From the NCBI GenBank assembly GCA_021774625.1, contig JAJFIV010000025.1, positions 1 to 64,000 on the forward strand: 64,000 bases of DNA. Direction: 5' to 3'. Below the pieces are notes generated by a model. It did no database searches. It was not told the DNA's origin and saw nothing but the letters and a program-made list of their open reading frames with translations. A program made the translations under genes and the position numbers. This stretch comes from Alphaproteobacteria bacterium. GTDB taxonomy: Bacteria > Pseudomonadota > Alphaproteobacteria > Sphingomonadales > JAKSBY01. Positions 1-64,000 of the stretch are shown piece after piece; position 1 is the first letter of the stretch; each line of letters opens with the position of its first letter.

Positions 1-39
1 CTTGTCACTAACGTCAAGTCCGGCGTATAATCGCTCCAT
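1..39 (-). CDS. IS110-family transposase, N-terminal 13 codons only
   Basis: Reading the minus strand from an ATG at 39 gives MERLYAGLDVSDK before the window ends. The GLDVS block at the extreme N-terminus is the first RuvC-like (DEDD) acidic motif of IS110 transposases. A good Shine-Dalgarno (AGGAG, about 50-54 on the complementary strand) precedes the ATG. The rest of the element lies to the left of the window, so intactness cannot be judged. IS110 elements insert without classic terminal repeats and are guided by a bridge RNA from their non-coding end. Other transposases with a DEDD N-terminus are possible but less likely. Confidence 0.7.
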   Translation of the reverse strand, partial: MERLYAGLDVSDK

Positions 40-42
40 GGG

Positions 43-111
43 TCATTCTCCTATGCTTGGGGCAAGCTTGCAAAACACAAACCTGACCCCGTTTTATCAT
101 ATGGAGAATGA
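43..111 (-). promoter_or_regulatory. Nested hairpins covering the transposase ribosome binding site
   Basis: Bases 43-51 (TCATTCTCC) and 103-111 (GGAGAATGA) form a perfect 9-bp inverted repeat. Between them GGGG at 59-62 can pair with CCCC at 87-90. Read on the minus strand, the distal arm is exactly the GGAG Shine-Dalgarno of the IS110 transposase, so the fold would hide it. This may be translational silencing of the transposase, part of the non-coding end that encodes a bridge RNA, or both; the sequence does not decide. Confidence 0.5.
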
Positions 112-133
112 TCCTAATGCAATTACGCTATGT

Positions 134-157
134 CCCCGGAATTCCCCCGGAATTCCC
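134..157. repeat. Two tandem GGAATTCC-containing 11-12 bp units
   Basis: CCCGGAATTCCC occurs twice in direct succession (GGAATTCC cores at 138-145 and 149-156). It lies between the end of the LysR gene and the IS110 transposase, so it may mark the junction with the insertion element. It has no T-run and is a poor terminator. Confidence 0.45.
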
Positions 158-169
158 TTAGTGGGACCT

Positions 170-1051
170 TTAATGACCTATCCAAAACGGTGCGGGCAGT
201 TGGCCGGCGAGGGAGCGTTTTGCTGTTTCTCGCAAATGCATGAGCGCTTCGTCAATGAGTGCCGGCTTAATACGGTCGCGCCAGACCACATGAACCGGGA
301 ATACGAATGCCGGCATTTCGGGCACGAGATACATTTTTCCCGACGCAATAAGTGGCTCAACCAGGCGTTTCGGCATATAGGCGGTGCCGCCGACATTGAG
401 CAGATAGTTCACAGTCACCGGCCCGATGCTGAAAGTCATGCGCGGATGCTGGTGATCGGGAAAGATACCGGTGTGAAACGCGGTAAATTCCTCACCCCAA
501 TCCATGAAGACATACCCCTGATCCATGCCTCGCGTGTTTTCGTCGGTCGACACCATGACCAGACTGTCTTCAAACAAGGCTTCGACACAGAGGCCGGGGC
601 GCATTTGCGGCGTATACATTACCGCCATATCCACAGTACCCTCGGTCATCTGCCGGGTGATCCTGTCGGAACGGGCAACCTCGGCCCGAAAGGCGATATC
701 GGGCAGGGTGTTTGCCATCAAAGGCAGCCAGCGCACTAACAGGCGGTTCCAAAGACTGTATTCCCCGGCAATGACGAGAACGTCCTTATATCCCTCCGGC
801 ACGGCGACCTGCTGCTTCGCTTCTTCCCAAATTTGTAAAAAGCTTTGCGCGTATCGCTGAAACTGCCGTCCAGCCGGTGTGAGCGTGATGCCGGTCTTGC
901 TGCGTAAAAAAACTTTTCTGCCCAGTTGCTCTTCCAAGGATTTAATACGAAGGCTGACGGCAGATTGTGAAACGAATAATCTTTTTGCGGCATCCGCGAA
1001 GCTGTCGGATGCAACCACCTCAAGAAATGTTTTTGCCAGAACCGTGTCCAT
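170..1051 (-). CDS. LysR-family transcriptional regulator
   Basis: The 293-residue protein has the family's usual length. Residues about 1-60 form the winged helix-turn-helix, with the typical FVSQSAVSLRIKSLEEQLG recognition region; the rest is a periplasmic-binding-protein-like effector domain. The ATG at 1051 follows a GAGGG ribosome binding site. It diverges from rimK, and the shared 126-bp gap holds an 18-bp palindrome that could be its operator. LysR proteins usually autoregulate and control a divergent neighbour, so rimK is the natural candidate target, but this is inference. The effector is unknown. Its 3' end lies about 130 bp from the IS110 transposase start, and the gene looks intact. 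Confidence 0.9.
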   Translation of the reverse strand: MDTVLAKTFLEVVASDSFADAAKRLFVSQSAVSLRIKSLEEQLGRKVFLRSKTGITLTPAGRQFQRYAQSFLQIWEEAKQQVAVPEGYKDVLVIAGEYSLWNRLLVRWLPLMANTLPDIAFRAEVARSDRITRQMTEGTVDMAVMYTPQMRPGLCVEALFEDSLVMVSTDENTRGMDQGYVFMDWGEEFTAFHTGIFPDHQHPRMTFSIGPVTVNYLLNVGGTAYMPKRLVEPLIASGKMYLVPEMPAFVFPVHVVWRDRIKPALIDEALMHLRETAKRSLAGQLPAPFWIGH

Positions 1052-1123
1052 CGTCCCTCAACCCTAATGGATGGGACGCCTATATAAAAGAAAAACTCAT
1101 TTCATTGATGATTATTCCGCGTT

Positions 1124-1141
1124 TGACTTATGTATAAGTCA
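1124..1141. promoter_or_regulatory. 18-bp palindrome between the LysR gene and rimK
   Basis: TGACTTAT and ATAAGTCA are perfect inverted 8-mers separated by GT. The site lies 73 bp upstream of the LysR start and 37 bp upstream of the rimK start. It contains a T-N11-A type arrangement expected of LysR operators. Binding is inferred only from symmetry and position. Confidence 0.5.
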
Positions 1142-1177
1142 TGCCCTTATGTAATGGAAGAACAATCAGGAAAAATA

Positions 1178-2092
1178 ATGCGTATTGGTATTTTATCACG
1201 AAATCCACGACTTTACTCCACTAAACGGTTGGCAGATGCCGCAAAAGAGCGCGGCCACGACGTCAAAGTCGTTGATGTCCTTAAATGTTATATGAACATC
1301 ACCGCAAACAAGCCAACCGTCTATTACAAGCCCAGAGACGAAAAGGAAAAGCTGAATTTCGATGCTGTTATCCCGCGCATCGGAGCGTCGGTGACCGCGT
1401 ATGGCACGGCGGTCCTGCGACAATTCGAAGTGGGCGGTGTTTACTCCGTCAATGAATCTGTTGGCATCGCCCGGTCACGCGATAAGCTGCGCGCGCACCA
1501 GCTTCTGGCACGAAAGGGTGTCGGAATGCCGCTCACGGGGTATGCCCATGCTGCCAATGCGACCGAAGATCTGATCGAATTTGTCGGCGGCGCACCCTTA
1601 ATCGTGAAAGTCATGGAAAGCACCCATGGCGCGGGTGTTGTGCTTGCGGAAACATCCAAGGCGGCAGAGAGTGTGATCAACGCGTTTCGCGGCCTTAACG
1701 CTAATATTCTTGTCCAGGAGTTTGTCAAGGAAGCCGGCGGTGCCGATATCCGCTGTTTCATCATTGGCGACAAAGTTATTGCTGCCATGCAGCGCCAGGC
1801 GAAGGAGGGGGAATACCGGTCCAACCTGCATATGGGCGGTACGGCCAGTATCGTAAAACTCAAACCGGATGAGCGGGCCATGGCGGTTCGCGCCGCAAAA
1901 GTTATCGGTCTTGATGTGGCCGGTGTTGATCTTATCCGCTCCGCACACGGACCGCAGGTGCTTGAAGTCAACTCATCGCCGGGACTTAAGGGTATCGAGG
2001 CGGCGACCGGTAAAGACGTGGCGGGTTCCATCATCAGATATATCGAGGAAGATTCGCAAAAGGGACCAAACCGGATGACGGGAAAAGGCTAG
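1178..2092 (+). CDS. rimK: RimK-family alpha-L-glutamate ligase
   Basis: This ATP-grasp ligase adds glutamate residues to a protein C-terminus, classically ribosomal protein S6. The 304-residue product starts [18 protein letters not shown], a standard RimK opening, so I chose ATG 1178 (AGGA eight bases upstream) rather than the in-frame ATG at 1130. The ATP-grasp glycine-rich loop [12 protein letters not shown] is near residue 150, and the metal-binding end motif [12 protein letters not shown] is near 270. No aspartyl protease or retropepsin-type partner lies next to it. Whether the target here is S6 cannot be told from sequence. Confidence 0.92.
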
Positions 2093-2267
2093 GGGAGCGT
2101 CGAAAAGCGAACGATGCTTTTGATGTCCATAAGCGCGTCATATTTCGCTGTGATTATGCAGCGATATGGAGTGAAAACATTGCCGCTAATCTGCTAATGT
2201 CGCAGATCAGGAGTCGGGCGATAAGGAAAACCGATGAGCATGCAGTTGAAACACGGGGAAAAACATC

Positions 2268-3143
2268 ATGGATGAAACAGCAACCGCTTTTGACTGGCGG
2301 ACAGCGATCAGTGAAACCTACCAGGATTTCGTCGCCCAGGTGATCAATCATGCACCGCAGCTCGTCGGTGCCATTGCCCTTCTGGTTCTCGGATGGATCA
2401 TTGCGCATTTCTCCCGGCTTGGAACCAAGAAACTCATTTACGGTTTGGACTCGCTCTTCAACCGGGTTTCCAAGCATGACGGCGTGCGCCGGGAAGGCCT
2501 TAAAAAATCCTATGCGCTCATTATCAGCCAGTTCGTATTTTGGGCGATTTTGATCTTCTTCATCGCCGCCAGTGCGAATTTGGTGGGCTGGAAACTCTTT
2601 ACCGGCTGGATGGAAAACATCGTCACGGTCCTGCCAAACCTGATCATGGGTCTTCTGATCATTCTGGCGGGTTTTCTCCTCGGCAATGCCGCACGTTCGG
2701 GAATTGCCCGGACCGCCGAGAGCACCGGGATAACACAAGGGGCCGTGCTGGCCCGCGTGGCGCAAATTATCATCCTCGTCAGTTCGGTCATTATCGGTAT
2801 CGAACTGATCGGCCTGAATGTGCAATTCCTCACAAGCATTATTGTGGTGGTGATTGGAATATTGCTGGCCGGGGCGGCCTTGGCATTCAGTCTTGGCGCG
2901 AAGACAATGGTCGCAAATTTCATCGGTGCGCAACAGACGCGCAAACACTGCCGGATCGGCGAGCATTTGAAGATTGACGGTTATGAAGGCGAAATTCTCG
3001 AGGTGACGCAGACTGCGGTTGTCCTCGATACGGAATATGGCCGGGCCGTCATTCCTTCCAAGCTGTTCCAGGAGCGGGTCAGCGAATTAAGGTCCGACGC
3101 CCCACCATCAAAGCCGAGCCGTGCCGTAAAATCCGCTAAGTAG
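2268..3143 (+). CDS. MscS-like mechanosensitive channel protein with conserved TM-helix repeats
   Basis: The 291-residue protein has about five hydrophobic helices (near 28-48, 83-105, 118-138, 158-178 and 181-205). A short soluble tail follows, with GEHLKIDGYEGEILEVT and a later RAVIPSKLFQERV stretch that match the beta domain of MscS channels. It lacks the larger C-terminal alpha/beta cage of E. coli MscS. It resembles the 'conserved TM helix' subgroup, likely a small osmotic or ion channel in the inner membrane. It begins an apparent operon with a CBS/MgtE-N protein 12 bp downstream and mgtE, suggesting shared ion homeostasis. Confidence 0.8.
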   Translation: MDETATAFDWRTAISETYQDFVAQVINHAPQLVGAIALLVLGWIIAHFSRLGTKKLIYGLDSLFNRVSKHDGVRREGLKKSYALIISQFVFWAILIFFIAASANLVGWKLFTGWMENIVTVLPNLIMGLLIILAGFLLGNAARSGIARTAESTGITQGAVLARVAQIIILVSSVIIGIELIGLNVQFLTSIIVVVIGILLAGAALAFSLGAKTMVANFIGAQQTRKHCRIGEHLKIDGYEGEILEVTQTAVVLDTEYGRAVIPSKLFQERVSELRSDAPPSKPSRAVKSAK

Positions 3144-3155
3144 GAGACCCAAACG

Positions 3156-4010
3156 ATGCCTCAACGAAGTGTCTCTCTCGCACTGGCTTTCCTGAAAACG
3201 CGACCGCAAGCCGCCGCCGGTGTTTTGGAACAATATGACAGCCACAATGTGGCGGCTTTTCTGACCGGGATACCTTTTTCCCATGCAACACCCGTCATCC
3301 GGCACATGCTGCCAACCTTTACCGCCCGTGTCTGCACATTGCTGGAGACCGAGCGCGCCGCGGGTTTGTTAATGGGGCTGGATGCCAATCTGATTGCCAC
3401 TGTTCTGCGTTGTCTTGATAACGAGCAGCAGCAAGCCGTCTTAGACGAGCTTCCAACGAAAACCAGAACCGTTTGCAGTCTGCTTCTGTCTTATGCGGAT
3501 GACACAGTCGGCGCATGGATGACGCCTCATGTGGTCACGGTTTCCGATGACAGTGAGGTCCGGCACGCTCTCAGGGCAATCCGCAATGCAGAGAGCGGTG
3601 TGCATACGGACTATATTTTTGTGGTAGACCGCGAACTGGCATTAAAAGGCCGGATTCATTATTCCAGCCTGTTGCGGGCTGACGCTGAAATTTCCATAGA
3701 TGTTTTTTTAACGGACCCGCCTCCAGCGCTTTCAGGCCGCACATCGATCGCCCGCGCCGCCGGCCATGATGACTGGAAGTCCTATGATGCGATGCCGGTC
3801 CTTAACCGCAAAGGCCAGTTTATCGGTGCGCTCAGGCATGTGGAATTGCGTAAGACCCTTGCCGGCACGGTCAAGAAGGTCGAGCGCAGCCCTGCCGACG
3901 ACCCATTCTTCGGCTTTTGCGAAACCTACGGTCAGACGCTGCTTGCGCTGTTTCATGCGGCGGCAGATATGCTGGATTCAGGGTCAGCACAAATGAGGAA
4001 TGTACGATGA
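3156..4010 (+). CDS. Membrane-free MgtE-like protein (MgtE N domain plus CBS pair)
   Basis: The 284-residue product repeats the soluble half of MgtE: an alpha-helical superhelix (about 15-110) and then a CBS-type region opening with GAWMTPHVVTV near residue 117. It has no transmembrane domain. In MgtE these domains bind Mg2+ in the cytosol and close the pore. It overlaps the real mgtE start by 4 bp (ATGA), so the two are translationally coupled. It may be a regulatory partner that assembles with the adjacent MgtE, or a decayed duplicate; the intact reading frame favours a function. AGGAG precedes the ATG at 3156. Confidence 0.75.
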   Translation: MPQRSVSLALAFLKTRPQAAAGVLEQYDSHNVAAFLTGIPFSHATPVIRHMLPTFTARVCTLLETERAAGLLMGLDANLIATVLRCLDNEQQQAVLDELPTKTRTVCSLLLSYADDTVGAWMTPHVVTVSDDSEVRHALRAIRNAESGVHTDYIFVVDRELALKGRIHYSSLLRADAEISIDVFLTDPPPALSGRTSIARAAGHDDWKSYDAMPVLNRKGQFIGALRHVELRKTLAGTVKKVERSPADDPFFGFCETYGQTLLALFHAAADMLDSGSAQMRNVR

Positions 4011-5332
4011 CAGTCGAGGCAGCAAACGTGCAGGACGCGATTTACAGTCTCAACAAAGCGTTCCTGCTGAATTTCCCCATTGACGCCGCCCGGCAGATCG
4101 AAACCCTGCCGGTAGAAGAAACGGCTGAAATGATAGAGGATCAGCCAATCCATGTGATCGTCCGGGTGTTTGAAAAGCTGACCCCTGGCAGCGCGGATGG
4201 TCTTTTGATGGAATTGCCTGATGCCGTGGCCGGCCAGTTACTTGCTGCTCTCGATCCCGGTCAGTCCGCTGTATTGTTGAGCCGTTTCGACGAGACCCGG
4301 CGCAATCATTTCCTTAATATAACGAATAAGAGCGTAGCTGCGGAGTTAAAAACCCTTCTCGAATATCCGGAAAATACCGCCGGTCGGTTGATGAGCACGG
4401 GCATCATCGCCTTTAACGAAAATATCACCGTTAAAGAGGCGATTTCTCAAATCAAACGCCAAAAGATGGAAAGTCTGCATCATCTATTTCTCTTGAACGA
4501 TGATATGCAACTGCATGGTCAGGTTGATATCCAGCGGATCGCTCTGGCGGAGGGTCAGGAGAAACTTTCCTCACTCTCGACGCCGATTATAGCCTATGTT
4601 CACACGCTCGATCCGAAAGAAGATGTGATCGCGAAACTCGAAAAACATCATGTCGATACCATCCCTGTCGTCGATCTGGATCACAGGCTGGTCGGGGTCA
4701 TCGAGGGTCAGGGACTGATCGATGCGGTGCGCGAGGATATGGCGGCCAGCATGCAGACCATGGTGGGCGCGAGCAAGGATGAGCGGGCGCTTTCCAGCAG
4801 CCTGTTCGCGGTCCGAAAACGGCTCCCCTGGTTGCAGATCAATCTTCTGACGGCCTTTCTGGCTGCGGCCGTGGTGGGCCTGTTTGAGGATACCATTGCG
4901 AAATATACCGCTCTTGCCATCCTTCTTCCCATTGCCGCCGGGCAGTCGGGGAATGCCGGGGCGCAAGCGCTGGCCGTTACCATGCGCGGCCTGACCTTGC
5001 GGGAGATTACCATGCGCCACTGGTTCGGCGTCATGAGAAAAGAATTCGGTACTGGCTTGCTTAACGGCCTCGGGATTGCCGTGACCTGCTCGGCAGGCAT
5101 CTATGTCTGGAGTCGGAGTGTCGGTTTGGCTCTTGTCATGGCGCTTGCAATGGTCATTTCCATGACCATTGCCGGTGTAGCCGGCGCGCTGGTTCCCATT
5201 CTCCTGAAACGCTTCGGGCTCGACCCGGCGCAGTCCTCATCAATCGTCCTGACGACGGTGACGGATATTGCCGGTTTCATGTCCTTTCTCGGCATTGCAA
5301 CCCTTCTGTCCGGCATGCTGGATGCCGGGTGA
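4007..5332 (+). CDS. mgtE: Magnesium transporter MgtE
   Basis: The product is 441 residues, normal for MgtE. The N domain spans about 15-125, the CBS pair about 126-250 (opening NTAGRLMSTGII), and five transmembrane helices fill about 275-441. The pore region carries the family signature around LLPIAAGQSGNAGAQALAVT. It should be a dimeric Mg2+ channel whose cytosolic domains sense Mg2+. I chose ATG 4007 because it overlaps the upstream stop and begins the conserved N domain; the open frame extends to 3917 with non-homologous sequence. No Mg2+ riboswitch is visible, consistent with promoter control upstream of 2268. Confidence 0.95.
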   Translation: MTVEAANVQDAIYSLNKAFLLNFPIDAARQIETLPVEETAEMIEDQPIHVIVRVFEKLTPGSADGLLMELPDAVAGQLLAALDPGQSAVLLSRFDETRRNHFLNITNKSVAAELKTLLEYPENTAGRLMSTGIIAFNENITVKEAISQIKRQKMESLHHLFLLNDDMQLHGQVDIQRIALAEGQEKLSSLSTPIIAYVHTLDPKEDVIAKLEKHHVDTIPVVDLDHRLVGVIEGQGLIDAVREDMAASMQTMVGASKDERALSSSLFAVRKRLPWLQINLLTAFLAAAVVGLFEDTIAKYTALAILLPIAAGQSGNAGAQALAVTMRGLTLREITMRHWFGVMRKEFGTGLLNGLGIAVTCSAGIYVWSRSVGLALVMALAMVISMTIAGVAGALVPILLKRFGLDPAQSSSIVLTTVTDIAGFMSFLGIATLLSGMLDAG

Positions 5333-5367
5333 CCTGGCCATCATTTCAAAAATCAGGGCGAGGCTTT

Positions 5368-5664
5368 TCACACAAGTTTTTTTGCACGGGATCGCCGCGC
5401 CCAGATATTGAGCAACTCAACACCGGCGGAAAAAGCCATGGCGGAATAAATATAGGCCCTCGGAATATGGAAACCGAAACCGTCGGCGATCAATGTCGCG
5501 CCGATCATCAAGAGAAATCCGAGCGCCAGCCTGACGATGGTCGGATTGCCGGTTCCAAACCAGAAACCGACCAGGGCCCCTGCAAGGAACACGAATATCA
5601 GGATCAGAGAGCGCGGTGCATGAACCGACCAAAAAAGAATCTGAACGGAATTTAAGGGCTCAGA
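5368..5664 (-). pseudogene. TerC-family membrane protein remnant (C-terminal third)
   Basis: The minus-strand frame from 5664 to 5368 ends with [20 protein letters not shown] and a basic tail, the conserved last segment of TerC-type membrane proteins. It also holds two hydrophobic helices. The open frame is only about 99 codons, closed upstream by a TGA at 5665-5667, and has no ATG; the only starts are internal (GTG at 5592). The N-terminal acidic metal-binding helices of TerC, which make up most of the roughly 230-330 residue family, are missing. It is therefore most likely a decayed gene. It converges on mgtE. Confidence 0.7.
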
Positions 5665-5843
5665 TCACGAACATTCGTTGAAGGGAGACATCGGCACTCT
5701 CCAAGTACTCCCCGTCTACTCTGACTGTAGGCTTCGCGTGCACCTTTTCCACTCATTTTGCGCTGAATCCGGGGACTGGTTTGGCTGACTTTCTGCGGGT
5801 TTAAGTGCCGTTATCCATGTCTCCGGGCCGGACAGAAATATAA

Positions 5844-5919
5844 TGGTGAGCCCGGCAGGAATCGAACCTGCGACCCACTGATTAAAAGTCAGTTGCTCTA
5901 CCGACTGAGCTACGGGCCC
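5844..5919 (-). tRNA. tRNA-Lys (anticodon TTT)
   Basis: The minus strand folds into a complete 76-nt cloverleaf. Acceptor arms GGGCCCG and CGGGCTC pair, the anticodon loop is CTTTTAA, and the T-arm has GGTTCGATTCC. The CCA end is encoded at 5844-5846. Confidence 0.97.
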
Positions 5920-6046
5920 ACATATAGGGTGAAATGCGGGCGCACAGTAGGTGCTGGACGTTCCCCGGTCAAGTCCGAACAAGACTTTTTCCAAATCCTC
6001 AGTTATAGTTTTCCGGCACCCATAAAACAGCAGCGAGGAAGAGAGG

Positions 6047-6526
6047 ATGCAGTTAAAAATTTTCCAAACCATACTTGTCATATTTTCGCCGGTGATGGCC
6101 GCCGCAGCCACCGCCCAAGACGAAACCCGAACGGACGTCATGACGGCCATTGAGCATTTTACCGAGACACTCAATATTCTGGACGCTGACGCGGCCCGCA
6201 CCGTCATGGAGCCGACGGCCAGCATTATCCTTTCCGTAAAAAATGAAGATGGCACAGTCCGTCATGTCATTCGCAGCCGGGATGAGTATCTGGCCACCTG
6301 GGATCAGCTGGGCGGGAGCACACTGGAAGAAAAAATGTGGAATCCGGTGATCCAGACGGACGGCACGATCGCCACCGTCTGGATGGATTACGAGCTTTAT
6401 GTTAATGGCGAATTCCGCCAGTGCGGCAAAAACGGTTTTAACATGATCCGCCGGGACGACGGCTGGAAGATGGCCGGAGCCGTTTCCTCCGTTCAGCGCA
6501 CCGGCTGCAGTCAAACCGCCCGCTAG
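6047..6526 (+). CDS. Secreted NTF2/SnoaL-like protein
   Basis: The 159-residue product starts with a probable signal peptide (hydrophobic residues 4-22, ending AATAQ). The mature part begins with a helix containing HFTETLNILDADAARTVM and ends in beta strands with NGFNMIRRDDGWKMAG, the usual shape of a DUF4440/NTF2-like cone fold. GAGGAAGAGAGG precedes the ATG. It is 8 bp from the next gene, so the two are probably cotranscribed. Members are often small-molecule-binding or orphan stress proteins; no catalytic residues can be assigned. Confidence 0.7.
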   Translation: MQLKIFQTILVIFSPVMAAAATAQDETRTDVMTAIEHFTETLNILDADAARTVMEPTASIILSVKNEDGTVRHVIRSRDEYLATWDQLGGSTLEEKMWNPVIQTDGTIATVWMDYELYVNGEFRQCGKNGFNMIRRDDGWKMAGAVSSVQRTGCSQTAR

Positions 6527-6534
6527 GGTTAGCC

Positions 6535-8010
6535 ATGCGCTGCCTGTTTCCCATTTTCCTGTTTCTGGGCATGGCCGGGACGGCGGCCGCAGAATCTGAT
6601 ATCGCCTTTCACGATTGTCCGTTTGGTGCAATAGACGGCCTTCAGGCCGCCTGCGCCGATTTGACCGTGCCGGAGAGCAGAAACGGCAACAATGCCATCC
6701 AGCTCAGGCTGCCGTTTGTCATTTTCCGCCCCGCCGAGCCGTCAACGCTGCCCCCGGTTCTGATGTTAAATGGCGGTCCGGGCGGACTGATCGATATTCA
6801 CCGGCGTGACGGTCTTCTGAGCTGGATGAAATATGCCAGAGGTTTTCAGCGGAACGGCCCCCGCGAGGTGATCCTTTTTACCCAGCGCGGCACCGATAAT
6901 GAGCATGGCAAGGCGCTGGCCTGTGATGCGCTGCAAGCCCCGGAAATACTGATCGGAGCAGTGAATGTTCAAAGCAAAAAAACGGTAATTCAGGAAAGCT
7001 TTCACACAGCGCTTAAACAATGCCGGGACGGCGCCATTGCCGCCGGACATGACCTCAGGGCCTATTCCACATTTGAGAGCGTGCGGGATATCGGCGCATT
7101 AAAGAAGGCCCTCAGGATAGAGCAATGGATAATTTACGGCGTTTCCTATGGCAGCCGTCTGGCGCTTGAAGTCGCCCGTCATGATTCTGCCGGCATAACG
7201 GGACTGATCCTCGATTCCCCTTCGCCACCCGGAGCCGGCGCCGATTCCATGGGGGCCGGTGTCCTGGGCCACTCCCTGAAATCGCTTACGGAAATCTGCA
7301 AGGCCCTCTGGCGATGCCGGGCGCTGTCGCAGAACATCTATAAAGATACGCTGCGCCGCATAAACAAGCTGGAAGAAAAGCCGTTAAAATTATCACTGCG
7401 TTCCCCCGATAACGATCAGCGCTATGATGTGGAGATGGATGGCGCCGCCTTTTCCCAGCTCCTGTTTCTCGCTTTTTATCACCCGGCGACAATTGAGGAA
7501 ATACCACGCATTCTTGCCCAGCTGCGCCGGGGCAACAGGGAACCTCTGAAGCGCCTTGTGACAGTGCTGCAGTTAAAGAAACGCGCCATCCATATAGGGA
7601 CATATGCGTCCGTTCACTGCCAGGATCGCGATCCGGAAAAAACGCTCGCTTTCCTTCGTGCGGAGCGTCGGGAATGGCCTGAATTTGAAGCTTTGATTGA
7701 AGAGCAGATCAGCCTCAATGAAACGCTGTGCCCGGGATGGTTTGAAAACTGGACGCCGGACTTTTATCCGGAGGCCGTCAGCGGGACTGTTCGGACGCTA
7801 ATCCTTGCCGGCAGCCTGGATCCGGTGACCCCGGTCCAATCGGCAGAATTTCTCGGTAAAAGCCTGGCCAACGCCACCGTCAAAATCTATCCGGACGCCA
7901 GCCACGGTATTCTGGAATTTCTGCCCTGCGCCTGGGAAGACGTGGACGCCTTTCTGCAGGGAAAACCGCCAGTGACCACGCCGGCCTGCCGCAGACACTA
8001 TTCTTTCTGA
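6535..8010 (+). CDS. Secreted alpha/beta hydrolase, proline iminopeptidase/TAP-like
   Basis: The 491-residue protein has a signal peptide (about 1-20) and the alpha/beta-hydrolase fold. The oxyanion region is NGGPGG near residue 80. The nucleophile elbow is GVSYGS near 203, the acid is the D of SLDPVTP near 425, and the histidine is in DASHGILEF near 460. The layout, with a late TAP-like C-terminal domain, matches tripeptidyl aminopeptidases and proline iminopeptidase-like exported peptidases (S33). It likely trims peptides in the periplasm or outside the cell. It follows the NTF2-like gene by 8 bp. Confidence 0.85.
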   Translation: MRCLFPIFLFLGMAGTAAAESDIAFHDCPFGAIDGLQAACADLTVPESRNGNNAIQLRLPFVIFRPAEPSTLPPVLMLNGGPGGLIDIHRRDGLLSWMKYARGFQRNGPREVILFTQRGTDNEHGKALACDALQAPEILIGAVNVQSKKTVIQESFHTALKQCRDGAIAAGHDLRAYSTFESVRDIGALKKALRIEQWIIYGVSYGSRLALEVARHDSAGITGLILDSPSPPGAGADSMGAGVLGHSLKSLTEICKALWRCRALSQNIYKDTLRRINKLEEKPLKLSLRSPDNDQRYDVEMDGAAFSQLLFLAFYHPATIEEIPRILAQLRRGNREPLKRLVTVLQLKKRAIHIGTYASVHCQDRDPEKTLAFLRAERREWPEFEALIEEQISLNETLCPGWFENWTPDFYPEAVSGTVRTLILAGSLDPVTPVQSAEFLGKSLANATVKIYPDASHGILEFLPCAWEDVDAFLQGKPPVTTPACRRHYSF

Positions 8011-8021
8011 ATTTAACGGAT

Positions 8022-9344
8022 TTAGCCGGGCAACATTCGCTCAGGATTAAAACGTTTCTGGTAGCGGCTGAGATCGGCGGGTGAAAGCCGGACATGAAGC
8101 GTCAGCATTTCCCCCTGTTGCCTGCGGTCCAGAACATCGCCATTGCGGTAAAGCCAGGCGATCCGCTCGCCTTGTCCCTGCGGCATCCGCAAATGGACGG
8201 TTTTATCGGTCTGGCCAAGGCATTCATCAATCCGCTCCAGCAGAGCTTCGCAGCCAACACCCGTCAGTGCGGAAATTGCAGCGCCGGGGGTGGGAAGGCG
8301 CTTCAGGCGGCTAAGCGCAGAACCGAGGCTTTCTTCATCCATCTGATCAATCTTGTTCCAGACTTCAATCACCGGCGGGCCGTCGGTTCCGGCAACACCC
8401 AATGACGCCAGAACCGCGCTGACATCTTCAGCCTCGGCATCGCTGTCAGGGTGGGAAATATCCCTCACATGCAGAATCAAATCGGCTTCTGTGACTTCCT
8501 CCAGGGTTGCGCGGAAGGCGGCAATCAGATGCGTCGGCAGATCGGAAATAAAACCCACCGTATCCGACAGGATCATTTTTTTGCCGGACGGTAGCGCCAC
8601 CGCCCGCATGGTGGGGTCAAGGGTAGCAAACAGCATGTCTTTCGCCATGACCTTCGCGCCGGCAAGACGATTGAAAAGTGTCGATTTTCCCGCATTGGTG
8701 TATCCCACCAGCGCCACCACAGGATAAGGCACCTGCCGGCGTTTCGCCCGGTGCAACGTGCGGGTGCGCTTGACCTTTTCCAGTTCCTGACTGATCCGCG
8801 TGATGCGCTCCCGGATCACCCGCCGGTCGGCCTCGATCTGGGTTTCGCCGGGTCCGCCGAGAAACCCTTTGCCGCCCCTTTGCCGCTCCAGATGGGTCCA
8901 TGAGCGGACCAGACGGCTTTTCTGGTAATTCAGATGCGCCAGCTCCACCTGAAGCACCCCCTCGCGGGTCTGCGCGCGCTCACCGAATATTTCGAGGATC
9001 AGCCCGGTACGGTCAATCACCTTGGTTTTGAGCCGCCGTTCGAGATTGCGCTGCTGAACCGGAGAAAGCGTGGCGTCAAAAACCACAAGGTCGATGTCGT
9101 CTGCCGCTATTCTGTCCCGGAATTCCTCCAGCTTGCCGGCGCCGATATAGGTCGATGGCCGGATGTGGGACAAAGGAATCGATTCCGCCGCCACCACCGC
9201 GACATTGATGGCCTGCGTCAGTCCCGCCGCTTCCTGCAGGCGCGCGTCCACCGTGCGGCCGGCTGCCGCGGCCGGCCTGAAGCCGCGTTTTGGTCGTTCC
9301 TTGATAAAGGGATGGAAAACCAGCGCGTTTAAAGTTGCGGTCAA
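8022..9344 (-). CDS. hflX: GTPase HflX
   Basis: The 440-residue GTPase contains the HflX N-terminal domain (about 25-195), with GGKGFLGGPGETQIE before the coiled coil. The G domain has P-loop GYTNAGKS, DTVGF and NKID motifs. HflX binds ribosomes and splits or rescues stalled 70S during stress, and may act as an RNA helicase. It starts 6 bp after hfq and shares its transcript, the classic hfq-hflX arrangement. The ATG at 9344 fits the family length. Confidence 0.97.
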   Translation of the reverse strand: MTATLNALVFHPFIKERPKRGFRPAAAAGRTVDARLQEAAGLTQAINVAVVAAESIPLSHIRPSTYIGAGKLEEFRDRIAADDIDLVVFDATLSPVQQRNLERRLKTKVIDRTGLILEIFGERAQTREGVLQVELAHLNYQKSRLVRSWTHLERQRGGKGFLGGPGETQIEADRRVIRERITRISQELEKVKRTRTLHRAKRRQVPYPVVALVGYTNAGKSTLFNRLAGAKVMAKDMLFATLDPTMRAVALPSGKKMILSDTVGFISDLPTHLIAAFRATLEEVTEADLILHVRDISHPDSDAEAEDVSAVLASLGVAGTDGPPVIEVWNKIDQMDEESLGSALSRLKRLPTPGAAISALTGVGCEALLERIDECLGQTDKTVHLRMPQGQGERIAWLYRNGDVLDRRQQGEMLTLHVRLSPADLSRYQKRFNPERMLPG

Positions 9345-9350
9345 AAAAAC

Positions 9351-9602
9351 CTAACCTTCATCATCGTCCTCTTTTTCCGGCTCGAACAACTGCAGCGGAC
9401 CGGCCGGCATGACAGTGGAGATGGCATGCTTGTAAACGAGCTGCGACTGTCCATCCCGGCGGAGCAGAACACAAAAATTATCAAACCAGGTAATATTACC
9501 CTGCAACTTCACCCCGTTCACCAGAAAAACCGTTACCGGTGTTTTGGTTTTCCTGACAGTGTTGAGAAAGACATCCTGTAAATTATTTGTTTTTTCTGAC
9601 AT
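9351..9602 (-). CDS. hfq: RNA chaperone Hfq
   Basis: The 83-residue protein has both Sm motifs: [20 protein letters not shown] then [19 protein letters not shown], and [10 protein letters not shown]. It ends in an acidic tail. It forms the hexamer that pairs small RNAs with mRNAs. ATG 9602 is preceded by GGAAAG; the longer open frame upstream is not part of the family. It sits between trkH and hflX, the standard alphaproteobacterial ntr-trk-hfq order. Confidence 0.98.
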
Positions 9603-9779
9603 CTGCTTTCCATTCTTATTTTTTAAGTGCCCCGTAATCTTAGGACGGACCCGTTTGCCCGGCCGCCATATATACATTTACGCTTGATTCAGCCCGGATA
9701 TGCCTGTTTTTCCCGCCCCGGTCAAATCCTGCGGCCCGCCAAAAAAAGCATTGATTGCACCGGCTGTCAATCGCTACTG

Positions 9780-11243
9780 CTAGCGGCGCCAAAAAAGCCG
9801 GGTCAGGACCGCGATCAGCATTGATATTTCCAGCCGGCCGATGATCATCAAAAAAGACAGAACCCACAGACCGGCGTCCCGCAATCCGGCATAACCCGGA
9901 AAGGCCGGGTCCATCACCACCACCATCGGGCCAGCATTGCCGATCGCCGTGAAAGCGGCGGCGGCCGCACTGTAAAACGGTAATTTCAAGGCGCTCAGAA
10001 TGATGGTTCCCAAAGCCGCCATGGCGACAAACCCAAAAAAGACAAACCAGATGGCGCTCATATCATGTTCGGATATTTGCCGGTCCTGATGATAGAGGGG
10101 AACAATGCTGTGAGGATGCGCCAGCCGGTGAATCTCGCGGCGGGAATGCCGCGCCATCGCCCCGACCCGCAGCAGTTTGATGCCGCCCGCCGTGGACCCT
10201 GCGGCCGCGCCGACAATCACCAGGGCAAACAGGATAATGGCGGAAGCAAGCGGTAGTCTGGCGCCGGCCACCGGTGTGAAACCGGTCGTCGACAGCGCAG
10301 ACACGCTAAGAAACAGACTGTTCCAAAAGGTAGAGAAAACCCCGCCAAAGTCTGCGGCGCGTGATGCCAGAAAAATCCCGGCGGCAATCAAAATGGCGGC
10401 CAGGACAGCAATTCTCAGGAACAGGGTGCTTTCCGCATCCCTGCGTAGAAAGACGCCCTTGCCATGGGCCAAGGCCCAAATGTAGGTGATATTAAGGGCC
10501 CCGGCCGGCATAAAAATTAGCAGCACGAACTGCACGGCAAAGCCGCCAACCGGATCACCCGTAGTCCCGTAAGGCATAAAACCACCGGTGCTGACAGTCG
10601 ACATAGCCAGCATCAGACCGTCAAATATGGGAAGGCCGGCCGCCCATAAAAGCAGCGTGCAAATCAAGGTTAACAGGGAGTAAATCCCTAACAGCGGCCA
10701 GATCACGCCCCGCGCCCGGGGCATGAATCCCCTGCCCTCGCCATGGGGCAGCGCGCTTTTTAAAAGATGCATGCCGCCAATATTTAATGGCGCCAGGATC
10801 GCCAGGGCGGTAATAAATACCCCTACCCCGCCCAGCCATTGCAAAAATGCCCGCCAGAAAACAATCCCCAAAGCCAGTTCATCCACATCTGCAAATACGG
10901 ATGCGCCGGTGGTTGTCAGGCCGGATACAGCTTCAAAATAGGCGGAAGGCAAATCGCCAATGGAACCAGACAAAAGAAAGGGAAAAGAGGCAAAAACAGG
11001 CAAAGCCACCCAGCCGACAATGGGGGTCAAAAAATTGAGCCGGCGGTCATCCGTGGCGGCAACCTGCCGAAAGGCGAGAATCAGACTGCCGCCAAGAAAA
11101 AATATCAGGCTGCCGCTGATGACAAAGGCCTGAATGACGGCATTTTCCCGGATTGCCAGCGAAACCAGGATTGGAATAATGTGGCCGGCTGCCAGAAACA
11201 GCAGCAGCCAGCCAAAAATATATCCTAAACCAGCAAACCACAT
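9780..11243 (-). CDS. trkH: Trk potassium uptake membrane subunit TrkH
   Basis: The 487-residue protein has the four-fold membrane-pore-membrane repeat of TrkH/KtrB channels. The selectivity loops TGASVF, STGGFM, TTGFTP and AIGNAGP are visible in order. It is the K+-conducting subunit of the Trk system and works with the NAD-binding TrkA encoded 20 bp upstream. The length and start (ATG 11243) fit the family. Confidence 0.96.
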   Translation of the reverse strand: MWFAGLGYIFGWLLLFLAAGHIIPILVSLAIRENAVIQAFVISGSLIFFLGGSLILAFRQVAATDDRRLNFLTPIVGWVALPVFASFPFLLSGSIGDLPSAYFEAVSGLTTTGASVFADVDELALGIVFWRAFLQWLGGVGVFITALAILAPLNIGGMHLLKSALPHGEGRGFMPRARGVIWPLLGIYSLLTLICTLLLWAAGLPIFDGLMLAMSTVSTGGFMPYGTTGDPVGGFAVQFVLLIFMPAGALNITYIWALAHGKGVFLRRDAESTLFLRIAVLAAILIAAGIFLASRAADFGGVFSTFWNSLFLSVSALSTTGFTPVAGARLPLASAIILFALVIVGAAAGSTAGGIKLLRVGAMARHSRREIHRLAHPHSIVPLYHQDRQISEHDMSAIWFVFFGFVAMAALGTIILSALKLPFYSAAAAAFTAIGNAGPMVVVMDPAFPGYAGLRDAGLWVLSFLMIIGRLEISMLIAVLTRLFWRR

Positions 11244-11263
11244 TTTTTATCTGCCAAAAGATA

Positions 11264-12640
11264 TCAGAAAAATTCAAGCCGGACGGAGAAGAGCTGTTCG
11301 ATTTTTTTCACCGCATCAGTCAGAGCGAAAATAATGACCCGGTCGCCTGCTTCAAATTCCGTGTCCGAATGCGGGATAATAACGTCATCGCCGCGAACAA
11401 TGGCGCCGATCAGGATGCCGTCCGGCAAATTCGCGCTGCGGATGGTCTTGCCGACAAGATTGGACGATTCGAGGGCCTCCGCCTCGATAATTTCCGCCGA
11501 ACCGCTGCGAATACTGTGCAGCCCCCTGATTCGGCCGCGCCTGATATGCTGTAAAATGGTTGAGACCGTGGTTTCGCGGGGGTCGAGATAAACGTCGATC
11601 CCCAATGATCCGGTAAGGGTGCCGTAAATCGGATTATTCAAAAGTGTGATCACCCGCGGACAACCCTGCCGTTTGGCAAGCAGGGAGGCGAGGATATTCA
11701 CCTCATCATCGTTGGCGACGGCAACAAGGGTTTCCGCCTCGGCGATATTGGCCTCTTTGAGAATCTCCACATCAAGCCCGTCACCGTTTATCACCACCGT
11801 CTTCGAAAGTTTATTGGCAATAAATTCCGCTTGTGCGGCGTTCCGTTCAATTATTTTGACATTGACCCTCGGGGCGTTCTGCTCCAGCTCTTTCGCCAGA
11901 AACATACCGACATTACCGCCGCCGACAATGATTACGCGCCTTGCCGTTTTTTCGTCATGACCAAAAGCCGCCATCGCCCGGGCGACCCGCTCGCCCTCAG
12001 ACGAGAAATATATTTCATCACCCTCTTCCATGTGGTCATCCCCGGAAGGAACGAAGGTTTTATCACCGCGGACGATACCAAGGACCATAATATTCAGATC
12101 GGGAAACAGCTCGGTCAACTGGCGTAAAGGCGTATGAAGGACAGGGCAGTTTTCCTGCAGTTTCACCCCAACGACGCGGACCCGGCCATCGGCAAAGGGA
12201 ATCATATCGAACGCACCCGGGACTTCCAGCCGCCGGTAGACCGACCGGGCCAGTTCCACCTCCGGAGAAATAATAACATCAATGGGCATATGATCACGGC
12301 TGAACAGATCGCTCCATTGTGGGCGAAGATAATTCTGATTGCGGATGCGGGCAATTTTGGTCGGCACATTAAACAGGGAATGGGCGACCTGACAGGCCAC
12401 GATATTGACTTCATCGGATACGGTAACCGCAATGATCATATCCGATTCCGTCGCTCCTGCCTGTTGCAGCATGTTCGGGTCGGACGCATTCCCCTGAATG
12501 GCCTTCACGTCCAGCGTATCGGCAATTTGCCGGATCAGCTGTCCCGAACGGTCAATGACCGTCACGTCATTTTGCTGGAAAGCCAGGTGTCTTGCTATAT
12601 TGAAGCCAACCTGGCCTGCGCCGCAGACAATAACCTTCAT
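11264..12640 (-). CDS. trkA: Trk system potassium regulator TrkA
   Basis: The 458-residue cytosolic protein has two tandem RCK units. Rossmann motifs are GAGQVGFNIA near residue 6 and GGGNVGMFLA near 240, each followed by a RCK_C (TrkA_C) domain. It binds NAD(H) or ATP and gates TrkH. It lies between ntrX and trkH in the same orientation. A 68-bp gap separates it from ntrX, so it may have its own promoter or be read through. Confidence 0.97.
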   Translation of the reverse strand: MKVIVCGAGQVGFNIARHLAFQQNDVTVIDRSGQLIRQIADTLDVKAIQGNASDPNMLQQAGATESDMIIAVTVSDEVNIVACQVAHSLFNVPTKIARIRNQNYLRPQWSDLFSRDHMPIDVIISPEVELARSVYRRLEVPGAFDMIPFADGRVRVVGVKLQENCPVLHTPLRQLTELFPDLNIMVLGIVRGDKTFVPSGDDHMEEGDEIYFSSEGERVARAMAAFGHDEKTARRVIIVGGGNVGMFLAKELEQNAPRVNVKIIERNAAQAEFIANKLSKTVVINGDGLDVEILKEANIAEAETLVAVANDDEVNILASLLAKRQGCPRVITLLNNPIYGTLTGSLGIDVYLDPRETTVSTILQHIRRGRIRGLHSIRSGSAEIIEAEALESSNLVGKTIRSANLPDGILIGAIVRGDDVIIPHSDTEFEAGDRVIIFALTDAVKKIEQLFSVRLEFF

Positions 12641-12708
12641 AAAACGCTTTCCGCGTGATTGATTTGCAAGAGACTTTGGACCCTACATTTTATACATGTC
12701 AACAGACC

Positions 12709-14106
12709 CTATAGATCTTCGCCGTTCACGTGCGTCCCGTTATTCAGGCCAAGCGACTTTAACTTTCGATGCAGAGCCGACCGTTCCATACCGACAAAAA
12801 GCGCCGTGCGGGATATATTTCCGCTGAAGCGCGTTATCTGGATTTTCAGATACTCCCGTTCAAAGGCTTCCCGCGCCTCTCTGAGAGGGACCGTCATCAC
12901 AGATGTGTCATTTTGCGATCGGAAGGCTTCTGCAGATCCGTTGCCAAGAACTTCGGGGGGAAGCGTGTCCTGGGTTATCTCGATGGACTCCCTGTCAGTA
13001 TCGAGAATAAGGATCCGCTCAATGATATTACGTAATTGGCGGACATTTCCCGGCCAGTCATAGGTTTGAAGCGCCGTCATGGCGTCATCATTGACCCGCT
13101 TGGCGGTCCGCCCCGTAGAGGCTGCCAGTTTGCCGATGAAATATTCCGTCAGATAGGGAATATCCTCCCGGCGTTCCGACAAAGCCGGCATCCGGATCGG
13201 AACGACATTCAGCCTGTGAAACAGATCCTCACGAAACCGGCCCTGGGATATTTCACTGTTCAAGTTCTTATTGGAGGCGCTGATTACACGGACATCCACC
13301 TGCACCCGTTTGGCGCCGCCCACCCGCTCAAATGTCTGGTCGGTAAGAACCCGCAGAATCTTGGCCTGTGTGGTGGCGGGCATATCCGCCACCTCATCCA
13401 GAAACAAAGTCCCGCCATGGGCCTGCTCAAACAGGCCGAATTTCACAACGGTTCTGTTCTGTTCGACCCCGAACAAAGCCTGTTCCACATGCCGCGGCTC
13501 CATATTGGCGGCATTAACAATAATAAAAGGCCCGTTTTTGCGCTGTGACCGGCTGTGCAGCAACCGGGCGGCAACTTCCTTGCCCGAACCCGGCGGACCG
13601 CTGATCAGCACCCGGCTGCCGGTAGGGGCAACTTTCTCGATGGTCTGGCGCACCGCAATAATATTGGAAGAACGCCCGGTAAGTTCCGTTTCGATCCCGG
13701 CACGGCAGCGCAGTTCAGCATTTTCGCGCCGCAGTCTTTCGGCTTCAGTCGCCCGCTCCACCAGCAGCAGCAGCTGGTCGGTTTTAAATGGTTTTTCGAT
13801 AAAGTCATAAGCGCCGCGTTTAATCGCCGCGACGGCTGTTTCGATATTGCCATGGCCGGAAATGATGATCACCGGCAATTCCCGGTGCTGGCATTTGATC
13901 AGCTCCAGCAGTTCTAGACCGTCCAGCCGGCTTCCCTGCAGCCAGATATCCAGCACCACCAGAGACGGCCGCCGGGCTTCGATCTCCCGAAGCGCGCTGT
14001 CACTGTCATAGGCCGTCCGGCTCTCATATCCCTCATCCTCCAGAATACCCGAAATCAGTTCGCGGATATCGGCCTCATCGTCAACGATCAGAATGTCAAA
14101 TGCCAT
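12709..14106 (-). CDS. ntrX: Nitrogen assimilation response regulator NtrX
   Basis: This two-component regulator of about 465 residues has a receiver domain (phospho-Asp in LVVLDIW), an AAA+ domain with Walker A GPPGSGKE and Walker [14 protein letters not shown], and a Fis-type HTH at the end (SRTALFVGMERSALHRKLKSL). The GAFTGA loop needed to contact sigma-54 is replaced by unrelated residues after ELFG-like ALFGVEQ, as known for many alphaproteobacterial NtrX, so it probably works with sigma-70. ATG 14106 (or TTG 14112) overlaps the end of ntrY. Confidence 0.96.
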   Translation of the reverse strand: MAFDILIVDDEADIRELISGILEDEGYESRTAYDSDSALREIEARRPSLVVLDIWLQGSRLDGLELLELIKCQHRELPVIIISGHGNIETAVAAIKRGAYDFIEKPFKTDQLLLLVERATEAERLRRENAELRCRAGIETELTGRSSNIIAVRQTIEKVAPTGSRVLISGPPGSGKEVAARLLHSRSQRKNGPFIIVNAANMEPRHVEQALFGVEQNRTVVKFGLFEQAHGGTLFLDEVADMPATTQAKILRVLTDQTFERVGGAKRVQVDVRVISASNKNLNSEISQGRFREDLFHRLNVVPIRMPALSERREDIPYLTEYFIGKLAASTGRTAKRVNDDAMTALQTYDWPGNVRQLRNIIERILILDTDRESIEITQDTLPPEVLGNGSAEAFRSQNDTSVMTVPLREAREAFEREYLKIQITRFSGNISRTALFVGMERSALHRKLKSLGLNNGTHVNGEDL

Positions 14107-16438
14107 GTCCAATTACCTTTTTTGCGGCGTTTGTTGCGTTTTCAATGTCGGCCTTCGTCTTGTCAGTATTTTCGGTGACGCTCATGGAGCGCTGAACCAG
14201 CTCCTTATGCACAAAATATAAAGTAATCCTTGCGCCCTGCATATTTTTGCGGCGCCCAAGAACAAGTTTCCCGCCATGGTCCTCCATCACTTTTTTAACA
14301 ATCGCCAGCCCAAGCCCGGTTCCCTTGGCGCGTGTCGTGACATAAGGATCGGTCAGCCGATCCATCGAATCCTTCGGCAGGCCGCAGCCATTATCCTCGA
14401 TAATAATCGCCGTCGTCTTTTCGTCATGGGCGATCTTCACATTGATTTCGCCGGTATAACCAGCGGCCTCATTTTTAGACATTTCCGCCTTGCGGGCCGC
14501 GATTGATTCGGCGGCGTTCTTCAAAAGATTGGTTACCGCCTGGGCAATCAGCCGGCCGTCACAAACCAGCTGCGCATCAAAATCAGGGGCTCCCATGGTG
14601 AAACGCACATTGGAATCTCCGACTTCATGCAGAAATACCGTTTTTTTGACCACATCGACAATATCTTCGATCCGGAAAACTGGCGCCGGCATGCGGGCAA
14701 AGGACGAAAATTCATCGACCATACGCCGGAGATCGCCCACCTGGCGCACAATGGTTTCCGTACATTGGTCAAAAACTCCGGGATCAGAGAGAATTTCCGA
14801 TTTATACTTCCGGCGCAGCCGTTCGGCGGACAGCTGAATCGGCGTCAGCGGGTTTTTAATTTCATGCGCAATCCGGCGCGCCACATCCGCCCATGCCGCC
14901 GTCCGCTGATCCGCAAGTTGTTCCGTCACATCATCAAAAGTCACCACATAACCGGCGACGCTGTCGGCATCCATCTCCGCCGATATGGTCACCAGAAGGG
15001 TGCGGGAGATACCCGCCCTTACAATGCTGATCTGGCCATGCGCGGATTTTCTTTCCGGCTGTTTCGCCTCGCTGAACAGCGTTGACATTTCGGGCACGAC
15101 ATCCGTCAGCAGCACCCCTGTCACTTCATTGGAACAGCAGTCGATTAATTCGCAGGCAGACCGATTGGGCAAGGTAATAGTGCCGTCCGGCTTGAGCCCG
15201 ATCACCCCCGCCGAAACACCGGACAGCACGGCTTCCGAGAAGCGCCGCCTTTCATCAAGCTCCTGGTTTGCCTCGACCAGTTCATGTCTTTGTTTGGCCA
15301 GCTGGCCTGTCATATGGTTGAAGACGCGGCTGAGATCGCCAATTTCATCATAGGCCTGGAAAACCGGCACACGGGCGGTCAGATCGCCCTTACTCACCCG
15401 CTCCGTCGCCTCGACAAGTCTGCCGATGGGGGTCACGAGCCGGGTGGCAAACCACAGGCCAATCCAGACGGCCACCAGAAGAATCAAAAGCGCAATAATA
15501 ATAAAAATCACATTAAAACGGGTCTGGATATCAAAGCGTTCGCCTTCCAGATTCCGATATTCGGCGACCGCCGCCCTTGCGTCTTCCACATAACCCAGAA
15601 CCCTGGGATCCACAAACCGGCTGACATAGAGATAGGCGTCAAAAAAACTGTCGAGCCGAACCAGGCCCTGAACACGGTCGTCGTCCTCGCTGGTCAGGAT
15701 CACAACCTCGCCGCTATTGGCGCGTTCAACCAGATCGGTGCGAAGCCGGGTTTCCGCTAATTCAAGATTGAGGTTGGCTTTCGCCAAAACCCGTCCGGTG
15801 CTGTCAAAAACGATGGCTTCCGAAAGCGAGCGAAAAATCATCTGATCAGAAACCTCGGCCCGGAAGCGGGTGGGATTCTGCTGCAAAATCGCCGACTTGC
15901 GGTTCAGGTCATAAGCCATGGCCAGCACGTCGGCCTCAAGTGTGCCGCGATGCTCGTCAATATAGGCTTCGGCGACACTCAATGAACTGTCGAGGGTCAG
16001 CCCCACCTTATCACTGAACCATGCCTGAACGCCAAACTCGAAAAACAGGGCGGTAAAAATTGCCATAATGATCGGCGGGCCGATGGCGACCAGGCTGAAA
16101 AGAATGGCAAACCGGCCATGCAGTTTGGACCCGGCGGAGCCTTCCCGGCGAGCCGTCCATAACGCAACCAACCGTCTGGCGATTAACGCGCCAAGCGCAG
16201 AAAGCAGAACCAGATTGGCCAGCAGCAGCACCCGGACCGTGCCACTTGTCCCTTCGAACGGCGCCGATTTTGTCGACAACACAACATAGGTTGCAATGAC
16301 TGAGATGACCGCAAGAACTGCAAGCGCGATTTCAAATTTTACCCAGAGCCCGGCCCGGCGGGCAAAACGCACGGCGCGCCCCAAAAAAAATCGCCGGATA
16401 TGGGATCGCCGCGGCTGGTTGTCGGAAATGCTTACCAT
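14096..16438 (-). CDS. ntrY: Nitrogen regulation sensor histidine kinase NtrY
   Basis: The 780-residue membrane kinase has N-terminal hydrophobic helices, a long periplasmic/extracytoplasmic segment, another helix near 310-330 and a HAMP domain. A PAS domain (SGVSAGVIGLKPDGTI) follows. HisKA has phospho-acceptor H in [15 protein letters not shown], and the HATPase has NAAES, NGCGLP and GTGLGLAIV. It phosphorylates NtrX, with which it overlaps by about 11 bp. A 160-bp gap separates it from ntrC and probably holds its promoter. Confidence 0.96.
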   Translation of the reverse strand: MVSISDNQPRRSHIRRFFLGRAVRFARRAGLWVKFEIALAVLAVISVIATYVVLSTKSAPFEGTSGTVRVLLLANLVLLSALGALIARRLVALWTARREGSAGSKLHGRFAILFSLVAIGPPIIMAIFTALFFEFGVQAWFSDKVGLTLDSSLSVAEAYIDEHRGTLEADVLAMAYDLNRKSAILQQNPTRFRAEVSDQMIFRSLSEAIVFDSTGRVLAKANLNLELAETRLRTDLVERANSGEVVILTSEDDDRVQGLVRLDSFFDAYLYVSRFVDPRVLGYVEDARAAVAEYRNLEGERFDIQTRFNVIFIIIALLILLVAVWIGLWFATRLVTPIGRLVEATERVSKGDLTARVPVFQAYDEIGDLSRVFNHMTGQLAKQRHELVEANQELDERRRFSEAVLSGVSAGVIGLKPDGTITLPNRSACELIDCCSNEVTGVLLTDVVPEMSTLFSEAKQPERKSAHGQISIVRAGISRTLLVTISAEMDADSVAGYVVTFDDVTEQLADQRTAAWADVARRIAHEIKNPLTPIQLSAERLRRKYKSEILSDPGVFDQCTETIVRQVGDLRRMVDEFSSFARMPAPVFRIEDIVDVVKKTVFLHEVGDSNVRFTMGAPDFDAQLVCDGRLIAQAVTNLLKNAAESIAARKAEMSKNEAAGYTGEINVKIAHDEKTTAIIIEDNGCGLPKDSMDRLTDPYVTTRAKGTGLGLAIVKKVMEDHGGKLVLGRRKNMQGARITLYFVHKELVQRSMSVTENTDKTKADIENATNAAKKVIGHGI

Positions 16439-16599
16439 GCTGAAAATACTGTAAATGACGCCTTTGTTATATTTTGCATCTTAACTGCTATTTTGATTGC
16501 AGGAAAGCACTGATGTAATTTTGTCACAAATGTGATCCTATTGCCACATGTTTAGCTGCGCATTGTGAATCCGGCAAAAAAATGGCGGGTAGCGGCGTT

Positions 16600-18042
16600 T
16601 CATTCGACCTGACGGGAAATTTTGATGCCCAGCGCCCTGATTTTCTTCCGCAAAGTGTTCCGGTTCAATCCCAGAAGCTCTGCAGCCCTGATCTGATTGC
16701 CCCGGGTTGCCGCGAGGGTCATGGTCAGAAGCGGACGCTCCACTTCCTTCAAAATCCGCGGATAGAGCCCCGGCGGCGGCAGACCGTCGGCATGGTTGGC
16801 GAAATATTGCGCCAGATGCTGCTCAACGGCGGAATCAAGACTCGCGCCGACAGGCATTTTATCCCTGCTTCTTGTTTTGGGCTGCAGTTCCGCCTGTATG
16901 ATTTTACCGGATATGGTCTCATCGGCGTATAGCGCCGAAAGTCTGCGTACGAGATTTTCCAGTTCCCGCACATTTCCCGGCCAGCCGTGGCTTTTCATTC
17001 TTTCCAGCGCGGACGGGTCATATTGCTTGTGCGGCAGGCCCGCGGCGGCGCATTTTTCTGAAAAATGGGCGATTAAATCGGGCAAATCGCTGACCCGGCT
17101 GCGCAGCGGCGGCAATTCAACCGGCACCACATTCAGCCGGTAATATAAATCCTCGCGAAAGGATTTTACCGCCACCAGATCCGCCAGATCTTTATTGGTG
17201 GCCGCTATGATGCGCACATCCGCCGGCAATGCCGTCCGGCCGCCAATGGTGGTAAACTCTCCCTGCTGCAGAACCCGCAAAAGCCGGGTTTGCGCTTCAA
17301 ACGGCATATCGCCGATTTCATCCAGAAACAGGGTGCCGCCCTGAGCCTGCTCGAACCGGCCGATGCCGCGTTCAATCGCGCCGGTAAAGGCCCCTTTCTC
17401 GTGACCAAACAGTTCGCTCTCGATCAGTTCGCGGGGAATCGCCGCCATATTGATCGCGACAAAGGAGCCGTGCTTGCGCTTGCCCATGGTATGCAGGGCC
17501 CGGGCCACAAGCTCCTTGCCGGTCCCGGATTCCCCGGTGATCAGCACCGTCAAATCCGTCGGCATCAGCCGCGCCATGATCCGGTAAACGTCCTGCATGG
17601 CCGGAGAGCGGCCCACCAGTGGCAGGTCTTCCTGTTTTGCGCGGGCGGATTTATTTTTGTGGTTTGATCGAAGCCTATTATCAAGTGAATTCTTAACTTT
17701 ATGTATCAACTCATTAATATCAAACGGTTTTGAAAGATATTCATAAGCCCCGCGTTCCGTCGCCGCGACGGCTGTTTTCAGTGTGTTGCGGGCACTCATG
17801 ACAATGACCGGCAGGTTTGGCCGTATGTTCCTTATACGCGGCAAAAGATCCAGTCCGTCACCATCCGGCATGACAACATCGGTGATCACGGCATCCCCGG
17901 TCCCGGCTTCAATCCATTGCCAGAGGGTGGACGCGCCATCGGTCGCCCGCACACGGAAACCCGCTTCCTCAAGAGCCCGGGTCACCACCAGGCGAATGGC
18001 GCGATCATCATCGGCCAGCAAAATGGTCGCGCCCTCACTCAC
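16600..18042 (-). CDS. ntrC: Nitrogen response regulator NtrC (sigma-54 activator)
   Basis: The 480-residue protein has a receiver domain (phospho-Asp in AVITDVVMP), a sigma-54 activator AAA+ domain with GESGTGKE and [13 protein letters not shown], and a Fis HTH. It keeps the sigma-54 contact loop GAFTGA, in contrast to NtrX. It should activate nitrogen-scavenging genes when NtrB phosphorylates it. GTG 18042 overlaps the end of ntrB by 8 bp. Caution: many NtrC proteins are called GlnG. Confidence 0.97.
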
Positions 18043-19168
18043 GCCTCACCCCCTCCACGCCGGCACTGGCATAGACCGGCAACAGGATCGTGAATACCGC
18101 CCCGGTCTCCCGGTTTTTGGCATTGATGGTCCCGCCATGGTCCGCCACGATCCTGGCCGCCATAGCGAGCCCGAGGCCGATGCCGCCCGGTTTACTGGAG
18201 ATAAAAGGATCAAACAGACATCCGGCCAGATCGGCAGGAATGCCGCCGCCATTATCGGCCACGGCAATTTCAATAGCGCGTCCGGTAAAGGCCTTTTTAT
18301 CCGCGTCGATCAGGCGGACGTCATGGCGGAAAGCGGTGGAAAGGCGGATCGTGTCCCCGCGCTCTTCCAATGCTTCTGCGGCGTTTTTTATGATATTGAG
18401 AAAGAGCTGAATAAGCCGGTCCTTATGACCGCGGACCGGCGGCAGGGACGGATCGTAATTTTCGGCAATCCGGATATGGCTGGCGAACCCTGCCTGGGCG
18501 AGGGTTTTAACATGGTCAAGGACACGGTGTATGTTAACCGGCCCCATGTCTGCTGCGCCGGGACTGTCGGACAGGCCCTCCATACGGTCAATAAGGCCAC
18601 AGATACGGTCAACCTCATCCTTTATCAGTTGCGTGAAGTTTTTTTCTTTGTCGCCGCAGACACGCTCCAGCAGCTGGGCGGCCCCCCGGATTCCGGACAG
18701 CGGATTCTTGATTTCATGGGCCAGCACGGCCGCCATGCCGGAAGTCTGTTTGCCTGTATAAGCGCCCGCTTTCGGCCAGTCCGTCCGAGGAGCGCCATAA
18801 GGCGTCATTATGGTCACCAGATAAATATCACGGGAATTTTCCAGCAACCGGATATGGATATCCACATTCTGTCCGAGATCGGCATGGCGGCCCTGCGCTA
18901 TGGCAAGATCGTGGCCATAAACTGTTTCACTTTTTTGGCAGGCCTGACCGAGAATATCCCCAAGCTCCGGGATGGTTTTTCGCAAAAGATCCAGCCCGTG
19001 ACGCATCATGACGGTCAGGCTGGCCTGGAAAAACTGCTCGCCGGCCGCATTGACATAGAGAACCGCGCCATCCGCATCGATCAGAACAACCGGGACCGGC
19101 TGGTTTTGCAGGATCGCTGCGGGATCGATAGAGGCGGATCGGACCGGCAATGCCGCTGGTTTTGTCAC
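18035..19168 (-). CDS. ntrB: Nitrogen regulation sensor histidine kinase NtrB
   Basis: The 377-residue soluble kinase has a PAS domain (about 20-120), a HisKA domain with the phospho-acceptor in [21 protein letters not shown] and an HATPase with NAAEAL, DNGGGIP and [13 protein letters not shown]. It phosphorylates or dephosphorylates NtrC in response to PII signalling. It starts with GTG one base after the dusB stop and overlaps ntrC, so dusB, ntrB and ntrC form one unit. Confidence 0.96.
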
Positions 19169-19169
19169 C

Positions 19170-20156
19170 TCATGCCGCCTTTTTCTCGATCAGGGGCTGG
19201 TAAAAATCCTCGATAGCAGCAATCACATCACCGGGCAGTTCCAGCCGGTTGACCATATTGCGGAAATCCGCCGAGCCCGGCAGGCCTTTGGTGTACCAGC
19301 CGACATGCTTGCGGGCGATCTTCAGCCCCAGGTCAGCGCCATAATGCTCCAGCATATCTCGATAATGGGTCAGCAGGGTCTCCATCTGGATTTCCAGAGG
19401 CGGCGCGTCCGGCGCCTTACCCTGTTTCAGATGGGCAATGGCCTGCGCAATCAGCCACGGCCGGCCATAGGCGCCGCGCCCGATCATAACGCCGTCTGCC
19501 CCGGAATCCACCAGGCAGCGGTCCACATCCTCCAGTGAAATAATATCGCCATTGGCGATGACGGGAACGGAAACGGCCTCCTTGACAGAGCGGATGAATT
19601 TCCAGTCGGACTTTCCCTTATACATCTGGCAGCGGGTGCGGCCATGGACTGTGATCATTTTAATGCCCAGATCCTCAGCGATGCGGGCCAGCTCCGGCGC
19701 ATTGCGGGAAGTGTCATCCCAGCCGGTGCGCATTTTTAAGGTGACTGGCAGCTTGACGGCGTTCACGGTCGCTTCAATGAGAGAAGCCGCATGTTTGAGA
19801 TCACGCATCAGGGCGGAACCGGCTTCGCCATTCACCACTTTTTTCACCGGGCAGCCCATGTTAATATCGATAATGGCGGCGCCGCGGTCTTCATTCAGCT
19901 TCGCTGCTTCCGCCATAATTTCCGGACGGCAGCCCGCCAGCTGCACCGACATGGGATGCTCTTCCGCGCAGTTGCTGGCCATTTTCATGGTCCGCCGGGT
20001 GGCGTGGATCATGGCTTCCGACGCTATCATTTCGGATACCACCAGCCCGGCCCCGAACCGCTTCACCAGCCGGCGGAACGGCATATCCGTCACTCCCGAC
20101 ATGGGAGCGAGAATAACAGGATCCTCAATGGTGACCGGTCCAATCCGAATGCTCAT
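19170..20156 (-). CDS. dusB: tRNA-dihydrouridine synthase DusB (NifR3)
   Basis: This FMN-dependent enzyme reduces uridine in the tRNA D-loop. Motifs include [33 protein letters not shown] with the catalytic Cys, MRTGW, and the phosphate-binding stretch [11 protein letters not shown]. At 328 residues it has the family length. ATG 20156 begins the conserved region; an in-frame TTG at 20174 would add six residues. NifR3 is the usual upstream neighbour of ntrBC. It diverges from ispDF. Confidence 0.96.
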
Positions 20157-20305
20157 TTTCTGTGCAAAACCCAATACTGCCTAAAAAACGGGCACCTTAT
20201 GCCAGATTTGCCGAATAAAGACCAGACAAGAATCATCCGGACGACCGTGACATTCTGTTGCGGCAGGGTTAGAGTGCCGGCAAATTTATGACATCTGGAT
20301 TATGT

Positions 20306-21466
20306 ATGAGAACAGCGGTGGTCATTGTGGCGGCAGGACGGGGCGTCCGCGCCGGCGGCGGCATTCCCAAGCAATATCAGGATGTCGGCGGAACGCCTTT
20401 GCTGCGGCGCACGGTGGACGCCTTTTACGCCAGTCCCGGCGTGGATGACATTCTGGTGGTTTTCAATCCCGATGACCGGGTGCTTTATGACCAGGCGCTG
20501 GCAGGGCTTGACCTTCTGCCGCCTGTCAAGGGTGGCGCCAGCCGTCAGGAATCGGTTTTTGCAGGCCTGACCGCGCTTGCCGGCCGCTCGCCGCAGCCGG
20601 ATATTATACTGATTCACGATGCCGCGAGACCGTTTTTTCATAAAGGCTTAGTTAAGAGTCTTATTAAAACAGTTGAAGAAAAAAAAGCGGGAGCGATCCC
20701 CGCCTTAACCGTCGCGGATACGTTAAAACGCGGGACGGACATCATCCAGGAAACAGTGGATCGCAGCAATCTGTGGCGGGCGCAGACCCCGCAGGCCTTT
20801 CCGTTCGCCGCCATCCTGGCCGCCCATGCGGCGGCGAAAGGCAAGGATCTGACCGATGACGCCGCTGTGGCGGAAGCCAATGGCCTGACCGTGCATCTGA
20901 TCGAGGGATCTGAACAGAATTTTAAGGTCACCCGTCCCGAGGATTTTGCCCGCGCCGAAGAAATTTTAACCGGAGAGAACAAAATGCAGATCCGCACGGG
21001 CCTCGGTTTCGACGTACATGCTTTTGAGCCGGGGGATCATGTCATCCTGTGCGGCGTCAAAATCCCGCATGACAGGGCGCTCAAGGGCCATTCCGATGCC
21101 GATGCCGGCCTGCACGCCATTACCGACGCCATTCTCGGCGCCATCGCGGAAGGCGATATCGGCGATCATTTTCCGCCTTCGGAGCCGGAGTGGAAGGGCG
21201 CACCTTCTGATATTTTCCTGAAACATGCCGCAAAACTGGTGCGTGACAAGGGCGGCACTATCAGCAATGTGGATGTCACCCTGATCTGCGAAGCCCCGAA
21301 AATCGGCCCGCACCGGGATGTGATGCGAAAATCGGTCGCGGATATTCTTGGCCTTGATTCTTCCGCCGTCGCCGTCAAGGCCACCACCACCGAACAGCTC
21401 GGTTTTACCGGCCGCCGCGAGGGGATCGCCGCCCAGGCTATCGCTACCGTCCGCCTGCCGTCATGA
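20306..21466 (+). CDS. ispDF: Bifunctional IspD/IspF of the MEP isoprenoid pathway
   Basis: Residues about 1-225 are IspD (MEP cytidylyltransferase), with VVIVAAGRG and later IHDAARPF. From about residue 227 follows IspF (MECDP synthase), opening with RTGLGFDVHAF and carrying KGHSDADAGLHAITDAILGA with metal-binding residues. Fusion of the two is common in Alphaproteobacteria. I prefer ATG 20306 because it starts at the IspD fold (TGGAT upstream); ATG 20288 would add six residues. The stop overlaps pgpA (ATGA). Confidence 0.95.
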   Translation: MRTAVVIVAAGRGVRAGGGIPKQYQDVGGTPLLRRTVDAFYASPGVDDILVVFNPDDRVLYDQALAGLDLLPPVKGGASRQESVFAGLTALAGRSPQPDIILIHDAARPFFHKGLVKSLIKTVEEKKAGAIPALTVADTLKRGTDIIQETVDRSNLWRAQTPQAFPFAAILAAHAAAKGKDLTDDAAVAEANGLTVHLIEGSEQNFKVTRPEDFARAEEILTGENKMQIRTGLGFDVHAFEPGDHVILCGVKIPHDRALKGHSDADAGLHAITDAILGAIAEGDIGDHFPPSEPEWKGAPSDIFLKHAAKLVRDKGGTISNVDVTLICEAPKIGPHRDVMRKSVADILGLDSSAVAVKATTTEQLGFTGRREGIAAQAIATVRLPS

Positions 21467-21963
21467 CATCCGCAGCCCGACACTGGCCGAAAAGCAGGGC
21501 GCATCCCACCTTCTGGCTCGCCACATGGTTCGGCAGCGGACTTTTGCCGAGAGCGCCCGGCACCTGGGGCTCGCTGGCCGCCCTGCCCTTTGCTTGGGTC
21601 CTGATCCAGTATGGCGGGCCATATGTGCTGATCATAGCGACCCTGTCCGTTCTTATCCTTGGCACACTTGTCAGCGAGCATTACAGCCGCGTCACCGCGC
21701 GCAGCGACCCCGGCGAAGTGGTGATAGACGAAGTGGCCGGGCTGTGGCTGACCCTGCTGCCCGTCGCGCACACTATCGGCTGGCTGGAATTAGCCATCGG
21801 CTTTGCTCTTTTCCGCCTGTTCGATATCTGGAAACCCTGGCCGGTCTCGCTGGCGGACAGGCAGATCAAGGGCGGCGTTGGAATTATGATAGATGACGTA
21901 ATTGCAGGGCTTTACGCTGCTTTTTTCATGTATCTATGGAGCATTCGCGATGTTCTCTTCTGA
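21463..21963 (+). CDS. pgpA: Phosphatidylglycerophosphatase A
   Basis: The 166-residue inner-membrane phosphatase removes phosphate from phosphatidylglycerol phosphate. It has the PgpA signatures ATWFGSGLLPRAPGTWGSL near residue 20 and DEVAGLW near 90, and several hydrophobic helices. It overlaps ispDF by 4 bp and the next gene by 14 bp, so the three are coupled. Confidence 0.93.
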   Translation: MTSAARHWPKSRAHPTFWLATWFGSGLLPRAPGTWGSLAALPFAWVLIQYGGPYVLIIATLSVLILGTLVSEHYSRVTARSDPGEVVIDEVAGLWLTLLPVAHTIGWLELAIGFALFRLFDIWKPWPVSLADRQIKGGVGIMIDDVIAGLYAAFFMYLWSIRDVLF

Positions 21964-22438
21964 TTTGACCGCCAAAGCAGAAAAACTGCTCGCCGAATGC
22001 CGCGCGCGGGGCCTGAAAATCGCCACGGCGGAATCCTGCACCGGCGGGTTGATTGCGGGCGTACTGACGGAAATTGCCGGATCATCCGACGTGGTGGAGC
22101 GCGGCTTTGTCACCTATTCCAACGAGGCGAAGCAGGAAATGCTGGGGGTCAAAGCAGAAACGCTCGAACAATTTGGCGCAGTGTCTCTTGAAACGGCAGC
22201 GGAAATGGCCGCCGGCGCCCTCGCCCGCTCCCGCGCAGACCTTGCCGTTTCGGTCACCGGCATTGCCGGTCCCGGCGGCGGCACCCCCGAAAAACCCGCC
22301 GGCCTAGTCTGGTTCGGCCTCGCCCGCAAAGGGCAGCCGGCCAAAACTTCCGAACAGCGTTTCGGTGATCTGGGCCGCACGAAAGTCCGCATCGCGGCCG
22401 TGGATCATGCGCTTTCCCTACTGCTGAGCACCCTCTGA
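21950..22438 (+). CDS. pncC: Nicotinamide-nucleotide amidohydrolase PncC (CinA C-terminal domain)
   Basis: The 162-residue product is the CinA C-terminal domain only, with TAESCTGGLIAGVLTE near residue 18, SYSNEAK-like TYSNEAKQEMLGV and SVTGIAGPGGGTPEKPAGLV. It deamidates NMN in NAD recycling. ATG 21950 has TGGAG upstream and overlaps the end of pgpA; an upstream in-frame ATG at 21902 lies inside pgpA and adds no homologous sequence. Confidence 0.92.
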   Translation: MFSSDLTAKAEKLLAECRARGLKIATAESCTGGLIAGVLTEIAGSSDVVERGFVTYSNEAKQEMLGVKAETLEQFGAVSLETAAEMAAGALARSRADLAVSVTGIAGPGGGTPEKPAGLVWFGLARKGQPAKTSEQRFGDLGRTKVRIAAVDHALSLLLSTL

Positions 22439-22569
22439 CAGGGGCTGATGGCCCAGATAAACTTCGATTTCAGGAAAATCCCGTGCGCAGTGGTTGCTTT
22501 CACATAGCCAGCAAGAAACAAAAGGGCAAAAGCAAAAAAAGACAAAGCGGTAGCGTTTTGAGAAAACAT
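22405..22569 (-). CDS. Possible small membrane protein (54 aa)
   Basis: A minus-strand frame starts at ATG 22569, with GGAG six to ten bases upstream, and begins MFSQNATALSFFAFALLFLAG, a single predicted membrane helix. It ends at TGA 22405-22407, overlapping the 3' end of pncC on the other strand. It lies 39 bp downstream of the HTH gene and could be the last gene of that unit. No family is recognised. It may be spurious. Confidence 0.3.
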   Translation of the reverse strand: MFSQNATALSFFAFALLFLAGYVKATTAHGIFLKSKFIWAISPCQRVLSSRESA

Positions 22570-22608
22570 ATAAGGTCTCCAACTATTTGATTATATTAAG
22601 AAAAAATA

Positions 22609-22848
22609 TCAGGCTGTGGCTTTTTGGTAACTTTCGGCCTCCTGATCCGGCACATATTCCAGAATATCGCCCGGCTGGCATTGCAGAAATTCACAAATGG
22701 CATTCAGGGTTTGAAAGCGCACGCCATTGACCTTGCCGGATTTTAAAAGCGAGAGGTTGGAGGGTGTGATGCCAATGGCGCGGGCAAGCTGGTTGGAGCG
22801 GATTTTCCGCCGGGCCAGCACCACATCAAGCCGAATAACAATGGCCAT
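22609..22848 (-). CDS. Small XRE/YozG-type HTH regulator
   Basis: The 79-residue protein is almost only a helix-turn-helix: VVLARRKIRSNQLARAIGIT then NLSLLKSGKVNGVRFQTLNAIC, the Cro/CI-like YozG group. Its ATG overlaps the stop of the upstream DUF2975 gene (TGATG), so the two are coupled. YozG-type regulators commonly pair with DUF2975 membrane proteins. The target is unknown. Confidence 0.88.
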   Translation of the reverse strand: MAIVIRLDVVLARRKIRSNQLARAIGITPSNLSLLKSGKVNGVRFQTLNAICEFLQCQPGDILEYVPDQEAESYQKATA

Positions 22849-23444
22849 CAGATGAATCCTTTCTGATCGCGTTCAATTTCCCGCCCCAGTGCAATCACCC
22901 CGGCCAGAACAAACAACGCCGCGCCGCCAATCAGTTGGGCCAGACTGTGGCCATGGAACCAGTTCCGGTCCGGGCTCTCAACCAGCCGCATCAAGGGCTG
23001 CGTCAGCCCCGGGGCAAGCGCCGCGAAAATCAGCCAGAAGCCGCATTTCCGCATCATTGCGACCGTCTGGTTCGCAAAGACAATACCGCGCCGGTAAAAG
23101 CTGAAAAGTTTGCTGAGATTATAATAGGCCATGCCGGCTGCGCCGAAGATAATGATGATGGCGCCGGCCCCGGCCAACAGGGTGACAAGCGGCAGGCTGC
23201 CAATTGCAATGCTATCCCGCGGAGCGTCGGCAAGGTCAAAAAGCAGCCACACGCCTTCCGGATTGATCCTTAAATACGGACCGGAATAGAACGCTCCGGC
23301 ACCAATGAGACTAATCATTGCCAGAGCCTGAAGGACCGCCAGAATGCCGAACAAAAACTCAAACGGATAGCTTAGAAGCCTGATCCGCTTCAGCGCGCCA
23401 GACTCGGGCCGCGCCGCCGCATACATGGTTGTGATATCAGTCAT
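22848..23444 (-). CDS. DUF2975 family membrane protein
   Basis: The 198-residue protein has four hydrophobic segments (about 30-52, 78-105, 135-150 and 168-188). The pattern fits DUF2975, with YYNLSKLFSFYRRGIVF in the middle cytoplasmic loop. Pairs of DUF2975 plus a small HTH protein are widespread; the role is unknown, perhaps sensing for the HTH partner. It starts at ATG 23444 and is the first gene of the pair. Confidence 0.82.
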   Translation of the reverse strand: MTDITTMYAAARPESGALKRIRLLSYPFEFLFGILAVLQALAMISLIGAGAFYSGPYLRINPEGVWLLFDLADAPRDSIAIGSLPLVTLLAGAGAIIIIFGAAGMAYYNLSKLFSFYRRGIVFANQTVAMMRKCGFWLIFAALAPGLTQPLMRLVESPDRNWFHGHSLAQLIGGAALFVLAGVIALGREIERDQKGFI

Positions 23445-23855
23445 AGCGAGTTTCCATATTCATTAATTAATTTCTGTATAACGAAAATTTTTATCTTATC
23501 AAGGGAAATTTAAAAGAACTATGGCCTGAAGAATGCAGATTCCCTCTCCTTCCGACTCGCTTTCCCCCACCCCTTGTGGTCATAAATCTGTCAACTACAA
23601 AATATGTAAAAATTGACTTGAGAATTGCCGCTGGCAAGGCCTATGATCTGTTATCAAGAATCGATGGCAAAAATCATCTGATTTGGCATCGAAAATAAAA
23701 ATTAATGCATCGCTGAGCCTGATAATTCTGGGATCGGGGGCGATCCGGGCGAATATACAGAGTATAGAGAGTGCAGAGAGTGGGACCGGCCGGGGCATTG
23801 GTGGCATCGGTCCTGGATATGGTTTATTGTCTTTGACAGAGGAGCAACGATACCA
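23445..23855. other. 411-bp intergenic region upstream of nrdJ
   Basis: No coding sequence is convincing; apparent frames here are shadows of nrdJ. It must hold the divergent promoters of nrdJ and the DUF2975 pair. I see a possible hairpin at 23783-23813 (GGACCG pairing with CGGTCC) just before the nrdJ ribosome binding site. I looked for a cobalamin riboswitch and an NrdR box and found no convincing example of either. Confidence 0.5.
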
Positions 23856-26800
23856 ATGCGGATCGAACGTCATTTCACCAAGCAGGGCCAGCCACCATTT
23901 GCCGGCATCAGCTTTCGCAGGACCGCCAGCGAGATCAGAAACCCGGACGGCACGCTTGTCTTTCAGATGGCCGATATCGAGGTTCCGGAAAGCTGGAGCC
24001 AGGTCGCCAGCGATATCCTTGCCCAGAAATATTTCCGCAAGGCCGGTGTGCCGGCAGTGTTGAAGGCGGTAGAGGAAAATTCCGTCCCGTCCTGGCTGTG
24101 GCGGCATGTGGCGGATGAAAAGGCGCTGAAAAAGCTCCCGGAAAAAAACCGGTTCGGACCCGAGACCAGCGCCAGGCAGGTCTTCAACCGGCTGGCGGGC
24201 ACCTGGACCTATTGGGGCTGGAAAGGCGGCTATTTCGACCGTGAAGAAGACGCCCGCGCCTATTATGATGAGCTTTGCCATATGCTGGCGCGTCAGATGG
24301 CCGCGCCCAATTCGCCGCAATGGTTCAACACCGGCCTTCACTGGGCCTATGGCATCGACGGACCGGCCCAGGGGCATCATTATGTGGATTTTGAAAGCGG
24401 CGAACTGGTCAAATCCAAAAGCGCCTATGAGCATCCGCAGCCCCATGCCTGCTTTATTCAGGGCGTCGGCGATGATCTCGTTAATGAAGGCGGGATTATG
24501 GACCTGTGGGTGCGGGAAGCCCGGCTTTTTAAATACGGCTCCGGCACCGGCAGTAATTTTTCCAACCTGCGCGGCGAGGACGAACCGTTGTCGGGCGGCG
24601 GCAAATCCTCCGGCCTGATGAGCTTTCTGAAAATCGGCGACCGGGCGGCGGGCGCCATCAAATCCGGCGGCACCACCCGGCGGGCGGCCAAGATGGTCGT
24701 TGTCGATATCGACCATCCGGACATAGAGGCATTCGTCAATTGGAAGGTTTATGAAGAGCAGAAGGTCGCCGCTCTGGTTTCGGGCTCCAAACTGACCGAA
24801 CGGCATCTCAACCGCATTATCAAAGCCTGCCATGAAACCGAAGTGCTGGGCGATGACGCGTTTGAGCCCAAGAAAAATCCGGTCCTTAAGGCTGCGGTCC
24901 TTACCGCCCGCAAAGCCATGATCCCGGAAAATTATGTCATGCGGGTCATTCAGTTCGCCAAACAGGGCTATACCGAAATCGACTTCAAGACCTATGATAC
25001 CGACTGGGATTCTGAAGCCTACCGCACCGTGTCCGGCCAGAATTCCAATAATTCCGTCAGGGTGACAGACAATTTCATGCGCCGGGTACAGGAAAATGGC
25101 GAATGGGACCTGACCGCCCGTACCGATGGCAGCGTCACCCGCACCCTAGATGCGAGGGCGCTGTGGGAAGATATCGGCATGGCCGCCTGGGCGTGCGCCG
25201 ATCCCGGGCTGCAGTTCCATACCACCATCAATGACTGGCATACCTGTCCGCAATCGGGGCCTATCCGCGCCTCGAACCCGTGCTCGGAATATATGTTCCT
25301 CGACGATACCGCGTGCAATCTGGCCTCGCTGAATCTGATGACCTTCAAGCGGGACAAGGGTTTCGATGTGGCGGCGTTTGAGCATGCCACCCGCCTCTGG
25401 ACCATGGTGCTGGAAATTTCCGTCCTGATGGCGCAGTTCCCGTCCCGTGAAATTGCCGAACTGTCCTATCGCTATCGCACCCTTGGTCTGGGCTACGCCA
25501 ATATCGGCGGCCTTCTGATGGCCATGGGCCTGCCCTATGACAGTAAAGAAGGCCGGGCGCTGTGCGGCGCGATTACCGCGCTGATGACCGGCGTCTCTTA
25601 CACGGCCTCCGCTGAGATGGCCGGCGAACTCGGAGCCTTTCCGGGCTATGAGAGCAATGCCGAAGATATGCTGCGGGTGATCCGCAACCATCGCCGGGCG
25701 GCGCAGGGCAAGAAAACCGGCTATGAAAAACTGAATACTGCGCCGGTCGCCCTTGATATCGACTCCTGCCCGGACAAAGCCCTGACGGCGGCTGCCGGCA
25801 AAGCCTGGGACAAAGCGCTGGCGCTGGGCGAAGCCCATGGTTATCGCAATGCTCAGGCAACCGTCATTGCCCCTACGGGCACCATCGGTCTGGTGATGGA
25901 TTGTGACACCACCGGGATTGAACCGGATTTTGCCCTGGTGAAGTTCAAAAAGCTGGCCGGCGGCGGTTATTTCAAAATCATCAACCGCATTGTCCCGGCG
26001 GCGCTCAAAAAGCTGGGTTATGCGGAGGGCAAAATTGAAGACATTATCAATTATGCCGTCGGCTACGCCACGCTCGACGGCGCGCCGCATATCAATCACC
26101 GTGTGCTCAAGGAAAAGGGGTTTGCCCGCGTTCAGATTGACGCCCTTGAAAAAAGCCTGTCCGGCGCCTTTGATATCCGCTTTGTTTTCAACCGCTGGAC
26201 CTTCGGCGACGAATTCTGCAAAAACGCCCTCGGCTTTACGGCTGAGCAACTGAATGATGTGTCCTTCAATATGCTGGAAGCGCTCGGTTTCAGCCGGCAG
26301 GAGATTGAAGACGCCAATCTCTATTGCTGCGGCGCCATGACGCTCGAAGGAGCGCCGCATTTAAAGACGGGCCATCTGCCGGTCTTTGACTGCGCCAACC
26401 CCTGCGGCAAGATCGGCAAGCGGGCGCTTTCCGTGGAAAGTCATATCCGCATGATGGCCGCCGCGCAGCCGTTTATTTCCGGCGCGATTTCCAAGACCAT
26501 CAACATGCCGAATACGGCAAGCGTGGCCGATTGCATGGCAGCATATGAGCTTTCATGGTCATTGGCGATCAAGGCCAACGCGCTGTACCGTGACGGTTCG
26601 AAACTCAGCCAGCCGCTATCGTCCTCCCTGCTGGATGAAAGCGATCTGGAGGGAATGGAAGACCAGCCTCAGGCCGCGAAAGCGCAAGTAGTGGCCGAAC
26701 GGATTGTCGAGCGGATTATCGAACGGCAGGGCCCGGTGCGGCGTCAGCGGCTGCCCGGACGACGCAAGGGCTACACCCAGAAAGCGACCGTTGGAGGCCA

Positions 26801-27485
26801 TAAGGTTTACTTGCGGACCGGCGAATATGATGATGGCGAACTGGGTGAAATCTTCCTCGATATGCACAAGGAGGGGGCGGCTTTCCGCAGCCTGATGAAT
26901 AATTTCGCCATCGCCATTTCCATCGGTTTGCAATATGGCGTGCCGCTGGAGGAATTTGTCGATGCCTATGTCTTTACCCGGTTCGAGCCAAACGGGCAGG
27001 TTCAGGGCAATGACGCCATCAAAATGGCAACCTCGGTTCTTGATTATATTTTCCGCGAACTGGCGGTTTCCTATCTGGGCCGCAATGATCTCGCCCATGT
27101 CGTGCCGGAAGATTTGCAGCATGACGCCATCGGGCACGGATCAAAAAACCAGACAGTCGCAGCCGGCGATTCGGAAATGGCGGATGAGGAAGAGGCGCTG
27201 GACCGGGTTATCGGTCTTGCCAGCACCGGTTATGTCCGCAGCAATCTTTATGTCCTGAATACCGGCTCCGATGCAAAGGTGAAAAAAACACTGGTGCGGG
27301 AATCGACCGCGACCAGCAAGACCGCTCTGCTCAGCGCACAGTCCAGCAAACACAGTCTCAGATCAGAGGCCCGATTGAAGGGTTATGAAGGGGACGCCTG
27401 TGCGGAATGCGGTAATTTTACCCTGGTCCGCAACGGCACCTGCCTCAAGTGCGATACTTGCGGCTCTACGAGCGGCTGTTCGTGA
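23856..27485 (+). CDS. nrdJ: Adenosylcobalamin-dependent ribonucleotide reductase (class II, NrdJ)
   Basis: The 1209-residue enzyme makes dNTP precursors using coenzyme B12, without oxygen dependence. The active-site core is [21 protein letters not shown] near residue 475; finger-loop and other conserved blocks follow ([15 protein letters not shown]). The C-terminus ends with a CXXC-type redox/zinc motif: CAECGN and [11 protein letters not shown]. Length is normal for the alphaproteobacterial long form. ATG 23856 follows GAGGAG. No class I or III reductase is in the window, so this may be the main route, making growth B12-dependent. Confidence 0.97.
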
Positions 27486-27525
27486 GCTAACCTTTAAAAC
27501 CGGCATGGTTTATTTTGTCGCAATT

Positions 27526-27560
27526 GAAGCGGGACAGAAAAAAAGCCCGCTTCTTTATTT
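27526..27560 (+). terminator. Rho-independent terminator of nrdJ
   Basis: GAAGCGGG (27526-27533) and CCCGCTTC (27546-27553) form a perfect 8-bp stem, followed by TTTATTT. It sits 41 bp after the nrdJ stop. Confidence 0.85.
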
Positions 27561-27665
27561 AAACGCTCAGCATTTACTGAATTTTCACACCCCGCCGCCC
27601 ATAGTGGCCTTAGTGCTATGTGGTGCTTGTTGCCGATAGATGGGCAATCGGCGATGGGATGAAAG

Positions 27666-27685
27666 AACCCCTGTTTTTTGGGGTT
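27666..27685 (+). promoter_or_regulatory. Hairpin upstream of the PAS-GGDEF-EAL gene
   Basis: AACCCC and GGGGTT pair around a T-rich loop, 22 bp before the GTG start. No T-run follows, so it is not a normal terminator; it could be a leader structure. It does not match a c-di-GMP riboswitch. Confidence 0.35.
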
Positions 27686-27706
27686 TCAGGAATAAGGTAA
27701 TATCAC

Positions 27707-29473
27707 GTGCCGGGGCAGAGCGAGAGAATTAACCCAGCCGAAATGTTAATGGAAGCCGCCCATGAAGCGATGGCGGGTTTTTTTGATTCCCAATCCCTTA
27801 TCGATAATCTTCCGATTAGCGTTTTTGTCTTTGAAGTAACCAAGGATGAACGTTACCGGCTTGCTCTCGTCAACCGGGTCTTCGAACGTTTATTCACGGT
27901 CAGACGTGAAGAACTGATTGGAAACTATCTCAGCGAAATCAAGATCGTCTCCACTGCCGATTATCTGAGGCCCCAGTTGGATCTTGCTTACCGGTCAAAA
28001 AAAGAAGTAGCTTTCGAGTGGCAGTTTTCCACACCGCCCAACGAACGTCACCTGACATGTCAGGTGATTCCGGTTTTAAACGGATCGTCCGACGTCCGCC
28101 ACATGCTGGGAATCATCACCGACCGGTCTGCGGAAAAGCGCGCCGAACGTCATGTGCTTTATAATGCGCTGCATGATTCGCTGACCGGCTTGCCCAACCG
28201 GGTCCTTTTTCATGATAAAATCGAGCAGACGACCGAAACGCAGAGTTTCACCGAGGGCCAACATTCCGCCGTGCTCGTTCTTAACGTGGACCGGTTTCAG
28301 CTGATCAACGAAAGCTTTGGCCATGTCGCCGGCGATGAGTTTTTAATCACACTGGCGGCAAAACTGAAAGCCTGTCTGCGCGGAAAAGACACCCTGGCAC
28401 GGCTGAACGGCGATGAATTCGCCATATTTCTGGAAAGCATCGAGACGATTGGCGACGCGGTCAAAGTCTCCGACCGCATTCATCAGGCTATCAAAAAACC
28501 CTATCTTTTAAGCGGGAATGAAATCCACTGCTCGGTCAGCATTGGCATTGCGAGCACTATCTCAAGCCTGCCGCATCCGGAAGACCTGCTGCGTGATGCC
28601 GATTTTGCCATGCATCAGGCAAAAACAGGCGGCAAGGCGCGAACTGAAATCTATCAGCGTCACACGCACCAACAGGCGCGGTCCCTTTTCCAGCTGGAGA
28701 CGGATCTGAGAAGGGCGCTGACAGACGAACAGCTAAAGCTCTATTACCAGCCAATTATCAATATGAAAACCGGCAAGCTTTCCGGGTTCGAAGCCCTGGC
28801 CCGTTGGCCGCATCCCGAACGGGGTTTTGTGCCGCCTTCGGAATTCATTCCCCTGGCGGAGGAAACGGGCATTATCGTCCCGCTGGGCCAATGGGCTTTG
28901 ATGAATGCCTGCCGGGATTTACAGATATGGCGGCGCTCCCATCCCGAGGCCAGCAACTTATCCATAAGCGTCAATGTTTCGGGTATTCAGTTCACCCGCA
29001 GCGATGTGGTGAAAGACATCAGCAGCGTTTTACAGGAAACGGGATTGCCCGCCGGCCGCCTGCGGATAGAATTGACGGAAAGCACCGTCATGGGCAATCC
29101 GGAAATTGCCGCCCAGATTCAAAAACGGCTAAAGGATTTGGGGGTCGAACTCGCCCTTGATGACTTCGGGACGGGATATTCCTCGCTCAGCTATCTGCAG
29201 CGTTTTCCTCTCGATTATCTGAAAGTGGACCGCGCCTTCGTCAATCACATCGACACCAATAAGGAAAACCGGGAAATCGCCGAGATTATCATCCTTCTCG
29301 CCAAGGCGCTCGATCTGAAGCTTGTTGCGGAAGGAATCGAAGAACCGGCCCAGCGCGATGTCATCAAATCTCTGGGCTGTGAATATGGCCAGGGATTTCT
29401 GTTTTCCAAAGCCGTTCCCTTCGATGAGGCCGATGAAATAGTCGCCGCCGATAAAGACTGGCTGAAAATCTAA
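27707..29473 (+). CDS. PAS-GGDEF-EAL protein, likely c-di-GMP phosphodiesterase
   Basis: The 588-residue cytosolic protein has a PAS domain (about 30-145), a GGDEF domain (about 160-310) and an EAL domain (about 325-580). The cyclase signature reads NGDEF instead of GGDEF, so synthesis is doubtful. The EAL domain has FEALARW, IELTES, DDFGTGYSSL and KVDRAF, with the residues for hydrolysis. It probably degrades c-di-GMP, the PAS and GGDEF modules being regulatory. GTG 27707 has AAGG upstream; ATG 27743 is an alternative. Confidence 0.9.
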   Translation: MPGQSERINPAEMLMEAAHEAMAGFFDSQSLIDNLPISVFVFEVTKDERYRLALVNRVFERLFTVRREELIGNYLSEIKIVSTADYLRPQLDLAYRSKKEVAFEWQFSTPPNERHLTCQVIPVLNGSSDVRHMLGIITDRSAEKRAERHVLYNALHDSLTGLPNRVLFHDKIEQTTETQSFTEGQHSAVLVLNVDRFQLINESFGHVAGDEFLITLAAKLKACLRGKDTLARLNGDEFAIFLESIETIGDAVKVSDRIHQAIKKPYLLSGNEIHCSVSIGIASTISSLPHPEDLLRDADFAMHQAKTGGKARTEIYQRHTHQQARSLFQLETDLRRALTDEQLKLYYQPIINMKTGKLSGFEALARWPHPERGFVPPSEFIPLAEETGIIVPLGQWALMNACRDLQIWRRSHPEASNLSISVNVSGIQFTRSDVVKDISSVLQETGLPAGRLRIELTESTVMGNPEIAAQIQKRLKDLGVELALDDFGTGYSSLSYLQRFPLDYLKVDRAFVNHIDTNKENREIAEIIILLAKALDLKLVAEGIEEPAQRDVIKSLGCEYGQGFLFSKAVPFDEADEIVAADKDWLKI

Positions 29474-29564
29474 ACCCTTCCCCTTATGTCTTTCGCATCG
29501 GCACCAGCCTTGACCTGCGGGGATGCGATGCCCATATTCAGTTGAGAAAGGGAGAAACAGCGCT

Positions 29565-30098
29565 ATGGCAACGCAGAATGACGGCGGCAACAAGAAAAAG
29601 ACTGCGCGCGATAAACCCGGGGCCAAGGCCTCGGCAGAGCCCGCAGCAGTAAAAAAGCCTGTAAGGCCGCGCCGCAAGCCCGGGCAAAGCACGGCTAAAA
29701 GTTCCGCCGGAAGCGCCAGAAAACAGAAAGCAAAGAATAGCAGTCCTACCCCGAAGTCTCAGACAGCCGGCAGCGGCGGCACCGCTGAAAAAGCCGAGGC
29801 AAATGGCAAAACCGGAAATATAGCCGATCATTTATGGCATCTGGTCGCAATGACCGCGTTCATGCTGATCGCGGACATTGTCCTTGTTTTCCTTCTCTTC
29901 CCCCTGGCCGTGATTCAGCTTATTGTTGTTATGATTGATGACAAGCCCAATGAGGAAGTTGAAAGCGTCCTCCTGGTCATCAAGGCTTACATTATCCAAT
30001 GCCTGCATTTTATGATTTTCAGAACCAGGGAAATGCCCTTTCCTTTCAGCCCCTTGCCAAAACCTGACCGCCCGGCTTCTAGAGTCTTTTCTGATTAG
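29565..30098 (+). CDS. DUF4389 membrane protein with a Lys/Ala-rich tail
   Basis: The 177-residue product has a low-complexity N-terminal half (about 1-85) rich in Lys, Ala, Ser and Pro. It then shows the DUF4389 unit: HLWHLVAMTAFMLIADIVLV, a second hydrophobic stretch, and NEEVESVLLVIKAYIIQCLHF. The last residues (after LPKPDRPAS) are read from a foldback repeat, which also supplies the TAG stop at 30096-30098. The native C-terminus may therefore have been altered by insertion. ATG 29565 follows GGGAG. Function unknown. Confidence 0.75.
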   Translation: MATQNDGGNKKKTARDKPGAKASAEPAAVKKPVRPRRKPGQSTAKSSAGSARKQKAKNSSPTPKSQTAGSGGTAEKAEANGKTGNIADHLWHLVAMTAFMLIADIVLVFLLFPLAVIQLIVVMIDDKPNEEVESVLLVIKAYIIQCLHFMIFRTREMPFPFSPLPKPDRPASRVFSD

Positions 30099-30243
30099 GT
30101 TGACGCAATTTGATGACTTGAGGTGGCTGTCCGGACAGGCGCGGCCTGCAGTGCGATGCAGCGCATCGACTGGCGAAAGGCGCCTTGCCATAGAGCAAAA
30201 TCATCCCGGTCAAATGGGTCAACCTAATCAGAAAAGACTCTAG
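30079..30243. repeat. 165-bp foldback element with perfect 26-bp terminal inverted repeats
   Basis: The ends 30079-30104 and 30218-30243 are perfect inverted copies, starting CTAGAGTCTTTTCTGATTAG. A near-palindromic centre (CGATGC AGC GCATCG) means the whole could fold as one long hairpin. It has no coding capacity. It lies between two convergent genes, one ending inside each terminus. A second copy of the end occurs at 57810-57848. This is the shape of a MITE or BIME-type mobile repeat; it may also act as a two-way terminator. No transposase that would move it is in the window. Confidence 0.85.
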
Positions 30244-30653
30244 TCACTGACGGTCAGCCCCTTAAAGACCAGGCGGCAATGATAGGTTTCATTTTCTTCC
30301 ACAAGGCGTGTTTCTGACGATTCGAACTGCAGGTCGACCAGGGCATGACCGGGAATTTTCAGATCCGCGTCATGCAGCCGTTCAATGATGGCGGCGGCAA
30401 TTTCCTTGGATTGACCATAGCCCCCTTCCCGCGACCACAGATTAAAGTTCAGTTCATGTTCCTGCCCGTCAAAAGTTGCACTCTGCCAGGCTTTGACCCG
30501 GTTCTCACCACATTTGACATAGGGATAGACCTCCTCCTCAACCGGCCCGTCATAAATCCGTGCCGGCGACCCCAAAAACGATACTATTTTTTTATCGTGT
30601 GACAGCGCCGTTAAAATCACCCTTTGTAATGGCCAAGATGCGTCGATACCCAT
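30240..30653 (-). CDS. Orphan DUF3168 tail protein (GTA/phage-like)
   Basis: The 137-residue product matches the DUF3168 tail-completion family found in phages and gene transfer agents. It shows the PYVKCGENRVKAWQS block and NFNLWSREGGYGQSKEIAAAIIERLHDA. No other head or tail gene is nearby, so it may be a leftover of a GTA or prophage cluster, or it belongs to a split cluster elsewhere. Its TAG stop lies in the terminal repeat of the foldback element. Confidence 0.75.
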   Translation of the reverse strand: MGIDASWPLQRVILTALSHDKKIVSFLGSPARIYDGPVEEEVYPYVKCGENRVKAWQSATFDGQEHELNFNLWSREGGYGQSKEIAAAIIERLHDADLKIPGHALVDLQFESSETRLVEENETYHCRLVFKGLTVSD

Positions 30654-30702
30654 GTTTGTCCCTCATATGTTTGGATTCCTCTCCGGGCTTTGCTGTTTTC
30701 AC

Positions 30703-30724
30703 AAAAAAACCCGCCGAAGCGGGC
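30703..30724 (-). terminator. Terminator of the hypothetical gene at 30766-31302
   Basis: On the minus strand GCCCGC, loop TTCG, GCGGGT is followed by seven T residues. It lies 42-63 bp after that gene's stop and is a strong intrinsic terminator. Confidence 0.88.
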
Positions 30725-30765
30725 TGGAGTGGAATCGATCTATATTAACCAAATAGGTACATTAT

Positions 30766-31302
30766 TTATCCTAATGTGTCAATATTATACGTTGGCGAAT
30801 AATAAATATTTTCGAAAATTCTCATCCCCGTGATGAATTGCTGCCGGGACCAGCCATTTTGTTTTCCGGCTTTTTTGTCAAGCTGCGAAAAAGCCACCCC
30901 ATTCAGGATAAAATCCAGTACGGGGACAGCTTCCAGCCCTTGCGCCGCCATTTCTGCGCACCATTGATGATAACGGTGTTTCGCTGACAGGCCGGTCACG
31001 GCATGGCCATCCCCGGCCACATACCGGGGACCACGGCTGCGCCTGGTAAATTTAAAAGAATGCAATTTAACGCTATGACCCTGAAAATTTTCCACCAATG
31101 CTAAAAAAGCATAAGCTGCTATGGACTCGCGATAATTGAGAATTCCATTGCGCACAAATCGCAGGATTGTTTTTTCCGCCGAACGGCGCCTGGTAATGGC
31201 CGGGCAAAACGGCGCAGCAATATTCTGCGCCGTGCCTGTTTCCCTGCCCCGCCCGCTTTCAATAGTCGTCTCACGGATACGATTCTTTTTATCCTGTTTC
31301 AT
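30766..31302 (-). CDS. Hypothetical protein divergent from the LexA-like regulator
   Basis: The 178-residue product is basic and unrecognised. The first 45 residues are rich in Arg and Lys and look disordered. The remainder is mixed helical with aromatic and His-rich patches (KLHSFKFTRRSRGPRYV; KHRYHQWCAEMAAQ). No catalytic motif is evident. It shares a 150-bp promoter region with the S24 regulator and a good terminator follows, so it is likely expressed. Its position next to a repressor and a DUF3168 gene suggests a phage-derived or accessory origin. Confidence 0.5.
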   Translation of the reverse strand: MKQDKKNRIRETTIESGRGRETGTAQNIAAPFCPAITRRRSAEKTILRFVRNGILNYRESIAAYAFLALVENFQGHSVKLHSFKFTRRSRGPRYVAGDGHAVTGLSAKHRYHQWCAEMAAQGLEAVPVLDFILNGVAFSQLDKKAGKQNGWSRQQFITGMRIFENIYYSPTYNIDTLG

Positions 31303-31361
31303 TTAATACAGCCCCGGTAAATTGCTATTATTATTTTTAATACAACTTTAGATATCACTAT

Positions 31362-31397
31362 AATAGGTTTTTTCCTATTTGCAAGATAATTCCTATT
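31362..31397. promoter_or_regulatory. Candidate operators of the S24 regulator
   Basis: AATAGG and CCTATT (31362-31367, 31374-31379) form an inverted repeat with a 6-bp T spacer, and a third CCTATT follows at 31392-31397. They lie in the AT-rich divergent promoter region between the hypothetical gene and the LexA-like gene, where an autorepressor would bind. Confidence 0.45.
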
Positions 31398-31452
31398 GCG
31401 CCAAAAAAGAAAGCTGTTATGGTTAACAAACAGGGGTAAAGGGTTTTAGTGT

Positions 31453-32139
31453 ATGAAAAAAACCTTGGCATCAGAAAGCGTGAGGTTCAGGCTTGATCAA
31501 CTTATACGGGAAAATCAGAATGACGATTATGCCTCCGTATCAAGTCTGATTGGCAGAAACCGGGCTTATATTCAGCAATTCATCAAGCGCGGTGTTCCAA
31601 AAAGACTGCCGGAGCCTGAACGCCGGATTCTGGCGGAATATTTTGGTGTTCCGGAAACCGATCTTGGCGCCCTGCCCCCGGCACATCAGGACTATCTCAA
31701 TCCGCAACAGAGTTACAAGACGGGCGGCCTGACCTTTGTTCCGGCCTTTGATGTCAATGCCAGCGCGGGCGACGGCAGCCTGATTGAATGCGACGCCGTG
31801 GAAGATTTTTGGCCCTTCCGCTCCGACTGGCTTGCGGCCCTTACCACTACAGATCCAAAAAACCTCGCGATCATTGCCGTAAAGGGGGATTCCATGTTCC
31901 CGACCCTCGCCAATGATGATCGCATCCTGGTGGATACGGGCTGCCGGACACCCGTCCGCGACGGCATCTATGTTTTGCGGAACGAAGGGGTCCTGCATGT
32001 CAAACGCATATCCGCGCACCCGGTCAAAAACACCCTTACAATCCGCAGCGACAATACGCTTTATGAATCATGGCCGGACTGCGCCCCCGAGGATGTCGAT
32101 ATTATCGGCAAGGTCGTCTGGATCAGCCGGCCGTTATAG
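31453..32139 (+). CDS. LexA-like HTH/S24 peptidase transcriptional regulator
   Basis: The 228-residue protein has a N-terminal helix-turn-helix region (about 12-70; SLIGRNRAYIQQFIKRGVPK) and a C-terminal S24 autopeptidase domain. The nucleophile is the Ser of VKGDSMFPTL near 145, and the Lys is in LHVKRI near 184. Such proteins act like CI or LexA: they repress, and may self-cleave in response to RecA. An AlaGly-type site (NASAG near 103) is present. It is the divergent neighbour of an unknown gene, likely phage-related. Confidence 0.86.
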   Translation: MKKTLASESVRFRLDQLIRENQNDDYASVSSLIGRNRAYIQQFIKRGVPKRLPEPERRILAEYFGVPETDLGALPPAHQDYLNPQQSYKTGGLTFVPAFDVNASAGDGSLIECDAVEDFWPFRSDWLAALTTTDPKNLAIIAVKGDSMFPTLANDDRILVDTGCRTPVRDGIYVLRNEGVLHVKRISAHPVKNTLTIRSDNTLYESWPDCAPEDVDIIGKVVWISRPL

Positions 32140-32140
32140 A

Positions 32141-32166
32141 AAAAGGCCGGAGCAAACGCCCCGGCC
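32141..32166 (-). terminator. Terminator of the rplM-rpsI operon
   Basis: On the minus strand GGCCGG and CCGGCC form a stem and are followed by TTTTT. It lies 41 bp after the rpsI stop and beyond the end of the S24 gene on the other strand. Confidence 0.8.
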
Positions 32167-32206
32167 GATAATTCTTGCTGAACTGAAGATTCCGATACTC
32201 GGTGTC

Positions 32207-32710
32207 TTAGCGTTTGGAGAACTGGAAGCTTCTGCGGGCCTTGCGCCTGCCGTATTTTTTCCGTTCAACCACGCGGGAATCACGGGTCAGGAATCCGGCC
32301 GCTTTGAGCGGACCGCGAAGCGCCGGTTCAAACAGCGTCAGCGCCTTTGAAATACCGTGTTTCACCGCGCCGGCCTGACCGGACAGACCGCCGCCCTTGA
32401 CCGTGCACTCCACATCATACTGACCTTCGCGGCCCGCCACCTGAAAGGGCTGGCCGACAATCAGACGCAGCGTAGGACGGGCAAAATAAACATCCTGATC
32501 ACGGCCGTTGACCGTGATCCGGCCGGCGCCCGGCTTGATCCAGACCCGGGCCACCGCATCCTTACGCTTGCCGGTCGCATAGGAACGGCCCTGGGCGTCG
32601 ATCACCGGCTGGCGTTCGATCACTTCTTCTTCGCCTGTGCCGGTATCGCCGCCTGCGGCTTCGGCGGTCAGATCCTTCAAATCTTCGAGGGTTTTTGCTT
32701 CTTCCGCCAT
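32207..32710 (-). CDS. rpsI: 30S ribosomal protein S9
   Basis: The 167-residue protein has a N-terminal extension of about 35 acidic residues, common in Alphaproteobacteria, before the conserved core ([19 protein letters not shown]). It ends with the invariant [23 protein letters not shown] tail (last residues contact P-site tRNA). It starts 2 bp after rplM, in the usual rplM-rpsI order. Confidence 0.98.
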
Positions 32711-32712
32711 GG

Positions 32713-33177
32713 TTATGCGCTCCTGGTATTTTTGCTGTTCATGGATGCCACATCCAGTATTTCCGGCTGCTGGGCTTCATGCGGATGCTCGGCCCCGGCA
32801 TAGACCCGGAGATTCTTCATCTGGGCGCGGCCAAGGGGTCCGCTGGGAACCATCCGTTCCACCGCCTTGACAATAACGCGCTCGGGAAATTTGCCTTCAA
32901 GGATTTCACCGGCGGTTTTGGATTTTATGCCGCCGGGATAACCGGTATGGCGGTAATAAATCTTGTCCTGCAATTTCCGGCCGGTCAGTTTGATTTTACC
33001 GGCATTGATGACAATGACATGATCCCCGCAATCGATGTGCGGCGTATAAATAGGCTTGTGCTTGCCGCGAAGGCGGGTTGCGATGATGGCGGCAAGCCGG
33101 CCCAGAACCAGGCCTTCCGCATCCACGATCAGCCACTTTTTTTCAACCTCAGCCGTTTTGGCCGAAAAGGTTTTCAT
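32713..33177 (-). CDS. rplM: 50S ribosomal protein L13
   Basis: The 154-residue protein is of normal length and contains [25 protein letters not shown] and HTGYPGG. It is first in the rplM-rpsI operon and has a recognisable sigma-70 promoter 42-69 bp upstream. Confidence 0.98.
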
Positions 33178-33218
33178 TGCGCAGTCCTTTATTCAAAAAA
33201 TAAACGAATTCGGCGCGG

Positions 33219-33246
33219 ACTATAACGCGGCCAATCCGATAGTCAA
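33219..33246 (-). promoter_or_regulatory. Sigma-70 promoter of rplM-rpsI
   Basis: On the minus strand TTGACT (33246-33241) and TATAGT (33224-33219) are separated by 16 bp. They lie upstream of the rplM ATG at 33177, a likely strong promoter for the ribosomal pair. Confidence 0.75.
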
Positions 33247-33286
33247 TGAAAAAACAACATGAAAAGAAGAACTTACGTATAAGGTA

Positions 33287-33613
33287 TTATGATACCGTTT
33301 GTTGATCGATCCAGTCAAGATAGGCGGGCAGCCCGCCGGCAATGTCCCAGACCGTCACACAGGGAATTGCATAAGAATGCAGGGCCGATATCCTTTTGAT
33401 CGCCCGCTCCGCCGCCTCACGCCGGGTTTTCATCAGGATGGCCACTTCCCCGGCTTCCTCGACCGCACCCTCCCAGCGGTAGACGGCGTGCATATGCGGG
33501 AGGATATTGGCGCAGGCAATCAGTTTTTCCTCAACCAGCGTGCGGCACAACCCTTTAGCCTCATCCAGGTTTCCGGCTGTCACATAAAGCGTAACATGGT
33601 TTTTTTCAGACAT
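33287..33613 (-). CDS. cutA: Divalent-cation tolerance protein CutA
   Basis: The 108-residue protein matches CutA1: LIACANILPHMHAVYRWEG and EVAILMKTRREAAERAIKRISALHSYAIPCV. It forms a PII-like trimer linked to copper tolerance, though its true role is unsettled. ATG 33613 overlaps the 3' end of ctaA by 8 bp; the longer open frame reads ctaA in another frame. Confidence 0.94.
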   Translation of the reverse strand: MSEKNHVTLYVTAGNLDEAKGLCRTLVEEKLIACANILPHMHAVYRWEGAVEEAGEVAILMKTRREAAERAIKRISALHSYAIPCVTVWDIAGGLPAYLDWIDQQTVS

Positions 33614-34652
33614 GGTTCCGTTCCCTGCCGCGTACCGTGTAGAGGAAAAATATGCTGCCTGCCAGCACCATAACGCCACCCGCCTGATGCAACGTGCCCA
33701 GTGCCACCGGCACCACATGGATCAAGGTCAGAATGCCCAGTATGATTTGCAGCAACAGCGATGCCAGCACGACGCCGGCGGCCACTTTGATGTCTTTTTC
33801 ATAGACGCCCCGAAATACATGATGACCAAGGATAAACCCGTAAACCAGCAGGAGATAGGCAAGCAGACGATGATTGAACTGCACGGTCAGCAGCGATTCC
33901 GTGAAATTCAGCCAAAACGGCTGCATGGTGAATAAACCGCGGGGAACAAGGGCGCCTTCCATCAGCGGCCATGTGTTGTAAACAAAACCGGCCTTCAGTC
34001 CCGCGACCAGCCCGCCATGCGCCAGTTGCAGAAAAACCAGGGCGACCAGACCCGTTGCCCAGAGCCGCAATTTGACCGCCCCTGCCCTGTCCTTTGGCCG
34101 CAGCAGACTGAGCGCCACCCACAGGATGGCCGCAAAAATAACCAGCGCCAGCATCAGATGCGCCGTGAGACGGTAATGGCTGACATCGGGCCGGTCAATC
34201 AGCCCGGATTTGACCATCCACCAGCCGAGCAGCCCCTGAAATCCGCCCAGAAGAAGAAGCCCGATCAGCTTCGGTTTGTGGCCGGATTTGATTCGCCCCC
34301 CCAGCCAGAACCAGAGCAATGGAATGGCAAAGGCGAAACCGATAAACCGGCCCAGCAGCCTGTGGGCATATTCCCACCAGTAAATGGCCTTGAATTCAGC
34401 AAGGTCCATGCCGCGGTTGACTTTCTGAAATTCCGGATATTGCTGATAAGCCGCAAACTCTTCCCGCCATTCCGCATCGGACAAAGGCGGGATGATGCCC
34501 CGCACCGGCTGCCAGTCGGTCATGGACAGCCCCGATTCCGTCAGCCGCGTCGCCCCGCCGACAACGATCATGACAAAGACAAGCAGGACCATACCCACCA
34601 GCCACAAACCGATGGCGCGATCATCTTTGTTAATTGTTGTGATAACAGACAT
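33606..34652 (-). CDS. ctaA: Heme A synthase CtaA
   Basis: The 348-residue membrane protein has eight hydrophobic helices. Conserved heme-ligand histidines lie in EYAHRLLGR, NHRLLAY and LHQAGG contexts. The GGATRLTESGLSMTDW segment follows the first helix. It converts heme O to heme A for cytochrome aa3 oxidase. Other cox genes are not in this window. cutA follows with overlap. Confidence 0.95.
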   Translation of the reverse strand: MSVITTINKDDRAIGLWLVGMVLLVFVMIVVGGATRLTESGLSMTDWQPVRGIIPPLSDAEWREEFAAYQQYPEFQKVNRGMDLAEFKAIYWWEYAHRLLGRFIGFAFAIPLLWFWLGGRIKSGHKPKLIGLLLLGGFQGLLGWWMVKSGLIDRPDVSHYRLTAHLMLALVIFAAILWVALSLLRPKDRAGAVKLRLWATGLVALVFLQLAHGGLVAGLKAGFVYNTWPLMEGALVPRGLFTMQPFWLNFTESLLTVQFNHRLLAYLLLVYGFILGHHVFRGVYEKDIKVAAGVVLASLLLQIILGILTLIHVVPVALGTLHQAGGVMVLAGSIFFLYTVRGRERNHV

Positions 34653-34727
34653 GCCGCCTTGCTACCCCGTCCCGGCGGGGCTGACAAGGGACGTGTCAGG
34701 GACATCTCGCCGCATGGGCTGCGGCAA

Positions 34728-35150
34728 TCAGTCGTCGCGGTGGACTTTTTCCAGCCGTTCGTGCTGTTCCTGCGCTTCGATGGTCATGGTGGCGATGGGC
34801 CGGGCATCCAGGCGCTGCAGGCTGATGGGTTCGCCGGTCACCTGACAATAACCATATTCGCCTTCATCAATCCGCTTCAGGGCGGCATCTATTTTGGCGA
34901 TCAGTTTGCGCTGACGGTCGCGGGTGCGAAGCTCCACCGACCAGTCGGTTTCCGAGGATGCGCGGTCGGCAATATCCGGCTCCCGCAGATTGTCCTGCTG
35001 CAGATTTTGCAGGGTTTCCGCGGAATCCTTAATAATCTCCTCGCGCCAGTCCAAAAGCTTGCGCCGGAAATATTCGAGCTGTCGGGGGTTCATGAACTCT
35101 TCATCCGGTGACGGACGATAATCGGGCGATAACTCCAGGCCCATACGCAT
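34728..35150 (-). CDS. dksA: RNA polymerase-binding transcription factor DksA
   Basis: The 140-residue protein has the DksA coiled coil (about 30-100) and the C-terminal GYCQVTGEPISLQRLDARPIA region. Only one of the usual four zinc-finger cysteines remains, typical of many alphaproteobacterial DksA. It binds in the RNA polymerase secondary channel with ppGpp. It is separated by 107 bp from fliX and likely has its own promoter. Confidence 0.94.
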   Translation of the reverse strand: MRMGLELSPDYRPSPDEEFMNPRQLEYFRRKLLDWREEIIKDSAETLQNLQQDNLREPDIADRASSETDWSVELRTRDRQRKLIAKIDAALKRIDEGEYGYCQVTGEPISLQRLDARPIATMTIEAQEQHERLEKVHRDD

Positions 35151-35257
35151 TCTCCACCTCGCTGTCTGCTACTAACGCCTTGCCGGTACCGGTTGAATCA
35201 CTACACGGCGGTGTCGGTATATAAGGGGTTGTTCGCGTATAAGCAAGCATGGAAGCG

Positions 35258-35686
35258 TTAAATTTTGCTTTCCAGTTTGGCGATTTCCACTTCGGCTCTG
35301 AGTTCGATATCATCCAGGATCGCCGCCAGCGCCGGGTCGGTGAAATCTTCCCGCCTGTTGCGCGCCAGATTGGCCAGTTGCCGGAGTTTTACCGGCGATA
35401 CGCTGCCCAGAAGAATGCCGCGGCGCACATCCTCCAGCATATCCAGCATATCGCTGGCCCTGGCGAGGCCTTTGGATTTTCCGCTTCTGGCGTCCGGCGC
35501 TTCCTGCAGGGAAAGCAGGGCGTCAATCGGCGTCAGCGGAACGGCTTTTGCCGTTTGCCCGCTGGAAGAAACCTCACGGCCCTCGCCCGAAGGAATAGCC
35601 GCACTGAAAGCGGCGCCGCCGCCGGCGCGTTTTTCGCTTTTCCTGGTCGAAGAGGTCTTGATCTGGCCGGGGCCGGTTACTTTCAT
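35258..35686 (-). CDS. fliX: Flagellar assembly regulator FliX
   Basis: The 142-residue protein has a disordered N-terminus (about 1-55), then the FliX core with TPIDALLSLQE and MLDMLEDVRRGILLG and ends in a helical LADDIELRAEVEIAKL-like stretch. In Caulobacter FliX links basal-body assembly to activity of the sigma-54 activator FlbD. It diverges from flgI with a sigma-54-type promoter between them, as in Caulobacter. Confidence 0.88.
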   Translation of the reverse strand: MKVTGPGQIKTSSTRKSEKRAGGGAAFSAAIPSGEGREVSSSGQTAKAVPLTPIDALLSLQEAPDARSGKSKGLARASDMLDMLEDVRRGILLGSVSPVKLRQLANLARNRREDFTDPALAAILDDIELRAEVEIAKLESKI

Positions 35687-35832
35687 CGGTGCCGTCCGCT
35701 GATGTTACGAAATAGGTAAGAGCTGCCTAAAGCATGGGCAATTCCTTCCGCTCTTGCAAGCCGGAATATCACATCAAAGGTTAAGCCCCGGCTAAAGGCC
35801 TTATATTCCCTCAGGTTTTCAAAAGACCGGAG

Positions 35833-35850
35833 TTGGCACGGTTTTCGCTT
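35833..35850 (+). promoter_or_regulatory. Sigma-54-type promoter upstream of flgI
   Basis: TTGGCACG...CGCTT gives GG (35835-35836) and GC (35847-35848) exactly 10 bp apart, the -24/-12 hallmark of sigma-54 promoters. It lies 38 bp upstream of the flgI ATG. This fits FliX/FlbD-dependent flagellar control. Confidence 0.7.
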
Positions 35851-35887
35851 GTAGGGAGATGCTGGAATTCCTTTTGGAGTCATTACG

Positions 35888-37021
35888 ATGCAAGCCAGAA
35901 CGCTGAAATCGGTCTTAATCGCTAACACGCTGTTGGCTGTTTTTCTCTTTTTAATCCCCACGTTGCCGGCGGATGCGGCTTCACGGATCAAGGATATTGT
36001 CGCCGTCGAAGGCGTGCGCGAGAATCAGCTTGTGGGGTATGGCCTTGTTGTCGGCCTTGACGGCACCGGGGATACACTGAGAAACGCGCCTTTCACCCAG
36101 CAAAGCCTGGAAGCCATGCTGGAACGTCTCGGGATCAATACCCGCGATGTGGAAATGAAGACAGACAATGTGGCGGCGGTGATGGTCACCGCCCGCCTGC
36201 CGGCCTTTTCGCGGCCCGGAAACACCATGGACGTTACGGTCAGCGCCATGGGTGATGCCGAGGATCTCAGGGGCGGCACGTTGCTGGTTACGCCTTTACT
36301 GGGCGCCGACGGCGAAGTTTATGCCGTGGCCCAGGGACCGGTCGCAATCGCCGGCTTTTCCGCAGGCGGTGATGCCGCCAGTGTCACACAAGGGGTTCCA
36401 ACATCAGGCCGAATCGCCAATGGCGGGATTGTTGAAAGGGAAGTGCAGTTTGATCTCAACCGGATGTCTTCCCTGCGGCTGTCCCTGCGCAATCCGGATT
36501 TCACGACCGCCCAGCGCATAGTCAGCGCCATTAACGAGCATATGGGCATGCCGCTTGCGGAATCCACGGACTCAGGCACCATAAAACTGGAAAGGCCTGC
36601 TTCCCTGCCGATGGATATGGTCCAGCTGCTGACCAGGATTGAGCAGTTGGTTGTCGAACCTGACCAGCGCGCCCGGGTGATCATCGATGAAACGTCGGGC
36701 ATTATCGTCATGGGCCATGAGGTCCGGGTTTCGACCGTTGCCATCGCCCAGGGCAATCTTACCATCCGCATTACAGAAACGCCGCAGGTGTCCCAGCCCG
36801 CCCCCTTTGCAGACCAGGGCGAGACGGTGGTGGTCCCCCGCACCGATGTGGAAGTGGATGACAGTTCCGACGAACGGCTCGCCATTGTCTCGTCGGGGGT
36901 CAGCCTTCAGGACCTGGTGGACAGTCTGAATGCTCTTGGCATCGGCCCGCGCGACATGATTTCCATTCTGCAGGCGATCAAATCCGCCGGCGCCCTGCAA
37001 GCAGATATCGAGGTGATGTAA
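35888..37021 (+). CDS. flgI: Flagellar P-ring protein FlgI
   Basis: The 377-residue protein has a signal peptide (about 1-30, ending ADAAS), followed by RIKDIVAVEGVRENQLVGYGLVVGL and other conserved FlgI blocks to TIRITETPQVSQPAPF and the end ALQADIEVM. It builds the periplasmic P-ring bushing around the rod. TGGAG lies before the ATG. It shares its last base with the start of flgJ. Confidence 0.97.
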   Translation: MQARTLKSVLIANTLLAVFLFLIPTLPADAASRIKDIVAVEGVRENQLVGYGLVVGLDGTGDTLRNAPFTQQSLEAMLERLGINTRDVEMKTDNVAAVMVTARLPAFSRPGNTMDVTVSAMGDAEDLRGGTLLVTPLLGADGEVYAVAQGPVAIAGFSAGGDAASVTQGVPTSGRIANGGIVEREVQFDLNRMSSLRLSLRNPDFTTAQRIVSAINEHMGMPLAESTDSGTIKLERPASLPMDMVQLLTRIEQLVVEPDQRARVIIDETSGIIVMGHEVRVSTVAIAQGNLTIRITETPQVSQPAPFADQGETVVVPRTDVEVDDSSDERLAIVSSGVSLQDLVDSLNALGIGPRDMISILQAIKSAGALQADIEVM

Positions 37022-37338
37022 TGGAACTCAATGTCCTGCAAACCGCACAGCTCCAGCTTGGCCATGCCAAGGCGCAGCAGGCCGCCCAGAAAACCCTGAC
37101 GGCCGAGGATGCCCGTAAAGCCGCGGAAGAATTTGAAGCCCTGTTCCTGGCGCAGATGCTGGCGCCCATGTTTAACACCATTTCAACTGACGGTCCCTTT
37201 GGCGGCGGCCATTCCGAAACCATCTACCGCTCGATGATGGTCGATGAGTTAGGCAAGGCCACCATGCAGAATGGCGGCATTGGTATTGCAGATAACGTTA
37301 TGCGGGAAATTCTCCGCGCACAGGAGTTGGCACAATGA
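37021..37338 (+). CDS. flgJ: Rod-binding protein FlgJ, short form
   Basis: The 105-residue product contains only the rod-binding N domain: ARKAAEEFEALFLAQML and GPFGGGHSETIYRSMMVDELGK. The muramidase half of enteric FlgJ is absent, as is usual in Alphaproteobacteria, where a separate enzyme clears peptidoglycan. It overlaps flgI and the next gene, so translation is coupled. Confidence 0.92.
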   Translation: MELNVLQTAQLQLGHAKAQQAAQKTLTAEDARKAAEEFEALFLAQMLAPMFNTISTDGPFGGGHSETIYRSMMVDELGKATMQNGGIGIADNVMREILRAQELAQ

Positions 37339-37802
37339 ACGCACCTCACTCGGCCCTTGCTGAAAATAATGCGCACGGCGGTATCGCCGCGCGTCTGATC
37401 GGAACCACAAAAGATTTGATCAGCGTCCTTGAGCGGGAAAACAGCCTGCTGGAATCCCGCAGGCCACAGGAAGTCAAGCCCCTGCAGGCGGAAAAAACCC
37501 GCCTCGCCGCGCAGTATCGGGACGACATGAAAACGGTCAAACGCAACAAGGCGCTGTTGGGGCCGGACGGCTCGCTTGTTCGCCTTGAACTGGAGGCGGC
37601 AACCGAACGGTTTCAGGAAGCGCTGAAAAATCACGGACGCATCCTTTTACGCAAGAAAAGCATCAGCGAGGGCATGATCCATGCCATCGGCGCCGAAGTG
37701 GAACGCCAGAAAAGACCGGTCCAGAATTATACGCCGGGCGCAATGACGCACAAGCCTGCCCCCTCCTCCCCGACCTCCATCGCGTTGAATGAAGTGATCT
37801 AG
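37335..37802 (+). CDS. FlgN-like flagellar chaperone
   Basis: The 155-residue protein is mainly long helices (about 20-130: LIGTTKDLISVLERENSLLESRRP, then KTRLAAQYRDDMKTV). That is the FlgN arrangement: a coiled helical chaperone for hook-associated proteins FlgK/FlgL. It overlaps flgJ by 4 bp. A proline/serine-rich tail follows. Family assignment rests on pattern and context. Confidence 0.7.
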   Translation: MNAPHSALAENNAHGGIAARLIGTTKDLISVLERENSLLESRRPQEVKPLQAEKTRLAAQYRDDMKTVKRNKALLGPDGSLVRLELEAATERFQEALKNHGRILLRKKSISEGMIHAIGAEVERQKRPVQNYTPGAMTHKPAPSSPTSIALNEVI

Positions 37803-37845
37803 CCGCGGCAGCCCGGTCCGCCGCATACACCCTACGCAAGGTGCC

Positions 37846-38451
37846 CTAGGGTTTGTTGAAAAACAGCAGATAAACCAGTCTGCCATTTTCCAGACTGTCG
37901 CCAAATCCGGGGCCGGCGGTGTGATAGAGCCAGGGCCTGAGAAGAATTAAACGGTTAAAGCGCATCGGCACCCGCATGATGTGTTCCCAGGCGCTTTTGT
38001 TGTTGGTGTCCGGCCCCAGAACGTCGTCCCACACATCCCCATATTTCTGGTAGCCGAGTTTTTCGAGATCTTCGGGGTAAAGCGGCGCGCGGTCCATATC
38101 GGTGCGTTTATGGCGGAAAAAATCGGTGCCGGCCTGACAGTGTTCCGGCAGGGTTAGATACAGAATGCCGGACCAATAGCCGTCATCAATGTGAATGTCG
38201 ATTGTGCCCTGATCGCCTTCCAAAGCCAGCCGCGTGCGGCCATGACCGGTGCCGGCGGTTGGCGTTAAAGGCTCCTGCACGAGACGGGAAATCTGCCGAT
38301 CCATGCCTTCGACAATCATCCGCTTGGCAGAGTTTTTCCCTGGAAAGTAGGTCTTTTCCTTCAACTCGGGGTATTCCTGCTGAAGGGCGGCATTACGGAG
38401 ATCGAATGGATTGTCGAGAAAATCGTCGATGATCATCAACGAGTTTTGCAT
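37846..38451 (-). CDS. DUF6445 family protein (2OG-oxygenase-like)
   Basis: The 201-residue protein resembles DUF6445. It opens IIDDFLDNPFDLRNAALQ and has HIDDGYWSGILYLTLPE near residue 90 and FNRLILLRPWLYHTAG near 170. The HID...H...R pattern recalls the Fe(II)/2-oxoglutarate site of prolyl hydroxylase-like enzymes. I chose ATG 38451 because GAGGGAG lies just before it; the GTG at 38475 would include that site. It converges on the flagellar genes. Substrate unknown. Confidence 0.75.
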   Translation of the reverse strand: MQNSLMIIDDFLDNPFDLRNAALQQEYPELKEKTYFPGKNSAKRMIVEGMDRQISRLVQEPLTPTAGTGHGRTRLALEGDQGTIDIHIDDGYWSGILYLTLPEHCQAGTDFFRHKRTDMDRAPLYPEDLEKLGYQKYGDVWDDVLGPDTNNKSAWEHIMRVPMRFNRLILLRPWLYHTAGPGFGDSLENGRLVYLLFFNKP

Positions 38452-38512
38452 GGCTGCTCCCTCTTTTTGGGCCACCTTATAATTTCAGGGAATGGTGGCT
38501 TTCACTGTCGAA

Positions 38513-38605
38513 TGGCGGAGAGGAAGGGATTCGAACCCTCGGTACGGCTTTACACCGTACAACGGTTTAGCAAACCGCCGCCTTCGACCACTCGGCCACC
38601 TCTCC
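38513..38605 (-). tRNA. tRNA-Ser (anticodon GCT)
   Basis: The minus strand folds as a class II tRNA of 93 nt with acceptor GGAGAGG/CCTCTCC and encoded CCA. The anticodon loop holds GCT and the long variable arm is GTACGG/CCGTAC. It lies between DUF6445 and the symporter genes. Confidence 0.97.
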
Positions 38606-38660
38606 ACCGCCGTGAATAGCCGAGGTGCTGAAGGCTGTCAATGACAGAGGGGCGCCGGTG

Positions 38661-40418
38661 CTACCCTGTGGAGGGCAAACGGATGGAATCGACCATCTGG
38701 CGGATTTCGGCGGGCGTTTTGGCGGTGAAGCGGGCGACTATGAAGGCAACGGCGAAGTTGATCAGCATGCCGATAAAGCCGATACCTTCGGGCGAAATGC
38801 CAAACCACCAGTTGGCGGCCACATTCATCTCGGGCGCCCAGAATTTGAACCAGGCGATATAGACCCAGGTGAAACCCATGCCCGCCAGCATACCGGCGAT
38901 GGCCCCTTCACGGTTCACGGATTTGACGAAGATGCCGAGGAAAATTGCTGGAAACAGGGAGGCTGCGGCGAGGCCAAAGGCAAAGGCCACCACTTGCGCC
39001 ACAAAGGCGGGCGGATAGATACCGAAAAAGCCAGCGATGATCACCGCCACGGCTGCCGAAAGACGGGCAGCGAGCAATTCCTGACGCTCGGTCAAAGTAC
39101 CGAACAGGGTCTTTTTCATCAGGTCATGGGAGATCGAGGTGGAGATCACCAGCAGCAGCCCCGCCGCAGTAGAGAGCGCCGCCGCAAGACCGCCTGCCGC
39201 CACCAGCGCGATCACCCATCCCGGCAAGGCGGCAATTTCCGGATTGGCGAGCACCATGATATCCCGATCCACATAGACTTCGTTGGCATTGTCCGTGGGC
39301 GCATTGACAACCAGCCGCTCGCCATTCGTCCCCCTGTCCTCCCTATAGACCGGCGCGCCGCCTTCGAGCGCATTGCCAGCGGAATATTGAATGCGGCCGT
39401 CCGCGTTCTTGTCAATCCAGGCAATCAGGCCTGTATCCTCCCAGTTTTTAAACCATTCGGGGGTCGCCTCATAGGCCGTATTCTGCACCGTATCGACGAA
39501 ATTCAGCCGGGCAAAGGCGGCCACCGCCGGCGCCGTCGTGTAAAGGATCGCAATAAACACCAGGGCATAGCCCGCTGATATCCGGGCATCCGACGCCTTG
39601 GGCACGGTGAAGAACCGGACGATCACATGGGGCAGTCCCGCCGTGCCGATCATCAGGGCGGCGGTAATGGCAAAGACATCCATGGTGGATTTGCTGCCAT
39701 CCGTATAGGCCGCAAAGCCGAGATCGACCAGAGTGCGATCCAGCTTCTCCAAAACCGTCAACCCTGAACCATCCACCAGTGTACCACCCAATCCCAGTTG
39801 CGGCACCGGGCTGCCGGTCAGCAGCAGGGCGATGAAAATCGCCGGCACCATATAGGCGAAAATCAGCACGCAATATTGCGCCACCTGCGTATAGGTTATG
39901 CCTTTCATGCCGCCCAGCACCGCATAAAGAAACACAATTCCCATCCCGGCAAAGACGCCTGTGTTGATATCCACTTCCAGAAAACGCGAAAAGACGATGC
40001 CGACGCCCCGCATCTGCCCCGCCACATAGGTGAAAGACACGATTAACAAACAAAGGACGGCCACCATGCGCGCCGTTTTGGAATAATAGCGCTCGCCGAT
40101 AAAATCCGGCACGGTAAACTGACCGAATTTCCGCAAATACGGGGCAAGCAGGAGGGCCAGCAACACATAGCCGCCGGTCCAGCCCATCAGATAGACCGAG
40201 CCGTCATAGCCCGCAAAGGCGATGATCCCGGCCATGGAGATAAAGGAGGCGGCACTCATCCAGTCGGCCGCCGTCGCCATGCCGTTCAGAACCGGGTGGA
40301 CATGCGCGCCCGCCACATAAAATTCGCTGGTGGAACGCGCCCGCGCCCAGATGGCGATTCCGATATAGAGTGCAAAGGTGAGCCCGACGAATAGGTACGT
40401 CAGCGCCGCGGTGCTCAT
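38661..40418 (-). CDS. Sodium:solute symporter, ActP/VC_2705-like large subunit
   Basis: The 585-residue inner-membrane protein has about 13 helices and the SSS-family hallmarks: TAADWMSAASFISMAGII near 50, GQMRGVGIVFSRFLEV near 135, and TAGLPHVIVRFFTVPKASDARIS near 265. It probably imports a small monocarboxylate such as acetate with Na+. A soluble insert (about 325-395) is present. It overlaps the DUF4212 gene by 4 bp, the usual two-gene arrangement for these transporters. Confidence 0.9.
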   Translation of the reverse strand: MSTAALTYLFVGLTFALYIGIAIWARARSTSEFYVAGAHVHPVLNGMATAADWMSAASFISMAGIIAFAGYDGSVYLMGWTGGYVLLALLLAPYLRKFGQFTVPDFIGERYYSKTARMVAVLCLLIVSFTYVAGQMRGVGIVFSRFLEVDINTGVFAGMGIVFLYAVLGGMKGITYTQVAQYCVLIFAYMVPAIFIALLLTGSPVPQLGLGGTLVDGSGLTVLEKLDRTLVDLGFAAYTDGSKSTMDVFAITAALMIGTAGLPHVIVRFFTVPKASDARISAGYALVFIAILYTTAPAVAAFARLNFVDTVQNTAYEATPEWFKNWEDTGLIAWIDKNADGRIQYSAGNALEGGAPVYREDRGTNGERLVVNAPTDNANEVYVDRDIMVLANPEIAALPGWVIALVAAGGLAAALSTAAGLLLVISTSISHDLMKKTLFGTLTERQELLAARLSAAVAVIIAGFFGIYPPAFVAQVVAFAFGLAAASLFPAIFLGIFVKSVNREGAIAGMLAGMGFTWVYIAWFKFWAPEMNVAANWWFGISPEGIGFIGMLINFAVAFIVARFTAKTPAEIRQMVDSIRLPSTG

Positions 40419-40684
40419 GCCTGATCCTCGTCCGAGACACCAAAACGCCGATCAATGGTCCGCATGCGGAACACGTAAATGAAGATCAGAATAACGAAAA
40501 CATAGATCGACCCCTGCTGGGCAAACCAGAAACCCACGGGAAAACCCAGCACAACAAACCGGTTGAGAAAATCAGCGAACAGAATGCCCGCCCCGAATGA
40601 AACAGCGAACCAGACCAGCAGAAGCTTGATCAAAAGTGCAACATTGGCCCGCCAATAATCCTTATTCCGCTTCGTCTGCTCCAT
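40415..40684 (-). CDS. DUF4212 symporter small subunit
   Basis: The 89-residue protein has two membrane helices (about 18-38 and 48-72) and the usual DUF4212 sequence NKDYWRANVALLIKLLLVWF, with GFPVGFWFAQQGSIYVFV in helix two. It accompanies the SSS symporter. ATG 40684 is preferred to TTG 40693. It overlaps the upstream gene by 23 bp, so the three genes are coupled. Confidence 0.9.
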   Translation of the reverse strand: MEQTKRNKDYWRANVALLIKLLLVWFAVSFGAGILFADFLNRFVVLGFPVGFWFAQQGSIYVFVILIFIYVFRMRTIDRRFGVSDEDQA

Positions 40685-41237
40685 TGACCGCAATCCTGTA
40701 GCCCCCTATTTTCCATTGCAGTTCGGTCCAGTAATTGGCCCCGACCTTGACATTGATCACCAGACTATCGCCTTTGCCATAATCTGGAAAGTGCTTCTGC
40801 CGCTTCGCCATAAGACCATAGGGGATCAGATAGGCGAAATGCATGGCCGGGCATGTCAGACAGAGGAAAGCCCTTTTCCGTGTGACGGCAAGTTTTTCAA
40901 GAGGCGCCCTGCCGATCCGGAACCAGAGATGATCCGTCATTTTGTTGAAATTCTGGAAGTAAATCAAGGCCTTTCGCCCCTCATAAAGGCAGCGATAGGG
41001 TGCGACACGCGAAAAATCATCTGCGAATTCCGCCGCCAGTATTTCTCTCGCAACCCGCCCCATTTCTGAAAACCGCCCCGGATTGCGCGGCCGGTCTTGG
41101 CCGAAAGATAAATTGCCGTCATCGCCGTTATCAAGTCGCAATAGCCGACGCAACACATCATTCGGCCGGTCCATAAAAGGCCGTGCTAACTGCTGCAGCC
41201 CCTGATATACTTGATTATCCACCTTAATCACCGGCAC
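40662..41237 (-). CDS. Unknown protein with SeqA/ribbon-helix-helix-like N-terminus
   Basis: The 191-residue product begins PVIKVDNQVYQGLQQLARPF and then DRPNDVLRRLL, the SeqA-N-like DNA-binding module also found at the front of various nucleases and DNA-binding proteins. After a linker (about 35-60) a 120-residue domain follows with YEGRKALIYFQNF, LWFRIGRAPLEKL and FLCLTCPAMHFAYLIPYGLM; I do not recognise it. GTG 41237 has AGGGGAGA upstream. It precedes the symporter genes with overlap, so it may regulate them. A 14-bp perfect palindrome lies 94 bp upstream of its start. Confidence 0.6.
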   Translation of the reverse strand: MPVIKVDNQVYQGLQQLARPFMDRPNDVLRRLLRLDNGDDGNLSFGQDRPRNPGRFSEMGRVAREILAAEFADDFSRVAPYRCLYEGRKALIYFQNFNKMTDHLWFRIGRAPLEKLAVTRKRAFLCLTCPAMHFAYLIPYGLMAKRQKHFPDYGKGDSLVINVKVGANYWTELQWKIGGYRIAVNGADEAE

Positions 41238-41247
41238 GCATCTCTCC

Positions 41248-41273
41248 CCTATTCCCACTCCCTATTCCCACTC
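41248..41273. repeat. 13-bp tandem duplication beside a ribosome binding site
   Basis: CCTATTCCCACTC occurs twice head to tail. It starts 11 bp upstream of the GTG at 41237 on the minus strand and overlaps its purine-rich ribosome binding region. It could change translation by slippage. Confidence 0.6.
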
Positions 41274-41330
41274 CCCTGCAAACACCCCTTATTCATTCCT
41301 CCGGATAATCATCTCTTCAATTTATTTATA

Positions 41331-41344
41331 AGTACTATAGTACT
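41331..41344. promoter_or_regulatory. Perfect 14-bp palindrome upstream of the RHH-like gene
   Basis: AGTACTATAGTACT is fully self-complementary, in AT-rich sequence. It is a good size for a ribbon-helix-helix dimer-of-dimers site and may be the operator of the gene at 40662-41237. Confidence 0.45.
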
Positions 41345-41485
41345 GCAGATAAAAATACAAGATTGGGAGAGGCATGGTCGTGTCTCGGTCAGGAAACGGG
41401 TATCTATGATCTTACCGGGGTTGCCGTTCGGCGAGTAGCTGACGATTCTGGCGAAGGGCCGTCATGGCGATGTTCAAAACCGCGC

Positions 41486-42100
41486 TTAGATTCGTTGCGC
41501 TTCATAGTAATGGGTTCCGCATTCATCAACATACATATCGCTGACGCGAAAACCTGCTTCGCTGAAGATCTGTCCGTATTTTTCTGCCCCGAGAGAACTA
41601 GAAATCTGGTCAGTGAGGACATCTTTCCAGGTGCAGACCTGCCAGGGCGCTGAAAGCAAGACACTTCCTCCTGGTTTGAGCGCGTCGGATATACGGTGAA
41701 TCAGCGCGCGCTGCCCGTCTTCCGGCAACAAAAAGATCAGACCAATAGCCAGTGCCGCGTCGAATGTTCGGCCGAAGAAGCTGCTGCGTTCGGCTGCCTC
41801 ACAGGCCACTTCGATGCCGGGAAAGCGCTGCCGGAACGCTGCGACCATCGCCGGAGAGGCATCGATCGCCCACACTAGAAATCCCTTATTGATCAAAACC
41901 GAAGTCAGTGGTTCACCGTGGCCAGCCCCGATATCGATGACCGAGGATTCCGAAGGTAGTGACGCTGCCCACTTTTGGACGATTGAGCGTCCAGATGTCG
42001 AGCGCGCCGCCACGAATTTATCGGTGATCGCTTCATAGCCATATGACGGATCTTCAGTCACTGATCGTCTCCCCGGCCGCTGATGGAGCTGTTTATGCAT
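41486..42100 (-). CDS. Class I SAM-dependent methyltransferase
   Basis: The 204-residue protein has the methyltransferase motif I VIDIGAGHGEPLTSVL near residue 55, VWAIDASPAMVAAF, and LKPGGSVLLSAPW near 150. It fits the UbiE/Methyltransf_11 type. The substrate is unknown. ATG 42100 is preferred to TTG 42142. It lies alone between two minus-strand genes and is the only gene in an intergenic-rich stretch, so it may be accessory. Confidence 0.82.
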   Translation of the reverse strand: MHKQLHQRPGRRSVTEDPSYGYEAITDKFVAARSTSGRSIVQKWAASLPSESSVIDIGAGHGEPLTSVLINKGFLVWAIDASPAMVAAFRQRFPGIEVACEAAERSSFFGRTFDAALAIGLIFLLPEDGQRALIHRISDALKPGGSVLLSAPWQVCTWKDVLTDQISSSLGAEKYGQIFSEAGFRVSDMYVDECGTHYYEAQRI

Positions 42101-42214
42101 AAAGGGACTTACATATAAAGGCCGAAAGTAGGCTTCCCGCAAAACATTGCCGTCTGGTTTCCAACCGGGATACCGCCAGGGGGATTATAGGCTGCAATGA
42201 AAGCAAAAGCGGTG

Positions 42215-43399
42215 TCAGCTTTCGCTCTCAATCGCCGCCAACACCCGCCCGATAAAGCCGTCCAGCTCACGATTTGTGATCCAGCGCACGACAACCACCA
42301 GATCGTTTTCCTCGTCCACATAGACGATATTGGCGCCGGCGCCGGCGAAATAATAGCCACTTTCCGGTGCGCTCGGCAGCGCTTTCTGGCCGGTATTCAG
42401 AAAGTAATTCATATAGCCATAGCCGGGATTGGGTCCGGTCGGCGTACGGGCCATTCCGATCCAGTCTTCGGAGAGGATTTGTCGATCGCCCCAGCGGCCT
42501 TTATTCAGCGCCAGATAGCCGAGCCGCGCCAGGTCCCAGGCGGAAATAAACATGCCGCCGCCCCAGTGACCGCCACCGGAAACCGACTGCATATCCTGGC
42601 CGTCGATCATTGTCCAGGAATTGTCATAGCCATGCCAGCGCCAGGTGTTGGAGGCACCGATCGGGTCCATGAATTGCTCGCGCAGCACTTCCGGCAGGGG
42701 TTGCCGCCACACATGGAGCAGCGCCAGCGCCAGCGCATTGACCCTGACATCGTTATATTTCCAGGCCGAACCCGGTTCCGGCGTTTCCCGGGCGAATTCC
42801 GACCAGCTGTTCTCGCCGGGGCGGTCGGCCCAGTCGGGCTTGCCCCAGAGCGTGCCGCGCCACCAGCTTGTCTGGCGCAAAAGATGATCCCAGGTGATTT
42901 TGGAATTATGCTCGCCGTCGAAATGGTCGGTCGGCACATAAGGCGCCACCAGATCATTGACATTCCTGATCAGACCCTGATCCCACGCCAGCCCCGCCAC
43001 GCTCGAAAGAAAGGTTTTGGTGATGCTGTTGGTCATATCGGCGCGCGCCGTGTCGCCCCATTCGGCCACCACTTTGCCTTTGCGGATAATAATACCGCTA
43101 AGGCCCGCCCGTGGCTGCATCGGACCGATAACTTCGTCGAACGGCTCACGGGTAAAGGGGAACATGGCACGCACCAGCGGCAGGTCGCGCGCATCCACAT
43201 ATTCGGCGAGTTCTGGCGGCAGCTTGCTTTCGCCGGCAATGGAAAATGCGATGGCGTCCTGTAATTTTGCCTCATCCATCCCGGCATCGGCCGGGCTGAT
43301 GGTCGCCCATTCCCCGCGCGGCGGAAAATAGTCCTGCGCCGATGCGGGAATGATAAAAGCTAGCAGGAACAGGCCTGCCATGAATACTCTGATTTTCAT
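42215..43399 (-). CDS. Exported class C beta-lactamase-like serine hydrolase
   Basis: The 394-residue protein has a signal peptide (about 1-21). The catalytic SxxK is SITK near residue 125, and YND near 215 is the YxN motif. This is the fold of PBP-like esterases, beta-lactamases and 6-aminohexanoate-dimer hydrolases. Start ATG 43399 overlaps the fdsD stop (ATGA), with AAGGAG upstream, so it is coupled to the formate operon; a functional link is not known. It probably acts in the periplasm. Confidence 0.88.
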   Translation of the reverse strand: MKIRVFMAGLFLLAFIIPASAQDYFPPRGEWATISPADAGMDEAKLQDAIAFSIAGESKLPPELAEYVDARDLPLVRAMFPFTREPFDEVIGPMQPRAGLSGIIIRKGKVVAEWGDTARADMTNSITKTFLSSVAGLAWDQGLIRNVNDLVAPYVPTDHFDGEHNSKITWDHLLRQTSWWRGTLWGKPDWADRPGENSWSEFARETPEPGSAWKYNDVRVNALALALLHVWRQPLPEVLREQFMDPIGASNTWRWHGYDNSWTMIDGQDMQSVSGGGHWGGGMFISAWDLARLGYLALNKGRWGDRQILSEDWIGMARTPTGPNPGYGYMNYFLNTGQKALPSAPESGYYFAGAGANIVYVDEENDLVVVVRWITNRELDGFIGRVLAAIESES

Positions 43400-43623
43400 T
43401 GAGATACTCCTTGTTGTTTCAACTGTTCAGCCGCCTTCTGCGCCAGCGGCAACAGCCCGTCCGTTTCCCCTGCGTCCAGCATGGCGAACAGCTGTTTCTT
43501 CATGCGTGGATCCCAGAAATTCTTGATATGACCGGCAGTGCCGGCAATGGCTTCCGCTTCCGGATAGGGTTCAAAAAACTGCGAAATCTGATTTGCCATC
43601 CGGACCAGCTCTTCATTCTTCAC
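43396..43623 (-). CDS. fdsD: Formate dehydrogenase delta subunit FdsD
   Basis: The 75-residue protein has the FdsD signature: ELVRMANQISQFFEPYPE, then HIKNFWDPRMKKQLFAML. It helps assemble the soluble NAD-dependent formate dehydrogenase. The GTG start overlaps fdhD (GTGA) and the stop overlaps the serine hydrolase. Confidence 0.93.
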   Translation of the reverse strand: MKNEELVRMANQISQFFEPYPEAEAIAGTAGHIKNFWDPRMKKQLFAMLDAGETDGLLPLAQKAAEQLKQQGVSQ

Positions 43624-44408
43624 TTGGAATTCTCCCCATCAAACAGGATCAATGCGCCATCCGGGCCGCGCGCGACCAGTTTTAAACCGACTGCCGCCGC
43701 CAGGTCCAGTGCCAAACTGGTCGGCGCGGAAACCGTCGCCAAAAGCGCGACACCCATATGGGCGGCTTTCTGCACCAGTTCAAAACTGCACCGGCTGGTC
43801 ATAACGATAAAACCATTCCGGCCCGCCAAGCCTTCACGGTATAGCGCCCCGATCAGCTTATCGAGCGCATTGTGACGCCCGACATCCTCCCGCACCAGCA
43901 GAATGTCACCGTCCAGATCGCAAAAGGCCGCACCATGAACGGACCGCGTTTCCTGATTCAAAGGCTGAGAAACATCCAGTTGACCGAAAGCGCGGGCAAC
44001 GGCTCCTTTCCCGGGGGTTTTGCCGGATTCAATGGGCTGCATGGGACGGATGGCGTCGGCTAAAGTCTCGACCCCGCACAAACCGCAGCCAGTGCGCCCT
44101 TCAAGAAAGCGCGGACGTTTTTCCCGACCCGGTTTGGCCCCGCCTTTCAGACGGATATCCACCGTCCAGCCTTCGGGGTAGCTTTTCACGTCTATCTGTT
44201 CGATGTCATCGAAGGCCCCGACCATGCCTTCAGTCAGGGCAAAACCGGCAGCGAGGTCCTCGAAATCCGCCGGGCTCGCCATCATCACCGCCCAGGGTTC
44301 GCTATCAAGGCCAATCTCGACAGGCACTTCGACGGCAATGCCCCATTCCGTTTTTCCGCCATTCATGGTGCGGACGGTCTGGGTGCGGGACGGTCTGGGT
44401 GAATCCAC
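43620..44408 (-). CDS. fdhD: Formate dehydrogenase sulfurtransferase FdhD
   Basis: The 262-residue protein transfers sulfur from IscS to the molybdenum cofactor of formate dehydrogenase. The two conserved cysteines are in GRTGCGLCGVETL near 120. EDVGRHNALDKLIG near 190 and TSRCSFELVQKA near 215 are also diagnostic. GTG 44408 lies 13 bp from the fdsA stop. It is in the fdsGBA-fdhD-fdsD operon. Confidence 0.96.
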   Translation of the reverse strand: MDSPRPSRTQTVRTMNGGKTEWGIAVEVPVEIGLDSEPWAVMMASPADFEDLAAGFALTEGMVGAFDDIEQIDVKSYPEGWTVDIRLKGGAKPGREKRPRFLEGRTGCGLCGVETLADAIRPMQPIESGKTPGKGAVARAFGQLDVSQPLNQETRSVHGAAFCDLDGDILLVREDVGRHNALDKLIGALYREGLAGRNGFIVMTSRCSFELVQKAAHMGVALLATVSAPTSLALDLAAAVGLKLVARGPDGALILFDGENSK

Positions 44409-44420
44409 GAGTGTTCCCGG

Positions 44421-47255
44421 CTATTCGGCGGCGAGAATCTTGATCGGTTTATCGCCATGTTTGGCGCGCTTTTTCTGCCAGTCGGTGGGCAGGTTGCTGC
44501 GCGACACCTCGACCGCCGTCACCTTATATTCGGGACAGTTAGTGGCCCAGTCAGACAGTTCCGTCGTCACCACATTGGCGTCGGTTTCCGGGTGATGGAA
44601 GGTGGTATAGACCACGCCCTGCGGCACTCTGTCGGTGATATATGCACGAAGGGTCGTCGCCCCCTTGCGGCTTGCCAATGAGACCAGCTCACCATCTTCA
44701 ACGCCCCGGACATCCGCATCGTGGGGATGGATTTCCAACACGTCTTCCTTGTGCCAGGTGGTGTTACGGGTCCGCCGGGTCTGGGTTCCCACATTATATT
44801 GGGTCAGGATGCGGCCCGTGGTCAGGATCAGCGGGAAGGACCGGTTGGTCCGCTCCTCCGTCGCCACAAACTGCGTAATCATAAACTGGCCCTTGCCGCG
44901 CACGAACCCATCCACATGCATCACCGGCGTGCCCATGGGTTTTTCCGGCGTACAGGGCCATTGCACGCTGCCCGCCTTGTCCAGATGATCGAAGCTGACG
45001 CCCTTAAAAGTCGGCGTCACCCGGGCGATTTCATCCATGATATCCGCCGCGCTGTCATAATGCATGTCATAGCCCATGGCCTGCGCAATGCGGCAGACGG
45101 TTTCCCACTCGGAAAGGCCCGTCTTGGGCGGCATCACGGGGCGAACCCGATTGATGCGCCGTTCCGCATTGGTAAAGGTGCCGTCCTTTTCCAGAAAGGA
45201 GGTGCCGGGCAGGAAAACATGGGCAAACAGCGCCGTTTCATTGAGAAACAGATCCTGCACCACAACGCAGTCCATGGCTTCGAACGCCGCGCGCACATGA
45301 TGGGCGTTGGGGTCGGACTGGGCGATATCCTCACCCTGAACAAAGATGCCCCTGAAGGATCCGTCGATGGCCGCCGACAGCATATTGGGGATGCGAAGGC
45401 CCGGTTCCTCATCCACATCCACCCCCCATTCACCCTTGAAAAGATCACGGACCGCATCATCGGACACATGGCGGTAGCCGGGCAGTTCATGCGGGAAGGA
45501 GCCCATATCGCAGGCCCCCTGCACATTATTCTGACCCCGTAGCGGATTGACCCCCACTCCTTCGCGGCCGATATTACCGGTGGCCATGGCCAGGTTTGCA
45601 AGTCCCATCACCATGGTGGAGCCCTGGCTGTGTTCGGTCACGCCGAGACCATAATAGATAGCGGCATTCCCGGCTGTCGCATACAGGCGGGCGGCCTGAC
45701 GGATTTCATCAGCCGGAACGCCGGTGACCGGTGCCATCGCTTCCGGTGAATTGAAGGGTTCCGCAATGAATTTCGCCCAGCGGTCAAAGGACACGTCTTC
45801 GCAGCGCTCCCTAATGAAATTCTCGTCCGTCAGGCCTTCGGTCACAATCACATGGGCCAGCGCATTGATCACCGCAACATTGGTGCCCGGCAGAAGCTGA
45901 AGATGATGCGCCGCCTTCACATGGGGCGTTTTGACCAGATCAATACGGCGGGGATCGATCACAATCAACTGGGCGCCATCCCTGAGCCGTTGTTTCATAC
46001 GCGATGCAAACACCGGATGGGCATCGGTCGGATTGGCGCCGATCAACAGCATCACATCCGTTTTTTCTACCGATTTGAAATGCTGGGTGCCCGCCGAGGT
46101 TCCAAAAGTGGTTTTCAGCCCATAGCCGGTCGGCGAGTGGCAGACCCGGGCGCAGGTGTCCACATTATTGTTGCCAAAGGCTGTACGGACCATTTTCTGC
46201 ACCGCATAAACTTCCTCGTTGGTACAGCGGGACGAAGTCACGCCGCCAATGGCGCCCTTGCCGTATTTTTCCTGGATGGCCGTAAAGCGCGCCGCGGTGA
46301 ATTCGATGGCTTCGTCCCAGCTCACTTCGCGCCAGGGATCGCTGGTTTTCTCGCGGATCAGCGGGTTCATCACCCGGTCCTTATGGGTCGCATAGCCCCA
46401 GGCAAAACGGCCCTTGACGCAGGAATGCCCTTCATTGGCGCCGCCGTGCTTGTAAGGCACCATACGCACCACCTGATCGCCCTTCAGCTCCGCCTTGAAG
46501 GAACAGCCGACGCCGCAATAGGCGCAGGTGGTCAGGACGGTGCGGGTCGGAACACCCTGTTCGACAACGGACTTTTCCATCAGGGTGGCCGTCGGGCAGG
46601 CCTGCACACAGGCGCCGCAGGACACGCATTCGGACTCCATAAAGTCTTCACTCATCCCGGCGGAAACTTTGGACTCAAACCCTCTGCCCTCAATGGTCAG
46701 CGCATAGGTCCCCTGGGTTTCCTCGCAGGCCCTGACACAGCGCGAACAGACAATGCATTTGCTGGGGTCAAAATCAAAATACGGGTTGGAATAATCGGTT
46801 TCCGCATCCAGATGGTTTTCCCCGGCATAGCCATAGCGGACATCGCGCAGTCCGGTGACGCCCGCCATATCCTGCAATTCGCAATCGCCATTGGTGGAAC
46901 AGGTGAGGCAATCCAGCGGATGATCGGAAATATATAATTCCATCACCCCGCGGCGGATTTTTTCCAGCCTGGCGCTTTGGGTGCGGATTTTCATGCCGTC
47001 TTCCACTGGCGTTGTACAGGAGGCCGGCGTGCCTTTCCGGCCCTCAATTTCCACCAGACAGAGCCGGCAGGAGCCAAACGCTTCCAGACTGTCGGTGGCG
47101 CACAGTTTCGGCACCTCCGCCCCGGCTATCGCAGCAGCCCGCATGACCGAGGACCCTTCCGGCAGCACAACCGGACGGCCGTCAATCTCGACCGTAACGT
47201 CCTTGTCCGTCACTCTGGCCGGCGTTCCGAAATCCGTTTCTTTCAACAGAGCCAT
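44421..47255 (-). CDS. fdsA: NAD-dependent formate dehydrogenase alpha subunit FdsA
   Basis: The 944-residue molybdopterin enzyme starts with a [2Fe-2S] ferredoxin domain (AFGSCRLCLVEIEG), an NuoG-like His/Cys motif, and two 4Fe-4S clusters (CIVCSRCVRAC, CVSCGACVQAC). The bis-MGD domain has CAYCGVGCSFKAEL near 250. The Mo ligand position is Cys in DTCARVCHSPTG near 380; no selenocysteine is used. It oxidises formate to CO2. GGAGA precedes ATG 47255. A 160-bp spacer separates it from fdsB. Confidence 0.97.
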   Translation of the reverse strand: MALLKETDFGTPARVTDKDVTVEIDGRPVVLPEGSSVMRAAAIAGAEVPKLCATDSLEAFGSCRLCLVEIEGRKGTPASCTTPVEDGMKIRTQSARLEKIRRGVMELYISDHPLDCLTCSTNGDCELQDMAGVTGLRDVRYGYAGENHLDAETDYSNPYFDFDPSKCIVCSRCVRACEETQGTYALTIEGRGFESKVSAGMSEDFMESECVSCGACVQACPTATLMEKSVVEQGVPTRTVLTTCAYCGVGCSFKAELKGDQVVRMVPYKHGGANEGHSCVKGRFAWGYATHKDRVMNPLIREKTSDPWREVSWDEAIEFTAARFTAIQEKYGKGAIGGVTSSRCTNEEVYAVQKMVRTAFGNNNVDTCARVCHSPTGYGLKTTFGTSAGTQHFKSVEKTDVMLLIGANPTDAHPVFASRMKQRLRDGAQLIVIDPRRIDLVKTPHVKAAHHLQLLPGTNVAVINALAHVIVTEGLTDENFIRERCEDVSFDRWAKFIAEPFNSPEAMAPVTGVPADEIRQAARLYATAGNAAIYYGLGVTEHSQGSTMVMGLANLAMATGNIGREGVGVNPLRGQNNVQGACDMGSFPHELPGYRHVSDDAVRDLFKGEWGVDVDEEPGLRIPNMLSAAIDGSFRGIFVQGEDIAQSDPNAHHVRAAFEAMDCVVVQDLFLNETALFAHVFLPGTSFLEKDGTFTNAERRINRVRPVMPPKTGLSEWETVCRIAQAMGYDMHYDSAADIMDEIARVTPTFKGVSFDHLDKAGSVQWPCTPEKPMGTPVMHVDGFVRGKGQFMITQFVATEERTNRSFPLILTTGRILTQYNVGTQTRRTRNTTWHKEDVLEIHPHDADVRGVEDGELVSLASRKGATTLRAYITDRVPQGVVYTTFHHPETDANVVTTELSDWATNCPEYKVTAVEVSRSNLPTDWQKKRAKHGDKPIKILAAE

Positions 47256-47279
47256 CGCTCGTCTCCTATTTCACTTCTT

Positions 47280-47406
47280 CCCTCGCCCCTCGGGGGAGAG
47301 GGTCAGGGTGAGGAGAAATTCTGACAGCCATTACACCCTCACCCACTCCGCTATGGCTTTCCTCCGGAAAACCAAGCTGTGTTGCCCTCTCCCTTGAAGG
47401 GAGAGA
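47280..47406. repeat. REP/BIME-like nested inverted repeat between fdsB and fdsA
   Basis: Outer arms GGGAGAGGG (47294-47302) and CCCTCTCCC (47385-47393) and inner arms GGGTGAGG (47306-47313) and CCTCACCC (47337-47344) are perfect. The left end also has CCCCTCGGGGG. This CT-rich repeat type is dispersed in many proteobacterial genomes. Being inside an operon, it may cause attenuation or mRNA processing between fdsB and fdsA. Confidence 0.7.
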
Positions 47407-47417
47407 GATATAATCAT

Positions 47418-48965
47418 TCACTCCGCAGCCGGCCTTTTTGGCGGGCGGTCAAAATCTTCGGGGAAATGGCGCAGGGCGCTCAGAACCGGCATCGGCGTCA
47501 ATCCGCCCATGGCACAGAGCGATCCATCAACCATCACCTCGCACAAGTCTTCCAGCAGTGTAACATTTTCCGCGACATTTTGCCCGGCAATAATTTTATC
47601 GATAACTTCAGTCCCGCGCACAGCGCCAACCCGGCAGGGAGTGCATTTTCCACACGATTCAATGGCGCAGAATGCCATGGCAAAACGCGCCTGACCCGCC
47701 ATATCGACACTGTCGTCAAAGACCACAATGCCGCCATGGCCCACCATGGCCCCGGCCTCGGCAAAGGCCTCATAATCCATGGGCAAATCCAGCTGCGCAG
47801 CAGGAACATAGGAACCGAGCGGCCCGCCGATCTGCATGGCGCGAATGGGGCGGCCCGAGAGCGTCCCCCCGCCATACTCTTCCACCAGCGCCCGCAAAGT
47901 CACACCGAAGGCCTTCTCAATCAGGCCGCCGCGGGCGACATTGCCGGCCAGTTGAAAGGCGAGCGTTCCCCGTGACCGGCCCATGCCGAAATTTTTGTAA
48001 TAGTTCGCCCCTTTAGCAAGGATGACGGGCACCGTGGCCAGCGAAATTACATTATTGACAACGGTCGGTTTGCCGAACAGGCCTTCTATGGCCGGGATCG
48101 GCGGTTTGGCGCGGACCACGCCGCGCTTTCCTTCCAGACTGTCGAGCATGGAGGATTCCTCGCCACAGATATAGGCCCCCGCCCCTTTCCGCAGACACAG
48201 GTTAAAACCTTTACCAGCCGGTAACAAATTCGCTTCGTTCCAGATCCCGATTGCCGCCTTCATGGCCGCGATCGCGTGCGGATATTCGGACCGAAGGTAA
48301 ATATAGCCTTCCGTCGCCCCCACCGCGAGACCGGCGATCACCATCCCCTCGATCAGGGTGAAGGGATCGCCTTCCATCAAAATCCGGTCGGCAAAGGTGC
48401 CGCTGTCGCCTTCATCGGCATTACAGCAGATATATTTCTGATCGGCCTCGGCCGCCAGCGCCGTTTTCCATTTGATGCCGGTCGGAAAACCGGCCCCGCC
48501 CCGGCCGCGCAGGCCGGATTCCGTTACGGCTTCGACAATCGCCGCCGGGTCCATTTCCAGCGCCGCCCGCAATCCGGCCAGTCCGCCATTGTCTTCATAT
48601 GCCTGCAGATCCAGCGGATCAGCCAGACCGCAACGGGCAAAAGTCAGCCGTTCCTGATTGGCGAAATAGGGAATGTCTCCGGTCAGGCCATGGCCAAGAC
48701 CGTGATCATTGCCCTGCAGGAAACCCGCCTCAAACAGGCCCGCCACATCATTGGCTTCAACCGGGCCATAAGCGACGCGCCCCTTGTCCGTTTGCACCTC
48801 AACCAGCGGTTCCAGCCACAGCATGCCGCGGGTGCCGTTCCGGATAATTCTGACGGCGGCCTCACGCTTTCTCGCTTCCGCTGCAATCGCTGCCGCAACT
48901 TCATCCGCCCCGACGGAAAGGGCGGATGCGTCTTGCGGAACATAGACCGTAACCGGGCGGCTCAT
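47418..48965 (-). CDS. fdsB: NAD-dependent formate dehydrogenase beta subunit FdsB
   Basis: The 515-residue NuoF-like protein binds NAD and FMN. The NADH site is GRGGAGFPTGIKW near 155; FMN binding has CNADEGDSGTFADR near 185. The 4Fe-4S cysteines are in ESCGKCTPCRVG near 450. It starts with a thioredoxin-like extension, as in FdsB fusion forms. ATG 48965 overlaps fdsG (ATGA). It passes formate electrons to NAD+. Confidence 0.96.
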   Translation of the reverse strand: MSRPVTVYVPQDASALSVGADEVAAAIAAEARKREAAVRIIRNGTRGMLWLEPLVEVQTDKGRVAYGPVEANDVAGLFEAGFLQGNDHGLGHGLTGDIPYFANQERLTFARCGLADPLDLQAYEDNGGLAGLRAALEMDPAAIVEAVTESGLRGRGGAGFPTGIKWKTALAAEADQKYICCNADEGDSGTFADRILMEGDPFTLIEGMVIAGLAVGATEGYIYLRSEYPHAIAAMKAAIGIWNEANLLPAGKGFNLCLRKGAGAYICGEESSMLDSLEGKRGVVRAKPPIPAIEGLFGKPTVVNNVISLATVPVILAKGANYYKNFGMGRSRGTLAFQLAGNVARGGLIEKAFGVTLRALVEEYGGGTLSGRPIRAMQIGGPLGSYVPAAQLDLPMDYEAFAEAGAMVGHGGIVVFDDSVDMAGQARFAMAFCAIESCGKCTPCRVGAVRGTEVIDKIIAGQNVAENVTLLEDLCEVMVDGSLCAMGGLTPMPVLSALRHFPEDFDRPPKRPAAE

Positions 48966-49429
48966 TGGGTTTCCGCCTTCTTGACGGCGGCATCAAACTT
49001 GTCCGCATCCAGGCGGCCGTAAAGCCTGCCATCAAGCATCATCGCAGGGGCCAGCGCGCAATTCCCCAAGCAGTAAACCGGCTTCAGGGTAAAGGCGCCA
49101 TCCGCCGTGGTTTCGCCGAATTTCACGCCCAGTTTTTGCTCCGCATGACGCGCGAGGGCTTCGCAGCCCACCGATTGGCAGGCTTCCGCCCGGCAAAGGG
49201 CAATAGTGTGTTTGCCTTTGGGCGCGGTGTGAAAATCGTGATAGAAGCTGAGTACGCCATAAACTTCCGCGCGGCTGAGATTGAGCGCCTCGGCAATCAC
49301 CGGCAGGGTCTCTTTCGGCACATAACCGATGGCATCCTGCAGCTCATGCAGAATCTCGATCAGGGTATCCGGCCTGTTCCCGTGACGCACACAAATATCT
49401 GCCGCCAAAGGGGCGCCATTATCCGACAC
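48962..49429 (-). CDS. fdsG: NAD-dependent formate dehydrogenase gamma subunit FdsG
   Basis: The 155-residue NuoE-like [2Fe-2S] protein has the cysteines in CRAEACQSVGC and CLGNCALAP, with the family block YGVLSFYHDFHTAPKGKH. It relays electrons next to FdsB. GTG 49429 has GGGAG upstream; the open frame runs to 49492. It is the first gene of the fds operon, and its promoter must lie in the 256-bp gap shared with fhs. Confidence 0.94.
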   Translation of the reverse strand: MSDNGAPLAADICVRHGNRPDTLIEILHELQDAIGYVPKETLPVIAEALNLSRAEVYGVLSFYHDFHTAPKGKHTIALCRAEACQSVGCEALARHAEQKLGVKFGETTADGAFTLKPVYCLGNCALAPAMMLDGRLYGRLDADKFDAAVKKAETQ

Positions 49430-49685
49430 GGTACAAATCTCCCTCCTTGAGTCTGATCGGGCTCTCGTTGCATTAATTCTGACACAAGCCATACAAATTC
49501 ACAAACCTCATACTGCATATTCCCGGCCAATTCACGGAGAAATCATCAAATCCCCGCCTAATCACTTATTTTTTATCATGATTTTGCCGAATTAACGGTT
49601 GCGTTCCGCTAATTTCCGCTTTTTACTACGGCAAAATTTTACAACCTTAACAATGCTGTAAATCATAGGGCGAGGATGAGTATTT

Positions 49686-51368
49686 ATGTCCAAGAGTGTT
49701 CCATCCGATATTGAGGTTGCGCGGGCCGCCACGATGCGGCCCATTTTTGAAATCGGGGAAAAGCTGAATATCCCGGCCGGCGCCCTGCATCAATTCGGCC
49801 ATTATAAAGCGAAAATTGACGAGGAATTTGCCGAAAAGGCCAAATCGCAAAAACACGGCAAGCTGATCCTGGTCACCGCCATGACGCCGACCCCGGCGGG
49901 GGAAGGTAAGACGACAACGACCGTAGGCCTGGGGGATGGTCTCAACAAGCTCGGTAAAAAAGCCGCCATCTGTATCCGCGAGCCCAGCCTCGGCCCCTGT
50001 TTTGGCATGAAGGGCGGGGCGGCCGGCGGCGGCTACGCCCAGGTGGTGCCGATGGAGGATATCAACCTGCATTTCACCGGCGATATGCACGCCATCACTT
50101 CGGCCCATAACCTGCTCGCCGCGATGGTGGATAACCATATTTACTGGAGCAACGATCAGGGTTTCGACACCCGCCGGCCCATGTTCCGCCGGGTGGTGGA
50201 TTTGAATGACCGGGCCTTGCGCGATGTGGCGGTTGCGCTTGGCGGTCTGCAGGGCGGCGTGGCAAGGCAGACCGGATTCGATATCACAGTGGCCTCCGAA
50301 GTGATGGCCATTTTCTGCCTGGCGGACGGCATGGCGGATTTGCAACGCAGGCTTGGCAACATCGTGGCCGGATCACGCCGCGATCAAAGCTATATCCGCG
50401 CCACCGACGTCAATGCCGATGGCGCCATGACCGTTTTGCTGAAGGAAGCCATCCAGCCCAATCTGGTGCAGACCCTGGAAAATAACCCGGCCTTCATCCA
50501 TGGCGGCCCGTTCGCCAATATCGCCCATGGCTGCAATTCCGTGACCGCGACGAAAACCGCGCTGGGCCTTGCTGATTATGTGGTGACCGAAGCCGGTTTC
50601 GGGGCCGATCTCGGAGCCGAAAAATTCTTCGATATCAAATGTCGCAAGGCCGGGCTGGAACCTGCCGCCGTGGTTATTGTCGCCACCATCCGCGCGCTGA
50701 AAATGCATGGCGGCGTGGGACTGAAGGAACTGGGGCCGGGAAATGCCGCCGCCGTCGAAAAAGGTCTCGAAAATCTCGAACGTCATATCGAGAATGTATC
50801 CTCGTTTGGCGTCCCTTGCGTGGTCGCGCTCAATCAGTTTTCTTCCGATACCGGGGCGGAAAAAAAGGCGGTCATGGATTTTTGCAAATCCCTTAGTGTC
50901 GAAGCCCATGTCTGCTCACACTGGGAGAATGGCGGCGAAGGGACATTGTCATTGGCAGAAAAAGTCATTGAACTTGCCGATAGCAACGCAGCCAACTTTC
51001 AGCCGCTTTATCCGGACCAGATGCCGCTTTGGGACAAGGTGGAGACCGTCGCCAGGAATATCTATCGCGCCGACGGCATCACTGCCGATACTGCGGTCCG
51101 CAAGGCCTTCGCCAAGTATCAGGAAGACGGTTACGGCCATTTCCCGGTCTGCATCGCCAAAACCCAGTACAGCTTTTCCACCGATCCGACACTGAAAGGG
51201 GCGCCCTCAGGCTATGAAATCCCGATCAGGGAACTCCGGCTTTCGGCTGGCGCGGAGTTTTTCGTCGCCATTTGCGGCGATATCATGACCATGCCGGGCC
51301 TGCCGAGGGTCCCGGCCGCCGACAAAATGGGCATCGATGAAGAAGGCCGGATTTTCGGGCTTTTTTAG
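49686..51368 (+). CDS. fhs: Formate-tetrahydrofolate ligase
   Basis: The 560-residue enzyme uses ATP to make 10-formyl-THF from formate. The P-loop is [16 protein letters not shown] near residue 65; [29 protein letters not shown] and TGDMHAI are diagnostic. GAGGA precedes the ATG. It diverges from fds, so formate is either oxidised or assimilated. Length is normal. Confidence 0.98.
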
Positions 51369-51404
51369 ACACTGCTGATCTTACAGCCAAGCAGCACAAT
51401 AAAC

Positions 51405-51434
51405 TTGACGTATGTTGTCAAATATGACAACATA
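51405..51434 (+). promoter_or_regulatory. Promoter and operator of the toxin-antitoxin pair
   Basis: TTGACG (51405-51410) is a likely -35. It is followed at once by a perfect inverted repeat: TATGTTGTCA (51411-51420), AATA, TGACAACATA (51425-51434). A -10-like CATATT (51431-51436) places the start near the ATG at 51440. The HTH antitoxin or complex would bind this to autorepress. Confidence 0.7.
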
Positions 51435-51439
51435 TTTCT

Positions 51440-51814
51440 ATGAATGGGGACGATCAAAACGGCGAGCAAGATTTTCGACCCATCTCGTGGATAAAAGCCA
51501 CCCGGAAAGACTTCTCTAAGTTTCCGGAAAAAGCCCGGCTTCAAATATTGAACGCCCTTGAAATTGCCGCTGCGGGCCGAAAGGCAGATATTGCCAAACC
51601 TATGAAAGGATTGGGCTCAGGAGTTATTGAAATCGCCCTCAGATATCACACAAACGCCTATCGAACGATATATGCGCTCGAGTTGGGTCAGGATATATGG
51701 GTTATCCACGCTTTTCAGAAGAAATCGAAAACCGGCATTAAAACCCCTAAACCCGAAATCGATAAAATCAGGACAAGAATAAAGGTGCTGAAGGAGATGT
51801 TAAAAGATGAGTAA
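51440..51814 (+). CDS. RelE/HigB-like toxin (Gp49-like)
   Basis: The 124-residue protein matches the phage-derived Gp49/HigB2 toxin type: ISWIKATRKDFSKFP near residue 15, KPMKGLGSGVIEIAL near 55 and WVIHAFQKKSKTGIKTP near 92. Such toxins cleave mRNA on the ribosome. It has no ribosome binding site ahead of ATG 51440, so a leaderless mRNA is likely. The antitoxin follows with 8-bp overlap. Confidence 0.85.
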   Translation: MNGDDQNGEQDFRPISWIKATRKDFSKFPEKARLQILNALEIAAAGRKADIAKPMKGLGSGVIEIALRYHTNAYRTIYALELGQDIWVIHAFQKKSKTGIKTPKPEIDKIRTRIKVLKEMLKDE

Positions 51815-52139
51815 GAAAGAAAAAATCGAGTTGGCGCGAGGGTCCGGCAATATTTACCGCGATTTTGATATCGCCAATGCTGACGTGCATCAGGCCAAGG
51901 CGAAACTGGCAGCCCGCATTATTGGTGTCCTTGATGATAAAAGCCTGACGGTTCGTCAGGCCGCCAGTGAAACGGGCTTTGCAGCGGCTGATTTTTCGCG
52001 GATACGAAATGCTGACCTTGGACGCTTTACTATTGATCGGATGATAAGAATTTTAGCCACCCTCGACAAGGATTCGATCGTGCATGTCGACATACGGCCC
52101 CGCGTCCATAGCAGAAAGGGACAAGCGGTTCCCGCCTGA
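51807..52139 (+). CDS. XRE-type antitoxin (HigA-like)
   Basis: The 110-residue protein has an N-terminal region with SGNIYRDFDIANADVHQAK and an HTH (about 48-85: LTVRQAASETGFAAADFSRIR). It resembles HigA2/MbcA-like XRE antitoxins, neutralises the toxin and represses the operon. It overlaps the toxin, in toxin-first order typical of HigBA. Confidence 0.85.
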   Translation: MSKKEKIELARGSGNIYRDFDIANADVHQAKAKLAARIIGVLDDKSLTVRQAASETGFAAADFSRIRNADLGRFTIDRMIRILATLDKDSIVHVDIRPRVHSRKGQAVPA

Positions 52140-52281
52140 ATACTCTCGGGACGCTTACCACATCATTAGGCCTACAATCCGCTACGGAACGATATTTCTG
52201 ACCTTGCCCCTTTAAATGCAGCCTTTGTTGCAATTTCTTGCTTTTTATGCAACTAATGATGTCGGCTATAGGGTAACCATC

Positions 52282-52848
52282 ATGAGATTGCTGATAACTT
52301 TTATTGCACTAATCTTGTCGGCTTGTATGAATTCAGGCTCCCCCCACAATCTATCCACACACGAACTTATCATTGCCCCTTCAACACAAGTAGTAGCCAC
52401 CCCTAGCGTCAATTGGAAATCATACAAGAACTTTGCGGTAATACCCTTTTCATCAATATCTGAAACAAGTTGGCTAAAAAATGGCCCTATGGAACAGCAT
52501 ATGATGTTTGCTGTAAGAAACCACCTAGAGTCGAGAGGTTATGACTTTGTCAACCAAGCCAGTAATCCAGACTTGCTACTACTTGTCGATGCAAAATCAG
52601 AATACAAAACCAATTATGTGCCTCCATCGACTATTACTATACCAAAATGGGTACCCGGGGAAACGGTCACATCAGTAACAAATAGTTCGGGCGTCGTTAA
52701 CGTGTGGGGTGACGTAAACGCTTTTGGTAATTACAGCGGATCATCAACCACTTCTACTTATATACCAGGTTATTCCACCACTGAGAGTCTGACTCGAAAC
52801 TATTTCTATAGATTCAATACCTTGCCAGGCGCCTTGTTACCAGCCTGA
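52282..52848 (+). pseudogene. Truncated DUF4136-like lipoprotein gene, AT-rich
   Basis: ATG 52282 opens a lipoprotein signal with lipobox LSAC near residue 16. The next 130 residues fit a DUF4136-like secreted protein: VNWKSYKNFAVIPFS, and HLESRGYDFVNQASNPDLLLLVDA. The C-terminal part expected after the GYSTTESL region is lost: the frame runs into RFNTLPGALLPA and stops just before an inverted-repeat element. Codon use is AT-rich, unlike neighbours. It is probably truncated by an insertion or deletion event, though a short functional form is possible. Confidence 0.55.
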
Positions 52849-52888
52849 TGTGAGCGATGAGGAGCCAGCTTTCGGCTGAGAGGATTGA

Positions 52889-52941
52889 TTTTGGGGCTGA
52901 CATAGATAGCTGAGAAAGGTTATTTATGTCAGCCCCTAAAA
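52889..52941. repeat. 53-bp inverted repeat with 12-bp perfect arms
   Basis: GGGGCTGACATA (52893-52904) and TATGTCAGCCCC (52925-52936) pair perfectly, with flanking TTTT and AAAA extending the symmetry. It lies just after the truncated lipoprotein gene. It may be a solo remnant of an insertion sequence, or a bidirectional terminator shared with the convergent serine hydrolase. Confidence 0.65.
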
Positions 52942-52963
52942 TTTTAGCAAGCTACTTCTACCC

Positions 52964-54889
52964 CTAATAATAGAACCCCAGCATATTCCAGTACCAGAGC
53001 GAGAACACCATGGCGACGCCGAACAGTGTGGTGAGCGTGTGGCGCAGTTTCCAGAAAAAGGACGGCCCGCGGTCTTTCCAGACGAAATAGACGCCGGGGG
53101 CGGCCAGCACGGTCAGGATGGCGGCGATCAGGCCGAGCCAGATCCAGATTTTTACCGCCGGGGTCGGAAAATCGAACACGATCTTGTTGCCCGCCGCCGA
53201 AACACCCGCAAGAGCAGTCGCGAAAGCTGCCAGATAGGCCAGCCAGCCGAACGCCATCAGCAGATTAGCGCGCCGCGCCATGCGGCCCGGGCGGTCCAGC
53301 GCCGGTCGGTTTTTCCGCGTAAACCAGGCCACGACCAGCAGCAGGAAGAAGAAAAATCCGGCGAGACCGTAAATGGCGAAATGGGTCACGGAATTGTCCC
53401 AAAAGCCAAGCCGGTCGAACGCGATAATGGGCAGGCCGTTAAAGGCGAGCCGCTCGATCGCGCCGTCTTCACCACGAATGAAGACCAGTTTGTCATCCCC
53501 GTCCACCTCATAAAAGAGATCATCGCCGCCATGGCGCCATTGCCGGGGATTATTACCGCCCGTCAGCAATTTGCCCTCCCCCAATGCGGAAACGCTCAAA
53601 TCCTGCCCCAGGGCGGCGATTTTTTCGAGCCGGGTATAGGAACGGCGATTGGCGCGGTAGGAACCGGCATATTCCGCCAAAGCTTCATCGGCTATGTCCG
53701 CGAAAACCGGTTCCGATAGTTCAGCCGGGAAATAGCGTTCCACCAGCGCCTCGACAAACTTGTAACGTTCGCTGCTGCTGGATGGCGCGTTATAAGCGAT
53801 GAAGACACCGAAATTGAGTTCCGGGAAGAGCGCCAGATGCGCCTGGAACCAGAGCGTATTGCCGGCATGCCAGATCACCGGATGGCCGGCCACGGTTGCC
53901 TCTATAAAACCATGCGCCATCCCGTCCAGCCGCTCATCCATGGTGTAAAGCCGGCTGTGCATCAGTTGCGCGGTATCCTCCTGCAAAATCCGCACGTCGC
54001 CGAGCGCGCCGTGATTGAGGTGAGCAAGCATGAATCTGGCCATTTCCGTCGCCGGCGCCCGCAACGACCCGGCCCCGGCGGCGTGGGAAATAAATTCCGG
54101 TCCCGGGTCTTTGAAAGCCCCATTGTCGTTAATATAGGCGGTGGCCAGCGCCACGGGCCATTCGCCGTCCCGCGGTTCCCGGAAGCTGGCCAGCTCCATA
54201 CCCAGCGGGCGCAGCACATTGGCCTCAATATAATCATGATAGTTTTGACCGCTGATGCGTTCCACAATATGGCTCGCCAGCGTGGTCGCATAATTGGAAT
54301 AGGAAGTGGCCTCGCCTGGCGCCCTCACCCGGGTAAAATGATCCTTGTTGGCTTTCAGCCATTCTTCGGTCGATGGAACGTCTTCGGCACGGTCATACAT
54401 AAGGATGCCGAGCGCCCCGTCTTCCAGCCCGGGCGTATGGGTCATCACATGCTTCAGGGTGATTGGCTGATCATAGGTTTCAGGGAATTTCAGATCGTCA
54501 TCGAGATAGATATTGATATCGGCATCAAGATCGAGTTTGCCCTGCTCATAAAGTTGCATGACCGCCGTCCAGGTGAACAGCTTGGAGACCGAGCCGACGC
54601 TGAACAGAGTGCGCGCCGGATCAACCGGTGTCCGTTCTTCCCGGTTGGCCAGACCATAGCCCTTGGCGAAAATCAGTTCGCCGTCCTTGACAATGGAAAT
54701 GGTGGCGCCCGGCATTTCAGCGATCTGTAATTGCGACTTCATCAGCCCGTCAACAAAGGTCTCAAGCCCCGGCAACGGCTCCGGTGAAGCCGGCGCCTCG
54801 ACGGCTGTTTCTTGGGCAGCCGCTGTCGCCGCAATCATCAAAACAGAAGCCGCAATGAGTCTTTGAAAAATCGAAGATAATCCCTGCAT
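52964..54889 (-). CDS. Exported serine hydrolase with C-terminal membrane anchor
   Basis: The 641-residue protein has a signal peptide (about 1-26). A class C beta-lactamase-like domain follows: SxxK is SVSK near residue 97, YSN near 195, and HAGN near 335. After a linker it has four membrane helices (about 500-640). It is an inner-membrane-bound PBP-like esterase or peptidase. It is the second such hydrolase in the window and converges on the truncated lipoprotein. Confidence 0.88.
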   Translation of the reverse strand: MQGLSSIFQRLIAASVLMIAATAAAQETAVEAPASPEPLPGLETFVDGLMKSQLQIAEMPGATISIVKDGELIFAKGYGLANREERTPVDPARTLFSVGSVSKLFTWTAVMQLYEQGKLDLDADINIYLDDDLKFPETYDQPITLKHVMTHTPGLEDGALGILMYDRAEDVPSTEEWLKANKDHFTRVRAPGEATSYSNYATTLASHIVERISGQNYHDYIEANVLRPLGMELASFREPRDGEWPVALATAYINDNGAFKDPGPEFISHAAGAGSLRAPATEMARFMLAHLNHGALGDVRILQEDTAQLMHSRLYTMDERLDGMAHGFIEATVAGHPVIWHAGNTLWFQAHLALFPELNFGVFIAYNAPSSSSERYKFVEALVERYFPAELSEPVFADIADEALAEYAGSYRANRRSYTRLEKIAALGQDLSVSALGEGKLLTGGNNPRQWRHGGDDLFYEVDGDDKLVFIRGEDGAIERLAFNGLPIIAFDRLGFWDNSVTHFAIYGLAGFFFFLLLVVAWFTRKNRPALDRPGRMARRANLLMAFGWLAYLAAFATALAGVSAAGNKIVFDFPTPAVKIWIWLGLIAAILTVLAAPGVYFVWKDRGPSFFWKLRHTLTTLFGVAMVFSLWYWNMLGFYY

Positions 54890-55182
54890 ACCCGCCCCTT
54901 TCTTTAATACCGTGCCAAAAGATAGCGGGAATTCCGCGGAAAGGCAAAAAATAAGGCCGCGGACAGAAGAACTCCCACCTTATATACAGCGGGCAGGAAA
55001 GTATTTAGACCACCTGAAATTGTTTAATAATTTTTTAAACGTCCAGTAATTGCGAATCCTGTACAAAAAATACCCGCGCCCTGCTGAAAGCGCAAAATAC
55101 ATCATTTTTCTATTGCTCTTACTGCGGCCTGTCCTGCTATCGTATCTCGCTTATATTTTCTTATTTAAATTATGGATAGAGT

Positions 55183-55827
55183 TTGAATAAGCCGGATTAT
55201 AATAATATACCAAAGGGCGATATATCGGTACTTGATGAAAGGGGGACCTACTGGATTTTGCAGGAGGATCAGGTTTTATGTCTTGCTTCTCCGCGCCGTC
55301 ATGACATGCTCGACCGGCTTTGTGCCGCCAGGGGTCCGCTTTCCGTTCGCGAACTCGCGAATGATGTCGGCCTGCAACCCTCCGCTCTCTATCATCATCT
55401 GAAAATGCTTATGGCGGTCGGGCTGGTCAGCGAGGCCGGTACGCGCGTTGTTAACCGCAAAGCCGAGAAACTATACACCAGCATTGCGCGGCATATCAGA
55501 ATGGCGGGGGCTTTTCTGAAACCCGCATTAAAGGGGGCCATCCTTCGGGCCGGTTCTGCTCTTTGCCGTCAGATTGAACGGGATTTAATAAACGGTCATT
55601 CTCATCATAATCGAAAACTCTTCGGCCCGGAGCGTAATCTGGGCGGCTTTCGCGTTGTCGGAACACCAAATGACCGGACACTGGCAAAAATCAATGACCA
55701 TCTGAATGAGGTTACGCGGCTGTTGCTGGATGAACGGGACCCAAATGCGCCGCTGGTGGCGCTGGCCTGGCTCCTGGCTCCCCTCGGCGGCACAAAATCA
55801 ACAGAAGCGGATGAACAGGATGGATAA
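55183..55827 (+). CDS. Winged-helix (ArsR-like) regulator
   Basis: The 214-residue protein has an HTH in residues about 35-100: SPRRHDMLDRLCAARGPLSVRELANDVGLQPSALYHHLKML. The rest is helical and unknown. A TTG at 55183 is the only suitable start; ATG 55172 ends at once. It lies between two serine hydrolases, pointing toward the second, and may control it. No metal-binding cysteines are seen, so it is not a classic ArsR sensor. Confidence 0.78.
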   Translation: MNKPDYNNIPKGDISVLDERGTYWILQEDQVLCLASPRRHDMLDRLCAARGPLSVRELANDVGLQPSALYHHLKMLMAVGLVSEAGTRVVNRKAEKLYTSIARHIRMAGAFLKPALKGAILRAGSALCRQIERDLINGHSHHNRKLFGPERNLGGFRVVGTPNDRTLAKINDHLNEVTRLLLDERDPNAPLVALAWLLAPLGGTKSTEADEQDG

Positions 55828-55904
55828 ATATTGTAATGCTGCCTGTCTTTCCGCATGATGGCCGTTCGTTAAAATTATAATAAACAGTGAGTTCGAGACA
55901 GCAT

Positions 55905-57116
55905 ATGGGAGGAATATTACCGTCTATCCTGCGTTACCGCTGCATTCCGTGCCTTTTTTTCTGTGCCTTTTTCAGCTTTTCGGGTTTGGCAGCTGCCGAC
56001 GATAAGGACATAGGTCCGCCCGCGCCCGCGCTCTATCTTGACGCCTTTGACAAGGCGGTGCGGGCCGTCGCCCGTGATCCCAAAATGGTCGGACTGGCGG
56101 TTGCCATTATCGATGACGGGAAACAGATTTACCAGCAAACTATGGGCGAGACAGCCTATGGCAGCGGCGATGCGGTTACGGCGGACACGGTTTTCCGCGC
56201 CGGTTCCGTTTCCAAGACATTCACCGGCGGACTGCTGGCGCTGCTGGCGTCCGAAGGAAAAATCGACCTTTCGGTAAAAATTCCGTCCGATTTGTTCGTT
56301 CTGAAAGGCGGGCAGCGCCCAACCCTCGCCCAGGTGGCGAGCCATCAGACCGGCCTGCCGCCTTATGCCTTCGATCTGGACCTGGAAGCGGGTGTGCCGC
56401 CGCAGAAAACCCTGCCGCGGCTGAAAAAAGTGGCGCTCGTTTGCCGCCCGGGCGAATGCCACACCTACCAGAATCTCACTTTTGCCACCCTCGGGAATGT
56501 CATAGAACAGGCCGCAGGGAGCACATTCGAAAACAGCCTTGCCGCGCGGATATTCGAACCCTATGGCATGGCGACCGCTTCCGTCGGGGTGGATCAGCTT
56601 ATAGAGGCGGCAAGCTGGGCGCGGCCGCATCGAGCATTGGAGCGCCGTAACCGGCAGTATCGGCCCGGCAACCCTGAAAGTCCCTATGACAATGTTGCCC
56701 CGGCGGCGGCCATAAACCTCTCGATCAATGATCTCGCCGCCTGGGCGCTCGCCAATCTGAAAGACAGCGCATCCGAAAATGGCGGTCTGGCTCTGGCTCA
56801 TCAATGGCAGACCGCCACCCCCAGCCAGGACCGCCGCGTTCGCCGTTACCGGACCCGCATGGGAAAAACCGGGTACGGGCTTGGCTGGCGTATATACCCC
56901 TGGGACGGCAGAGAACTGATCATGCATTCGGGCCGGGTTGCCGGTTATGGCGCACAAATCATTCTCGATCCCGAAAGGGATTTCGCCTTTGTCGCATTGT
57001 GGAATGCCGATGCGGACTCCGTCTGGTCGCTTTGGCCGACCCTGCTGGACCTGAAGGACCGGAATGAGCCCGGACCCTGGCTCAGGCGCTACAATCTTCA
57101 GATTTCCGGGGAATAA
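55905..57116 (+). CDS. Exported class C beta-lactamase-like serine hydrolase
   Basis: The 403-residue product has a signal peptide (to LAAAD, about residue 31). The catalytic site is SVSK in RAGSVSKTFTG near 105. YQN in HTYQNLTF near 190 is YxN, and HSGRVAG near 345 is the HxG (KTG-like) box. It resembles AmpC-like PBP hydrolases acting on cell-wall or D-amino peptide esters. ATG 55905 is preferred to GTG 55887. It lies 78 bp after the wHTH gene. Confidence 0.88.
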   Translation: MGGILPSILRYRCIPCLFFCAFFSFSGLAAADDKDIGPPAPALYLDAFDKAVRAVARDPKMVGLAVAIIDDGKQIYQQTMGETAYGSGDAVTADTVFRAGSVSKTFTGGLLALLASEGKIDLSVKIPSDLFVLKGGQRPTLAQVASHQTGLPPYAFDLDLEAGVPPQKTLPRLKKVALVCRPGECHTYQNLTFATLGNVIEQAAGSTFENSLAARIFEPYGMATASVGVDQLIEAASWARPHRALERRNRQYRPGNPESPYDNVAPAAAINLSINDLAAWALANLKDSASENGGLALAHQWQTATPSQDRRVRRYRTRMGKTGYGLGWRIYPWDGRELIMHSGRVAGYGAQIILDPERDFAFVALWNADADSVWSLWPTLLDLKDRNEPGPWLRRYNLQISGE

Positions 57117-57290
57117 TCGGCCTAAACATCCCGCAACATTTGATTTTTTTTCGAAAGAATAGAAGAAACTGAAATCCAGAAAAACAAAAAAGACTGAAGT
57201 GCAGCTTCAGAAAAACAAAATATCTATGCTTACCTAATTTTTACTTTTTTTGGTTATACAGGGATTATCTCTTGATCCGGGAATTGTAAA

Positions 57291-57812
57291 ATGGAAACCC
57301 AGGTCATCATAATTGATGACAATCAATACATGTCAAAGCTGATTTCCTATGCGCTGGAAGATGCCGGGTTTGATCGCCATACGCATTTTTCCTCCGTTGA
57401 AGCCTTTCGGAAGGCGGGATATGAGCCAAGGCCGGATTGCCTGATTATCGATCACAGCCTGCCCGGCCTGAGCGGAACGGAATTCACGCAGATGGTCAGG
57501 GACGGCGAAACCATTCTTCCCTGCGATATCACAATTATTCTTTGTATTTTTGACCCTGACGAAGATCTGGTCAAAAATGCCCGGGACGCCGGCGCAACGG
57601 AACTGTGCGCAAAACCGCTGTCACCGCTCAATCTTGTCAAGAAGCTGCAAATGGCCCTTGAACGCCCCCGCGATTTTGTCGATTGCGTCCGCTATAAAGG
57701 ACCGGACCGCCGCCGTAAGAAGCGGGCGCAGGCAGTGCCCGACCGGCGGGATAAAAAGAGGCCGATGAGTCAAAATGATATTGACGCCCTTCTGAAAGAA
57801 ACTGCAGATTAG
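57291..57812 (+). CDS. CheY-like receiver protein with a FliM-like C-terminal peptide
   Basis: The 173-residue protein has one receiver domain (about 1-125): VIIIDDN, phospho-Asp in CLIIDHSLPG near residue 55, and CAKPLSP with Lys near 105. A basic tail follows (GPDRRRKKRAQ), ending MSQNDIDALLKETAD. The SQxDIDALL peptide is the same kind as the N-terminus of FliM that binds phospho-CheY. It has no output domain. The TAG stop abuts the solo repeat end. Function is likely linked to motility, by inference. Confidence 0.85.
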   Translation: METQVIIIDDNQYMSKLISYALEDAGFDRHTHFSSVEAFRKAGYEPRPDCLIIDHSLPGLSGTEFTQMVRDGETILPCDITIILCIFDPDEDLVKNARDAGATELCAKPLSPLNLVKKLQMALERPRDFVDCVRYKGPDRRRKKRAQAVPDRRDKKRPMSQNDIDALLKETAD

Positions 57813-57848
57813 AGTCTTTTCTGATCAGGTTGACCCATTTGACCGGGA
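57810..57848. repeat. Solo copy of the 30-kb foldback repeat end
   Basis: The 38 bp after the first T match the right end of the element at 30079-30243 (reverse complement) with one mismatch (C for T): AGAGTCTTTTCTGAT, GGTTGACCCATTTGACCGGGA. The internal part and the opposite arm are absent. The TAG of the first three bases is the stop of the receiver gene. Confidence 0.85.
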
Positions 57849-57873
57849 CGCACAGCCTTGGCTATGCTCTCCG

Positions 57874-58794
57874 CTATTCACTGACGACAAAGGCGATGCG
57901 CCGGTGATCCGGGCTGACCGCCAGCCGGGTGATGTTGGTGATCCCCGCGCCGGAAAGGTCGGCAATTTCCTGCCAGCCGGTATCTGCCGCACCGATGCGA
58001 AAATAAAGCTTGCCGCCATTGGCGGAAAAGAAGGCCACATCTTCGTCCAGCGCCGTCAGCGCATAATGCTCGTTGGCGCCGGGCAGTTCAAACCGGTCCT
58101 CGATGGATTTGTCTTCTAACGCCAGATAAAGGACCTGAAACCGGTCTTCGGCCAATGGCGACGTAAAGTAATATCCGGCCCCGTCAGGCGCCGCGTATAA
58201 TGCCCGGCCGATATTTTCATACATGATTTCGATCTCGCCGCTTTTCATATCCGCAAGCCGCAGGGTGGGTGGATCACCAAGGGCGAAAACGGCCAGATAA
58301 TCGCCCCCCTGCCCCCAGGCGTAATAGCCCACCGGGTTGAGTTCAAGAAGCGCCCGGCCCGATTTGGGATCATCAAGATCATAGCGCCAGACCTGCTGAC
58401 CGGTCCGGTCTTCTTTCTCATGAATAACGGAAAGACCCTGGCCGTCCGGCGTCAGTTTCGGGGAATATTCGCTTTCGCGCGGCGTATCGGTCATTTGTGT
58501 TCGTGTCCCGAACGCCAGATCATAACGCCAGATATCCATTTTTTCATTGGCCCCCTGGGCGACATAAAAAAAGGCCTGCCCGTCCGGCAGAAAATAGGGC
58601 TGATTGTCATAGCCGGCATGATTGGTGACATTGCGCGGATTGGTGACGCTCACCCGGTCCTTTTCAATGGAAAGGTCCGCCAGATAAATTTCCGTTTCCG
58701 GCGGCGGCGGAAGCGGCTGCGGATCTTCCTGCGCCGCGCCGCTGCCAAAGAAGCCCACCGTTATAAGCCCGCCCCATACTATCAATCTGATCAT
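57874..58794 (-). CDS. Secreted TolB-like beta-propeller protein
   Basis: The 306-residue product has a signal peptide (about 1-21) and a proline-rich start. WD40/PD40 repeats follow: YDNQPYFLPDGQAFFYV, SEYSPKLTPDGQGLSVI and later LAVSPDHRRIAFVVSE. It is likely a periplasmic six-bladed propeller that binds a partner. Nothing names the ligand. The neighbour converges from the receiver gene and the solo repeat lies in between. Confidence 0.78.
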   Translation of the reverse strand: MIRLIVWGGLITVGFFGSGAAQEDPQPLPPPPETEIYLADLSIEKDRVSVTNPRNVTNHAGYDNQPYFLPDGQAFFYVAQGANEKMDIWRYDLAFGTRTQMTDTPRESEYSPKLTPDGQGLSVIHEKEDRTGQQVWRYDLDDPKSGRALLELNPVGYYAWGQGGDYLAVFALGDPPTLRLADMKSGEIEIMYENIGRALYAAPDGAGYYFTSPLAEDRFQVLYLALEDKSIEDRFELPGANEHYALTALDEDVAFFSANGGKLYFRIGAADTGWQEIADLSGAGITNITRLAVSPDHRRIAFVVSE

Positions 58795-58851
58795 GTCCAG
58801 CCTCCCAAAAACCTGGTTTCAATACCGGACTTTAACGTATTTTTCCGCCGA

Positions 58852-59322
58852 TCACATCCCCAATTCGCTCAGCCCCGGATGATCGTCTGGTCTTGGCCCG
58901 GCGGGCCAATGGAATTTACGGTCGGCTTCGCGGATCGGAACGTCATTGATGCTGGCTTCCCGGCGGCGCATCAGACCGTTTTCATCAAACTCCCATTGTT
59001 CATTGCCATAGGAGCGGAACCAGTTTCCAGTATCATCGCGGGATTCATACTGGAAACGCACAGCAATGCGGTTTTCGTGAAAGGCCCATAATTCCTTGAT
59101 CAGCCGGTATTCCTGTTCACCCGCCCATTTACGTTCCAGAAATTTGCGGATTTCCTCCCTGCCCTGAAAAAATTCCGACCGGTTTCTCCATACGCTGTCT
59201 ATGGTATAAGCCAGCGAAACCTTTTGCGGATCCCGCAAATTCCAGGCATTTTCCGCCATCCGCACCTTTTTGATGGCGTCCTCTTCGGTAAAGGGCGGCA
59301 GGGGCGGCCGGTGTTCGGACAT
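58852..59322 (-). CDS. DUF1348/SnoaL-like protein
   Basis: The 156-residue cytosolic protein matches DUF1348 (NTF2 fold): [25 protein letters not shown], then [23 protein letters not shown] and [28 protein letters not shown]. Function is unknown, perhaps ligand binding. ATG 59322 is likely; it is the first gene of a minus-strand stretch and is separated by 57 bp from the propeller gene. Confidence 0.9.
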
Positions 59323-59484
59323 ATGAACCTCTCGCAGATTTAATTAAACAAACAACGGCATGATACAAAAGCCTTCAGGAAAAGAAAGAACGGATTTTTG
59401 CATCCAAATCCGCCTCTCTTCGCATCTATGATATGATGGCAGACAGTTTTGTATGCTGTGACAGTATTTTTACAGGAGGTCACA

Positions 59485-59841
59485 ATGGAAGATATTTTCG
59501 TACCTATTTTCTTGTTCGCCGGGATCACCACTATTGCAGTTTTCTTCTTTTATTTTTCACACCGTACCCGAACGCGCATTCAGGATACATTACAGACCGC
59601 GATGGAAAAAGGGTCGGTCCTGACGCCGGAACTGATCAGGGAACTGGGAGCCGTCTCCAATACCCGCAGCACCGATCTGAGACGCGCCATTCTGTTGGTT
59701 ATGCTGGGGATAGGCATCCTGTTTTATGGCCAGATCACCGATCCCGGCGACTGGGAATTTTCCGGTGCAGCTTTATTCCCGCTGCTGCTGGGGGCCGGTT
59801 ACTTTATTGTCTGGAAGATTGATCCTGACCGGGTCGGTTAG
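59485..59841 (+). CDS. DUF6249-like membrane protein
   Basis: The 118-residue product has helices at about 5-25, 65-85 and 88-108, with GVVLTPELIRELGA-like SVLTPELIRELGAVSNTRSTDLRRAI in the loop, as in DUF6249. AGGAGG is 5 bases before ATG 59485. DUF6249 genes usually accompany an ECF sigma factor, as here (12 bp). Confidence 0.78.
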   Translation: MEDIFVPIFLFAGITTIAVFFFYFSHRTRTRIQDTLQTAMEKGSVLTPELIRELGAVSNTRSTDLRRAILLVMLGIGILFYGQITDPGDWEFSGAALFPLLLGAGYFIVWKIDPDRVG

Positions 59842-59853
59842 GATCACCGGAAT

Positions 59854-60384
59854 ATGGATGTCGTCGAACAGCAATTGATCGCCCGCGCCATTGCGGCACG
59901 GGACGACAAGGCCTTCGGTGGATTGGTGAGAATGCATCAGTCCACCGTCCGCCTGTTGCTGTTGCGGCTGACCCGGGGAAACGACGCCCTGGCGGATGAT
60001 CTGGCGCAGGAAACCTTCCTGACGGCCTTTCGCAAAATCAACAGCTATCGCAGCGACGGGGCCTTTTCCGGCTGGCTATATGCCATTGCCTACCGCGCCT
60101 TTCTGCAATTTATGCGAAAGCAGAAGCCACCGCCCGAGCAGATTGCCGAGGAAACAAAAAGGGACGATAGCGTTGCCGCAAGGATCGATATCGAAAAAGC
60201 CCTATATGGTCTGTCGATTGAAGAGAAGAGCTGCATCACATTATGCTATACATATGGCATGACCCATATTGAAGCGAGCGCCGTTATGGATATGCCGCTC
60301 GGTACTGTTAAATCCCATATTGCTCGCGGCAAGGAAAAGCTGCGGGTGTCATTGATCCATTGGAGCAAAGAGGTTTCGGCATGA
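59854..60384 (+). CDS. ECF-family RNA polymerase sigma factor
   Basis: The 176-residue protein has region 2 (about 20-90; ADDLAQETFLTAFRKINSYRSDGAFSGWL) and region 4 (about 120-170; MTHIEASAVMDMPLGTVKSHIARGKEKL). It directs RNA polymerase to stress or envelope genes. It overlaps the anti-sigma gene by 4 bp. The promoter motif is not identified. Confidence 0.93.
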   Translation: MDVVEQQLIARAIAARDDKAFGGLVRMHQSTVRLLLLRLTRGNDALADDLAQETFLTAFRKINSYRSDGAFSGWLYAIAYRAFLQFMRKQKPPPEQIAEETKRDDSVAARIDIEKALYGLSIEEKSCITLCYTYGMTHIEASAVMDMPLGTVKSHIARGKEKLRVSLIHWSKEVSA

Positions 60385-60698
60385 ATATGACGCCTGATTT
60401 TGAACCTGGCGATGATCTGGACGCCCTGCTGCAATCGCACCGGCCTGCCATCGCCGATAATGATTTCAGCCAGTCGGTCTTGCGGCAGATGAAACGCAGC
60501 CGAAAGCAGCGCTTTTTCATTCTCGGCGCCCTGGGTCTGATCGGGGCTTTGCTGACCGCCTTCCTGTTTCCTTCGGGTGAGATGGTGGCAAGTCTGGCCA
60601 ATACCGGCAAAAATATCGAAACACTGGGCGCTGGCAATCTTGCCATTAGCGGCATCATTGCTGCCGGGCTCGTGTGGTTTCTGGTCGAAGAAGCATAA
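60381..60698 (+). CDS. Probable membrane anti-sigma factor
   Basis: The 105-residue product starts at ATG 60381, overlapping the sigma stop. An N-terminal soluble stretch (about 1-45; DDLDALLQSHRPAI) precedes two hydrophobic helices (about 46-64 and 85-102). This small two-helix form fits DUF5056-like anti-sigma factors encoded after ECF sigma genes. It probably holds the sigma at the membrane. Confidence 0.72.
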   Translation: MNMTPDFEPGDDLDALLQSHRPAIADNDFSQSVLRQMKRSRKQRFFILGALGLIGALLTAFLFPSGEMVASLANTGKNIETLGAGNLAISGIIAAGLVWFLVEEA

Positions 60699-60775
60699 AA
60701 CAGTTGTGATCCCGCCCCGGCCTTTGTATTTTGTCTGCTAATCGATAATTCACAACAAGGGATATAAGGGGCGAT

Positions 60776-61159
60776 ATGACTAATTCCGCAAAAAAAACAC
60801 TGTTTCAGGAAGCTTTGCTGAAGACTTTGGCCAGGGCCACCATTGCTGACAGCAATATTCAGGCTGTTGAAGTCGAAGCCGCACAGGCAATCTATGAACG
60901 GGTAACCGGGCAGACCATCCCGTCCGGTGACATCAGGGCTGCCGCCCGCGGCGATATATTTGAGGCCAAAAGCCTGCCCAAATACCTGTCGGGCATTAAA
61001 GGCAAGCTGGAACCGAAAGAGCGCAAAACAATCGCCAATGCGCTTGCCGAGGTCATCAAGACCGACGGCAGGGTCAGCCCGTTCGAAATTGATTTCTTTA
61101 ATAATGCCGTCCGGGCGCTTGGCTGCAAACCGTCAGAAATAAAAGGCCTGGAAGACTAA
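60776..61159 (+). CDS. TerB-like protein
   Basis: The 127-residue cytosolic helical protein matches the TerB-fold: ALLKTLARATIADSNIQAVEVEAAQAI and later ALAEVIKTDGRVSPFEIDFFNNAVRALG. Each half holds an acidic metal-binding-like pair. It is linked to tellurite resistance only by fold. It has a Shine-Dalgarno (AAGGGGCG) before ATG 60776 and lies 77 bp after the anti-sigma gene. Confidence 0.78.
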   Translation: MTNSAKKTLFQEALLKTLARATIADSNIQAVEVEAAQAIYERVTGQTIPSGDIRAAARGDIFEAKSLPKYLSGIKGKLEPKERKTIANALAEVIKTDGRVSPFEIDFFNNAVRALGCKPSEIKGLED

Positions 61160-61236
61160 AAGGCGCGCTATTCAGAGGCCAGCCCTGTCCGCAAGGGATT
61201 CAGCATCAATAAAACATGCAAGGGAGGGGATTGCAC

Positions 61237-64000
61237 ATGTACCGCATCATAATGATTTTTATTGCCTTGATTGTTACGCCTTTGGCCGCATTTGCCCAGG
61301 ACAAAGATGACAAGGACGACAAGGGACCACTGTCCAGCGCCACATTCAACGGGCTGGAACTCAGGAATATCGGCCCGGCCTTCATGTCCGGCCGCATTGC
61401 GGATGTGGAAATTGTGCAGAGCGATCCTGCGACCTGGTATGTTGCGGTGGCCTCGGGCGGGGTCTGGAAAACGACCAATGCCGGGACGACATGGACGCCT
61501 CTGTTTGACAAGCAGGCGGTTTATTCAACGGGCGCCATCACCCTTGATCCGTCCAACCCCAATATCATCTGGGTCGGCACCGGTGAAAATAACGGCGGCC
61601 GCCACCTCAGCTTCGGCGACGGGGTCTACCGCAGCCGGGACGGCGGAACGACCTGGGAAAATCTTGGCCTGGCGAAATCCGAACATATTTCTGAAATCAT
61701 CGTCCACCCTGGGGATTCGAATACGGTCTGGGTCGCCGCGCAGGGGCCGCTGTGGTCCAAAGGCGGCGAGCGCGGTGTCTTTAAAACGACCGATGGCGGC
61801 AAGACCTGGAACAATATCCTGTCAGCCGGCGAATGGACAGGCGCCACCGATCTGATGATCGATCCCCGCAATCCTGACCGGCTTTATGCCGCCTTGTGGC
61901 AGCACCAGCGGACGGTCGCGGCCTATATTGGCGGCGGCCCTGAATCCGGAATTCATATGTCGGAAGACGGCGGCGAGACCTGGGTCGCGCTGAAAACCGG
62001 TCTGCCGGAAGGCAACAAAGGCAAGATCGGCCTTGCCATTTCACCGATCAATCCGGACGTGGTCTATGCCGCCATTGAACTTGACAGGCGTACCGGCGGT
62101 GTGTGGCGGTCGGAAAATCGCGGCGCTTCATGGGAAAAACGCTCCGATACGGTCGCCGGCGGCACCGGGCCGCACTATTATCAGGAACTCTATGCCAGCC
62201 CGCACGCCTTTGACCGCATTTATCTCGCCAATGTGCGGATGTTGGTTTCCGATGACGGCGGCAAGACCTTCCGCCCCATGAAACAGGAAAACAAGCATTC
62301 CGATGACCACGCCCTGGCCTTCCGCGCCGATGACCCTGATTATCTGATGGTGGGCTCGGACGGCGGGTTGTATGAAAGCTACGATCTGGAAAAAAGCTGG
62401 CGCTATATCGACAATCTGCCGGTGACACAGTTTTACAAGGTCGCGGTGGATGACGCCGAGCCGTTTTATTTCGTCTATGGCGGAACGCAGGACAACAGCA
62501 CGCAGGGCGGACCGTCGCGCACCGATAATATCCATGGCATCCGCAATTCCGACTGGTTCATCACCCTGTTTGCCGATGGCCATCAGCCGGCGACGGAACC
62601 CGGCAATCCGGATATCATGTATTCCGAATGGCAGCAGGGCAACCTGGTGCGGGTGGACCGCACCACCGGTGAGGTCATCCATATCCAGCCACAGCCGGAA
62701 CCGGGGGAGGGTGCAGAACGCTTCAACTGGGATGCGCCGATTGTGGTCAGCGCCCACGAGCCGGCGCGGATTTATTATGCCTCGCACCGTCTGTGGCGGT
62801 CCGATGATCGCGGCGATACCTGGCGGGCCCTTTCCGGTGATCTGACCAGGGGCGGCGGCCGGATGCAGCTTCCCGTAATGGACCGGCAATGGTCCTGGGA
62901 TGCCGTCTGGGATATGTTTGCCATGTCAAACTATCACACCATAACCTCTGTGGCGGAATCGCCGGTCAACGAAAATATCCTTTACGCGGGAACCGACGAC
63001 GGTCTCATTCAGGCATCCGGCGATGGCGGGGCAAGCTGGCAGGCGATTCAGGTCCGGCGGCTGCCCGGGGTGCCGGCAACGGCCTTTATCAATGACATCA
63101 AGGCCGATCTGTTTGATGAGGACACGGTCTATGTGGCGCTCGATAACCACAAATATGGTGATTACAAACCCTATCTTTTAAAAAGCACCAACCGCGGGCG
63201 GACCTGGACCTCCATAGCCGGAGATATCCCGGACAAGCATCTGGTCTGGCGCATGGTGCAGGATCACGAAAATCCGGGCCTGCTGTTTGCCGGAACTGAA
63301 TTCGGCCTGTTTTTTACGGTCGATGGCGGGGGAAAGTGGATCGAACTGAATGGCGGCGTTCCGACGATTTCCTTCCGCGATCTGGCCATTCAGCGGCGGG
63401 AAACGGACCTGGTCGGCGCTTCCTTTGGCCGGGGCTTCTTTATCCTGGATGATTACGCGCCCCTGCGCGCTGTAACGGAAGCGGCGCTGGAGCAGGAAGC
63501 CCTTTTGTTCCCCGGCCGCAAGGCCTGGTGGTACATGCAGCAGCACCCGCTCAGCTTTACCCCCGGCGGCGAATACGGGCACGGCCTTTACCGGGCGCCG
63601 AACCCGCCCTTTGGCGCCGTTTTTACTTATTATCTGAAGGATGACCTGAAATCACTGGAGCAACAGAGGCAGGATGCCGAAAAGCCGCTGGTGGAGGCCG
63701 GTGACGACACCCCCTTCCCTGGCTTTGATGTGATTGGTGAGGAGATACGGGAAACCAGGCCTGAAATCTGGCTGACGGTGCGCAATGCCAATGGCGATGT
63801 CATCCGGCGCATTGCGGGCCCGGCCACCAAAGGCTTTCACCGGGTTGCCTGGGATCTTCGCTATCCTTCAAAGCAGGCGGTTTCTCCGGCCGGCGGTTAT
63901 CCGCCGAGCGACCCGCAGGGTTTCCTGGTTGCACCGGGTACCTATACGGTTTCCCTCAGCAAGCGCGAGCGCGGCGAGACCACAGAACTGGTCGGACTGC
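61237..64000 (+). CDS. Exported sortilin-like Asp-box beta-propeller protein, partial
   Basis: The open frame from ATG 61237 (GGGAGGGG upstream) runs 921 codons to the window end without a stop. It has a signal peptide (about 1-21). At least nine DGGxTW/RGxSW Asp boxes follow (near 77, 130, 184, 245, 290, 340, 520, 600, 655). This fits VPS10/sortilin-like or glycosyl-hydrolase BNR propellers of about 1000 residues, often secreted. The C-terminal part (PEIWLTVRNANGDVIRRIAGP region) resembles a FlgD/T9SS-like sheet domain. Enzymatic activity cannot be shown. Confidence 0.88.
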   Translation, partial: MYRIIMIFIALIVTPLAAFAQDKDDKDDKGPLSSATFNGLELRNIGPAFMSGRIADVEIVQSDPATWYVAVASGGVWKTTNAGTTWTPLFDKQAVYSTGAITLDPSNPNIIWVGTGENNGGRHLSFGDGVYRSRDGGTTWENLGLAKSEHISEIIVHPGDSNTVWVAAQGPLWSKGGERGVFKTTDGGKTWNNILSAGEWTGATDLMIDPRNPDRLYAALWQHQRTVAAYIGGGPESGIHMSEDGGETWVALKTGLPEGNKGKIGLAISPINPDVVYAAIELDRRTGGVWRSENRGASWEKRSDTVAGGTGPHYYQELYASPHAFDRIYLANVRMLVSDDGGKTFRPMKQENKHSDDHALAFRADDPDYLMVGSDGGLYESYDLEKSWRYIDNLPVTQFYKVAVDDAEPFYFVYGGTQDNSTQGGPSRTDNIHGIRNSDWFITLFADGHQPATEPGNPDIMYSEWQQGNLVRVDRTTGEVIHIQPQPEPGEGAERFNWDAPIVVSAHEPARIYYASHRLWRSDDRGDTWRALSGDLTRGGGRMQLPVMDRQWSWDAVWDMFAMSNYHTITSVAESPVNENILYAGTDDGLIQASGDGGASWQAIQVRRLPGVPATAFINDIKADLFDEDTVYVALDNHKYGDYKPYLLKSTNRGRTWTSIAGDIPDKHLVWRMVQDHENPGLLFAGTEFGLFFTVDGGGKWIELNGGVPTISFRDLAIQRRETDLVGASFGRGFFILDDYAPLRAVTEAALEQEALLFPGRKAWWYMQQHPLSFTPGGEYGHGLYRAPNPPFGAVFTYYLKDDLKSLEQQRQDAEKPLVEAGDDTPFPGFDVIGEEIRETRPEIWLTVRNANGDVIRRIAGPATKGFHRVAWDLRYPSKQAVSPAGGYPPSDPQGFLVAPGTYTVSLSKRERGETTELVGL

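Follow-up and report, generated by a model that had tools for sequence, protein, structure and literature searches.

FliM and CheZ both bind the alpha4-beta5-alpha5 face of CheY. For FliM the CheY-binding rule is LSQxEIDxLL (PMC5677366). In Caulobacter, the Cle proteins combine a CheY-like receiver with an arginine-rich region (ARR) at the C-terminus, which binds c-di-GMP; this region consists of a tandem [YF]xGP[DE][RK]R motif with an Arg before it and an Asp after it, and an arginine of helix alpha4 (R113 in CleD) contributes to the binding (PMC5677366). With c-di-GMP bound, Cle proteins bind the N-terminus of FliM and the phospho-switch is no longer needed. How c-di-GMP turns them on was left open, with remodelling of the FliM-binding face by the ARR being proposed (PMC5677366).

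A receiver that is very probably of the Cle type, with a FliM-like peptide placed after its ARR, is encoded in the 64,000-nucleotide window analysed here, which belongs to an alphaproteobacterial genome of 2.99 Mb in 35 contigs. After the receiver domain (residues 5-119) the translation continues with ...RDFVDCVRYKGPDRRRKKRAQAVPDRRDKKRPMSQNDIDALLKETAD, and the C-terminal end of the product is ...YKGPDRRRKKRAQAVPDRRDKKRPMSQNDIDALLKETAD. The features referred to below are as follows.

57291..57812, plus strand: coding sequence with ATG start, 173 residues, probable single-domain Cle-type receiver (ORF list and translation; Pfam Response_reg E 1.3e-14)
57303..57647, plus strand: receiver domain, residues 5-119 (Pfam; AlphaFold pLDDT 92-98; Foldseek CheY fold E 1e-7)
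57315..57320, plus strand: acidic pair Asp9-Asp10, CheY Asp12/Asp13 (alignment)
57450..57452, plus strand: phospho-acceptor Asp54, CheY Asp57 (alignment)
57546..57548, plus strand: Ile86 at the position of the CheY switch residue Thr87 (alignment; Thr in the CheY of the same genome)
57582..57584, plus strand: Arg98 of helix alpha4, counterpart of CleD R113 (Arg in 67 of 68 ARR receivers; role from PMC5677366)
57603..57605, plus strand: Leu105 at the position of CheY Tyr106 (alignment)
57669..57752, plus strand: ARR, residues 127-154, predicted c-di-GMP-binding module (motif of PMC5677366; ARR profile match to the CleD peptide 6SFT)
57693..57716, plus strand: first ARR repeat, YKGPDRRR (direct reading; GP-RR columns invariant)
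57729..57752, plus strand: second ARR repeat, degenerate, QAVPDRRD (direct reading; ARR alignment)
57765..57794, plus strand: FliM-like, putatively CheY-docking peptide MSQNDIDALL, residues 159-168 (direct reading; Q..ID kept in all 15 aligned ARR receivers that have the tail)
57771..57806, plus strand: predicted C-terminal helix, residues 161-172 (AlphaFold2; residues 161-170 at mean pLDDT 89)

Receiver, arginine-rich region and genome setting

Pfam recognizes only a Response_reg domain in the product and Foldseek returns the CheY fold, as befits a single CheY-like receiver. Shared with the known Cle proteins (CleD peptide 6SFT) are the succession of R-x-F-[IV] and a tandem [YF]xGP[DE][RK]R region, flanked here by Arg127 and Asp154, and the conserved arginine of helix alpha4, Arg98. 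The differences are the FliM-like peptide added after the ARR and the state of the repeats, of which the first is full (YKGPDRR) and the second degenerate (QAVPDRR), so that affinity for c-di-GMP could be weakened. When a profile of 22 ARRs of the family was compared with the PDB, the CleD ARR peptide 6SFT was the sole significant match (E 7.1e-8), and it was also the single match, at E 0.29, of the tail of the present protein alone. On the profile match the protein is very likely a Cle-type (CheY-like c-di-GMP effector) protein, and we infer that its ARR binds c-di-GMP. The sequence-only reading had noticed the basic stretch that precedes the peptide and had missed its identity as the c-di-GMP-binding ARR of the Cle family; with that identity, the likely signal shifts from phosphorylation to c-di-GMP.

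Canonical CheY and the present receiver have in common the fold and most of the phosphorylation residues, Lys108 included, and differ in that the latter adds the ARR and the FliM mimic and has Ile86 and Leu105 in place of the switch pair (Thr87, aromatic 106) of a phospho-activated CheY; in the canonical CheY of the same genome (L160:9538-9900) Thr87 and Tyr106 are both present. The Foldseek list includes 1VLZ, the CheY mutant T87I, the entry title of which refers to phosphorylation uncoupled from activation, and a natural isoleucine at this position is in keeping with a receiver governed by a signal other than phosphorylation. Control of Cle proteins is independent of the phospho-switch (PMC5677366). 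At the position of CheY Asp57 the alignment of 68 ARR receivers has Asn in 11 tail-less members and Glu in one that bears the tail.

The gene is flanked by one for a beta-lactamase-like hydrolase and by a convergent beta-propeller-like ORF (names read from translations), and the remark of the sequence-only reading that no flagellar gene is adjacent was right. Elsewhere in the genome are a FliM operon with a CheZ gene in the FliM region, a CheA-CheW-CheY-CheB-CheR cluster and nine matches to the GGDEF domain, gene names in the FliM region and the che cluster being read from translations except where checked by Pfam. These count in favour of the c-di-GMP-gated reading given below, and a further likeness to the known Cle proteins is that the host is an alphaproteobacterium in which flagellar genes occur together with enzymes of c-di-GMP.

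A GGDEF domain is also present inside the window, at 28166-28639, within a frame of 590 residues. Upstream of the receiver, at 57230-57244, is TTACCTAATTTTTAC, which is CtrA-box-like, with two mismatches to TTAA-N7-TTAA; the CheZ gene of the FliM region has a perfect TTAA-N7-TTAA upstream of it (L161:13607-13621). A gene for a ChpT-like histidine phosphotransferase (SRLCHDLVSPVGAISNGIEIL; L160:13662-14294) adjoins CheA in the chemotaxis cluster.

The FliM-like peptide and its spread

The C-terminal end of the receiver, PMSQNDIDALLKETAD, is a near-consensus FliM CheY-docking peptide, with MSQNDIDALL differing from LSQxEIDxLL by two conservative replacements, M for L and D for E, and what the sequence-only reading had said about this match was correct. 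The peptide shares with that of FliM a predicted helix and differs from it in place, being at the C-terminus of a receiver instead of the N-terminus of a switch protein. In a 30-residue tail of the same composition, chance would give Q.[DE]ID.L[LMFIV] (strict form) ~6e-6 times and Q..[IV]D..[LIVMF] (loose form) ~0.0015 times, and judged by its letters the peptide is not due to chance.

The whole genome was screened with a degenerate DNA pattern for Q.[DE]ID.., with nine matches against none for the reversed pattern used as control. Four are in relevant proteins (FliM, two CheZ and the present receiver), and the other five were judged incidental, two being in TonB-receptor-like proteins, one in a sugar-transferase-like protein and two in frames that look non-coding. 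The motif of the host FliM, VLDQDEIDSLL, is further from the FliM consensus than the peptide of the receiver. The two CheZ proteins (Pfam CheZ, E 3.4e-15 and 4.5e-10) end in SQDDIDALLASFD and TQADIDALFG; the likeness is that of a C-terminal docking helix with the same FliM-like letters, but CheZ is a phosphatase and the present protein a receiver. In the CheZ-family protein at L162:7675-8550 the C-terminal part has FliM-like peptides at three places, DQSEVDALM, NDDIDALM and TQADIDALF. A second ARR receiver of the genome (L002) has a looser form, GLHQDQIDAIV, after its ARR, and a third (L004) is without the peptide. Read in this way, the FliM-like peptide of one organism is on the CheY-binding proteins FliM and CheZ and on two ARR receivers. 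The peptide is conserved in a subset of homologs and is common to two CheY binders, so the proposal of the sequence-only reading, which had overlooked the ARR, that it docks on CheY or on the receiver that carries it was the right class of idea. The tail is probably a true docking signal for receivers of the CheY type.

In a set of 68 aligned ARR receivers, some of them collected by motif, the peptide is present in 15 and absent from 53, and since most ARR receivers are without it, Cle function as such does not depend on the tail. In the alignment of the 15 every member keeps Q..ID, while the stretch beyond the motif differs in both length and letters. It was the motif that led to the tail-bearing members from f128, another family of the class, and from the genome G062; the remaining homologs were collected independently of it, and Q..ID is at the same place in eight found by similarity alone, whose proteins are only 27-48% alike. 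These eight comprise one in the same family (G001, MSQGDIDALM), five in G009, G015 and G032, one in G014 and the paralog in the host genome, and the pattern search added G062 (LGQSDIDRLL) and three genomes of f128 (LTQNEIDSMM or LTQSEIDSMM). The Oceanicaulis members have NDQDAIDKLMA at the extreme C-terminus with a longer linker before it. A search for the same tail in other receivers had been suggested at the outset, with its lack of conservation named as ground for giving up the idea; the search has found it, and Q..ID is kept, though only in a subset of homologs.

The relatives are in records named Emcibacter, Sphingomonadales and other alphaproteobacterial bins, Sneathiella and Oceanicaulis. 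They were recovered only with an alignment-based search, a single-query scan of genome contigs having given no relative, and no close ortholog of the gene was found in the collections searched. Most matches of the wide pattern searches were chance-like; among the fetched loci only open ARR receiver frames were accepted, and the counts are lower bounds. The sequence QFSIEEHL of L072 was judged not to be FliM-like.

The spacing between the first aromatic residue of the ARR and the Gln of the peptide is 25 residues in 12 main-type homologs, 26 by direct count in the present protein and 42, or 17 longer than the main type, in the Oceanicaulis members. On a tree of the receiver columns alone the tail trait needs five changes, at least three of them forced by well-supported branches, against a shuffled mean of 13.7, and one group of ten members (support 89/88) is entirely tail-bearing. 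With three to five changes, the tree implies that the tail has been gained or lost repeatedly. The place of the present receiver in it is uncertain because its long branch pairs with another long branch.

Several tail-bearing ARR receivers are immediately followed by an Hpt-like gene (L002:1071-1478, minus strand; L048:2817-3239, plus; L049:1819-2196, plus; L013:1071-1526, minus) in which the position of the phospho-histidine is Tyr (AYRIKGAAGTLGWPL), while the Hpt-like partner in Sneathiella-like relatives keeps the His (AHEMKGQGGTFGYPL). The Tyr form is also beside some tail-less receivers, Pfam support for Hpt is weak and for L013 absent, and the pairing would be that of a pseudo-Hpt with a c-di-GMP-type receiver. 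An MCP signalling domain (Pfam E 1e-36) is encoded not far from the tail-bearing ARR receiver of G062 (L099:928-1614 and 2055-3083), the one chemotaxis neighbour seen for the family.

Putative docking of the peptide, in cis or in trans

AlphaFold2, run on the protein with 68 sequences, models the receiver with pLDDT above 92, then a linker at ~65 and the C-terminal helix, and the model of an f128 protein that is 23% identical has the same layout with its tail helix at pLDDT 82. The linker is at 62-69 across these two models, which support the tail being a defined helix in two lineages. A high pLDDT of the helix can be reached without docking; the Foldseek matches were to the receiver fold and did not place the tail helix. 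The pTM values (0.79-0.80), weighed as a stand-in for docking, were too ambiguous to use.

The reading to which we give a probability of about 0.45 is that of a Cle protein with a FliM mimic built into it, which engages a CheY-type receiver, in all likelihood the one to which it is attached, under the gating of c-di-GMP. The ARR would bind c-di-GMP, and the mimic would dock on the alpha4-beta5-alpha5 face of the receiver and compete there with FliM; c-di-GMP bound to the ARR, which is between receiver and peptide, would change whether the face is free for FliM at the motor. The protein would thus be a motor ligand gated by c-di-GMP that has its competitor attached to it. The peptide is some tens of residues behind the receiver, and a competitor tethered so as to occupy the FliM face, with the balance shifted by c-di-GMP, appears the most economical reading. 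The near-fixed spacing from ARR aromatic to Gln argues for a cis geometry, and the odds that docking is mainly in cis are perhaps just short of even; the Oceanicaulis spacing of 42 is something that a strict cis geometry would not predict. The degenerate second repeat, the long branch of the present receiver and the lack of a close ortholog in the collections searched also weigh against the gated reading. That the protein is a self-inhibited motor ligand switched by c-di-GMP, with the messenger site as the hinge, and gained or lost several times in Alphaproteobacteria, is put forward more tentatively.

The tail could instead act in trans and draw phosphorylated CheY, or another Cle, off FliM, a decoy role that is rather unlikely and in which c-di-GMP at the ARR would expose or hide the tail and the receiver itself need not bind FliM. 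A peptide nearer the consensus than that of the host FliM would suit a decoy, and the genome has a canonical CheY as well as two CheZ with the same peptide at their C-termini; with Ile and Leu at the switch positions the own face of the receiver may be a poor partner, and the longer Oceanicaulis linker suits a free tether, so that there is some room for capture of CheY in trans. However, a free tether is not expected to hold its length to the residue across lineages, and tethering favours cis docking unless the receiver has lost its face. The shortness of the linker, which favours cis, also makes it improbable that the tail docks on the receiver of the next molecule and gives head-to-tail oligomers or Cle co-assemblies at the motor. 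Two tail-bearing ARR receivers are near each other in G015 and likewise in G032, and the host genome has two, but the 2:1 stoichiometry of c-di-GMP with CleD was read as a dimer of the ligand and not of the protein (PMC5677366).

Absence from 53 of the 68 aligned ARR receivers would fit a tail that is a functionless remnant or a chance helix. This is nevertheless hard to reconcile with a Q..ID that is invariant in all 15 tail-bearing receivers (part motif-found) and is at near-fixed spacing in the eight homologs found by similarity, or with the low chance expectation even for the loose form, and is accordingly quite improbable. A phosphate sink, an earlier suggestion from the sequence, has gained no positive support and is very unlikely: the receiver would drain phosphoryl groups from the CheA pathway while the tail anchors it to CheY or CheY-linked complexes, and the acidic pair, Asp54 and Lys108 do remain, but Cle proteins work without the phospho-switch (PMC5677366), Ile occupies the Thr87 position and the family is variable at its phospho-residues.

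The C-terminal region of Cle proteins beyond the ARR has been described only as variable in length and sequence (PMC5677366), and no report of a FliM-like peptide on a receiver was found in the open-access papers searched. The order of receiver, ARR and FliM mimic, which by its sequences recurs in several alphaproteobacterial lineages, looks undescribed. To return to the tethered competitor, a FliM mimic whose spacing from the ARR hardly varies would be a built-in one and offers a testable model for the switching of Cle proteins by c-di-GMP. If that is true, the FliM peptide would have been reused within a single organism as a general CheY-docking tag, on its FliM and CheZ as well as on its Cle proteins.
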